From a virus, in IMG/VR virus record IMGVR_UViG_3300020419_000045, positions 1 through 35,754 of that record: DNA of 35,754 nucleotides; one strand, written 5' to 3'. The notes below the pieces were generated by a model. It was not told the DNA's origin. It saw only the letters and a list, made by a program, of their open reading frames with translations, and ran no database searches. Positions 1-35,754 of the stretch are shown piece by piece (within the stretch, counting starts at the first letter, position 1; each line of letters opens with the position of its first letter). The position numbers and the translations under genes were made by a program.

Positions 1-105
1 ATTCATAAAACCAAATTCGAGGGATTTAGTGCTAGAATATTTCTACACGAATACGACCATATGGAAGGTATCGATTTCACCCAACGAAAAGTAAATGACT
101 TCTGA
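1..105 (+). CDS. def: Peptide deformylase, C-terminal fragment (cut by window start)
   Basis: Only the last 34 codons are present; the gene begins outside the window. The frame open from base 1 contains HEYDHMEGIDF, the metal-binding HExxH helix of peptide deformylases, which remove the formyl group from the N-terminal Met of new proteins. The tail after the motif is short, as in the truncated deformylases of cyanophages, which are known to act on D1 and other nascent proteins. It is followed directly by gp62 and RegA. The motif is seen directly; activity is inferred because the two upstream motifs lie outside the window. Confidence 0.85.
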   Translation: MHKTKFEGFSARIFLHEYDHMEGIDFTQRKVNDF

Positions 106-196
106 AAAATTATTAAAGATTTACATCCAAGCAAAACTAAAGAAAATTAAATTCAAACCAACACGCAAACATTACAACGTACATCTCTATGGCTAA
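95..196 (+). CDS. Possible 33-aa basic micro-protein
   Basis: An ATG at 95 opens a 33-codon Lys-rich frame (starts MTSEKLLKIYIQAKLKK, ends HLYG) that stops at 194-196. It overlaps the end of the deformylase gene by 11 bases and the start of gp62 by 8 bases. This is the usual packing of phage genes, and it fills a gap that would otherwise be empty. No ribosome binding site is obvious and I recognise no family. It could equally be non-coding sequence. Confidence 0.35.
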   Translation: MTSEKLLKIYIQAKLKKIKFKPTRKHYNVHLYG

Positions 197-569
197 GGAT
201 CAATATCCTTTAGGTGATTATCTAAAAAGTATCAACGAAACAAAAGAAGACTTGACTCTACGTGACCCTGAGTGGATGAAGAAGTATCCACCCTTCATCA
301 TTAACAGGTGTCTTAGTAGTCATATGGATGCCATTTTGATGGCAAATGAAATGAACTTCCATCATCAATTAGATAAGGATTTACAATATTCCTTTTATCT
401 AAATACTCTTAGAAAAAGGAAAAGGTTCTCACCGTGGCAACGCAAAGATAAGATCGAAGACCTCGATATTGTCAAGCAATACTATCATTACAATGATGAT
501 AAAGCCAAAGATGCCTTACGAATTCTGACAAAAGATCAAATTGAATTGATCAAATCTAAATTAAAATAG
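189..569 (+). CDS. 62: Clamp-loader small subunit gp62
   Basis: 126 aa. Resembles T4 gp62, the small subunit of the gp44/62 complex that loads the sliding clamp gp45 onto primer ends for gp43. Recognisable parts are the segment PPFIINRCLSSHMDAI near residue 34, the MNFHHQLDKDLQYSFYL stretch, and the RKRKRFSPW block followed by YYHYNDDKAKDAL. Cyanophage gp62 is much shorter than the T4 protein, and this length fits. RegA follows after 10 bases, as in T4, where gp62 precedes regA. gp44 and gp45 would lie upstream of the window. Confidence 0.85.
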   Translation: MAKDQYPLGDYLKSINETKEDLTLRDPEWMKKYPPFIINRCLSSHMDAILMANEMNFHHQLDKDLQYSFYLNTLRKRKRFSPWQRKDKIEDLDIVKQYYHYNDDKAKDALRILTKDQIELIKSKLK

Positions 570-579
570 GTGGAAAATT

Positions 580-1002
580 ATGAGTGGGGAAACCGTTTCT
601 TGGTCGGTTGATAATATGGTAGAGGTTGCTCTACGTCAACCAGATGACTTCTTAAAGGTCAGAGAAACATTAACACGCATTGGTGTAGCATCACGTAAGG
701 AGAGAAAACTATTTCAGTCTTGCCATATCTTACATAAGAAAGGTAAGTATTACATAGTACACTTCAAAGAATTATTTGCATTAGATGGTAAACACGCAAA
801 CATTACATCTAATGACGTAGAGAGAAGGAATAGAATCACAAAGTTATTATCAGATTGGGGTCTTGTTAACATAGTTATAGAAAACGATCTAGGTATTCTT
901 GCACCATTAAACCAGATAAAAGTAATCTCCTACAAGGATAAGAAGGAATGGGTGCTTGAGTCTAAGTATAATATTGGAAAGAAGAAAGTTGTAGAGGGGT
1001 AA
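580..1002 (+). CDS. regA: RegA translational repressor of early mRNAs
   Basis: 140 aa, slightly longer than T4 RegA (about 122 aa). RegA binds ribosome-binding regions of early phage mRNAs and blocks initiation. The conserved core FLKVRETLTRIGVAS, then LFQSCHILHKKGKYYIVHFK and the LFALDGK segment, is clearly readable from residue 24 to 70. The start has a reasonable Shine-Dalgarno (AGGTGGAAAATTATG). It follows gp62 in the same order as T4. The C-terminal 20 residues beyond the T4 length are Lys-rich. Confidence 0.9.
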   Translation: MSGETVSWSVDNMVEVALRQPDDFLKVRETLTRIGVASRKERKLFQSCHILHKKGKYYIVHFKELFALDGKHANITSNDVERRNRITKLLSDWGLVNIVIENDLGILAPLNQIKVISYKDKKEWVLESKYNIGKKKVVEG

Positions 1003-1035
1003 TAAAGCCTATATAAGTTAGCATAAACACACATT

Positions 1036-1422
1036 ATGGCAGATACTAAAGTAGATAAACCGAAAGGTCCTATGGGTAAACTAAAAGAGTTTACTGAGGA
1101 CAAAGAGGAACAACTTGCTATCCTTAGTACATTTGTACGACTAGGTATTTTGGTCTGGTCTGGTGGGATACTAACATTAAATTATGTTACTATACCAGGT
1201 TGGGAACAAGATAAAATTGATCCAACTTTTATAGCTTCGGTCTTCACAGGAGTCACAGCTACTTTCGGCATTCAAGCGGGAGGTAAGAAGAAGAATGGTG
1301 ATAGTAGTGGTGGAGCAAACATATCTAAGAAAGATATGGAGATGCTTATAGAGAAAGCATCACAAGCAGCACCAACACAAACAATTAAGTTAGAGGTTCC
1401 AGCAGTTAAAATTACTTCTTAG
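1036..1422 (+). CDS. Membrane protein of the envelope module (2 TM)
   Basis: 128 aa, not recognised beyond being a cyanophage-type hypothetical. A charged N-terminus (about 28 residues rich in Lys, Asp and Glu) precedes two hydrophobic segments near residues 29-50 and 64-82. A hydrophilic tail follows with a GGKKKNGDSSGG linker and a likely amphipathic helix ending in LEVPAVKITS. Two short TM segments with charged ends fit a small inner-membrane protein; a holin role is possible but unproven. It is the first of six membrane-type genes reading in one direction to 3695. A CTATATAAG box at 1008-1016 is a weak promoter candidate. Confidence 0.7.
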   Translation: MADTKVDKPKGPMGKLKEFTEDKEEQLAILSTFVRLGILVWSGGILTLNYVTIPGWEQDKIDPTFIASVFTGVTATFGIQAGGKKKNGDSSGGANISKKDMEMLIEKASQAAPTQTIKLEVPAVKITS

Positions 1423-1424
1423 TT

Positions 1425-2072
1425 ATGGATCAGGATGAAGCAATGTTTGGGGCAGAACCCAAACCAAAAAAGAAAAAGGTAAATCTCGTGAAGTACTTTG
1501 CTATCACAGCAGGAGCACTATTTGGTTTATCACATATAGGTATGATTGGTATGATGAGTAAAAAAAGTCAAGTACCAACTCCTAATATACCTGTAGGACC
1601 TTATACATCTTATGTTATTTCTGCAAACAAAGATGGATATAAGATCAGTTATACTGCAAACGATCCTAAGACTGCATATGTCACTAAGGATATTAAGACT
1701 AAGGGTGGATTCTTAGGACTTGCTACAGAGACAACTAAGGTTGCAGAAGAATACTTTATGGATGGTCAGACAAACCAAGGAGGACCTGTATCAAATCATA
1801 GGTCTTGGATAGACTCACCACCTGGTTTAACTCCAAGTCAAGCACAAGAAATAAGTGCTGCTCGAAAAAGCGAAGCCTGTATTAAAGCAATCGGAAGTGC
1901 AGAAGGTACAGGTCGTCTTGTTGGTACAAGCGTTGGTGCGTCTGCTGCTCCTGCTCTGTCTGGTATCCCCTTTGTTGGTTGGGTTGCTGCTGGTTGGGTG
2001 GCAATGTTTGGCGGTAATCAGGGTGCTGAGATAGGTGGCAATATGGCAGAAGACCTAAATAAAAATTGTTAA
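1425..2072 (+). CDS. Membrane protein with Gly/Ala-rich hydrophobic C-terminal hairpin
   Basis: 215 aa, unknown function. A Lys-rich N-terminus (PKPKKKKVNLVKY) leads into one TM segment near residues 24-44. A hydrophilic middle domain of about 100 residues follows. The C-terminal 65 residues form a Gly/Ala/Val-rich hydrophobic pair (GTGRLVGTSVGASAAPALSG, then VGWVAAGWVAMFGGNQGAEIGG) of the glycine-zipper type seen in membrane-inserting and pore-forming proteins. Three cysteines are present, one of them the last residue. It starts two bases after the previous stop. Structure reading is direct; any pore role is inference. Confidence 0.75.
   Translation: MDQDEAMFGAEPKPKKKKVNLVKYFAITAGALFGLSHIGMIGMMSKKSQVPTPNIPVGPYTSYVISANKDGYKISYTANDPKTAYVTKDIKTKGGFLGLATETTKVAEEYFMDGQTNQGGPVSNHRSWIDSPPGLTPSQAQEISAARKSEACIKAIGSAEGTGRLVGTSVGASAAPALSGIPFVGWVAAGWVAMFGGNQGAEIGGNMAEDLNKNC
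2055..2061 (+). promoter_or_regulatory. Candidate T4-type late promoter (CTAAATA)
   Basis: CTAAATA lies 24 bases ahead of the ATG at 2086 and within the 3' end of the preceding gene. Motif and spacing match the other late-type boxes in the window. Late transcription by phage sigma gp55 is inferred. Confidence 0.4.
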
Positions 2073-2085
2073 TGAATTTATTACT

Positions 2086-2352
2086 ATGCAGAAAATTGTA
2101 AATGGAATCGCTATTGCAAGTGGTATTGTATCTCTCACCGTTGTTGGTGCTTTTGGTTACGTATTCATACGCAAGGATGCAATTATCGAAAACGTCAAAG
2201 GCAAAATAATGGAATCAGTTATGCCTGACATTGGTGGAGGAGCACTTGAAAGTATAGTGGGTGGAGGATTATCTTTACCATCACCATCTAATCCTGTTGC
2301 ATCACCAGATGAACCTTCATCACCTATGTCACCAATACCATTAGGTTTCTAA
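2086..2352 (+). CDS. Small single-pass membrane protein with Pro/Ser tail
   Basis: 88 aa. One TM segment (residues about 6-28, IAIASGIVSLTVVGAFGYVF) is followed by a short charged stretch, a Gly-rich part and a Pro/Ser-rich C-terminus with repeated SPS, SPD and SPM steps. The topology suggests an anchored stalk. No family is recognised. Its stop abuts the GTG start of the next gene (TAAGTG), implying translational coupling. Confidence 0.65.
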   Translation: MQKIVNGIAIASGIVSLTVVGAFGYVFIRKDAIIENVKGKIMESVMPDIGGGALESIVGGGLSLPSPSNPVASPDEPSSPMSPIPLGF

Positions 2353-2589
2353 GTGGACTTTCAAAAGATCACTAGCACTGGTACCGCTATCGCTGTAGTG
2401 GGTACTGGTGCAGTTGTCGGTGGCAATGCTGTCGTCGATAATGTGACTAATGGTCCTGAGAAACGTGAGGAAAGGCAGATAGAAAAGATACGTCAAGTTG
2501 TTGCAGAAGAAATATATAAACAGTTAGTGGAAGCCTTTCCAAAATCAACTGGTCAGGTGGACAAAGTTTATGTACCCAAGAAACAATGA
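2353..2589 (+). CDS. Small membrane protein, GTG start
   Basis: 78 aa. Starts with GTG immediately after the previous stop. The N-terminal half is a Gly/Ala/Val-rich hydrophobic helix (TAIAVVGTGAVVGGNAVV); the C-terminal half is a charged, probably helical segment containing REERQIEKIRQVVAEEI. No ATG is available at this end, so GTG is the only sensible start. It overlaps the next gene by 4 bases (ATGA). Function unknown; it belongs with the neighbouring membrane genes. Confidence 0.65.
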   Translation: MDFQKITSTGTAIAVVGTGAVVGGNAVVDNVTNGPEKREERQIEKIRQVVAEEIYKQLVEAFPKSTGQVDKVYVPKKQ

Positions 2590-2837
2590 CATTTTTAAAA
2601 GAACAAGTAAAAAGATTTTTCACTACAGGTAAGTGGGCATTGAAGTTAATCTTCCTTGTAGTACTTGTTGAGTTAGGTATAGTTGTTGGTGCTATTGCAA
2701 CTCAAGAGTTAGATGAGAATGACAGTAATAATATCAAACATATATTATCGTTAGTTGCTACAAAGTCATTTGCTTTGTATGCTGCTGAGAAAGGATCAGC
2801 ACCAGCAGACCCTTATAAAAAACTTCGTGAGGAGTAA
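2586..2837 (+). CDS. Small membrane protein
   Basis: 83 aa. A basic N-terminus (KEQVKRFFTTGKWALK) precedes one strong TM helix (LIFLVVLVELGIVVGAI, residues about 20-38). The C-terminal half is hydrophilic and mildly amphipathic and ends in PADPYKKLREE. The positive-inside rule puts the N-terminus in the cytoplasm. Overlapping ATGA start, and the next gene begins directly after the stop with GTG. No family recognised. Confidence 0.65.
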   Translation: MTFLKEQVKRFFTTGKWALKLIFLVVLVELGIVVGAIATQELDENDSNNIKHILSLVATKSFALYAAEKGSAPADPYKKLREE

Positions 2838-3695
2838 GTGGATCCCATTGAAATACCCCAGATTAATCTCAGGGGAACTTATAATATAAACGGACAGATA
2901 GTAACTATCCCAGACATTAGACAGGTAGACAATAGGTTGTGGATACAAGAGACACCACACGCTATACCTATTGCTGTTCCTATTACTATACAAGTTGGAA
3001 CTCCTGTTATTGAAATGCCTGGTTGTGTCAAGGTAAACAAAGAGAATGCTAAAGAAAGAAATAGAAATAAACAATTAGTAAATGACGATCCAAAAGGTAA
3101 TGTAGTTCTTTGTGATGGAGGTATGCCATACTACGAACCACCCGACTATTCATCGAGTGGTTTAGAGTGGCAAACTGTCTATGGTGAGCCAGAGGAGATA
3201 GAAGAGGGTGTAGAGGTAGAACAACCAGTTCCACCGTCTCCAGAGGTTGAAGCACCTGAGACCCCTACAGGGTCAAAAGAAGAGGTTCCTTGTCCACCAA
3301 TAAATGCAAGACGTATTGGTGACAGGAACCAGAAAGGAGATGAACAAGTTAAAGAATATAAACTAACACCTGATGGATTGATCTGTGAAACGGTATGGGA
3401 ACCTGTACCAGCAGTCGAACAATTCGTCCCATCAGCAGGACAAGTATCTACAACCGCAGTCATAGCAACTGTTGCTACGGCATCTGCCCTATTTGCAAAA
3501 CCTCTAGCTGACCTGATTCTGAGGGTAGTGAAACCGATTTTGAAGAAGGCAATAGATTCTGGAAAAAAGAAACTAGGGGGTTCTGTTTACCATCCTTCTC
3601 AAAAGGAACTGAAGACAAATCTTTATCGGAAGAAGAAGGGATTACCTGAGATTGATTATCAGAAGATGAAGAAGAAGAAGGATCAATCCACTTAG
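2838..3695 (+). CDS. Pro-rich membrane-associated protein, last gene of the + strand envelope operon
   Basis: 285 aa, GTG start directly after the previous stop. The first 100 residues look beta-rich (repeated Pro-Ile-x pairs such as AIPIAVPITIQVGTPVIEMP). An acidic Pro/Glu linker follows at about 118-155, then a further domain with Cys residues. A hydrophobic segment near 215-235 (TTAVIATVATASALFA) precedes a very basic tail ending KKKKDQST. The architecture suggests an exported or periplasmic N-terminal part anchored near the C-terminus, although no N-terminal signal peptide is seen. The last 221 bases run antisense to the 3' end of the exported-protein gene on the other strand. Confidence 0.7.
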   Translation: MDPIEIPQINLRGTYNINGQIVTIPDIRQVDNRLWIQETPHAIPIAVPITIQVGTPVIEMPGCVKVNKENAKERNRNKQLVNDDPKGNVVLCDGGMPYYEPPDYSSSGLEWQTVYGEPEEIEEGVEVEQPVPPSPEVEAPETPTGSKEEVPCPPINARRIGDRNQKGDEQVKEYKLTPDGLICETVWEPVPAVEQFVPSAGQVSTTAVIATVATASALFAKPLADLILRVVKPILKKAIDSGKKKLGGSVYHPSQKELKTNLYRKKKGLPEIDYQKMKKKKDQST

Positions 3696-4476
3696 GGCTA
3701 GGTATGTTATGACTATGTGGTTGTAATTGACCACCTGGTGTGGTAACTACAACGTCAGCACACACAGCGAAGTATGGAGACTTTGGATGGAACATTATTC
3801 CCGCCTTTTTCAATTCACCACAATTTTTTAATCTTGCGATCTCAAAGTCTAATCTCTTGTTGGCAAGGGCTTGTGCTTGCAAATCATTCTGTGCTTGTGC
3901 TGCTTCGTGACATTGCTGTTGTAGTTTCTTGTTAAGTGGTATGGATAGAGTAGCAGATAAACCAGCATTAAATGATTGGTTTGCAGACATATCAGTTCGT
4001 ACAGGTTTATTCCATAGAACATTACCTGGATTATCTGGTCTTCCATCGGGACCATTTACATCTACAGTGATCTCCATATCTTCACCATCAGGAAACCATC
4101 TAGTTCCATCTGCCTTTGTCCTTGTGTCATACCAAGACTCCCAAGGATAGTTTTTAACAGTAACTGTCTGTTGTGTAGTACGACCAGTGAAGTCGGTCAT
4201 ATCATATTGTGGTTCATTATAAAAATCGACCCAAGGATCTTTCCTTGAGTCTGCAAACTGGATGTATGGTGTAAGGTTGAACGTTGCACCTTGACATTGC
4301 ACACCACCACCATATGTGTTTGTTATATACGGACCTTGTAAAACTTGTATTGCCTGGTTGGTTACTGAGCCTGAAGAATTGGCAATCGGGTTTGCAGTAG
4401 CAGATACACCTCCAACGTTTTCAGCACGTAAAGGTAAACATTGAACGCTGAGAACCGTTGCTATTACTGGGTAAAT
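3475..4476 (-). CDS. Exported protein with signal-like N-terminus; no standard start codon
   Basis: About 333 aa if translation begins at the ATT at 4476. The mature-looking part carries the cyanophage segment AENVGGVSATANPIANSSGS followed by QVLQGPYITNTYGGG. Before it sits a typical export signal (KYIYPVIATVLSVQCLPLRA). The frame is open back to an ATG at 4782, but that stretch lies inside the upstream gene in another frame and contains no ATG, GTG or TTG. The next in-frame GTG is downstream, inside the mature part. The ATT overlaps the upstream gene's stop by 13 bases, so translational coupling is plausible. The C-terminus is Ser-rich, with a helical QQCHEAAQAQNDLQAQALAN segment in the middle. 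Function unknown. Confidence 0.65.
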   Translation of the reverse strand: MYPVIATVLSVQCLPLRAENVGGVSATANPIANSSGSVTNQAIQVLQGPYITNTYGGGVQCQGATFNLTPYIQFADSRKDPWVDFYNEPQYDMTDFTGRTTQQTVTVKNYPWESWYDTRTKADGTRWFPDGEDMEITVDVNGPDGRPDNPGNVLWNKPVRTDMSANQSFNAGLSATLSIPLNKKLQQQCHEAAQAQNDLQAQALANKRLDFEIARLKNCGELKKAGIMFHPKSPYFAVCADVVVTTPGGQLQPHSHNIPSPKWIDPSSSSSSDNQSQVIPSSSDKDLSSVPFEKDGKQNPLVSFFQNLLPSSKSVSLPSESGQLEVLQIGQMP

Positions 4477-4943
4477 GTACTTGTTGTATCTGTGACGCTT
4501 CTTATAGTTGTGACCCTTTGTATTATTGTCTGGTTGGTCATCCCAGGTCCTTGATAACTTTGAGTAAATTGGAACGGTTCCCCTTGGGTTGTCATAGTGA
4601 AGTTGTTCTGTGAAGAGAAGTCTAAGTTGTCGAACGAACTTGTTACCGACCCTGTTACGCTGACTCCGTTTGTCGAAGTGCTTAACGTTGACGGTGTTAC
4701 TGTCACTGTTGATGTATTCACTGGTGGGTTGAGAGGTTGATTGTTGTTGGAAACCCCTGTCCCTGTCACTGCGTATTCCCATCCTGTACGATAATCTATA
4801 CTGTTTATGGTCTCCGTCACTGTAGACTCAGTTTCCGTATGGGAAGTCATAGAGCCTTGTTGGAAATTCGGGACCACAGGCACCGCAAGGGTTCTCAATG
4901 GTACACCAAAGAAACATAATAGTAGGAGTCCTATTCGTTTCAT
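4464..4943 (-). CDS. Exported Ser/Thr-rich protein
   Basis: 159 aa. The N-terminus MKRIGLLLLCFFGVPLRTLA is a clear signal peptide with cleavage expected after TLA. The rest is Thr, Ser, Val and Asn-rich, low in charged residues and probably beta-structured. Near the C-terminus it has TTQGEPFQFTQSYQ, which resembles TTQGNAYSFTQN in the adjacent exported protein at 4959-5471. It sits 15 bases after that gene, with TATATATAAT just ahead of its ATG. No Shine-Dalgarno is evident. Function unknown; a virion fibre or envelope-surface role is inference. Confidence 0.75.
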   Translation of the reverse strand: MKRIGLLLLCFFGVPLRTLAVPVVPNFQQGSMTSHTETESTVTETINSIDYRTGWEYAVTGTGVSNNNQPLNPPVNTSTVTVTPSTLSTSTNGVSVTGSVTSSFDNLDFSSQNNFTMTTQGEPFQFTQSYQGPGMTNQTIIQRVTTIRSVTDTTSTFTQ

Positions 4944-4953
4944 ATTATATATA
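4944..4953 (-). promoter_or_regulatory. TATATATAAT box before exported-protein gene
   Basis: On the - strand TATATATAAT runs directly into the ATG at 4943. It resembles a -10 or late-promoter element, but it is so close to the start that a transcript from it would begin inside the gene. It may therefore serve only the downstream gene, or be no promoter at all. Confidence 0.2.
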
Positions 4954-4958
4954 GGGGT

Positions 4959-5471
4959 TTAACGTATGGTAACTTCGGTGACAAATTGGCCAGTCGCTGT
5001 GGTTCCACTTCCACCAGCTGTTAGTGCCATTGCTCCAGCAGTGCTGATTGTACCAGCAAGACTTCCAGCAGTACCAGGTGCTGTAGAAACGGTGTTACTG
5101 TAACCGTTTACGTCACCTACATCAGCAGCAGTAGTTACAATAGCGTCACCAGTTGTTATGTTCTGTGTGAAGCTGTATGCGTTACCTTGGGTAGTCTGTG
5201 CTGTGTCAGGTAGTGCAAAAGTAGCAACTCCTGCTGTGCTGACTGCTGAGATACCACCTAGATTACTAGCAGCACTACCACCTGTCGGTGTAATAGTTGT
5301 GCTCACACCAGATCCACTGGTACTATATGAGTTCGCTGCTCTCGATACTGAAGTATAGCCTGCGTCAACTTGTAGTTGGACTGAACTTGTCAATTTATGA
5401 GTCAAATCGGCACGTGCTGCCAATGGACTCAACATTCCCAAAATACCAAAAGCGATGAATGCTTTTTTCAT
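4959..5471 (-). CDS. Exported Gly/Ser/Thr-rich protein
   Basis: 170 aa. Signal peptide MKKAFIAFGILGMLSPLAARA, with cleavage expected before DLTHKL. The mature part begins DLTHKLTSSVQLQVDAGYTS, a start I associate with cyanophage hypothetical proteins. It continues as a nearly Lys/Arg-free Gly/Ser/Thr/Ala-rich chain typical of beta-rich surface proteins. It contains TTQGNAYSFTQN, echoed in the next gene downstream. First gene of the leftward operon and divergent from hsp20. Function unknown. Confidence 0.75.
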   Translation of the reverse strand: MKKAFIAFGILGMLSPLAARADLTHKLTSSVQLQVDAGYTSVSRAANSYSTSGSGVSTTITPTGGSAASNLGGISAVSTAGVATFALPDTAQTTQGNAYSFTQNITTGDAIVTTAADVGDVNGYSNTVSTAPGTAGSLAGTISTAGAMALTAGGSGTTATGQFVTEVTIR

Positions 5472-5494
5472 TTTCTTGAGATAATGATCCTATG

Positions 5495-5504
5495 TTATAT
5501 ATAC
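5495..5504 (-). promoter_or_regulatory. Candidate promoter of the leftward exported-protein operon
   Basis: On the - strand a GTATATATAAC box lies about 25 bases upstream of the ATG at 5471. No good -35 is present (TTCTCC, 17 bases upstream, matches half the consensus), so it may be a late-type element. The intergenic stretch 5472-5613 holds this box and the divergent hsp20 promoter. Confidence 0.35.
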
Positions 5505-5554
5505 CTAATCTTATGTTCACGGAGAACCGTACTTGCTATATTGATACCTTTGTA

Positions 5555-5561
5555 CTAAATA
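5555..5561 (+). promoter_or_regulatory. Candidate late promoter of hsp20 (CTAAATA)
   Basis: CTAAATA, 52 bases ahead of the hsp20 ATG at 5614, with no other gene between. Same motif as the other late-type boxes in the window. Confidence 0.5.
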
Positions 5562-5613
5562 TAGGTGAATGCCGAAAGGGTTCACACTAACAACTCGCTT
5601 ATTAAGGAGAACT

Positions 5614-6054
5614 ATGACTATTCAAAGATACCAAGCTTCTGACTTACCTGATCTATTTGACAAGATCACAAAGAACAGCATTGGATTCGATAACTTTTTT
5701 AATTCTGTTTGGGATGTACCAAATCAGACCTATCCACCATACAACATCATCAATCTTAACAATCACGAGTCCAGACTAGAGATTGCTCTTGCAGGATTCA
5801 AGAAAGATGAGGTGAAAGTCTATACAGAGTATGGTCAACTACACGTAGAAGGAACAAAAACTGATAAAGAAGACGTAGAGTATTTCCATAGAGGTCTTGC
5901 AGGAAGATCTTTTGAAAGGGTATGGAAACTTACTGACGATTCTGAAGTCAAGAGTGTAGCGTTTGAGGATGGACTACTAACAGTTGATCTCAAAAAGATA
6001 GTACCAGAGTACCATCAGAGAAAAAATTACCTAGGTGTTGACAAAGAGTCCTAG
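5614..6054 (+). CDS. hsp20: Small heat shock protein Hsp20
   Basis: 146 aa, IbpA-like alpha-crystallin chaperone, a hallmark cyanophage core gene. The alpha-crystallin domain covers about residues 40-135: PPYNIINLNNHESRLEIALAGF, then LHVEGTK, and the closing strand FEDGLLTVDLKK. The ATG at 5614 is preferred over an in-frame ATG at 5569 because AAGGAG sits 4 bases ahead of it. The protein should hold unfolded proteins, perhaps during capsid assembly or photosystem stress; that role is inferred. Its 3' end carries a strong promoter for the next cassette. Confidence 0.93.
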   Translation: MTIQRYQASDLPDLFDKITKNSIGFDNFFNSVWDVPNQTYPPYNIINLNNHESRLEIALAGFKKDEVKVYTEYGQLHVEGTKTDKEDVEYFHRGLAGRSFERVWKLTDDSEVKSVAFEDGLLTVDLKKIVPEYHQRKNYLGVDKES

Positions 6055-6066
6055 GGTGTGTATAAT
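6038..6066 (+). promoter_or_regulatory. Consensus sigma70-type promoter (TTGACA-17-TATAAT)
   Basis: TTGACA at 6038-6043 and TATAAT at 6061-6066 are separated by exactly 17 bases: a perfect match to the host housekeeping promoter. It lies in the last codons of hsp20 and just beyond. Transcription should begin near 6073, at the first base of the hairpin at 6073-6099. Confidence 0.85.
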
Positions 6067-6072
6067 ATTAGC

Positions 6073-6099
6073 ATCGAACAATTAACGTTAATGTTCGAT
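6073..6099 (+). promoter_or_regulatory. 5'-terminal mRNA hairpin
   Basis: ATCGAACA pairs with TGTTCGAT (8 bp), and the inner TTAACGTTAA is itself palindromic, giving a stem of up to 12-13 bp with one bulged A. It begins where the transcript from 6038-6066 should start, so it probably caps the RNA 5' end, as stabilising 5' stem-loops do. A protein operator is the alternative. Confidence 0.6.
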
Positions 6100-6110
6100 C
6101 CACCAATAGT

Positions 6111-6584
6111 ATGAGTGATGTGAATTTTAGAAGGCATCGGGTGTTCAGAGAAACACCTGATGTCATTTTCTATGATATATCTGTTGAAGAATCTAATGCA
6201 CAAGACTTAGTAGTACATACTAATGCTGCTGTATCACCTCCAGATGATATGGTAGGTGCAAAACAATTCTACATACATCGCTATCAACAGGATCATAACC
6301 GTGTATTATCAGGTGAAAGAACTTTTGAACTTGTAAACTACAACTGGAAATGCCCATATCATATTGTGCATTTAAACATCTATAGTGGTGCTCTGGTAAT
6401 ACCTAGAGAAACATTCCATAGATCAGTATCAGGAGAGACAGGTTCAATAGTAATTAATCAGGCAGAACGTTTTGAAGGATTCAATGCTGATCAAGAATTT
6501 ATTCCTGTGTCTACAGCAGAGAATCCAGAGTTGTATAAAATTCTCAAGCACGAGAAACCAGTTATACATACTTTAGGAGAGTAA
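6111..6584 (+). CDS. Conserved cyanophage-type protein, possibly cupin-like
   Basis: 157 aa, not firmly recognised. The stretch VLSGERTFELVNY, then SGALVIPRETFHRSVSG and GSIVINQAERFEG, has the alternating hydrophobic strands and a Gly-x-x-x-x-Pro-x-x-x-x-His core seen in cupin-fold proteins. This is a weak inference, as the usual first metal-binding motif is not clear. It is the first gene of the short unit driven by the promoter at 6038-6066, 12 bases after the leader hairpin. No clear Shine-Dalgarno precedes the ATG. Confidence 0.7.
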   Translation: MSDVNFRRHRVFRETPDVIFYDISVEESNAQDLVVHTNAAVSPPDDMVGAKQFYIHRYQQDHNRVLSGERTFELVNYNWKCPYHIVHLNIYSGALVIPRETFHRSVSGETGSIVINQAERFEGFNADQEFIPVSTAENPELYKILKHEKPVIHTLGE

Positions 6585-6592
6585 CTTCTACT

Positions 6593-6760
6593 ATGAAAAC
6601 GTATCACATTTACTTAAAAGATCGTTGTCTATTTAAAAACCTTGACGATGAAGAATTTGAAGTAATATGGGGTCGCATATATCGTTCTTACTGGGATGAT
6701 ATTACGTACTCAGTGGTAGTAGATCAACCTGATCCACACGATCTTGAACCATCTTATTAA
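6593..6760 (+). CDS. 55-aa acidic phage protein
   Basis: Begins MKTYHIYLKDRCLFKNL and continues DDEEFEVIWGRIYRSYW, an alternating basic/hydrophobic and acidic pattern that I associate with small conserved cyanophage hypotheticals. It starts 8 bases after the previous stop and ends just before the intrinsic terminator at 6766, so it is the last gene of the two-gene cassette. Small, acidic and early-expressed proteins of this kind are candidates for binding a host target; this is inference. Confidence 0.65.
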   Translation: MKTYHIYLKDRCLFKNLDDEEFEVIWGRIYRSYWDDITYSVVVDQPDPHDLEPSY

Positions 6761-6765
6761 AACAG

Positions 6766-6790
6766 AAGAGACCAGAGGGTCTCTTTTTTA
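6766..6790 (+). terminator. Intrinsic terminator
   Basis: AAGAGACC (6766-6773) pairs perfectly with GGTCTCTT (6778-6785) over a 4-base loop, and the descending arm runs into a T6 tract. It closes the cassette that begins at 6038. Confidence 0.9.
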
Positions 6791-6795
6791 TTTCT

Positions 6796-7038
6796 ATGAA
6801 TCATTATTTAAACTGTACACCGAGAGAGTGTAGAGAATATGAGAGTGTTACTCTTGATGTTCCTACCGAAGCGGTTGACGATATTCTGACTTATGCTCGG
6901 ATATTGTCAGAAGAAAAGAACATTACTGCACGTAAAGCAATGACTGACATTGTTCGTGGAGTTTATAACGAATTATTTGAAAAAAATTATGACCGTAAAA
7001 ATCGTAAGAATGCTCAACGGAGAGGACGTAATAGCTGA
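6796..7038 (+). CDS. Small basic-tailed hypothetical protein
   Basis: 80 aa. The N-terminal half contains a plausible helix pair (TEAVDDILTYARILSEEKN, then TARKAMTDIVRGVYNELF), and the C-terminal 20 residues are very basic (RKNRKNAQRRGRNS), suggesting nucleic-acid contact. The ATG lies only 5 bases past the terminator and has no Shine-Dalgarno, so expression probably depends on readthrough, or on a start at a later ATG. Its last 50 bases overlap the next gene. Function unknown. Confidence 0.6.
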   Translation: MNHYLNCTPRECREYESVTLDVPTEAVDDILTYARILSEEKNITARKAMTDIVRGVYNELFEKNYDRKNRKNAQRRGRNS

Positions 7039-7381
7039 AGTACAGGAAGCATATCCTGACAAAGAACATTACACACCTATAGGTTATATGTTGACAAACC
7101 CCTATCAAATTACGATAGATTGTACAGCAGAACAAATGTTCGCAGACAAAAACTCTTCAGATCCACAGAAAATAAATGATTTACAATTAGAATTATTTCC
7201 TTGGATACCTTTATCGTTAAACAATAGAACCTTAGTAGTTCTTAATAACGTATCAACAATTTACACACCACACCCAGAAGTTGAGGGTAAGTGGAATACA
7301 CTCGTGGAGAACCATCACAATGAATCCGTTAAAACTAATAATTCTGAGGAACCAGATGTATCTGATGGGGGAAGTGACTGA
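6989..7381 (+). CDS. Conserved phage protein, possibly Sm-like fold (first of a related pair)
   Basis: 130 aa. It begins MTVKIVRMLNGEDVIAEV and continues to YMLTNPYQITID, a pattern resembling the small T4-like phage proteins whose N-terminus reads like an Sm/LSm beta-barrel strand pair. The ATG at 6989 is chosen over an in-frame start at 6950 because the conserved-looking sequence begins there. The C-terminal 25 residues are acidic and Ser/Asn-rich. The next gene repeats the same pattern, so the two may be old duplicates. It precedes gp43. Function unknown. Confidence 0.65.
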   Translation: MTVKIVRMLNGEDVIAEVQEAYPDKEHYTPIGYMLTNPYQITIDCTAEQMFADKNSSDPQKINDLQLELFPWIPLSLNNRTLVVLNNVSTIYTPHPEVEGKWNTLVENHHNESVKTNNSEEPDVSDGGSD

Positions 7382-7568
7382 GTTAGATGAAGAACCATCT
7401 TACTTAATTACTAACTGCTATCAAGTTACAGGAAAAGACGGTGAACTAATCTTTGAAAAGTATCCTCTTTATTCAGATCAAAGAGATTTGTTCTTGACTT
7501 CTGATGTTGTTTTGACTATAGTAGATCCATCAGAAGATACTATTAAAAACTACAAGAAGGCACTTTGA
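7320..7568 (+). CDS. Conserved phage protein, second of the related pair before gp43
   Basis: 82 aa. Begins MNPLKLIILRNQMYLMGEV, then SYLITNCYQVTG and YPLYSDQRDLFLTSDVVLTIVDPS. The first 45 residues line up with the preceding protein (K-hydrophobic pair, x-L-x-N, (A/G)EV, then N-x-YQ-(I/V)-T). The ATG at 7320 is preferred to one at 7281 because conserved sequence begins there; it overlaps the previous gene by 62 bases. Its TGA overlaps the TTG start of gp43. Function unknown; location suggests a replication link. Confidence 0.7.
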   Translation: MNPLKLIILRNQMYLMGEVTELDEEPSYLITNCYQVTGKDGELIFEKYPLYSDQRDLFLTSDVVLTIVDPSEDTIKNYKKAL

Positions 7569-10042
7569 GTTCAATCTATACTAATGTGACGTTGTTGGGT
7601 GATTCCATCCTTTGCCGAGGGTATGAGGGTGGAGAACCAGTAACATATAAAGACATAATCAAACCAAGTTTGTTTGTACCATCACCACAAGGTGATTGGA
7701 GATCTCTCGATGGTAAACCAATGGCAGAGGTCAAGCACGATGGTGCTAAAGCAGCAAGAGAATTTTTGAGAAAGTATGAAGGTGTAGATAAGTTTGAGGT
7801 TCACGGATATGAACGCTTCATATATCAGTGGATCAGCGAGAGATTTCCAAGTGACATCTCTTTCAGTTTAAAAGATATGAAGATCTATACTATTGACATT
7901 GAGGTTGAGTGTGAGAATGGTTTCCCTGATGTAGAAGCAGCAGCAGAAAAGATGCTCTGTATTACTATCAAAGACTATGCCTCTGGTAATTTTATTACTT
8001 GGGGAACTCGTGAGTATAATGGTAATGGCACTAACTATCGCTACTTTGATACAGAGCAGAAGATGTTAGATGATTTTATTCACTGGTGGGTGCAATATAC
8101 ACCTGACATTATTACTGGTTGGAACTGTAATTTATATGATATACCTTATCTTTGTAGAAGATTAGATAGGATACTTGGTGAGAAGTTTATGTCTTCTTTG
8201 TCACCTTGGAACAAAGTAAATATGCGTGAGATTTATATTCAAGGTCGTAGGAACCTTGCATATGAATTAGTTGGTATTAGTATTCTTGACTACCTTGATC
8301 TTTATCGTAAATTTACATACACAAACCAAGAGTCATACAGACTAGAACATATTGCTAATGTAGAACTTGGACAAGGTAAGTTAGATCACACTGAGTATGA
8401 GAACTTTAAAGATTTCTATACTAAAGATTGGGATAAGTTTGTACAATACAACATCCTTGACGTTGAACTTGTTAATAGATTAGAAGAGAAGATGAAACTT
8501 CTTGAACTAGCAGTTACTATGTCTTATGATGCCAAGGTTAATTTTACAGATGTATATTCTCAGGTTCGTATGTGGGATACCCTCATCTATAATTATTTAA
8601 AGAAGAAAAAGATATGTGTGCCACCTAAAAGAGAAGAGAGTAAGAATGACAAATATGCAGGAGCATATGTAAAAGATCCCAAACCTGGTATGTACGATTG
8701 GGTTGCATCATTTGATTTGAATAGTCTGTATCCACATCTCATTATGCAATATAATATTTCTCCAGAAACACTTGTAGATGAAAGACATCCTCACGCAACT
8801 GTAGATAAGATGTTAGATAAAGATATACAAGTTGGTAAGTATTGTGTATGTGCTAATGGTGCTCAGTATAGAAAAGATAAGCACGGTTTCTTACCAGAGA
8901 TGATGAAGAAGATTTATGATGAACGTGTGATCTATAAGAAAAAAATGATTGCTGCTAAGAAGAAGTATGAAAAGACTAAAGATAAGGCACTACTAGATGA
9001 CATATCTGCCTTTAACAATAACCAGATGGCACGTAAGATTCAACTGAACAGTGCCTATGGTGCTGTCGGAAATCAATACTTCCGATACTATAGTCTTGCC
9101 AATGCTGAAGCAATCACATTGTCAGGTCAGTTATCTATCCGTTGGATAGAAAACAAAATGAACTCTTACATTAACAAAATTTTAAAAACTAAGGAGATTG
9201 ATTATGTTATTGCTTCTGATACCGATTCCATTTATCTTAATTTGGGTCCTCTGGTTGAAACTATATTCGAGGGCAGAGAGAAAAGCGATACGAGCATTCT
9301 CAGGTTCCTTGAAAAGGTGTGTGATGTGGAATTTGAAAAGTATATTACGAATTCTTATGAAGAACTGGCAACCTTTGTAAACGCATACGAACAAAAGATG
9401 TTTATGAAGCGAGAGAACATCGCTAACAAAGGCATCTGGACTGCTAAGAAGAGATACATCCTCAATGTGTGGAATAGTGAGGGTGTTCAATACGATGAAC
9501 CTAAACTAAAGATGATGGGTATCGAAGCAGTTAAATCATCGACCCCTGCTGCCTGTCGTGTTGCTATTAAAGAAGCATTACAGGTAACTATGAACGGTAA
9601 TGAGTCTGATTTACAAGATTACATTGCTAATTTCAGATCAAAATTTGAATTGTTACCACCCGAAGACATTGCATTTCCTCGTGGTTGTAATAATATTGCA
9701 AAGTTTAAAGGAACTGCTACAGTATTTGTAAAGGGTACTCCAATACACGTGCGTGGTGCTCTCCTATATAATTTCCACGTCAATCAAAAGAAACTCCACC
9801 ATAAGTATCCTATAATAAAGGACGGAGAGAAGGTTAAGTTCTTATACTTACGTACTCCTAACAGAATTGGTGAGAATGTAGTATCATTTTTTCAAACACT
9901 CCCATCAGAGTTCGGACTTGACAAGTCTATAGATTATGACCTACAATTCCAAAAGAGTTTCCTTGACCCACTGCAAGTCATCCTTGATACTATTCAATGG
10001 CAAGCAGAAAAAGTCGCATCCTTAGAAGAATTTTTTGTATGA
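7565..10042 (+). CDS. 43: DNA polymerase gp43 (family B)
   Basis: 825 aa, against 898 for T4 gp43. The 3'-5' exonuclease has D111-I-E113 (TIDIEVE), D192 (WNCNLYD) and D299 (YNILD). The polymerase has motif A FDLNSLYP with D384, motif B KIQLNSAYG, and motif C SDTDSIY with D552 and D554. All catalytic acids are present, so it should be an active proofreading replicase. The start is TTG at 7565, overlapping the preceding TGA; the next residues SIYTNVTLLGDSIL read like a true gp43 N-terminus, and the first internal Met is far downstream. The C-terminus ASLEEFFV resembles the sliding-clamp binding peptide of T4-type polymerases. uvsX follows with an ATGA overlap. Confidence 0.97.
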   Translation: MSSIYTNVTLLGDSILCRGYEGGEPVTYKDIIKPSLFVPSPQGDWRSLDGKPMAEVKHDGAKAAREFLRKYEGVDKFEVHGYERFIYQWISERFPSDISFSLKDMKIYTIDIEVECENGFPDVEAAAEKMLCITIKDYASGNFITWGTREYNGNGTNYRYFDTEQKMLDDFIHWWVQYTPDIITGWNCNLYDIPYLCRRLDRILGEKFMSSLSPWNKVNMREIYIQGRRNLAYELVGISILDYLDLYRKFTYTNQESYRLEHIANVELGQGKLDHTEYENFKDFYTKDWDKFVQYNILDVELVNRLEEKMKLLELAVTMSYDAKVNFTDVYSQVRMWDTLIYNYLKKKKICVPPKREESKNDKYAGAYVKDPKPGMYDWVASFDLNSLYPHLIMQYNISPETLVDERHPHATVDKMLDKDIQVGKYCVCANGAQYRKDKHGFLPEMMKKIYDERVIYKKKMIAAKKKYEKTKDKALLDDISAFNNNQMARKIQLNSAYGAVGNQYFRYYSLANAEAITLSGQLSIRWIENKMNSYINKILKTKEIDYVIASDTDSIYLNLGPLVETIFEGREKSDTSILRFLEKVCDVEFEKYITNSYEELATFVNAYEQKMFMKRENIANKGIWTAKKRYILNVWNSEGVQYDEPKLKMMGIEAVKSSTPAACRVAIKEALQVTMNGNESDLQDYIANFRSKFELLPPEDIAFPRGCNNIAKFKGTATVFVKGTPIHVRGALLYNFHVNQKKLHHKYPIIKDGEKVKFLYLRTPNRIGENVVSFFQTLPSEFGLDKSIDYDLQFQKSFLDPLQVILDTIQWQAEKVASLEEFFV

Positions 10043-11058
10043 CATCATCATTTTTTACAGACGTAATCAAGACAATAGATAATGAGTATGCCTCACTAGC
10101 AGACGATGGAATCTCTGCGGGTGATGTATCTTCCTTTATTGATACAGGTAGTTACATATTCAATGGTCTATTAAGTGGTAGTATCTATGGAGGTCTACCA
10201 TCAAATAAAATTACAGCATTAGCAGGAGAATCTAGTACAGGTAAAACATTCTTTACCTTAAGTATTATTAAGAATTTCTTAGAAACAAATAAAGACGCAG
10301 GAGTATTCTATTTTGAATCAGAGTCAGCAGTATCTAAACAGATGTTTGCTGAAAGAGGTATTGATACAAAACGAGTAATGATTATACCTGTTGCAACAGT
10401 ACAACAGTTCAGACAACAATCACTTGTAGTGCTCGATAACTATCTAAAACTAGATGAGAAAGATCGCAAACCTATGATGTTTGTTCTTGATAGTCTTGGT
10501 ATGCTTTCTACTACAAAAGAGATTGAAGACTCAGAAGCAGGGAAAGAGACTAGAGATATGACAAGAGCACAAGTTGTGAAAGCAATCTTCAGAGTTTTGA
10601 CATTGAAACTAGGTAAGGCAGATGTACCATTAATTGTTACTAACCATACCTATGATGTAGTTGGTGCTTATATGCCTACTAAAGAAATGGGTGGAGGTAG
10701 TGGTCTTAAGTATGCTGCATCTACTATCGTGTATCTATCTAAAGCAAAAGAAAAAGATGGTACAGATGTTGTAGGTAACTTAATTAGATGTGAAACTAAG
10801 AAGTCTAGATTTACAAGAGAGAACAAAAAGATTTCTACTAGATTGTTTTATGATGAAAGAGGACTTGATAAGTATTATGGTATGATTGAACTAGGTTTAG
10901 AACACGGTGTGTTTGAAAAAACTGGTAATCGTATTAAGGTCGGTGAGAGTTCAGTTTATCCTAAAGCAATGTTAAAAGAACCAGAAAAGTATTTCACACC
11001 AGAAATTATGAAAGCATTGGACGCTGCTGCTAAACAAGAATTTAGTTATGGATCATAA
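10039..11058 (+). CDS. uvsX: UvsX RecA-like recombinase
   Basis: 339 aa. Coats ssDNA and drives strand invasion for recombination-dependent replication. Walker A is GESSTGKT at residues 63-70; Walker B is the MMFVLDSLGML stretch; TNHTYDVVGAY and KEMGGGSGLKYAAS match the DNA-binding L1/L2 region. The ATG at 10039 overlaps the gp43 stop (ATGA) and gives MTSSFFTDVIKTI, which fits the family better than the in-frame start at 9997. It overlaps the next gene by 11 bases. Confidence 0.96.
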   Translation: MTSSFFTDVIKTIDNEYASLADDGISAGDVSSFIDTGSYIFNGLLSGSIYGGLPSNKITALAGESSTGKTFFTLSIIKNFLETNKDAGVFYFESESAVSKQMFAERGIDTKRVMIIPVATVQQFRQQSLVVLDNYLKLDEKDRKPMMFVLDSLGMLSTTKEIEDSEAGKETRDMTRAQVVKAIFRVLTLKLGKADVPLIVTNHTYDVVGAYMPTKEMGGGSGLKYAASTIVYLSKAKEKDGTDVVGNLIRCETKKSRFTRENKKISTRLFYDERGLDKYYGMIELGLEHGVFEKTGNRIKVGESSVYPKAMLKEPEKYFTPEIMKALDAAAKQEFSYGS

Positions 11059-11602
11059 TTATATCAGAGTCTTTGATAACGCTATACCCAAAAGTGTTTG
11101 TAAAGTTGCTATTGATTTATTTGAAAAAGAAAAAGATTTAGAAGAGTGGGACAGGCAAGGTCGTCCACAATTTCAGCAATACAATATAACTTCTCACTTA
11201 GAGAAAGGACATAATGATTGGGATCAAATTCAAAATGCCCTTATAGAATCTGCTCATCACTATGGTAAAAAGTATATGGATGAGTGTGATTGTTCAGAGT
11301 TCTTTCCTGCACAGAGTTCACTAGAAGAATTTAGAATGAAAAAGTATCGTAAAGGTACTGATGATAGATTTGATCGTCACGTTGATGTTGGAGATCATTC
11401 TAGTGCTAAAAGATTTCTTGCTTTGTTTTGGTATTTGAATACTGTTACAGACGGTGGAGAAACTGTCTTTGGAGACTTGAAATACTCTGCAATCGAATGT
11501 AGACTATTAATGTTCCCACCACTATGGACTTTTCCTCACGCAGGACTTCCTGCTATCAGTGATGACAAGTACATTGTGGGTACATATTGTCATTATCTAT
11601 GA
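11048..11602 (+). CDS. 2OG-Fe(II) oxygenase, prolyl-4-hydroxylase-like
   Basis: 184 aa. Iron ligands are readable as H111-x-D113 (DRHVDVGDH) and H164 (FPHAGLP), with K174 ten residues later as the likely 2-oxoglutarate anchor. The double-stranded beta-helix core FLALFWYLNTVTDGGETVFG is typical of the P4H-like 2OG oxygenases common in cyanophages. The substrate is unknown; modification of protein, DNA or tail components is possible. It sits inside the replication operon, between uvsX and gp41, overlapping both neighbours by a few bases. Confidence 0.88.
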   Translation: MDHNYIRVFDNAIPKSVCKVAIDLFEKEKDLEEWDRQGRPQFQQYNITSHLEKGHNDWDQIQNALIESAHHYGKKYMDECDCSEFFPAQSSLEEFRMKKYRKGTDDRFDRHVDVGDHSSAKRFLALFWYLNTVTDGGETVFGDLKYSAIECRLLMFPPLWTFPHAGLPAISDDKYIVGTYCHYL

Positions 11603-12099
11603 ATATTTTTGTTACAGATCCTGACCCAGTAAAGTCAGCACAAGTATTACCTGACAAACACATTGTCAAGATGCCACTAGAAACTTGTCAAATGCTTTCT
11701 ATTGTTGCATCAGATAAGTGGGGTCACGGTTATGGTGTTCTACCTAAACTAGACGGTGAACCATACAAAACAGAGAAGGGTGCATTTCGTAATCATCCTT
11801 GTACAGTATGGGCACAGACATATTTCCGTTGGTTGATAGAACACGGACTTGCCTTATGTGCAGAGTACACTCATCGTTATGGTAAGACACACAGTTGTCA
11901 ATACACTATTGAGTGTGCAGATATTATCTTTCCTGATAGTCCTACACCCACGCATTTCGTTCGTGCTATGTACGATCAGTTTAAATTTGATAATACTATC
12001 GATACTTTTACAGCATACAAACGTTACATAGCATCTAAACCTTGGGTATGCTATAATTATCTTCGTAAACCAGATCGCAAACCAGAATGGATAACATAG
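11599..12099 (+). CDS. Conserved phage protein, distantly like a DNA-repair glycosylase family
   Basis: 166 aa, starting with an ATGA overlap. The N-terminus MNIFVTDPDPVKSAQVLPDK and the following HIVKMPLETCQMLS are typical of a widespread phage family that is sometimes annotated as pyrimidine dimer DNA glycosylase-like; I cannot confirm that link. It has paired His and Trp-rich segments (GAFRNHPCTVWAQ, TYFRWLIEHG, KPWVCYNYLR). Position between UvsX and gp41 suggests a DNA metabolism role. The last 13 bases overlap gp41. Confidence 0.75.
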   Translation: MNIFVTDPDPVKSAQVLPDKHIVKMPLETCQMLSIVASDKWGHGYGVLPKLDGEPYKTEKGAFRNHPCTVWAQTYFRWLIEHGLALCAEYTHRYGKTHSCQYTIECADIIFPDSPTPTHFVRAMYDQFKFDNTIDTFTAYKRYIASKPWVCYNYLRKPDRKPEWIT

Positions 12100-13460
12100 A
12101 ATCTCTAGTAATATCCTCTCTAGTATTCAATCAAGAGTTTACTAGAGGGGTTTTGCCACACGTTAAAAAAGAATACTTTGAAGATCGTACCAATCAGATA
12201 TTATTTGAAGAACTAAATAGTTACTTCATCAAGTACGATAATCTTCCATCAAAAGAAGCATTAACCATTGAAATTGAGGGTCGTACAGATATTAACGATG
12301 AAAGTTTTAAACAGGTTATATCAACTTTAAACGAATTAGATAGTGAACCACGAGAAGCACAGTGGTTGACAGATACAGCAGAGAAATGGTGTCGTGATCG
12401 TGCAATTTATATTGCTTTACTTGAATCTATACAAATTGCTGACGGTAGTGGTGATGGAAAACAATCACGTGATGCTATCCCATCTATACTCTCTAGTGCG
12501 TTATCAGTAAGTTTCGATAACTCTGTTGGTCACGATTACTTTGAGCAATCAGATGCAAGATTCGACTTCTACCACAAACGTGAAGACCGTATTCCTTTCG
12601 ACTTGGAATACTTCAACAAAGTCACAAAGGGTGGTCTTCCTAACAAGACTCTTAATATTGTTCTCGCAGGTACTGGTGTGGGTAAGTCTCTTGCTATGTG
12701 CCATTTCGCTAGTGCTAACTTACAAAGTAACTATAACGTTCTCTATATTACTATGGAGATGGCAGAAGAGAAAATTGCAGAAAGAATTGATGCCAACTGT
12801 CTCAACGTGGATTGCAGACAACTGGAGAAACTTCCGAAACCTTTGTTCGACTCTAAGATAGAGAAGTTAAAAGGTAAAACAACTGGAAGATTAGTAGTAA
12901 AAGAATATCCAACAGCATCAGCACACGTAGGACACTTCAAAGCATTGCTTCAAGAACTAGCAATTAAGAAGTCATTTCAACCAGATATCATCTACATTGA
13001 CTACCTAAATATATGTGCATCCGCTAGATATAAAGGTGCTATTGTAAATTCATATACTTATGTTAAAGCGATTGCTGAAGAACTCCGTGGTCTTGCAGTT
13101 GAGGCTAATGTACCTATCATCTCCGCTACTCAGACGACTCGTTCTGGCTATGGTAATAGTGACGTTGATCTTACTGATACAAGCGAGAGTTTCGGTCTTC
13201 CCGCTACTGCTGACTTTATGTTTGCTCTCATTAGTACGGAGGATATGGAGGCGGTAGGACAGTTGATGGTCAAACAATTAAAGAACCGTTACAACGACCC
13301 TACATCCAACAAAAGATTTGTTGTCGGACTTGACAGAAATAAAATGAGACTGTATGATGCAGATGAGCAAGGTACGATCTCTGATTCTGGACAACAGGTA
13401 TTAGATAAACTTGATGCAGCAGAAGTTGTCTCTAAAAAATTTACTGACTTTAAAGTATGA
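12087..13460 (+). CDS. 41: Replicative DNA helicase gp41 (DnaB-like)
   Basis: 457 aa, close to T4 gp41 (475). The N-terminal helical domain begins IESLVISSLVFNQEFTRGVLPHV. The RecA-like motor has Walker A AGTGVGKS at residues 194-201 and Walker B DIIYIDYLNI near residue 300; the SATQTTRSGYG motif follows. It unwinds the fork and works with primase gp61, encoded about 11 kb downstream. The C-terminal peptide KKFTDFKV is reminiscent of tail peptides on partner-binding phage proteins. The next gene overlaps by ATGA. Confidence 0.95.
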   Translation: MDNIESLVISSLVFNQEFTRGVLPHVKKEYFEDRTNQILFEELNSYFIKYDNLPSKEALTIEIEGRTDINDESFKQVISTLNELDSEPREAQWLTDTAEKWCRDRAIYIALLESIQIADGSGDGKQSRDAIPSILSSALSVSFDNSVGHDYFEQSDARFDFYHKREDRIPFDLEYFNKVTKGGLPNKTLNIVLAGTGVGKSLAMCHFASANLQSNYNVLYITMEMAEEKIAERIDANCLNVDCRQLEKLPKPLFDSKIEKLKGKTTGRLVVKEYPTASAHVGHFKALLQELAIKKSFQPDIIYIDYLNICASARYKGAIVNSYTYVKAIAEELRGLAVEANVPIISATQTTRSGYGNSDVDLTDTSESFGLPATADFMFALISTEDMEAVGQLMVKQLKNRYNDPTSNKRFVVGLDRNKMRLYDADEQGTISDSGQQVLDKLDAAEVVSKKFTDFKV

Positions 13461-14080
13461 TTACCCCTAAAAATCCTATGGTCGCAGGAGTTGATGGAAC
13501 AATTCCAGAACCAGAATTACCTATTGAAGATACTGTACCACAAGATACTGGTTTACCTGATGGTAAACGTGGAAGAAAAGATATACCTAAAGGATTTGAT
13601 ACACCTCAACCTCCTATAGGAAAGAAAGCATACAAGAAACAAAAAGAAAAAGATAAAAAGAATAAAGGTAAGAAATTTGAAGTTGATCTAGATGCCTACC
13701 AACACTTTGTTGACCTATGTACAAGTGATGAATCAAAAGACTTTGATAAACTCATAACAAGATACAAAGATCTTAAGAAAGCAGGGTGTAAGATAGAAAG
13801 ACTTGACACTGCTGCGTCAGGATTAGTAGCAGAAGCAGGAGAGTTTATGGAAATAGTCAAGAAGATGAAGTTCCAAGGTAAACCATACGATGAAGATAAC
13901 AAAGAACATCTAATGCTAGAACTAGGTGACATATTATGGTACGCATCTCAAGCGTGTATGGCACTTGGTGTACGTATGGAAGAGGTTATCTATATGAATA
14001 CTATTAAACTTGCTGCTAGGTATCCTGATGGTGAATTTACTGTAGAGAAATCTGAGAATCGTGCTGAAGGTGATCGGTGA
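13457..14080 (+). CDS. mazG: MazG-like nucleotide pyrophosphohydrolase
   Basis: 207 aa. The MazG fold occupies about residues 80-195, with the metal-binding pairs E126-x-x-E129 (VAEAGEF) and E155-x-x-D158 (MLELGDIL). The first 75 residues are a Pro-rich then Lys-rich extension (KKAYKKQKEKDKKNKGKKF) not needed for the fold. Cyanophage MazG proteins hydrolyse (d)NTPs such as dGTP and dCTP; a role in adjusting host nucleotide pools or the alarmone level has been proposed. It lies between gp41 and pcyA with overlapping starts, so it is expressed with replication genes. Confidence 0.9.
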   Translation: MITPKNPMVAGVDGTIPEPELPIEDTVPQDTGLPDGKRGRKDIPKGFDTPQPPIGKKAYKKQKEKDKKNKGKKFEVDLDAYQHFVDLCTSDESKDFDKLITRYKDLKKAGCKIERLDTAASGLVAEAGEFMEIVKKMKFQGKPYDEDNKEHLMLELGDILWYASQACMALGVRMEEVIYMNTIKLAARYPDGEFTVEKSENRAEGDR

Positions 14081-14763
14081 GTTCTTCTCTAGTAAATCAC
14101 GTTGCTAGTATTATTAGAAATTCCTGTGAGAGTCTACCTGATCTGAAATCACACCATAATGCGTATCCTATTATAGAGAAAAAGGATATTTTTATTGTTA
14201 ATGAGATGCACGAGTGTCGTGGTCTTCGTAAAGTACATTTAGAAACTGGATATACTGATAATATAGAGGTAATGCACTGCGTTCTATACCCAGATCCAGA
14301 GTATCCCATACCTATTTTTGGTGCTGACATAGTTGCAACACCAACTGTAGTTACTGCTGCTATAGCAGATATATCACCAGTATATAAAACAGATAATATC
14401 TATAAAAAACTAGGTAAAATTGCTAATAGGTATGAGTTTAAGGAGAAGAGACCACTACCAGAGTGGGCAGATATATTCTCTCCTTATTGTCAGTTTATGC
14501 GTCTTCGTACTGAGGAAGAGAAGTCATTGTATGGATGTATGATAGAAGAGTTTATTGATTTTTATATTGACATAGTAAAGAAAGCAAAGAAAGATACTAA
14601 CTGGGTCAATACTATGCTGAGATTTGATGACCAGATTCATTATTGTAAACAACAACGCAAAAATAAAAAGACAAAAGCAGTTTTAAGTAAATGGTTTTCA
14701 CCTGAGTTTGCTGAAGGATATATCAATGACATACTGTTTGATGTACCTCCTATACCTAAATAA
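14077..14763 (+). CDS. pcyA: Phycocyanobilin:ferredoxin oxidoreductase
   Basis: 228 aa. Ferredoxin-dependent bilin reductase that makes phycocyanobilin from biliverdin. It follows Synechocystis PcyA closely: RKVHLETG, then VMHCVLYPDPEYPIPIFGAD and TAAIADISP, and near the C-terminus QIHYCKQQRKNKKT. The catalytic residues E76, H88 and D105 of Synechocystis PcyA correspond to E56, H67 and D84 here, all conserved. This distinguishes it from the phage PebS type. The start is GTG at 14077, overlapping the MazG stop (GTGA). Last gene of the replication operon; a late-type box follows its stop. Confidence 0.95.
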   Translation: MSSSLVNHVASIIRNSCESLPDLKSHHNAYPIIEKKDIFIVNEMHECRGLRKVHLETGYTDNIEVMHCVLYPDPEYPIPIFGADIVATPTVVTAAIADISPVYKTDNIYKKLGKIANRYEFKEKRPLPEWADIFSPYCQFMRLRTEEEKSLYGCMIEEFIDFYIDIVKKAKKDTNWVNTMLRFDDQIHYCKQQRKNKKTKAVLSKWFSPEFAEGYINDILFDVPPIPK

Positions 14764-14766
14764 ATA
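14760..14766 (+). promoter_or_regulatory. Candidate late promoter (ATAAATA)
   Basis: ATAAATA begins within the pcyA stop region and lies 22 bases ahead of the GTG at 14789. It marks the switch from replication genes to late-type genes. Confidence 0.6.
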
Positions 14767-14788
14767 TTGACGGACTTTGGTAGGATGA

Positions 14789-15787
14789 GTGGCAAATCTA
14801 TCACGAGCAAAATTTGATCAATATATTGGCGACAATCCTGAGTGGGATAACCTAGAACTTAACATAAATTCTGAGAAGAATGCCTTATTATGGAACGAAC
14901 AGGGTAATAAGATCATTCGTACGATTGCACCCAATACAAAACTAAAATTAAAATCTAACAAGTCAAAAAAGATCAAGAGATCTGAGTGTGCACACGTGAC
15001 AGTAAATAATATGTCAGGGTGGATGGCACTTAATGTGATTGAAAAACCTATTAAAGGTAGAGCAAACGTAATGAAGTCTGAACAAGTTGCTATGGATAAT
15101 CTGGACAAGTTAGTAAAGTCTTTTATCCCATCAGGACCTATAAAAATATGCACACCTTTAGGTGAGTTTGAAAATTGTGTGAGTGTAAGAGATGTAACTG
15201 AAAAAGTTAGTGGTAGAGAAGCTAAAGCAGATTTTGTTATAGAACAGATGAAAGGTAATAGAAAAGTTGATGCCATTTACATATCACATAAGAAGGCAGG
15301 AGGTGCAAAATCATTTCAACAGTATGGTGGTTTATCTAAACAGGCAGGAAGTGCTATACAAAACCATCCTGAGACAGAAGAATTTTTAAGAGCAACATCA
15401 GGTTATGTTGCAGACAATAAACTACAGACACCTACCTATAAAAAGGTACAAGATACTAAACTTATAGGTATGTCAGTGTTTGGTACTAAGTATGGAGAGA
15501 AAAAGAATGGTATCGAGAACGTAACTATGGTAGGACAGGGTGATCCAATACTAAAACCTAAGAAGACTGAGGATAATTGTTTTAATTTAGAGTGGTCTGA
15601 TCACGTAGTGTACAATAATAATGAAGGAGTAAGATCATTTACAAAAGGAGATTACGAAGCATTCTTTGCTGCTACCTATCGTAGTGATAGAAGATTTGAA
15701 ATTGATGATCAAGTCTTTAGAGGAGCAAGAGTCGGCATATATCCTAAAGTTTTTGTGTCGGGCAGAACTAACGCAACTATGGTATAA
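14789..15787 (+). CDS. Conserved cyanophage hypothetical, possible nuclease-like core
   Basis: 332 aa. Starts at GTG 14789 after AGGAT; an ATG four bases earlier is in another frame and stops after 10 codons. The first 85 residues look like a small beta-barrel (IRTIAPNTKLKLK, then HVTVNNMSGWMALNVI). A middle part (SGREAKADFVIEQM, then VDAIYISHKKAG) has acidic and Lys positions that could match a restriction-endonuclease-like fold; this is a weak inference. The next gene starts 7 bases on, so the two are probably one unit. Function unknown. Confidence 0.7.
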   Translation: MANLSRAKFDQYIGDNPEWDNLELNINSEKNALLWNEQGNKIIRTIAPNTKLKLKSNKSKKIKRSECAHVTVNNMSGWMALNVIEKPIKGRANVMKSEQVAMDNLDKLVKSFIPSGPIKICTPLGEFENCVSVRDVTEKVSGREAKADFVIEQMKGNRKVDAIYISHKKAGGAKSFQQYGGLSKQAGSAIQNHPETEEFLRATSGYVADNKLQTPTYKKVQDTKLIGMSVFGTKYGEKKNGIENVTMVGQGDPILKPKKTEDNCFNLEWSDHVVYNNNEGVRSFTKGDYEAFFAATYRSDRRFEIDDQVFRGARVGIYPKVFVSGRTNATMV

Positions 15788-15794
15788 TAATAGT

Positions 15795-16988
15795 ATGGCA
15801 AAGAACACTCATTTAGAGCATTTAGAAGACGATATACTCAACGATGGAACAAAAGGTGGTAAGAATGCCATCAGTTTCCTGAGAGAGTTGGGTGAAATGC
15901 TATCAGAAAAACCTAATAGTATGATGATCACTACCAAATGGGATGGTGCACCCGCTATTATCTGTGGTATTGACCCTGAGACAGAACAATTTTTTGTTGG
16001 TACAAAATCAGTATTCAATAAGACAAATCCTAAAGTAATATACAATGAAAGTGACATTGCTTTCCACGACTATCAAGGTGAACTTGCTAAGAAATTAAAA
16101 TTATGTCTAGAATTTTTACCTAAGTTAGGTATTAAAGGTGTAGTACAAGGTGATCTTCTCTTTACTAATGGAGATAAGAACTATCAGAAAATAAAAGGTA
16201 AGAACTGTATTACTTTTACACCTAACACTATCACATACTGTGTAGAAAAGGGATCAGCAATATACAAAGACGTTGATAATGCTACTGTTGGTATAGTATT
16301 TCATACAAAATATGTTGGTAATGAACTAGGTGCTATGCAAGCACAGTTTGGTGTTAATAGAGCAAACTTTGGTACACATAAGGATGTTTATGCTGCTACT
16401 GCTGAGTTCAAAGATGCAACTAAAGCATCTATGTTTACCTCAAATGAGAGACAAAAGTATGATGCTGCTGTAAATCGAACAGAAGGATCATTAAAACAAG
16501 CATCTAAGTTCTTGGATACACTTGTTGGAACTGGTACTGGTAGGTTTATGTTCAATGCTATGTTTAAGGTGTACTTCAACAGGTTTGTAAGAAAAGGTAT
16601 GAGGTTAGAGAATGCTAGAAAGATAGCAGTAGGGTTCACTGCATACTTTAATGAGACTCTTGACAAAGAGATTGGTATGAAGAAGACAGAGGCAGCAAGA
16701 AAGAAATGGGAGAAGGTAAAAGTAGATGGAATGCAGTTCTTATCAACGAATCAACAAGCAGTTTATATGACAGTTGCATCATATATGAACATAATCTACG
16801 CAAAAAATATAGTAATCAAGCAGTTAGAAAAAATAAAAGGAATAGGTACATATATCAAGACTGATACTGGGTTTAAAGTGACTGCACCCGAAGGATTTGT
16901 TGCCATCAGAGCTGGAAAAGCAGTGAAATTGGTTGACCGACTAGAATTTTCCCGTGCCAACTTCTCAGTAGAGAAGAACTGGGGTTGA
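15795..16988 (+). CDS. Conserved phage protein with a nucleotidyltransferase/ligase-like KWDG motif
   Basis: 397 aa. Residues about 43-50 read TTKWDGAPAI, which has the Lys-x-Asp-Gly form of motif I in ATP-dependent ligases and capping enzymes. VGTKSVF follows about 15 residues on, and GVVQGDLLF further on could serve as a later motif. I think this matches a T4-like phage family annotated only by a DUF number (DUF6267); that is from memory. The ATG at 15795 is chosen because the protein then opens MAKNTHLEHLEDDIL and the preceding gene has just ended. Strongly helical, Lys-rich C-terminal half. The function may be nucleic-acid ligation or an internal virion role; neither is shown. Confidence 0.72.
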   Translation: MAKNTHLEHLEDDILNDGTKGGKNAISFLRELGEMLSEKPNSMMITTKWDGAPAIICGIDPETEQFFVGTKSVFNKTNPKVIYNESDIAFHDYQGELAKKLKLCLEFLPKLGIKGVVQGDLLFTNGDKNYQKIKGKNCITFTPNTITYCVEKGSAIYKDVDNATVGIVFHTKYVGNELGAMQAQFGVNRANFGTHKDVYAATAEFKDATKASMFTSNERQKYDAAVNRTEGSLKQASKFLDTLVGTGTGRFMFNAMFKVYFNRFVRKGMRLENARKIAVGFTAYFNETLDKEIGMKKTEAARKKWEKVKVDGMQFLSTNQQAVYMTVASYMNIIYAKNIVIKQLEKIKGIGTYIKTDTGFKVTAPEGFVAIRAGKAVKLVDRLEFSRANFSVEKNWG

Positions 16989-16994
16989 TAAATA
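16988..16994 (+). promoter_or_regulatory. Candidate late promoter (ATAAATA)
   Basis: ATAAATA immediately follows the stop of the KWDG-motif gene and is 27 bases ahead of the ATG at 17022. Confidence 0.6.
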
Positions 16995-17021
16995 ACTATT
17001 GGAAAAGTAATAAAGTAGTAA

Positions 17022-18187
17022 TGAAGTTAAGTCAATTCCTTAAAGAAGCGAGGACAGTTGCTGGTGAAGCTGCTGCCAAGCGAGGACTTGCACACGCAGG
17101 ACACGGATACTATGCTGATAGACAAGGTAACATTGTTGCTAAGTCTGTTGGTGGAGAAAAACTTGTCGCTGTCTCTAAACAAGAAGCAGATCAAGCAACA
17201 CAAGGTGCAAACCAAGGTGCTGAAGAAGATGCTCATAGAGAAGAGAACGGTGGTGAAGGACTTGGCACTATTGCTTTAACTTTTGGACGCTTTAATCCTC
17301 CAACTGTAGGACACGAGAAACTACTCGATGCTGTTGCTTCTGAAGGAGCAGATGCCTACAGGATATACCCAAGTAGAACAGTGGATGCTAAAAAGAATCC
17401 ATTGGAACCTGAGTCTAAGATACAATATATGCAACAGATGTTTAAAGAACACTCTGATGCTATTGTTAATGATGGTGATATGTCAAACATTTTTAATGTA
17501 CTATCAACATTAAATCAAGAAGGTTACTCAGGTGTTACTATGGTCGTTGGTTCTGATCGTGTATCAGAATTTAAAGGACTACTTGAAAAATATAATGGTG
17601 TAGCATATGACTTTCAAGAATTGTCAGTTATATCTGCTGGTGACAGAGACCCCGATGCCGATGGTGTTGAGGGTATGAGTGCATCTAAGATGCGTGCGTT
17701 TGCAGCATCAGGTGACTTTGAATCATTCTCTCAAGGATTACCAAAGGGATTCTCTAATGGTAAAAAATTGATGGAAGAACTACGTATGGGTATGGGTATC
17801 AAAGATAACCCAGAGGAAGAACAAGTCACAGAACTGTGGAAGATTGCACCTAAACTTGCACAAGATGATCTACGAGAAGCATATATATCTGGTGAGATAT
17901 TCTCATTGGGCACACTTGTAGAACATACTGACACAGGAGTACGTGGAGAAGTAGTTTACCGTGGTACAAACTACGTCATCTTTAAAGATGAACACGACTG
18001 GGAATTTAACTGTTGGTTGACTTCATTAAATGAAGTGGTAGAAAAACACCCATCAGCAGATGATGGTGGTACTGGCAACGATTGGAAAGTTGGTCAGGAT
18101 ACTATCAGAACTGCTGTACAAGCAATGACACCTGGTCAATCAGTCAAGAAGTTTTCAGACTTCAAAAAACAAGCAACCACTAAATAG
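17022..18187 (+). CDS. Nucleotidyltransferase with C-terminal small beta domain
   Basis: 388 aa. The cytidylyltransferase-like domain spans about residues 82-260: TFGRFNPPTVGHEKLLD carries the (T/H)xGH nucleotide-binding motif (T95-V-G-H98), and GMSASKMRAFAASGD is the matching ISxxxxR-like motif. Such enzymes join a nucleotide to a small phosphorylated substrate; the substrate here is unknown. The C-terminal domain (LGTLVEHTDTGVRGEVVYRG, then WEFNCWLTSLNE) looks like an SH3/KOW-type barrel seen at the ends of several T4-like phage virion proteins. The ATG at 17022 is preferred over an upstream start because it follows the late promoter at 16988-16994. Confidence 0.82.
18180..18186 (+). promoter_or_regulatory. 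Candidate late promoter (CTAAATA)
   Basis: CTAAATA overlaps the stop codon of the nucleotidyltransferase gene and is 20 bases ahead of the ATG at 18207. Confidence 0.5.
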
Positions 18188-18206
18188 TCTTATCAGTTTT
18201 GGTCAA

Positions 18207-18896
18207 ATGGATCTAAATTTAGCACAGAAGCTCATCAAGTATAATCATCAAGATATACAAACAGTAACTTATGTTGTCGAGTATGCACAACATAACTACG
18301 AAGGTGATGCTGTACAAAAATATATTAATGAGAGATTGACAGGTAAAACTCAGCGTGAGATTGCTGAAATAGTCCTAGAAACTGCACTAGCAAATACTAT
18401 CAACGCAAAACCATCTGCTGCTAGTGGTAAGATCGAAACACCAAAAGAAAAACCATCCACTGAAGGATCAACATCTGCTGCTATGAAGTCTATAGAAGCA
18501 AAAGGTGATGCTAAGAAAGCAGGATACAAAGGTGGAGTCGAAGGTACTGGTACAAACGTAGTACAAAAAGAAGAAACGGTAGCAGAACATCACGAGAAAG
18601 ATGCTGATGGCAACGTTATCGAACATCCCATCGAAGGAGAAGAAAATTTGGAAGAAACAAAAGTAGATAAAGTCCGTAGATTATTGGCAATGCAAGAAAC
18701 ATTTGAGAAGGACAGAGAAGAATTAAAAGATCCTGCATCTGCCTCGTGGAGAGACAGGTTAGGATTACAGGAGGAACAAGCAACACCTGAACAATTAAAG
18801 AAACGTGCTAAACTCCAAGACATTAAGAAACTCACAAATGCTGGTAAGCATAAGGAAGCATCCGATGCTTTTAAAAAAGAGTTCCCCAACTTCTAA
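18207..18896 (+). CDS. Late cyanophage hypothetical, Lys/Glu-rich
   Basis: 229 aa. A structured helical N-terminal part ([20 protein letters not shown], about residues 1-70) is followed by a long charged, low-complexity region. The C-terminus is a short helical segment ([20 protein letters not shown]). No catalytic motif is seen. Its late promoter and place in a run of Lys-rich proteins suggest an internal head or virion-associated protein. Its stop overlaps the next ATG by one base (TAATG). Confidence 0.65.
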
Positions 18897-19357
18897 TGCC
18901 TAAAAAACCCAAAAAAACTAAAGTTATTGTCAACCCCAAAAAGGATCAGATTATGTCAGAAGAATCAATTACCATTCGCCAACTGATTGCACAACAAATT
19001 GCTGACTTAAAAGAAGCAGCAAAGAAATTAGACCCAGTTGGTAAAGAAGATAAAGACATCGACAACGATGGAGATCACGATAAGAGTGATAAGTATCTTC
19101 TTAACAGAAGAAAAACTGTATCAAAAGCAATGGGCAAGAAGACCCATATCTGTGCTAAGTATGTTGAGCACGCTGAGTTAGGTCTATGTAAGACTGTACC
19201 AGAAGCACATACCTTAGTTGAGATGGAGCAACCTGATGCAGATGGTAACACACATTTAGTTACACATTATGATGTTATAGATGAGGCTGACACTCTACAT
19301 AGTATGGTATCTGTTGATGAATTAGAAACAGTTATCGCTGAGAGTCACAAACACTAA
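18896..19357 (+). CDS. Late hypothetical with Asp-rich Ca-binding-like loop
   Basis: 153 aa. After a Lys/Pro-rich start (a second in-frame ATG at 18953 is also possible), residues about 58-72 read [17 protein letters not shown]. This is an EF-hand-like or dockerin-like loop with Asp at alternate positions, as seen in other T4-like phage virion-type proteins. [12 protein letters not shown] and a His/Cys segment ([16 protein letters not shown]) follow. Ion binding is inferred from the loop only. Four bases separate it from the next gene. Confidence 0.65.
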
Positions 19358-19361
19358 AACA

Positions 19362-21179
19362 ATGAGAGAAGAAGCATACGATACTGTTAAAGATCGCATT
19401 GCTATGGCGGGTGGCGATCCTTCTCATCCAAAGAAGACAGACGCTACAACACAACCTTATAGAAGGGCAGACAAAGTTAAGGGTAAAACTGTCTATCAAA
19501 AACAGGCAGTGAAAAAATATGGTAAGGGTGTAACTGCACTCGATATTGTGAAAGATAAAATCAAAAAATCTGGGGGTAAGATTATGGGTGAGGAAACATT
19601 ACAAGAGAAATCACAAGAAGGTGGTCGTTCTAATTTTGGTAAAGCATCCGTAAGAAATATGAGGAGGTTTGGTTATGGTGGTAATGATGCTTCAAGGTTA
19701 GGTCAAGGTGAGAAAAGAGGTGAAGCAATAGATAAAAGAACAGCAGAACATAAAGCATCTAGAGGTGTAAAAGGTAGTACTCAAAAAAGAGAAGACAAAA
19801 TGAAACCTGTAAAGTGGTCTGATAAAAATAATAATGATAACAGGACAGAAGAGTTTACAGCAGAAGCAATGGATAGTGGATCTGGTGTTGGATATGAACC
19901 AGGTAAACCAGCAGCAAAGTTAGGTGCAATAAAACTAATCTCAAAGAAAGAAGCAGACGCTGCAAGAGAAAGAATACTTGCTAAGACTAAGGCAAAGAGA
20001 GAAGCAGCAAAGAAAAAGATGTCAGAAGGTATGTATGACATCGATCCTAAAACTGGTGAGTCACCTGTAGCATCGTCAGTTAGAAAAGGAAACAAACTAA
20101 AAGGTGAAAAGAGACTCAAGCATTTTTCTAAACTTGCTAAGAAGATGGTAGGTGAAGGCACAGTTGCTAAAGATATGTGTAAGAAGAACTGTGGATGTGG
20201 TCAAGATCCTTGTATTACATACGGTGAACAGACACAAAAACCAGCAGCAGCAAGACCAGCAGACAAGGTAATGGTTTCTGAACTTAGCAAGAAGACATAT
20301 GGATCTTATGTTAAGAAAGCAGCTACTGAGATAGGAACCAGTGCTATGAAAGGTGACTATAAGAAGATGCAGAAGAGACACAAAGGTGTACTAGATGCAA
20401 GTGATAAGTTGCAGAAGGAAGAATTGAAGATGACTAAAAAGGAATACTCTAAGATTCACAAGGACTTCAAGAGTGACGATCCTAAGAAACCTAGAACTAC
20501 AAAGTACGTGCCAGGTAAAGGAACTGTATCAATGCCTGTTAAGTTTGTTGATGAAGCAGTGTATACAGGACCTAACAAAGAGGATAGAAAACAAATAAAG
20601 AAAATGGATAACCCTAGTTATGCTAAGAAGTTAGCAGACTATGAAAAGAATATGGATCCTAAAAAACGTCAAGCACTTAAAGACAAAGCAACTAAAGGTA
20701 TGAAATTTACTGTTGAAGCAATGTCTTCATACGATAGAAACAGAAAGGCAGCAGCAAAGAGAGCAGCAGCAAGAAATGCTGAGAGAAGAGCAGGAAAGAG
20801 GGGTGGAAGAATGGAAGGAGAAACATATAGAACTGAAGCTGGAGTGCATATGCACCATAAAGGATACAAGGCAGAGGGTATGTCATATGGTTTGTATAAA
20901 GGATCAGGTAAACCATCAGGTCCTATGGCAGCTTTTGGCAAGAAAAATAAACTAAATAAACCAGAGACTAAGAAAAAGAAAGTGCAATCCTTTAAGAAAT
21001 TTAAAGCAGGACAAGAACCAGCATCCGCATCTGCACCTGATATGTCTGAAGCAACACTAGCTACAGCACGTAAAAACATTGGGAGAGATCCTAAGAAGAA
21101 GTCTTGTTGGAAAGGTTACAAAGCAACAGGAACTAAGATGAAGGATGGAAGGGCAGTTCCAGACTGTAAACCAGCGTGA
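19362..21179 (+). CDS. Large Lys-rich late protein, probably internal to the virion
   Basis: 605 aa, extremely Lys-rich and mostly low-complexity. It alternates basic stretches with short ordered blocks: AYDTVKDRIAM at the start, a Cys cluster CKKNCGCGQDPC near residue 270, the helical block ELSKKTYGSYVKKAATEIG, and the terminal CWKGYKATGTKMKDGRAV block. That last block is a Cys/Lys motif I recall at the ends of cyanophage and pelagiphage late proteins. No enzyme motif is seen. It may be a scaffold, core or DNA-packing protein; this is inference from composition and neighbours. Confidence 0.65.
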   Translation: MREEAYDTVKDRIAMAGGDPSHPKKTDATTQPYRRADKVKGKTVYQKQAVKKYGKGVTALDIVKDKIKKSGGKIMGEETLQEKSQEGGRSNFGKASVRNMRRFGYGGNDASRLGQGEKRGEAIDKRTAEHKASRGVKGSTQKREDKMKPVKWSDKNNNDNRTEEFTAEAMDSGSGVGYEPGKPAAKLGAIKLISKKEADAARERILAKTKAKREAAKKKMSEGMYDIDPKTGESPVASSVRKGNKLKGEKRLKHFSKLAKKMVGEGTVAKDMCKKNCGCGQDPCITYGEQTQKPAAARPADKVMVSELSKKTYGSYVKKAATEIGTSAMKGDYKKMQKRHKGVLDASDKLQKEELKMTKKEYSKIHKDFKSDDPKKPRTTKYVPGKGTVSMPVKFVDEAVYTGPNKEDRKQIKKMDNPSYAKKLADYEKNMDPKKRQALKDKATKGMKFTVEAMSSYDRNRKAAAKRAAARNAERRAGKRGGRMEGETYRTEAGVHMHHKGYKAEGMSYGLYKGSGKPSGPMAAFGKKNKLNKPETKKKKVQSFKKFKAGQEPASASAPDMSEATLATARKNIGRDPKKKSCWKGYKATGTKMKDGRAVPDCKPA

Positions 21180-21478
21180 TAAGACTGTTACCTGACGCAT
21201 TCTACGATGATCCAATGTTAAAAGAAAGAACTCTATCTTTTTACACTGATGCTAAGTGGAAGAAGGACGCTGCAAAAAATAAAGATGATAATGAAAAAAG
21301 AAAGTTAGAAATGACTCACGGTAAGAAAAAGGTGGGTAAAGACTGGAAGAAGTTTAGAGATGAAATAAACAAGAAGAAAACAGAGTCATCCAAGAGAGAT
21401 AAAAAGAAAGGTGTTAAGGCATTAAGTAAAGGTAAATGGGGTTACGTCAAGGACGGTAAATTTAAAGCGGACAAGTAG
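21176..21478 (+). CDS. Small very basic late protein
   Basis: 100 aa with about one third Lys. The first 20 residues (MIRLLPDAFYDDPMLKERTL) look ordered; the rest is a Lys/Asp/Glu-rich helix ending KGKWGYVKDGKFKADK. It overlaps the preceding gene by ATGA-type coupling. Likely a virion or DNA-associated partner of the large Lys-rich protein before it; no family recognised. Confidence 0.6.
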   Translation: MIRLLPDAFYDDPMLKERTLSFYTDAKWKKDAAKNKDDNEKRKLEMTHGKKKVGKDWKKFRDEINKKKTESSKRDKKKGVKALSKGKWGYVKDGKFKADK

Positions 21479-21512
21479 CATATATACAGTAGTAAACTTA
21501 TTATGAAGGACT

Positions 21513-21707
21513 ATGTTTTCCTTTCTACTTCCATTTGCATCTAAAATTATTGGTGATGCAGTAGCTAAGATTCCAGATGATGCTGAACTTGGTGACAAAT
21601 TAATTGACCTATGCCTTGTAATCCTTGGTAAGGCAGTCAAGATGACAAAAACATCAGCAGATGATAAACTCCTAGAGACCGTTAAGGAAGCACTTCAGAG
21701 TCGCTAA
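21513..21707 (+). CDS. Small late hypothetical protein
   Basis: 64 aa. Begins with a hydrophobic stretch (MFSFLLPFASKIIGDAVAKI) followed by KLIDLCLVILGKAVKMTK, giving two amphipathic or partly membrane-compatible helices, then a charged end. A Shine-Dalgarno-like AAGGA lies about 7 bases ahead of the ATG. Function unknown. Confidence 0.55.
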   Translation: MFSFLLPFASKIIGDAVAKIPDDAELGDKLIDLCLVILGKAVKMTKTSADDKLLETVKEALQSR

Positions 21708-21728
21708 CCTAACGGTGTTCTTGTTTTT

Positions 21729-21735
21729 ATAAATA
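21729..21735 (+). promoter_or_regulatory. Late promoter (TATAAATA)
   Basis: TATAAATA at 21728-21735 is an exact match to the T4 late-promoter consensus. The ATG at 21773 follows after 37 bases, with GGAG as ribosome binding site. Confidence 0.8.
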
Positions 21736-21772
21736 AATTATAGAAAAAGAACATTATTTGGAGAACAATTAA

Positions 21773-22597
21773 ATGTCTGTCGTCGGAAAAATTGACGCTG
21801 CTGCATTTTCAAATACAATAGGAGTTGTCAATGGCGACGCTACTGTAACAAAAAATGCTGGAGATACCGTTGTTGTTGGTGACGTGTTGGAAATCTCTTC
21901 CGTCGCTTACATTGTAAAAGTTGTAACAAGCACAACATCGATTGAACTACACAAAGCATATGCAGGATCTACAGCAACTGTTGCTGCTGCATCTGTTGTA
22001 AGAAGAACACCACCTAAATCAGTTGCAGAATTTGTAATTAAAGGTGGAGATAGTAATACATACGACCTTGTGTTTGTTGACACAACAGAAGATGGTATTG
22101 CATCTAACAAATCACGTGGTATATCAGGACCTGGCTGGTGGTTGTATCGCACTTATCAAACATATAACGGTACAGCAAAGCATAAGGCAGAGTGTCTTGT
22201 ACCTATGAAGGTTGCTGTTGGAGTATCTGGAGATGATGCTGATGATACATTAGCAGCAGACGTACTTGAAACTATCACAGTTGGTACACAACCCGCTAAC
22301 TCTACTTCATCTAGTGGTGCTGGAACATTCGTTGCTGCATTCACAGTTGATCAGTCTGGTACCAAGTCATTCAAATGGCAACGTCAGACAGCAACTGCTA
22401 CTACTCGTTGGGTAGACATCACTGCATCACTTGATACAGGTATCACATATGCTGACTTCACTACTGCAACTCTTGCATACAGTGGACTTGGTGGTGCTAC
22501 ATTAGATGGATACAAATATCGTTGTGTGTTAAACACAAGTAAAGGTGCCATCACTAAGTACACTAACGGTGCTGCTACATTAACATTCGGTTCATAA
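21773..22597 (+). CDS. Virion surface protein with Ig-like domain
   Basis: 274 aa, Thr/Ala/Gly/Val-rich and almost free of low-complexity charge, as in abundant capsid or tail decoration proteins. An N-terminal beta part (about residues 1-150, including a GWWLYRTYQ segment) is followed by an Ig-like domain at about 165-274: FTVDQSGTKSFKWQRQ supplies the core Trp, and GYKYRCVLNTS the paired Cys region. The exact late promoter and good Shine-Dalgarno fit a highly expressed structural gene. A Hoc-like role is inferred. Confidence 0.78.
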   Translation: MSVVGKIDAAAFSNTIGVVNGDATVTKNAGDTVVVGDVLEISSVAYIVKVVTSTTSIELHKAYAGSTATVAAASVVRRTPPKSVAEFVIKGGDSNTYDLVFVDTTEDGIASNKSRGISGPGWWLYRTYQTYNGTAKHKAECLVPMKVAVGVSGDDADDTLAADVLETITVGTQPANSTSSSGAGTFVAAFTVDQSGTKSFKWQRQTATATTRWVDITASLDTGITYADFTTATLAYSGLGGATLDGYKYRCVLNTSKGAITKYTNGAATLTFGS

Positions 22598-22603
22598 ACC
22601 GAA
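22586..22603 (+). other. Hairpin spanning a stop codon
   Basis: TTCGGTT (22586-22592) pairs perfectly with AACCGAA (22597-22603) over a 4-base CATA loop. It covers the stop codon of the Ig-like protein gene. No T tract follows, so it is more likely an mRNA 3'-end stabiliser or processing site than a terminator. Confidence 0.5.
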
Positions 22604-22619
22604 CCCCTAACCCTTTGGT

Positions 22620-22988
22620 ATGAGAATTGATACATTAAATGCAGAGAACTTTATGTTCTTTGCAATGAAACATTACGATAATCCCCAGTCTGTGACCTAT
22701 GATGACTTCTTAGAAGATATGATGAGGTTCAAATATCTAAAGAGACTGTTCGGTAGGTATATAAAAACTGGGGCATTACGTAATCATCTTATTATTAATC
22801 ATCTTATAGTATTGTTCAATGTATTTGGTGAAGCAGCTATACCTTTATTGGTATACAAAATTGATAGGCAATACTGGGATATACTAAAAACATATTTGGT
22901 ATATCTGAATAGATATCCAGAACCCTGTGGTTCTTTAGATTTTATAGAGATCGATCCGATCATTGCTAAACAATTAACTGAACTGTAA
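22620..22988 (+). CDS. Conserved T4-like phage hypothetical (helical)
   Basis: 122 aa. Reads as a compact helical protein: ENFMFFAMKHYDNPQSVTYD, then FKYLKRLFGRYIKTGALRN and LIINHLIVLFNVFGEAA, ending YWDILKTYLVYLNRYPEP. I recall this pattern as a common small conserved protein of T4-like marine phages, with no assigned function. The stop shares a base with the next ATG (TAATG). Confidence 0.72.
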   Translation: MRIDTLNAENFMFFAMKHYDNPQSVTYDDFLEDMMRFKYLKRLFGRYIKTGALRNHLIINHLIVLFNVFGEAAIPLLVYKIDRQYWDILKTYLVYLNRYPEPCGSLDFIEIDPIIAKQLTEL

Positions 22989-24085
22989 TGCCAGCAAAGT
23001 CAGTAGCACAACAAAAATTTATGGGTATGGTACGTGCCACTCAGAAAGGAGAGATGAAGAATCCATCTCCTGAGTTGAAGGATGCTGCAAAGAATATGAG
23101 TAAGAAAGACGTAAGAAAATTTGCAAAGACTAAACATAAGGGTCTACCTGAGAAGATAGAGGAAGCAAAGTCTGCTGCGTGGCAACGTAAGGCAGGAAAA
23201 AATCCTAGTGGTGGGTTGAATGAGAAAGGAAGGAAGTCATATGAAAGAGAGAATCCTGGTTCAGATCTGAAAGCACCACAACCAGAAGGAGGTCCTCGTA
23301 AGAGATCATTCTGTGCTCGTATGAGTGGTGTCAAAGGACCTATGATGAAAGATGGTAAACCAACTCGTAAAAAACTAGCGTTGGATAAGTGGAAGTGTAA
23401 TGAAGAAACGCTAGATGAGATAGCAGCGAAGGTAGACAAGAAAGTTCCTCTTGGAAGAAAGAGTAATCCTTATGGTAAACGTGCAATACTAAGAGCAGTT
23501 ATTAAATCTTTTGCTGAGAAAGAAAGAAGTAGAGCAGGAGTTACAAGCGAAGGTAAAGAAGCGTGTGGTAAAGGTGAATACTGGTGTAGAGAAGGACAGA
23601 AATGTAAACCAATACCAAAAGGTATGCACGTGATGCCTAACGGTGATTTAATGAAGGGTGAAGTACATAAGGAAGAAGCACCTACGATGAGTACAGGTAG
23701 CACTGGAGAGGCAGCAGGACTATCATCAGAGGCAGATGATAATGGACCTGTAGCAGGATTAGATCAACCTTTAGGTGGTACTGCAAAAGTTAAAAGTAAG
23801 GGAAAGTATAAATTTAAGTGTAAGAAGTCTAAAGATGGTGTCAATCAGGTAGATTGTAGAGTTCCTTCTATGAAAGAAGCATACGATCCTAAGTACCTAT
23901 CCTTCTACGTAAGTATTGATGATGGAAAGATCGAATTTATATACTATGCAAAGAATCCCTCGGATGTAAAACTTCAGTTAAGAAAGATTTATAGACCAGA
24001 GCAGTTGAAAAATATTAAAATCACTAGGTTATTACCTCAAGGTGTGAGAGATTTTTATTGGAATAAACGTCAAGCAGCAATGTAA
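22988..24085 (+). CDS. Multi-domain late protein (DUF3008-like and DUF6321-like parts)
   Basis: 365 aa. Residues 1-55 (MPAKSVAQQKFMGMVRATQK...) match the DUF3008 type of short phage/bacterial domain. Residues about 58-130 (AAWQRKAGKNPSGGLNEKGR, then RKRSFCARMSG and LDKWKC) match what I recall as DUF6321. A Cys-containing part follows (EACGKGEYWCREGQKCKPIP), then a linker and a final folded domain from about 295 (KYLSFYVSIDDGKIEFIYYA). Family names are from memory. Likely virion-associated; function unknown. Confidence 0.72.
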   Translation: MPAKSVAQQKFMGMVRATQKGEMKNPSPELKDAAKNMSKKDVRKFAKTKHKGLPEKIEEAKSAAWQRKAGKNPSGGLNEKGRKSYERENPGSDLKAPQPEGGPRKRSFCARMSGVKGPMMKDGKPTRKKLALDKWKCNEETLDEIAAKVDKKVPLGRKSNPYGKRAILRAVIKSFAEKERSRAGVTSEGKEACGKGEYWCREGQKCKPIPKGMHVMPNGDLMKGEVHKEEAPTMSTGSTGEAAGLSSEADDNGPVAGLDQPLGGTAKVKSKGKYKFKCKKSKDGVNQVDCRVPSMKEAYDPKYLSFYVSIDDGKIEFIYYAKNPSDVKLQLRKIYRPEQLKNIKITRLLPQGVRDFYWNKRQAAM

Positions 24086-24459
24086 TGTCTGATATCAATT
24101 CAGCAATAATAGAAAGGTTAGAAAAAGTAGTAGACACACTTCAAGAAAACTCTGTGAAGATGGGTCAACTTCTTGCTGTCCACAATGAGAAACTAGATAA
24201 GCAAGATAAAATAGACGAAGTATTATTTGAGAAGATCGATAGACTATCTGCTGATGTTAATAGAGAGACAGATGCTATAAAGAAAGGATGTGAAAGAGAT
24301 ATAAGAAAGGTAGATGATAGACTTAGACTTATGGAGAAGAAGATGTGGAGTATATTTGGAGCATTAGCAATCATTTCATTCCTTGTAAGTCCAGTAGGAC
24401 AAAGAATTGTTGTACCTGTATTGACAAACGGAACACCATCGAGTAGTATAAACAAGTAA
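24085..24459 (+). CDS. Coiled-coil protein with one TM segment
   Basis: 124 aa. Residues about 5-90 form heptad-like helices with abundant Asp, Lys and Leu (ERLEKVVDTLQENS, then LDKQDKIDEVLFEKIDRL). One hydrophobic helix follows near 92-110 (MWSIFGALAIISFLVSPVG). The topology is cytoplasmic coiled coil plus C-terminal anchor. Joined to the previous gene by TAATG. A lysis or membrane-tether role is possible but unproven. Confidence 0.65.
   Translation: MSDINSAIIERLEKVVDTLQENSVKMGQLLAVHNEKLDKQDKIDEVLFEKIDRLSADVNRETDAIKKGCERDIRKVDDRLRLMEKKMWSIFGALAIISFLVSPVGQRIVVPVLTNGTPSSSINK
24421..24449 (+). promoter_or_regulatory. Candidate sigma70-type promoter before gp61
   Basis: TTGACA (24421-24426) is followed after 17 bases by TAGTAT (24444-24449), a 4 of 6 match to the -10 consensus. 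It lies in the 3' end of the coiled-coil gene, where the map returns from late genes to primase and nrdAB. Confidence 0.45.
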
Positions 24460-24473
24460 TTTTGTAATGATTC

Positions 24474-25472
24474 TTGAGTTACATCGAGACTAAGTATGCT
24501 CGTATTGTAGGAAGCAGACTAGATAAATTTAAAGAAAAGAAACCAGACCTCTACAACTTTAGATGTCCTTATTGTGGTGACAGTAAGAAACATAAGTCTA
24601 AAGCGAGAGGTTATTTTTTTGCGAAAGGGCAAGATCTTATCTTTAAATGTCACAACTGCGGTGTAGGAAGGACTCTATCAAATTTCTTAAAAGATAATGC
24701 AAGAGATCTTTATGATCAATATGTATTAGAACGATACAAAGAAGGATTTACAGGTAAAAGTACACGTGTACCAGACCCTAAACCTGAGTTGTTCAAATCA
24801 ACACCGACCTTTAATACAGGCACCAAGTTGCCAAATATTTTATCGCTAAATAAAGAACATCCTGCGAGAAAATATCTGGAATCAAGACAGATTCCTGACG
24901 AAAAACTGAAGCGTCTGTACTATGCTGACGAGTTTAAAAAGTATGTAAACTCTGAGAAGCAAACGTTTGATGACTTATCTAATGACAAACCTCGCATCAT
25001 CATTCCTTTAGCAGATGAATCTGGTAAATGGTTTGGGATACAAGGTAGGTCATTGCTTCCCAATGCAAAGATGAGGTACATCACGATCATATTTGATCAA
25101 ACTAAACCTAAACTTTTTGGACTCGATAACTTAAAAACTAATGACCCTATCTACATCACAGAAGGACCAATCGACAGTCTCTTCTTGGAAAACTCGGTTG
25201 CTATGTGCGGCTCCGATATTAATATTCGGACGTTTGGTTGGAGCAATTATATTTGGGTTTTTGATAACGAACCACGTAGTCGAGAAATCACCGACAGAAT
25301 CTCCAAGCAGATCGATGCAGGAGATAAGGTAGTCATTTGGCCAACTAACGTTGTGCAAAAGGACATAAATGAAATGTCTCTCGCTGGACATAATGTACAA
25401 AGTCTTGTAGAATCTAACTGTTATTCTGGACTACAAGCAAAATTAAAATTATCTAAATGGAAGAAGGTATGA
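24474..25472 (+). CDS. 61: DNA primase gp61
   Basis: 332 aa, close to T4 gp61 (342). Makes RNA primers with helicase gp41. The N-terminal zinc ribbon is C31-P-Y-C34 and C59-H-N-C62. The TOPRIM-type catalytic part has EGPIDSLF (E230) and FDNEPRSRE (D264). The start is TTG at 24474: the codon two positions upstream in the same frame is TGA, and the nearby ATG at 24467 is out of frame and stops after eight codons. No in-frame Met occurs before the zinc ribbon. gp61 and gp43 thus both begin with TTG. Confidence 0.92.
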   Translation: MSYIETKYARIVGSRLDKFKEKKPDLYNFRCPYCGDSKKHKSKARGYFFAKGQDLIFKCHNCGVGRTLSNFLKDNARDLYDQYVLERYKEGFTGKSTRVPDPKPELFKSTPTFNTGTKLPNILSLNKEHPARKYLESRQIPDEKLKRLYYADEFKKYVNSEKQTFDDLSNDKPRIIIPLADESGKWFGIQGRSLLPNAKMRYITIIFDQTKPKLFGLDNLKTNDPIYITEGPIDSLFLENSVAMCGSDINIRTFGWSNYIWVFDNEPRSREITDRISKQIDAGDKVVIWPTNVVQKDINEMSLAGHNVQSLVESNCYSGLQAKLKLSKWKKV

Positions 25473-27781
25473 ATGTAATTAAAAGGAACGGTACAACCGA
25501 ACCTCTTAACCTAGATAAAATTCATAAAATGGTTGAGTTTGCCTGTGAAGGACTCGCAGGAACAAGTGCATCTCAAGTAGAGATGTCATCTAATCTTCAG
25601 TTCACTGATGGTATCAAGTCTGAGGATATACAACACATTCTTATTCGTGCTGCTAGTGATCTTATAAGTGAAGAGACACCTAACTATCAATACGTTGCTG
25701 CTAGACTCCTTCTATACACCATACAGAAGCAAGTGTTTCCTGATTGGATGAGAGGCACAACACATCTGAGAGAACACGTACAGAAATGCACACAAGATGG
25801 TGTGTACGATGGAAGTATTTTAAATAAATATTCAGACGAAGAATGGAATACACTAGATTCCTTTATCGATCACGAACGTGATTACATCTTTACCTATGCG
25901 GGTCTACGTCAGATTGTAGACAAGTATCTTGTACAAGATAGATCATCTGGGAAACTCTATGAGACACCCCAGTATATGTACATAATGGTAGCAGCAACTT
26001 TATTCCAAAACTATCCAACAGAGACTAGACTCGATTATGTCAGAAGATACTACAACGCAACCTCCAAAGGAAAAATCAACGTCCCAACACCAGTGCTCGC
26101 AGGAGTCAGAACACCGTTGCGTCAATTTGCATCTTGTGTTCTGGTTGATGTTGATGACACCCTCGATGGTATCTTTTCTAGCGATATGGCTATTGGCAAA
26201 TATGTCGCACAGAGGGCTGGAATCGGTATCAACGCAGGTAGGATCCGTGCGATCAACAGTAAAATCAGGGGTGGTGAAGTTCAACACACAGGTGTTATCC
26301 CTTTCCTCAAAAAGTTTGAAGCAACTGTCAGATGCTGCACTCAAAATGGCATCAGAGGTGGATCAGCAACTGTCCACTTCCCAATCTGGCACCAAGAAAT
26401 AGAAGACATCATTGTTCTCAAGAACAATAAAGGAACAGAAGATAACCGTGTAAGAAAACTAGACTATAGTATACAGATTAGTTCCCTCTTTTATCAGAGG
26501 TACATTGCTAATGATAATGTAAGTCTCTTCTCACCACACGATGTACCAGGTTTGTATGAGGCATTTGGTACTCCAGAGTTTGATGAAATGTATGAGAATT
26601 ATGAATCAAACTTAGACATTCCAAGAAAAACTATTGAAGCACACGAACTCTTCCATAGTATTATGAAGGAGAGATCAGAGACAGGTCGTATTTACATTAT
26701 GAATATCGATCATTGTAATACTCATAGTTCATTTAAAGACAAAGTAAGTATGAGTAACCTCTGTCAAGAGATCACTCTACCTACAGAACCTATCCAACAC
26801 ATCGATGATGATGGTGGTGAGATTGCTTTGTGTATTCTATCTGCTATCAACGTAGGTAAGATCACACAACCAAGTCAGTTAGAAGAACTATGTGACCTTG
26901 CAGTACGTGGTCTTGAAGAGATCATTGATTATCAAGAGTATCCTGTAAAGGCAGCAGAACGCAGCACACTGGCACGTAGATCATTGGGTGTAGGTTTTAT
27001 TGGTCTTGCACATTACTTCGCTAAGAACGGTGTTAAGTACAACGATCAGAAGGCATATGATCTTACACACGAATTAACAGAAGCATTCCAATACTTCTTA
27101 CTTAAAGCAAGTAATCAACTTGCACAAGAGAAGGGTGCTTGTGATGATTTCTACCGTACTAAATATGCCGATGGAATATTACCAATAGATACTTACAAGG
27201 AAGACGTAGATCAAATAACAAACTTCCCACTCAAGTATGATTGGTCATCTCTTAGGGATTCTATCAAAGAGTTCGGACTCAGGCACAGCACTCTGTCCGC
27301 ACAAATGCCTTCGGAGAGCAGTTCCATTGTGTCAAATGCCACAAACGGAATTGAACCTCCTAGAGCATACTTGTCCATTAAGAAGTCTAAGAAAGGACCT
27401 CTCAAACAAATAGTGCCTGGTTACCCTCATCTAAAAACTAAATATACTTTGTTGTGGGATATGCCATCTAACGAGGGTTACATCAAAGTAGTTGCTGTAA
27501 TGCAAAAGTTCTTTGACCAAGGTATCAGTGGAAACTGGAGTTATAATCCAGAGAACTATGAAGATAATGAAGTACCAATGGATGTTATGATGCTTGATCT
27601 TTTGACAACCTATAAGTATGGTTGGAAGACATCTTATTATCACAATACATATGATGCGAAGAAGGATATCGAAGATCCAATCGTTCCACAGGGAGTGGTT
27701 GTACCAATGAATTCTCCTGCACTTGATGATCTATTAAATTCACTAGAACTGGAGGAAGACTGTGACAGTTGCAAAGTTTAA
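25457..27781 (+). CDS. nrdA: Ribonucleotide reductase class Ia, large subunit
   Basis: 774 aa. Reduces NDPs to dNDPs for phage DNA synthesis. An N-terminal ATP-cone-like region (VIKRNGTTEPLNLDKIHKMV) leads into the barrel; SCVLVDVDDTLDGI carries the first redox Cys, N-L-C436-Q-E438-I the thiyl-radical site, and PSESSSIVSNATNGIEPPR the phosphate-binding end. The C-terminus DCDSCKV holds the CxxC pair reduced by glutaredoxin or thioredoxin. The start may be 25457 or the ATG at 25469 that overlaps the gp61 stop. nrdB overlaps its end by 20 bases. Confidence 0.97.
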   Translation: MEEGMNVIKRNGTTEPLNLDKIHKMVEFACEGLAGTSASQVEMSSNLQFTDGIKSEDIQHILIRAASDLISEETPNYQYVAARLLLYTIQKQVFPDWMRGTTHLREHVQKCTQDGVYDGSILNKYSDEEWNTLDSFIDHERDYIFTYAGLRQIVDKYLVQDRSSGKLYETPQYMYIMVAATLFQNYPTETRLDYVRRYYNATSKGKINVPTPVLAGVRTPLRQFASCVLVDVDDTLDGIFSSDMAIGKYVAQRAGIGINAGRIRAINSKIRGGEVQHTGVIPFLKKFEATVRCCTQNGIRGGSATVHFPIWHQEIEDIIVLKNNKGTEDNRVRKLDYSIQISSLFYQRYIANDNVSLFSPHDVPGLYEAFGTPEFDEMYENYESNLDIPRKTIEAHELFHSIMKERSETGRIYIMNIDHCNTHSSFKDKVSMSNLCQEITLPTEPIQHIDDDGGEIALCILSAINVGKITQPSQLEELCDLAVRGLEEIIDYQEYPVKAAERSTLARRSLGVGFIGLAHYFAKNGVKYNDQKAYDLTHELTEAFQYFLLKASNQLAQEKGACDDFYRTKYADGILPIDTYKEDVDQITNFPLKYDWSSLRDSIKEFGLRHSTLSAQMPSESSSIVSNATNGIEPPRAYLSIKKSKKGPLKQIVPGYPHLKTKYTLLWDMPSNEGYIKVVAVMQKFFDQGISGNWSYNPENYEDNEVPMDVMMLDLLTTYKYGWKTSYYHNTYDAKKDIEDPIVPQGVVVPMNSPALDDLLNSLELEEDCDSCKV

Positions 27782-28946
27782 ACTTAACTCTGAAGATGAT
27801 ACAAAAATCAAAGGGGTAACTGTTTTTAATAAGCATAAACACGATCATACAAAACAACCTATGTTCTTTGGAGAACCTCTAGGTGTACAGAGATACGATA
27901 AACAAAAGTATCCTGTCTTTGAAAAACTAACACAACAACAGTTAGGATACTTCTGGAGACCAGAAGAGGTATCTCTACAGAAAGATAGAAGTGATTACCC
28001 TACACTAACTGAACCACAAAAACATATCTTTACAAGTAACTTAAAGTATCAAATACTTTTAGACTCTGTACAGGGTAGAGGACCTGGGATGGCATTTATG
28101 CCTTGGGTATCTTTACCAGAGTTAGAGTCTGCTATGAATGTGTGGCAGTTTATGGAGATGATTCATAGTCAATCATATACATACATCATTAAGAATGTTT
28201 ATTCAGATCCTTCTGAAGTCATTGACTCTATCCTTGACGATGAAAAGATCATAGCAAGAGCAGCGTCTGTCACAAAGGCATACGATGACTTCTTAAACTA
28301 TGCACAAGAATATGGACAAAGTAATTTATGGAAACAAGATTGGAGAGAAAGTCCTACATCATCTTGGACTTTAAAAGATCTCAAGAGACATCTCTACAGG
28401 GCAGTTGTCAATGTTAACATACTGGAGGGAATTCGCTTTTACGTTAGCTTTGCTTGCAGCTTTGGTTTTGGGGAACTTAAACTTATGGAAGGATCCGCAA
28501 AGATCATTTCCCTCATCGCAAGAGACGAGTCACAACACCTCGTACTTACCCAACAGATCTTAAGTAAGTGGGCACAAGGAGATGATCCAGACATACTACA
28601 GATAATGAAAGAAGAAGAACAGAATGTCTATGGTATGTTTAAGAATGCAGTAGAAGAAGAGAAAGCGTGGGCTGATTATTTGTTTAGTAATGGAACTATG
28701 ATAGGATTGAATGCAACATTACTTCATCAGTATGTTGAATGGATTGCTAATCGTAGAATGAAAGCAATCGGTTTGAGTCCTATCTATGATATTCCACTTA
28801 GAAATAACCCTCTACCGTGGACACAACACTGGCTAAATAGCAGAGGACAACAGAATGCTCCACAGGAAACTGAGATAGAGTCTTATGTTGTTGGTGCTAT
28901 CAAACAGAACGTAAAGAAGAACACATTCAGTGGTTTTAAACTTTGA
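27762..28946 (+). CDS. nrdB: Ribonucleotide reductase class Ia, small subunit
   Basis: 394 aa with GTG start overlapping nrdA. All di-iron ligands are visible: D101 (LLDSVQGRGP), E132 and H135 (FMEMIHS), E222 (LEGIRFY), E256 and H259 (RDESQHL). The radical Tyr is Y139 (IHSQSYTYII). The C-terminal peptide TFSGFKL resembles the NrdA-binding tail of E. coli NrdB (SNFQL). It generates the tyrosyl radical used by NrdA. Confidence 0.97.
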   Translation: MTVAKFKLNSEDDTKIKGVTVFNKHKHDHTKQPMFFGEPLGVQRYDKQKYPVFEKLTQQQLGYFWRPEEVSLQKDRSDYPTLTEPQKHIFTSNLKYQILLDSVQGRGPGMAFMPWVSLPELESAMNVWQFMEMIHSQSYTYIIKNVYSDPSEVIDSILDDEKIIARAASVTKAYDDFLNYAQEYGQSNLWKQDWRESPTSSWTLKDLKRHLYRAVVNVNILEGIRFYVSFACSFGFGELKLMEGSAKIISLIARDESQHLVLTQQILSKWAQGDDPDILQIMKEEEQNVYGMFKNAVEEEKAWADYLFSNGTMIGLNATLLHQYVEWIANRRMKAIGLSPIYDIPLRNNPLPWTQHWLNSRGQQNAPQETEIESYVVGAIKQNVKKNTFSGFKL

Positions 28947-29244
28947 GAAACAGTTTGGTAAGGGTGTTGACCCTTGGTACGCAAAGGCAGAGAGGTGGGC
29001 GAAGAAACAACGTTTCCCAATCTCTCATCTATTGCTCGGTTTGATAGCGTGGTTAAAAGAAAAGTGGATAGAACAAAAGATCGAGAACACTATGAAATCT
29101 GTAGACTCACAGGTCGAACAGATTCATAAAGAATGGGATGAATCTCAACCTAAACCTAAGATCATAGAAACAAAGTCTGAGGTAGAAGGTTTATCAAACT
29201 TTGAAATTAATTATGACATTTCTGATAGGTCAGGTACCGAGTAA
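28930..29244 (+). CDS. Small hypothetical protein after nrdB
   Basis: 104 aa from a GTG at 28930 that overlaps the nrdB end by 17 bases. Basic and aromatic N-terminus (KQFGKGVDPWYAKAERWAKK), a moderately hydrophobic helix (FPISHLLLGLIAWLKEKWIE), then an acidic coiled-coil-like tail. It may bind the membrane peripherally. No family recognised, and the position where nrdC sits in some phages is taken by this gene. The true start could lie a few codons later. Confidence 0.6.
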   Translation: MVLNFEKQFGKGVDPWYAKAERWAKKQRFPISHLLLGLIAWLKEKWIEQKIENTMKSVDSQVEQIHKEWDESQPKPKIIETKSEVEGLSNFEINYDISDRSGTE

Positions 29245-29845
29245 CATCTCCGAACCAACCAAAGCAAGACTATTACATAACCCATATTGGCCGTGGTATC
29301 TACAGAGTGAGACAACCTCGTATGATACAGAGTTCAATACAAGTATTAAAGATTCACTTTCGGGTGAGGATATACAATTTCAACACACTGTTATAGACAC
29401 GTTAGGTTCTATTGTATCTCCTACTGCATACGAAAGAATAACAGAACCAATATGGAAATGGATAGTAGCAAATAATGACATAGAGTTTGGTCAGTTCAGA
29501 CGTATCAAGATTAATCTTTTAACTAGAAAGGAAACAAAACATCTGTATCACACTCCACACGTGGATTTTGATCAACCTCATTGGACAATACTCTATTATG
29601 TTAATGACTCTGATGGTGCAACATACTTCTTTAAGAACAAGTATGATGGTACATCACAGAAGTTAGAGATACAAGAGAAGGTCGAACCAAGACAAGGAAG
29701 ATTCGTTTTGTTTGATGGATTGCAGTATCACGCATCCAGTAACCCTCAATATAATGAGAAAAGATGCGTAGTGAATTTCAACTTCACCTCAAGTATCTCC
29801 GAAAACTTAAGCACGACCTTCGCAGAGAACCCAGAAATTTCTTAG
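29213..29845 (+). CDS. 2OG-Fe(II) oxygenase
   Basis: 210 aa. Iron ligands are H116-x-D118 (HTPHVDFD) and H173 (LQYHASS), with R184 eleven residues later as the 2-oxoglutarate anchor. The core strands WTILYYVNDSDGATYFF and GRFVLFDGLQYH are typical of the phage PiuC/P4H-like 2OG oxygenases. The ATG at 29213 is preferred over a TTG at 29201. It is the second enzyme of this class in the window and differs from the one at 11048 in its anchor (Arg instead of Lys) and length. Substrate unknown. Confidence 0.87.
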   Translation: MTFLIGQVPSNISEPTKARLLHNPYWPWYLQSETTSYDTEFNTSIKDSLSGEDIQFQHTVIDTLGSIVSPTAYERITEPIWKWIVANNDIEFGQFRRIKINLLTRKETKHLYHTPHVDFDQPHWTILYYVNDSDGATYFFKNKYDGTSQKLEIQEKVEPRQGRFVLFDGLQYHASSNPQYNEKRCVVNFNFTSSISENLSTTFAENPEIS

Positions 29846-29904
29846 ATGAGAATGGGAAGAGGGTAGGTAAACCGAAGTATAAAAGAATACAAAAGAAAGG
29901 TTAA
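29764..29904 (+). CDS. 46-aa very basic protein overlapping the 2OG oxygenase gene
   Basis: An ATG at 29764 opens a 46-codon frame, MRSEFQLHLKYLRKLKHDLR then REPRNFLDENGKRVGKPKYK, ending KKG. It overlaps the oxygenase gene by 82 bases in another frame and continues 59 bases past its stop. The ordered Leu/Lys helix followed by a basic tail looks like a real small phage protein, perhaps RNA- or DNA-binding. Too short for confident assignment. Confidence 0.5.
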   Translation: MRSEFQLHLKYLRKLKHDLRREPRNFLDENGKRVGKPKYKRIQKKG

Positions 29905-29909
29905 GGTTG

Positions 29910-29916
29910 CTAAATA
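29910..29916 (+). promoter_or_regulatory. Candidate late promoter (CTAAATA)
   Basis: CTAAATA after the stop of the 46-aa gene and 36 bases ahead of the ATG at 29953. It heads a run of four tiny genes ending in the terminator at 30649-30671. Confidence 0.5.
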
Positions 29917-29942
29917 GGTGTGGGTATGCTAACATACCTTTA

Positions 29943-29955
29943 CGTTCATCCTATG
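29943..29955 (+). repeat. 13-base repeat around a start codon, copy 1
   Basis: CGTTCATCCTATG, with its ATG at 29953. The same 13 bases recur at 30175-30187 around the ATG of the next gene. Confidence 0.7.
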
Positions 29956-30156
29956 ATAGAAGTCGCACTAATGGCATCACTCCTTGCTGAACACAATGCT
30001 TCCCACTGGGAAATGTCTTGTTCAGAATGGAACCAAAACAGGATCGAGATACTTAGCGATAAGAATCTCAGGTCTGATGCTCAAGAGTATCTTATAGATT
30101 ATTTCTTGACAAAGGTGTCAGGTAAATGCGATGCGTATATAATAGGACGCAAGTAA
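29953..30156 (+). CDS. Small hypothetical protein
   Basis: 67 aa from ATG 29953 (MIEVALMASLLAEHNASHWE), with a mid segment MSCSEWNQNRIEILSDKN and a C-terminal helix. A longer version from ATG 29926 is possible, but that start lies only 9 bases after the late promoter. The 13-base sequence repeated at the next gene's start supports 29953. Not recognised; mildly hydrophobic N-terminus, two Cys residues. Confidence 0.55.
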   Translation: MIEVALMASLLAEHNASHWEMSCSEWNQNRIEILSDKNLRSDAQEYLIDYFLTKVSGKCDAYIIGRK

Positions 30157-30164
30157 GCCGACTC

Positions 30165-30188
30165 GGAACGGATTCGTTCATCCTATGT
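30165..30188 (+). repeat. GGAACGGAT...CATCCTA element, copy 1, including the 13-base start repeat
   Basis: GGAACGGAT (30165-30173), five spacer bases, then CATCCTA (30179-30185). GGAT and ATCC can pair as a small stem. The same two blocks recur at 30366-30388, with a 7-base spacer. The 13-mer CGTTCATCCTATG (30175-30187) lies within this element. Confidence 0.55.
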
Positions 30189-30364
30189 ACCACATACTAC
30201 TCAGTCTAATAGCAATAGGAGCACCACTTGATTGTGAACACGCTGCTGAACTATTAGAAAACGTAACTAAAAACCCTGATAGATCTGAGAGATTAGAACT
30301 AACAAGAGTTGTAGTTGCACACACTGATCCAGGATGTTTTCCATCGGACGCAAAAGTTGACTGA
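30185..30364 (+). CDS. 59-aa protein with signal-like N-terminus
   Basis: Starts MYHILLSLIAIGAPLDCEHA, a short hydrophobic segment resembling a signal or lipoprotein-type leader, then a charged helix (NPDRSERLELTRVVVAH) and DPGCFPSDAKVD. Two Cys (residues 17 and 51) could form a disulfide after export. The gene lies between two copies of a short repeat. Not recognised. Confidence 0.55.
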   Translation: MYHILLSLIAIGAPLDCEHAAELLENVTKNPDRSERLELTRVVVAHTDPGCFPSDAKVD

Positions 30365-30365
30365 A

Positions 30366-30388
30366 GGAACGGATATTAAACCATCCTA
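30366..30388 (+). repeat. GGAACGGAT...CATCCTA element, copy 2
   Basis: Same two blocks as at 30165, now 41 bases ahead of the next ATG and separated from it by ACTTTGGAGAAA, which supplies a Shine-Dalgarno. Confidence 0.55.
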
Positions 30389-30406
30389 CTACTTTGGAGA
30401 AACCCA

Positions 30407-30526
30407 ATGGCAAAAGTCACTTACCGTGGTGTTGTATATGACACCAATAGAAACAAAACTCAGCAACAATCAAAGGTCGATCTAGTTTACCGTGGTGTAA
30501 AATTAGAGAAAGAACTTAGCAAATAA
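30407..30526 (+). CDS. 39-aa DUF4278-like protein
   Basis: Begins MAKVTYRGVVYDT and ends LVYRGVKLEKELSK. The twice-repeated YRG(V) with Y-D/E after it is the pattern of DUF4278, a small cyanobacterial family of unknown function, so this is probably host-derived. GGAGA lies 8 bases ahead of the ATG. Its TAA runs into the ATG of the next gene. Family assignment from memory of the motif. Confidence 0.65.
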   Translation: MAKVTYRGVVYDTNRNKTQQQSKVDLVYRGVKLEKELSK

Positions 30527-30613
30527 ATGCTAATTACGTTAGAAATCATAGGAGCATCTGTGGTTTTCTTATCGATCATATACGCTGAAGTTCAGTTTTT
30601 ATACAATCACTAA
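30527..30613 (+). CDS. 28-aa single-TM micro-protein
   Basis: MLITLEIIGASVVFLSIIYA followed by EVQFLYNH: a single transmembrane helix with short ends. Starts at the base after the previous stop and is followed by the terminator at 30649. Resembles the tiny membrane subunits or effectors found in cyanophage photosynthesis regions, but matches none I know. Confidence 0.5.
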   Translation: MLITLEIIGASVVFLSIIYAEVQFLYNH

Positions 30614-30648
30614 CACTGTTTACAAAGACAGTTTAATTTGATACAATA

Positions 30649-30671
30649 GAGGGCAATTAGCCCTCTTTTTT
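30649..30671 (+). terminator. Intrinsic terminator
   Basis: GAGGGC (30649-30654) pairs with GCCCTC (30660-30665) over a 5-base loop and runs into a T6 tract (30666-30671). A weaker stem (ACTGT...ACAGT) lies just upstream. It separates the small-gene cluster from talC. Confidence 0.92.
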
Positions 30672-30674
30672 ATT

Positions 30675-30681
30675 CTAAATA
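30675..30681 (+). promoter_or_regulatory. Candidate late promoter of talC (CTAAATA)
   Basis: CTAAATA directly after the terminator and 26 bases ahead of the chosen talC ATG at 30708. A transcript from it would start about 30687, past the alternative ATG at 30684. Confidence 0.6.
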
Positions 30682-30707
30682 TTATGACAAAACCTAGGAG
30701 CAGTACA

Positions 30708-31364
30708 ATGAAAATCTTTCTTGATTGTTCTGATCCAGATCTTATATCTCACTCTGTTGAGACTGGTTTGATTGATGGAGTTACAACTAACCCATCATTA
30801 ATGAAGAAACAGGGACAAGACCCTAAAGAAGTTATAAAAAGAATTGCCGATTTATTTCCTTGGGATTCATCTATCTCAGCAGAAGTAGTTGGTGATACAG
30901 CAGAAGAGATGTTGGAGATGGCATCCGAGTATGTACCTATCTCACCTAACATTACAATTAAAATACCTTGCACACGTGAGGGTCTTATCGCTTGTGGAGA
31001 CCTTTCAGCAGATGGTATATCAACTAACGTCACTCTAGTATTCTCACAAGCACAAGCAATCCTCGCTGCTAAAGCAGGAGCAACTTATATCTCACCTTTC
31101 ATTGGACGTGTCAACGATCAATACTGGGATGGTTTGGATCTCATTAGAGGTATAAGAAACATCTATGACATCCATAACATAGAGACAAACATTCTTGCAG
31201 CATCTATTCGTACTCCTAAAGATGTACCTGATGCCTTTGGTGTTGGTGCTAATGTATGTACAATACCCTTTGATGTATTTGGAAAACTCTTTGAACATAT
31301 CTTAACCAAGACAGGTCTTGATAAATTCAACGAGGATTGGAAAGCGTTACAGGCAGGACTATGA
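30708..31364 (+). CDS. talC: Transaldolase TalC (FSA-like)
   Basis: 218 aa, the short transaldolase/fructose-6-phosphate aldolase type carried by cyanophages. The Schiff-base Lys is K85 in ITIKIPCT, at the same number as K85 of E. coli FSA; TTNPSL and the ISPFIGRVND segment also match. It boosts the pentose phosphate pathway, giving NADPH and ribose for dNTPs while the Calvin cycle is blocked. The ATG at 30708 is chosen over 30684 because AGGAG precedes it by 8 bases and the late promoter lies just upstream. The next gene overlaps by ATGA. Confidence 0.95.
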   Translation: MKIFLDCSDPDLISHSVETGLIDGVTTNPSLMKKQGQDPKEVIKRIADLFPWDSSISAEVVGDTAEEMLEMASEYVPISPNITIKIPCTREGLIACGDLSADGISTNVTLVFSQAQAILAAKAGATYISPFIGRVNDQYWDGLDLIRGIRNIYDIHNIETNILAASIRTPKDVPDAFGVGANVCTIPFDVFGKLFEHILTKTGLDKFNEDWKALQAGL

Positions 31365-31519
31365 ACAAACAACGAATGAAAGAGATCATCAAACAACTCA
31401 AGGACATTACAAATGAACTTGAGTCTGAGGTCTATAGTGACCTAGATGCTTGGAGTATAAGTAGTGGTAGTACATTATCCTACCGTGACACAAGCGACAA
31501 AGACGAACTCTGCGATTGA
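31361..31519 (+). CDS. 52-aa acidic hypothetical protein
   Basis: MNKQRMKEIIKQLKDITNEL forms a helix, followed by an acidic Ser-rich tail ending DKDELCD. Starts with an ATGA overlap with talC, so it is translated from the talC message. The end overlaps the next gene in another frame. Not recognised. Confidence 0.55.
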   Translation: MNKQRMKEIIKQLKDITNELESEVYSDLDAWSISSGSTLSYRDTSDKDELCD

Positions 31520-31937
31520 TTATGAAAATCCTTGGATGTTTCAAGAACAACCTTTTTTATCTGAGAATATTGGTGATTCTTTCGGGTTTGTCTATAGGAT
31601 TACAAACATACAAACTAATAAACAATACATCGGACGTAAATACTTTGTCCAAAAACGAAAGCCTAGAGGTGGAGGTAGGAGAGTTACGTCTGAAAGTAAC
31701 TGGAAAAAATACTATGGATCGTGTCCTGAACTTACTACCGACATTAAAACCATAGGTAAAGAACTATTCAAACGTGAGTTGTTATCCGTACACCCTACAG
31801 TAGGGAAGACAAACTACGAAGAGACAAGACAGTTGTTCATAAACAATGTACTTACTAGCAAACTAGAGGATGGATCTCCTGCATACTACAACAGTAATAT
31901 ACTAGGAAGGTACTACAGGAAAGACTATTTTAATTGA
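31464..31937 (+). CDS. GIY-YIG-like endonuclease-type protein (start uncertain)
   Basis: 157 aa from the GTG at 31464. SFGFVYRITNIQTNKQYIGR is a GIY-YIG-type core in which GFVY stands for GIY and YIG is intact; Lys/Arg (GRKYF) and a later Glu (NYEETRQLFINN) fit the catalytic Arg and Glu positions. WKKYYGS follows as in related phage proteins. The conserved block probably begins at ENPW (about 31524), so the true start is the GTG, or an ATT at 31515 that overlaps the TGA of the preceding gene. The ATG at 31536 would remove the ENPW block. It may be a homing-type or degenerate nuclease. Confidence 0.7.
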   Translation: MVVHYPTVTQATKTNSAIDYENPWMFQEQPFLSENIGDSFGFVYRITNIQTNKQYIGRKYFVQKRKPRGGGRRVTSESNWKKYYGSCPELTTDIKTIGKELFKRELLSVHPTVGKTNYEETRQLFINNVLTSKLEDGSPAYYNSNILGRYYRKDYFN

Positions 31938-31962
31938 CAGGGTGCTAAAAGTCTGCTATATA
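31934..31962 (+). promoter_or_regulatory. Sigma70-type promoter (TTGACA-17-TATATA)
   Basis: TTGACA (31934-31939), 17-base spacer, TATATA (31957-31962). It overlaps the stop region of the GIY-YIG gene and points to the 49-aa gene at 31985. Confidence 0.78.
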
Positions 31963-31984
31963 GTAGGTTCATTCGAGCACTTCT

Positions 31985-32134
31985 ATGACTAACTTTCTAG
32001 AGGAACAGGACTTCTTGGGAAATTATATAGAACTTCTGGTTGATAGACTACATCAATCTGTTAGTGAAGGAAACTTTGATGAAGCACAGGTTTTAGCAGA
32101 CGAAATAAAGAAGATTCAAGCGACTAATAAGTAA
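31985..32134 (+). CDS. 49-aa acidic hypothetical protein
   Basis: MTNFLEEQDFLGNYIELLVD leads into RLHQSVSEGNFDEAQVLADE and a short Lys tail: two amphipathic helices, no Cys or TM. It has its own near-consensus host-type promoter about 20 bases before the ATG, suggesting early expression. Not recognised; it could be an inhibitor of a host enzyme or a decoy, but nothing in the sequence decides this. Confidence 0.6.
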   Translation: MTNFLEEQDFLGNYIELLVDRLHQSVSEGNFDEAQVLADEIKKIQATNK

Positions 32135-32182
32135 AAATTATATCACTCATAAAAAATCAGTAACTCTGTCAGGATTTAAAGC

Positions 32183-32211
32183 TTGACAAAACTTAACATT
32201 TGCTATATATT
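32183..32211 (+). promoter_or_regulatory. Sigma70-type promoter of the hli cluster
   Basis: TTGACA (32183-32188), 17-base spacer, TATATT (32206-32211), 29 bases ahead of the first hli ATG at 32240. This points to early expression of the hli genes. Confidence 0.72.
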
Positions 32212-32239
32212 ATTGTTACACTTCTTAACATAGTTACAA

Positions 32240-32437
32240 ATGACTACAGTTACTGAAAGCGGTGGAAGACAAAACATCTACTCCGTTGAACCAACTCCTT
32301 ACGTTGACGATACAGTTAACTACGAAGGATACCCACAGAATGCAGAAAAAGTAAATGGTCGTTGGGCTATGATCGGATTCGTTGCATTACTCGGTGCGTA
32401 CATCACTACTGGACAAATTATTCCAGGTATCTTCTAA
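32240..32437 (+). CDS. hli: High-light-inducible protein, copy 1
   Basis: 65 aa. The C-terminal half is the single chlorophyll-binding helix EKVNGRWAMIGFVALLGAYI, ending TTGQIIPGIF, with the full ExxNGRxAM motif. The first 30 residues are an acidic, Tyr-rich extension absent from the following copies. Hli proteins bind chlorophyll and carotenoid and protect photosystem II under light stress. First gene of four tandem copies joined by TAATG overlaps. Confidence 0.93.
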   Translation: MTTVTESGGRQNIYSVEPTPYVDDTVNYEGYPQNAEKVNGRWAMIGFVALLGAYITTGQIIPGIF

Positions 32438-32550
32438 TGAATTATTGGAAGAACGCAGAACAAACAAACGGTAGACTAGCAATGCTAGGTTTTAGCATCG
32501 CTATAATCAACTACGGTTTTACTGGTTTTATAATACCAGGTTTTTATTAA
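32437..32550 (+). CDS. hli: High-light-inducible protein, copy 2
   Basis: 37 aa: MNYWKNAEQTNGRLAMLGFS then AIINYGFTGFIIPGFY. It has the full E-x-x-N-G-R motif but almost no N-terminal extension, so it is the shortest type of Hli. Its ATG overlaps the previous TAA, and its TAA overlaps the next ATG. Confidence 0.9.
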   Translation: MNYWKNAEQTNGRLAMLGFSIAIINYGFTGFIIPGFY

Positions 32551-32702
32551 TGAGATTCAAATCACAATTCACAATTCAACAAGAGGACAAACTAATGACT
32601 CCAGAAGCAGAAAGATTTAACGGATGGGCAGCAATGCTAGGTTTCGTAGCAGCAGTTGGTGCTTACACATTCACAGGACAGATCATTCCAGGTATTTTCT
32701 AA
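32550..32702 (+). CDS. hli: High-light-inducible protein, copy 3 (NGW variant)
   Basis: 50 aa from ATG 32550, or 35 aa from the internal ATG at 32595. The helix reads ERFNGWAAMLGFVAAVGAYT, ending FTGQIIPGIF. The Arg of the conserved ExxNxR motif is Trp here (NGW for NGR), which should remove the intramolecular Glu-Arg pair while keeping Glu and Asn. Confidence 0.88.
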   Translation: MRFKSQFTIQQEDKLMTPEAERFNGWAAMLGFVAAVGAYTFTGQIIPGIF

Positions 32703-32836
32703 TGACAACACCAAAACCAATCGAAAAAGAAAAGGTAGTAGCAGAAAGACTCAATGGTAGACTAGCAATGCTAGGTATCATCGCAGGAATCGGTGCTTAC
32801 TTAACCACAGGTCAACTTATTCCAGGTTTTGTATAA
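32702..32836 (+). CDS. hli: High-light-inducible protein, copy 4
   Basis: 44 aa: short Lys-rich start (MTTPKPIEKEKVV), then AERLNGRLAMLGIIAGIGAY and LTTGQLIPGFV with a full ExxNGR motif. Overlaps the previous stop by TAATG; the next gene begins directly after its TAA with GTG. Confidence 0.92.
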   Translation: MTTPKPIEKEKVVAERLNGRLAMLGIIAGIGAYLTTGQLIPGFV

Positions 32837-32989
32837 GTGGAGATCTCTCCTTTCCAAGCAATAATGTGGTGTCTCTACCCAATAGGGGCACTCGTATTTG
32901 TGGAATTATTCCTTCGTGCCACCGATGGGAATGATGATGACGACGATCAAGGTGGCGGTATTATGCAACCAGTTTACGGAGCAATCTAA
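32837..32989 (+). CDS. 50-aa single-TM protein with Asp/Gly-rich tail
   Basis: GTG start immediately after the fourth hli stop. One TM helix (SPFQAIMWCLYPIGALVFVE, residues 4-23), then LFLRATDGNDDDDDQGGG and a short end MQPVYGAI. It has the size of a small photosystem or cytochrome subunit, but I match it to none. The same cluster position and probable thylakoid or inner-membrane location suggest a link to the Hli proteins. Confidence 0.6.
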   Translation: MEISPFQAIMWCLYPIGALVFVELFLRATDGNDDDDDQGGGIMQPVYGAI

Positions 32990-33078
32990 TGATTCAAGCA
33001 GGATCTATCTTAGCATTTCTATGCTTAACAGGGTTTACAGCGACAGTTGGTCTACCTGTATTCTCTACAATCGTGTAA
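32989..33078 (+). CDS. 29-aa single-TM micro-protein
   Basis: MIQAGSILAFLCLTGFTATV then GLPVFSTIV, one hydrophobic helix spanning nearly the whole chain. Overlaps the previous stop by TAATG. Resembles low-molecular-weight photosystem and cytochrome b6f subunits in size, but no specific one (PsbX, PsbN, PetL, PetN, PetM, PsaM compared from memory) matches. Confidence 0.55.
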   Translation: MIQAGSILAFLCLTGFTATVGLPVFSTIV

Positions 33079-33121
33079 CACATCTGTTACAAGGTCTATC
33101 TTTATCCCTCAATCTAAAAGA

Positions 33122-33217
33122 ATGAAAAATTTAATGTACAATCCATACTATGCTCTAATAGAATTTGGATTTTTTATTGTTGTTGGTACAGCAGCAGGAA
33201 TGGCAGGAATGATATGA
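33122..33217 (+). CDS. 31-aa single-TM micro-protein
   Basis: MKNLMYNPYYALIEFGFFIV then VGTAAGMAGMI: a short aromatic lead and a Gly/Ala-rich hydrophobic helix. Overlaps the next gene by ATGA. No family recognised. Confidence 0.5.
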   Translation: MKNLMYNPYYALIEFGFFIVVGTAAGMAGMI

Positions 33218-33531
33218 AGAATTATATACCACTAAAAATAGTGCCACGCATTTTTTATTGGGCACTTACATTTGCAATCCTATTCGGAGTGTCTACTACA
33301 GCATATGCTGAGACACTCTGGGTACAAGTACCACAATGGTCTGACGATTGGGAAAAGTGTGCAGTTGATGTACCAGATGCTGCGTGCCATTGGTACGTTG
33401 CTAACGCAGACAATACATTCGGTGACGGTTTCGATTGGGAATCAGCACCTTGGTATAGTATTGAAGGACTCAAAGACGTAGCACCTATACAAAAGCAAAC
33501 AGTTGTTGAAAAATTACAAGACATAGGTTAG
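33214..33531 (+). CDS. Exported 105-aa protein with signal peptide
   Basis: Signal peptide with basic n-region (MKNYIPLKIVPR), hydrophobic core (IFYWALTFAILFGVSTT) and AYA-type cleavage site before ETLWVQ. The mature part is about 73 aa, rich in Trp and acidic residues, with two Cys (EKCAVDV and AACHWY) that could form a disulfide in the periplasm or lumen. Function unknown; translated with the preceding micro-protein. Confidence 0.75.
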   Translation: MKNYIPLKIVPRIFYWALTFAILFGVSTTAYAETLWVQVPQWSDDWEKCAVDVPDAACHWYVANADNTFGDGFDWESAPWYSIEGLKDVAPIQKQTVVEKLQDIG

Positions 33532-33536
33532 ATTGA

Positions 33537-33543
33537 ATAAATA
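33537..33543 (+). promoter_or_regulatory. Candidate late promoter (ATAAATA) inside an inverted repeat
   Basis: ATAAATA 21 bases ahead of the ATG at 33565. It is flanked by GATTGAA (33531-33537) and TTCAATC (33548-33554), a perfect 7-base inverted repeat. Confidence 0.55.
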
Positions 33544-33564
33544 CTATTTCAATCAAGGAGATCT

Positions 33565-33765
33565 ATGTTTGAGGACGAAGAACTATGGGATACTGACCCC
33601 TTCTCTGAACAGATAGAACACCTCTGGGATGATATGTCAAAACTAAACTCTCTCTATGAGGAGTTATGTTGGAAACCAAATGACCCTATCGAGTTCGTTC
33701 CAGACTATGATAAGAATCAAATTATTATACGTCCAAAGAAGAAGTCTTCATTTGCTGATAAATAG
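33565..33765 (+). CDS. 66-aa acidic hypothetical protein
   Basis: Acidic N-terminal half (MFEDEELWDTDPFSEQIEHL), then WKPNDPIEFVPDYDKNQIII and a basic end. A strong Shine-Dalgarno (AAGGAG) and late promoter precede it. The pattern is that of a small conserved cyanophage protein; function unknown. Confidence 0.65.
   Translation: MFEDEELWDTDPFSEQIEHLWDDMSKLNSLYEELCWKPNDPIEFVPDYDKNQIIIRPKKKSSFADK
33758..33764 (+). promoter_or_regulatory. Candidate late promoter (ATAAATA)
   Basis: ATAAATA overlaps the stop of the 66-aa gene and is 20 bases ahead of the GTG at 33785. Confidence 0.5.
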
Positions 33766-33784
33766 TTCTGATTGATTCCTAGAT

Positions 33785-33949
33785 GTGAAAACATTTAAAC
33801 TACAACTGAAAACTGCTAAAGACAAGTGGGTTACACTCACAAACTATACAGGTCTTTCAGAACATAAAGCAAAGTTTTATGAAAAGATTTGCACATTCAG
33901 CAAAAACTTTGTACCATATTATAAAGAGATACGTGCTGTAAATGACTGA
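33785..33949 (+). CDS. 54-aa basic protein, GTG start
   Basis: Reads VKTFKLQLKTAKDKWVTLTN, then GLSEHKAKFYEKICTFSKNF and YYKEIRAVND, a compact basic protein. The GTG is supported by the late promoter 20 bases upstream, the full use of the gap between neighbours, and an 8-base overlap with the next ATG. No Shine-Dalgarno. Not recognised. Confidence 0.5.
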   Translation: MKTFKLQLKTAKDKWVTLTNYTGLSEHKAKFYEKICTFSKNFVPYYKEIRAVND

Positions 33950-34157
33950 CTTACTAGAAGCAAGAAGAAATATTCTCTCCGCTTTGAATAGGTGGAAGAC
34001 AAACTGTTCCAATTATGAGTTTGCTGATTGGATTATAAGTAAACGTCATCATTTACAACTAGCATTCGATTGTAGTGAGATATTAGAGAGTCAATTATCA
34101 AGACTTTATATTGAATACTACGATGAACCAAAAGAAATCAGCAAAGAAATTAATTAA
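33942..34157 (+). CDS. 71-aa hypothetical protein
   Basis: MTDLLEARRNILSALNRWKT, then ADWIISKRHHLQLAFDCSEI and an acidic end: helical, no TM. Overlaps both neighbours by a few to 35 bases. Not recognised. Confidence 0.55.
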   Translation: MTDLLEARRNILSALNRWKTNCSNYEFADWIISKRHHLQLAFDCSEILESQLSRLYIEYYDEPKEISKEIN

Positions 34158-34260
34158 ACTTGCAAAACAGGGTAAGAAACTATATAATAAAAGTGATATA
34201 ATATATGCAAAGATGATCTTACGATCATTAAAAAAGAAATCAAATGGATCCAATGATTGA
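34123..34260 (+). CDS. 45-aa Lys-rich protein
   Basis: MNQKKSAKKLIKLAKQGKKL, then YNKSDIIYAKMILRSLKKKS, a highly basic helical protein that looks like a small conserved cyanophage family. It overlaps the gene before by 35 bases and the gene after by 17. Probably nucleic-acid binding by charge alone; inference. Confidence 0.6.
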   Translation: MNQKKSAKKLIKLAKQGKKLYNKSDIIYAKMILRSLKKKSNGSND

Positions 34261-34585
34261 AATCGCATACCTAGGAGCAATGTTAATGTTAGGAGTCCTA
34301 GCATTTAGAATGATGTCTCAAGGTTGGGGTGCGATGGCAAATACTAAGTCAGACAGTTATGGGTCTGTTATGAAAGCATATGGTAAGACACATCCAGAGA
34401 TGAAAGAAGTAAAGGATGGTGATGAACTGATGGGTATAAACTTTACACCTGACCCAGAGTTCATAAAGAAGTATAAGAACGGAGACTACCATCTAAATCA
34501 ATCATTACAAGATAGAATTGCAGAGTTAGAAGATGATGACGATGATGAAGATGAAGGGGATGGAGATATAATAGTCAGAGTTTGA
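34244..34585 (+). CDS. Membrane-anchored acidic protein before psbA
   Basis: 113 aa. One N-terminal TM helix (IEIAYLGAMLMLGVLAFRMM), a hydrophilic middle with SYGSVMKAYGKTHPEM and FTPDPEFIKKYKNGD, and a very acidic tail (ELEDDDDDEDEGDGD). I recall proteins of this type next to psbA in cyanophages, with no assigned role. The TM helix and acidic tail suggest a peripheral thylakoid or inner-membrane position. Confidence 0.7.
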   Translation: MDPMIEIAYLGAMLMLGVLAFRMMSQGWGAMANTKSDSYGSVMKAYGKTHPEMKEVKDGDELMGINFTPDPEFIKKYKNGDYHLNQSLQDRIAELEDDDDDEDEGDGDIIVRV

Positions 34586-34602
34586 TTGGGTATATATGCT
34601 TA

Positions 34603-34631
34603 TTGACTTTTGTGTAAAGATTTTGTAATAT
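34603..34631 (+). promoter_or_regulatory. Possible sigma70-type promoter overlapping the psbA late promoter
   Basis: TTGACT (34603-34608), 17-base spacer, TAATAT (34626-34631, 4 of 6). It overlaps the late box at 34629-34636, so psbA could be read both early and late from nearly the same point. Confidence 0.4.
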
Positions 34632-34636
34632 AAATA
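34630..34636 (+). promoter_or_regulatory. Late promoter of psbA (TATAAATA)
   Basis: TATAAATA at 34629-34636 is an exact T4-type late element. Transcription should start near 34642, giving a leader of about 180 bases before psbA. Confidence 0.75.
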
Positions 34637-34641
34637 CTCGG

Positions 34642-34822
34642 AGATGCTAACATAGCATCCATTAGAAAGGACTCGAACGTATCGCCCTCCTATCTACAAA
34701 CTGCTCCCAACCAAGACCTCTGTAGGCAGTATAATACTTCGTCTTTAATATCCAGTAGCGAGGGGTTACTGGAAATAAGTTTCGCATCTACCCTTGGTGC
34801 CCTACTTACAAACGTCTTACTA
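34642..34822 (+). ncRNA. Structured psbA 5' leader, candidate PhotoRC-type element
   Basis: The leader has at least two clear stems: GATGCTA/TAGCATC over ACA (34643-34659), at the expected transcript start, and TCCAGTA/TACTGGA over a 9-base loop (34751-34773). ACTGC...GCAGT (about 34701-34731) may form a third. No credible gene lies here. Conserved RNA motifs called PhotoRC-I and PhotoRC-II are known upstream of psbA in marine cyanobacteria and cyanophages; this leader is a candidate member. A match has not been computed. Confidence 0.5.
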
Positions 34823-35754
34823 ATGACAACCTCAAATTTAACACGCAGAGAGAGTGGTCTCCTACAAGGATGGCCAGAGTTCTGTGAATGGGTAACATCA
34901 ACAAACAACAGAATATATGTTGGTTGGTTTGGTGTCCTAATGATTCCCTGTTTGCTTGCAGCAGCAGCGTGTTTCATCGTTGCTTTCATCGCAGCACCTC
35001 CAGTCGATATCGACGGAATCAGAGAACCAGTAGCGGGTTCTTTTATGTACGGTAACAACATCATCTCTGGTGCAGTTGTTCCTTCATCAAACGCTATAGG
35101 TCTACACTTCTACCCAATCTGGGAAGCAGCAACAGTAGATGAATGGTTATATAACGGTGGTCCTTACCAGTTAGTTATTTTCCACTTCCTTATCGGAATC
35201 TCTGCCTATATGGGTAGACAGTGGGAACTATCTTACAGATTAGGAATGAGACCTTGGATCTGTGTAGCATATTCTGCTCCAGTTTCAGCAGCATTTGCTG
35301 TATTCCTAGTGTATCCTTTCGGTCAGGGATCTTTCTCAGACGGAATGCCTCTAGGTATCTCAGGTACGTTCAACTTTATGTTCGTGTTCCAAGCAGAACA
35401 CAACATTCTAATGCACCCTTTCCATATGGCAGGAGTAGCAGGAATGTTTGGTGGTAGTCTCTTCAGTGCAATGCACGGTTCTTTAGTTACATCTTCTCTA
35501 ATCAGAGAGACAACAGAGAACGAGAGTCAAAACTACGGCTACAAGTTCGGACAAGAAGAAGAAACATACAACATTGTAGCAGCACACGGTTACTTTGGTC
35601 GTCTTATCTTCCAGTATGCTTCTTTCAACAACTCAAGAAGTCTTCACTTCTTCCTAGCAGTATTCCCTGTAGTCTGCGTATGGTTAACCTCAATGGGTAT
35701 CTGTACAATGGCATTCAACCTTAACGGTTTCAACTTCAACCAATCAGTTGTAGA
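34823..35754 (+). CDS. psbA: Photosystem II D1 protein (3' end cut by window end)
   Basis: 310 codons are present and in frame to the window end; about 50 are missing. The start is [12 protein letters not shown], three residues longer than usual before VTSTNNR. Landmarks: Tyr-Z in [10 protein letters not shown], the Mn-ligand Asp in FSDGMP, the P680 His in [10 protein letters not shown], iron-ligand His in SAMHGS and SLHFFL, and the plastoquinone-site Ser in FNNSRS. The residue matching D1 position 130 is Gln (YMGRQWE), as in low-light D1 forms. No intron interrupts it in this part. The phage D1 replaces the host protein during infection. Confidence 0.98.

Follow-up and report, generated by a model that had tools for sequence, protein, structure and literature searches.

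The psbA leader and its promoters

The window, a stretch of 35,754 nucleotides comprising positions 1 to 35,754 of IMG/VR virus record IMGVR_UViG_3300020419_000045, finishes within psbA, a photosynthesis gene found in many marine viruses. The start codon is preceded by a 237-nt gap (34586-34822) in which a scan for plus-strand ORFs of at least 8 codons found three, each of 8-10 codons. The ORF before the leader (34244-34585) matches PHROG 275, a family of unknown function, and matches DUF2973 below its cutoff. An earlier sequence-only reading had called so long a leader unique in the window. The leader does contain no plus-strand ORF of more than 10 codons, but its uniqueness is not strictly shown, as 30157-30683 and 31938-32239 also lack plus-strand ORFs of at least 60 aa; both contain plus-strand ORFs of 28-59 aa. 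The features of the leader are collected in Table 1, and the positions given by that reading for the promoter elements and both of its stems proved exact on recheck.

Table 1. Features in and around the psbA leader, in window coordinates
Feature	Position	Strand	Remarks
sigma-70-type promoter, TTGACT-17-TAATAT	34603..34631	+	TTGACT 34603-34608, 17-nt spacer, TAATAT 34626-34631; arrangement conserved in relatives
T4-like late promoter box (predicted), TATAAATA	34629..34636	+	ATAAATA in relatives' leaders; published motif
5'-terminal hairpin, 7 bp, loop of 3	34643..34659	+	pairs 34643-34649/34653-34659; at expected transcript start
optional hairpin P0	34663..34696	+	UAGAAAGGA ... UCCUAUCUA, inner CGA/UCG
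Rfam PhotoRC-II (RF01717) match	34688..34786	+	62.2 bits
hairpin P1	34700..34730	+	ACUGCU 34700-34705 / GGCAGU 34725-34730
putative pseudoknot strand 1, AAGAC in P1 loop	34713..34717	+	covariation
putative pseudoknot strand 2, GUCUU	34741..34745	+	partner of 34713-34717; covariation
hairpin P2, 9 bp, loop GAGGG	34751..34773	+	pairs 34751-34759/34765-34773
hairpin P3, beyond Rfam boundary	34776..34808	+	outer UAAGU/ACUUA 34776-34780/34804-34808; inner GCAUC/GGUGC 34784-34788/34796-34800; loop UACCCUU
psbA (D1)	34823..35752	+	ATG at 34823; 310 codons, 3' end cut by window edge

As the sequence-only reading had described, the sigma-70-type promoter overlaps a late box, TATAAATA, which shares 3 nt with the -10 element. 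This box is a NATAAATA box in promoter position and is thus predicted, from its sequence, to be a T4-like late promoter; the NATAAATA consensus is that given in the text of PMC2984593. Sigma-70-like sites are no commoner than chance at this end of the window (7 in 33800-35754, compared to 6.0 expected, sd 2.4), and the match is convincing because the same arrangement recurs in relatives, not from the window alone. Among 128 PhotoRC-II leaders (5 of 133 were left out as their upstream sequence was too short), a sigma-70-like site overlaps ATAAATA in 74; 6 have both without overlap, 32 only the sigma-70-like site, 6 only the late box and 10 neither. ATAAATA was found in 86 of the 128, compared to 8.1 (sd 2.9) in mononucleotide shuffles. 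Passages of PMC2984593 suggest early/late promoter overlap for cyanomyovirus genes, and the text of PMC5931967 (Puxty et al. 2018) reports that cyanomyovirus psbA genes are preceded by a combined sigma-70/Gp55 motif, so that the overlapping early/late promoter at cyanophage psbA is, on the evidence of that text, already published.

Both promoters would start the transcript at nearly the same place, which we infer from general promoter geometry to be presumably at about 34638-34642. The leader would then measure about 181-185 nt, in agreement with the roughly 180 bases estimated earlier, and its 5' end would be closed almost at once by a hairpin that begins about 1-5 nt past the expected start. 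This stem, also picked out by the sequence-only reading, is real and lies outside the Rfam model described below. Of 118 relatives, 93 have a hairpin of at least 6 bp in the first 50 nt past the promoter, compared to 36.4 (sd 4.4) in mononucleotide shuffles, and 106 distinct hairpins were observed among the 114 leaders with one of at least 4 bp, the stem being kept while its sequence changes; this conservation is a count of hairpins and not a column-by-column covariation test.

The minimum-energy fold of the whole leader, at -49.8 kcal/mol (z -2.97), beats all of 200 shuffles. The closest annotated leaders are those of the Prochlorococcus phages P-HM2, MED4-213, P-HM1 and P-TIM68. In P-HM2, an annotated 'hypothetical protein', PHM2_211 (1557-1691 of the extracted region L217), overlies the leader RNA and is probably not a gene.

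PhotoRC-II and its predicted extensions

The sequence-only reading had proposed that the leader holds a PhotoRC-type RNA, to be checked with the PhotoRC-I and PhotoRC-II models of Rfam and by covariation of its stems, and the proposal was borne out. In the whole-window scan, PhotoRC-II (RF01717) was the sole Rfam match over cutoff (62.2 bits against a cutoff of 39, E 1.8e-8 for the whole window) and covered the full model length, 1-96. PhotoRC-I (RF01716, cutoff 45 bits) gave no match in the window and none at E<=10 in 34300-35000. The downstream stem of that reading is the second hairpin of the PhotoRC-II model, P2, and it covaries, 8 of its 9 pairs having changed on both sides. P1 and P2 are both present in the minimum-energy fold of the window, with 2 non-standard pairs in P1 flagged by cmscan, and the match lies directly upstream of a cyanophage psbA. 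In score, in these two hairpins and in position it is like PhotoRC-II elsewhere, and on sequence grounds it belongs to that family. As printed by cmscan, the model has no hairpins other than P1 and P2, and its last position is the 13th past P2; to our knowledge, cmscan prints no pseudoknots, and Rfam may therefore annotate one for PhotoRC-II.

Leaders for comparison were taken from four viral-contig scans, one genome-contig scan, 16 annotated phage regions and a loose pattern scan, giving at least 408 psbA places and at least 312 unique leaders, the viral scans contributing the best 80 of about 600 each. The P1-loop motif was found in 138 of the 312 unique leaders. In 134 of these it is accompanied by a complement further downstream and by a P1 of 4 bp or longer; in 4 it is not. 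By eye, L389 in the set of 134 is coding sequence wrongly picked up, and the 133 leaders that remain comprise 115 long and 18 short ones. Of the 4 without complement or P1, two (L392 and L371) resemble coding sequence, and the other two are Rfam matches with full pseudoknot pairing, namely L216, whose start was misplaced, and L412, whose P1 is divergent.

P1 in these relatives averages 6.09 bp, compared to 3.80 bp with shuffled flanks (132 leaders). The pairing of its loop with the downstream complement indicates, from sequence comparison, an H-type pseudoknot. Across the 133 leaders, the two strands are GAGAC/GUCUC in 77 (76 phage loci and the contig L490), AAGAC/GUCUU, as in the window, in 37 and GAGAU/AUCUC in 12, with the rarer types AGGAC/GUCCU (3), GGGGC/GCCCC (2), GAGGC/GCCUC (1) and GGGAC/GUCUC (1, with one G-U pair). 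An unpaired A precedes CC in all 133, CC itself being a selection criterion, and an unpaired U follows the second pseudoknot strand in 126.

RNAalifold was run on an alignment (A1) of 88 long leaders of less than 92% identity, for which complementarity was required for inclusion, and it picked the pseudoknot helix and P2 unprompted. It predicted neither P1 nor P3: the former is incompatible with the pseudoknot there, and the latter is poorly aligned in A1. The pseudoknot has 0 broken cells in the 88 sequences, and 4 of its 5 pairs have changed on both sides; given the complementarity requirement, its 100% paired cells are partly so by construction. For pseudoknot and P2 together, 93.2% of cells are paired, compared to 69.8% in shuffles and at most 50.6% when slid, and the covariation score is 0.632, compared to 0.199 and at most 0.170, where the shuffles ignore relatedness and the slid control keeps it. 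One of the five measures, further pair types, was not above shuffles (38 compared to 36.5; 125/500). Because A1 had been selected for complementarity, we rechecked the pseudoknot in examples found by the Rfam model. With no complement filter, it is present in 12 of 12 model-matching phages (11 by script; for L213, where the script gave a chance pair, by the motif listing), as well as in 17 of the 18 Rfam matches among 20 hand-picked loci, the 18th (L243) having 4 of 5 pairs. The leader of T4 gene 32 contains an H-type pseudoknot bound by gp32 and, as generally described, is alike in being a T4-like phage leader with such a fold, although ahead of a different gene.

The third hairpin, P3, ends 14 nt before the AUG. 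Of 101 distinct tails that come after a readable P2, 88 enclose a loop containing CC in an inner stem of 5 bp or more, compared to 6.05 (maximum 12) in 100 mononucleotide shuffles. These comprise 32 distinct stems, and swapped arms are fully paired in only 2.8%. The outer stem and the loops could be read in 107 of 114 long leaders (87 unique), and the outer stem measures 4.53 bp compared to 3.93 bp when swapped, a value reached in 0 of 500 permutations. A hairpin kept while its sequence changes indicates, as far as comparison of leaders goes, that P3 is a third hairpin of the element. A kissing interaction between the P2 (GAGGG) and P3 (CCCU) loops, GGG with CCC, is unproved: at least 3 bp could form in 86 of the 87, yet the value of 3.80 compares to 3.87 in permutations. 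Upstream of P1, the pattern of P0 occurs in 22 of the 134 motif-bearing leaders, and 34664-34698 taken by itself has a fold of -6.7 kcal/mol.

The 18 short leaders keep P1 and the pseudoknot and lack P2 and P3, with 35-40 nt between the start of the second pseudoknot strand and the AUG. All except one (L346) fall under the Rfam cutoff. One contig with this form has a manA RNA downstream of psbA (L333, 1952-2124). Another, L490, is titled 'Euryarchaeota archaeon', carries psbA with a short-form leader and is probably a misplaced cyanophage contig.

Passages of PMC2864571 (Weinberg et al. 2010) report PhotoRC-II from marine samples and a cyanophage, beside genes that are probably psbA, and PMC9602691 (2022) describes it in its text in 15 marine cyanophages. 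With PhotoRC-II already reported in phages, the window holds one more member of a known RNA. What is added here is a structural revision, namely the pseudoknot and P3, and a short form, features of the window and its relatives that go beyond the printed model. The pseudoknot may lack newness, since PMC7657543 (2020) names PhotoRC-II as one of the families whose database structures omit covarying pairs, the pairs being unspecified in its text. In a search of article texts, only PMC7657543 and PMC2864571 were found to name PhotoRC-II together with a pseudoknot. Revised in this way, with a pseudoknot, a third hairpin and a minimal short form, the structure shows precisely which positions could be mutated and which homologues the present Rfam model misses.

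Distribution among phages and hosts

PhotoRC-II is linked near-exclusively to psbA, judging by where its sequence pattern falls: among the matches listed for the exact pattern (n=120), 113 immediately precede psbA, 6 are at the end of a contig and 1 (L560) precedes another ORF. Among the matches listed for the loose pattern (n=120), psbA follows 28, another 5 are at contig ends and the remaining 87 have no psbA within 400 nt. P1 reaches 5 bp or more in 22 of these 87, of which 21 look accidental by eye and one is a duplication (L149); loose-pattern matches are mostly chance.

Two contigs carry two copies each, L560 at 4679-4786(-) and 5892-5985(-) and L149 at 4313-4405(+) and 5681-5769(+). The copies are 1.2-1.4 kb apart in these two cases, which are too few to build on; the first precedes inserted ORFs and the second lies at psbA. 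By eye, each copy has its own promoter-like sequence and 5' hairpin, and the first copy lacks P3 in both contigs and a matching P2 in L149. An inserted ORF of L560 has an HTH match below the Pfam cutoff and, by eye, an HNH-like motif that has no Pfam match.

Among the 16 phage records, 12 have one PhotoRC-II match each, at psbA, 11 of them over cutoff and that of P-RSM3 below it at 37.4 bits. No match was found in S-PM2, P-SSP10, S-CBP3 and NATL2A-133, the last three of which are Autographiviridae. The loop motif is absent from 95 unique phage leaders (among them L243, an Rfam match, and L409, which is cut short), implying that many psbA genes do without PhotoRC-II. Of 100 unique phage leaders counted as lacking the element, 56 lie at most 30 nt past an ORF end. 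The phage DSL-LC02 (L216), from a Dishui Lake water sample, carries PhotoRC-II at 49.9 bits, although the texts of PMC2864571 and PMC9602691 present it as marine.

A host origin of PhotoRC-II found no support. RF01717 was over cutoff in 0 of 12 picocyanobacterial genomes and 0 of 151 genomes of Prochlorococcus, the genus of L463, and the four weak matches (23.7-27.3 bits) have no psbA in the locus. Control genomes in these searches gave no match, the 151-genome search used stricter filters, and the same model does match phage records. The genome containing L490, which has the short form, gave no RF01717 match, so that the host searches would miss short forms. Among unique leaders from host records, the loop motif with its complement was found in none except L490. 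In the hosts' family, 19 of 201 genomes have a PhotoRC-I match above cutoff. At the two host loci examined, PhotoRC-I immediately precedes psbA, as PhotoRC-II does in phages, but it has 44 positions, two plain hairpins and no evident sequence likeness to PhotoRC-II. The revised structure also separates the PhotoRC-II of phages from the PhotoRC-I of their hosts.

Possible action on the psbA mRNA

Our overall explanation, which we consider rather probable, is that the stretch belongs to a T4-like cyanophage as the 5' leader of its psbA, with a PhotoRC-II element that acts on the mRNA rather than on transcription. From the 5' end, the leader would present the 5' hairpin, the optional P0, P1 with the H-type pseudoknot, P2 and P3. 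The 5' hairpin and the pseudoknot would protect the mRNA, and P2-P3, the part adjoining the start codon, would set how easily D1 synthesis is initiated by ribosomes in a gene that has no Shine-Dalgarno. The most likely function is post-transcriptional control of psbA mRNA, at translation or stability; we infer this effect, as well as any signal acting on the leader, for which the sequence-only reading had suggested light, redox state or D1 demand. Control of stability or translation start is favored by two results together: no terminator-like site on the plus strand of the leader (34640-34822), and no Shine-Dalgarno-like tetramer at -18 to -4 in any of the 133 leaders. The missing Shine-Dalgarno weighs little, as it is also absent from 25 of 30 hand-picked starts in the window; in the two other groups of phage psbA, 38 of 44 leaders and 54 of 56 likewise have none. 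From its letters alone, the P2 loop was considered as a candidate displaced Shine-Dalgarno and set aside. On the other hand, the text of PMC6847405, covering two cyanophages, describes Shine-Dalgarno use much like that of cyanobacteria, which would make psbA an exception.

The alternatives overlap with the favored explanation and with each other, and their probabilities do not sum to one. A long and structured leader could be a transcription attenuator, but this is highly improbable given that the leader has no intrinsic terminator-like site on the plus strand and no U-run follows P2 or P3. If the pseudoknot core instead bound a small molecule or redox-linked cofactor, with P2-P3 as the expression platform, the nearly invariant unpaired letters of the H-type fold and the place of P3 adjoining the start codon would be accounted for. 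Riboswitches often serve several genes of one pathway, however, and this element is found only before psbA, the two duplications aside; the 18 short forms do without P2-P3 altogether. Nor is there a convincing case for a switch in which GUCUU at 34741-34745 alternates with a second copy immediately upstream of the start codon: complementarity between the P1 loop and the start region measures 3.53 compared to 3.48 (sd 0.03) in permutations (43/1000), with 5 of 5 pairs in 23 of the 133. We regard a ligand-binding riboswitch as rather unlikely.

Recognition of the pseudoknot by a host or phage RNA-binding protein, such as a D1-feedback factor or a thylakoid mRNA localizer, would fit gene-specific control, as the one-gene association suggests, and thylakoid mRNA localization in cyanobacteria is a topic of published work, as parts of that literature attest. 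Unique leaders from host records other than L490 lack the motif with its complement, and RF01717 was never over cutoff in the host genomes searched, leaving this reading unlikely. It is also conceivable, if doubtful, that the leader is a passive stabilizer only, its 5' hairpin and compact fold slowing decay with no sensing, a narrower form of the favored explanation. The 5' hairpin kept in 93 of 118 relatives is consistent with this, as are S-PM2-type leaders, which by eye have only a 5' hairpin, and the proposal in the text of PMC5931967 that the S-PM2d 5'-UTR hairpin may affect stability; the nearly invariant letters of the pseudoknot loops would be left unexplained.

According to the text of PMC5931967, psbA is the sole phage gene of S-PM2d that is proportionately changed by light, making a light response of psbA plausible. 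The psbA region of S-PM2d is like that of the window in its overlapping sigma-70/Gp55 motif, its unusually long upstream gap and its 5'-UTR hairpin, as far as that text describes it, but the S-PM2 record has no PhotoRC-II match, and the light result therefore says nothing about PhotoRC-II. The text further assigns to S-PM2d an intron and an antisense RNA. Under an extended form of the mRNA-level explanation, the pseudoknot might sense a signal linked to light, be it a metabolite, redox state or a protein related to D1, and P2-P3, beside the start codon, might tune D1 synthesis accordingly. Phages with the element would then respond to light by RNA alone, in place of the intron splicing used by S-PM2-type phages; we consider this decidedly unlikely. 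Group I introns were also observed on the same strand downstream of psbA starts with PhotoRC-II in two contigs (L249, 1602-1835; L240, 1593-1795), indicating that an intron and PhotoRC-II can coexist.
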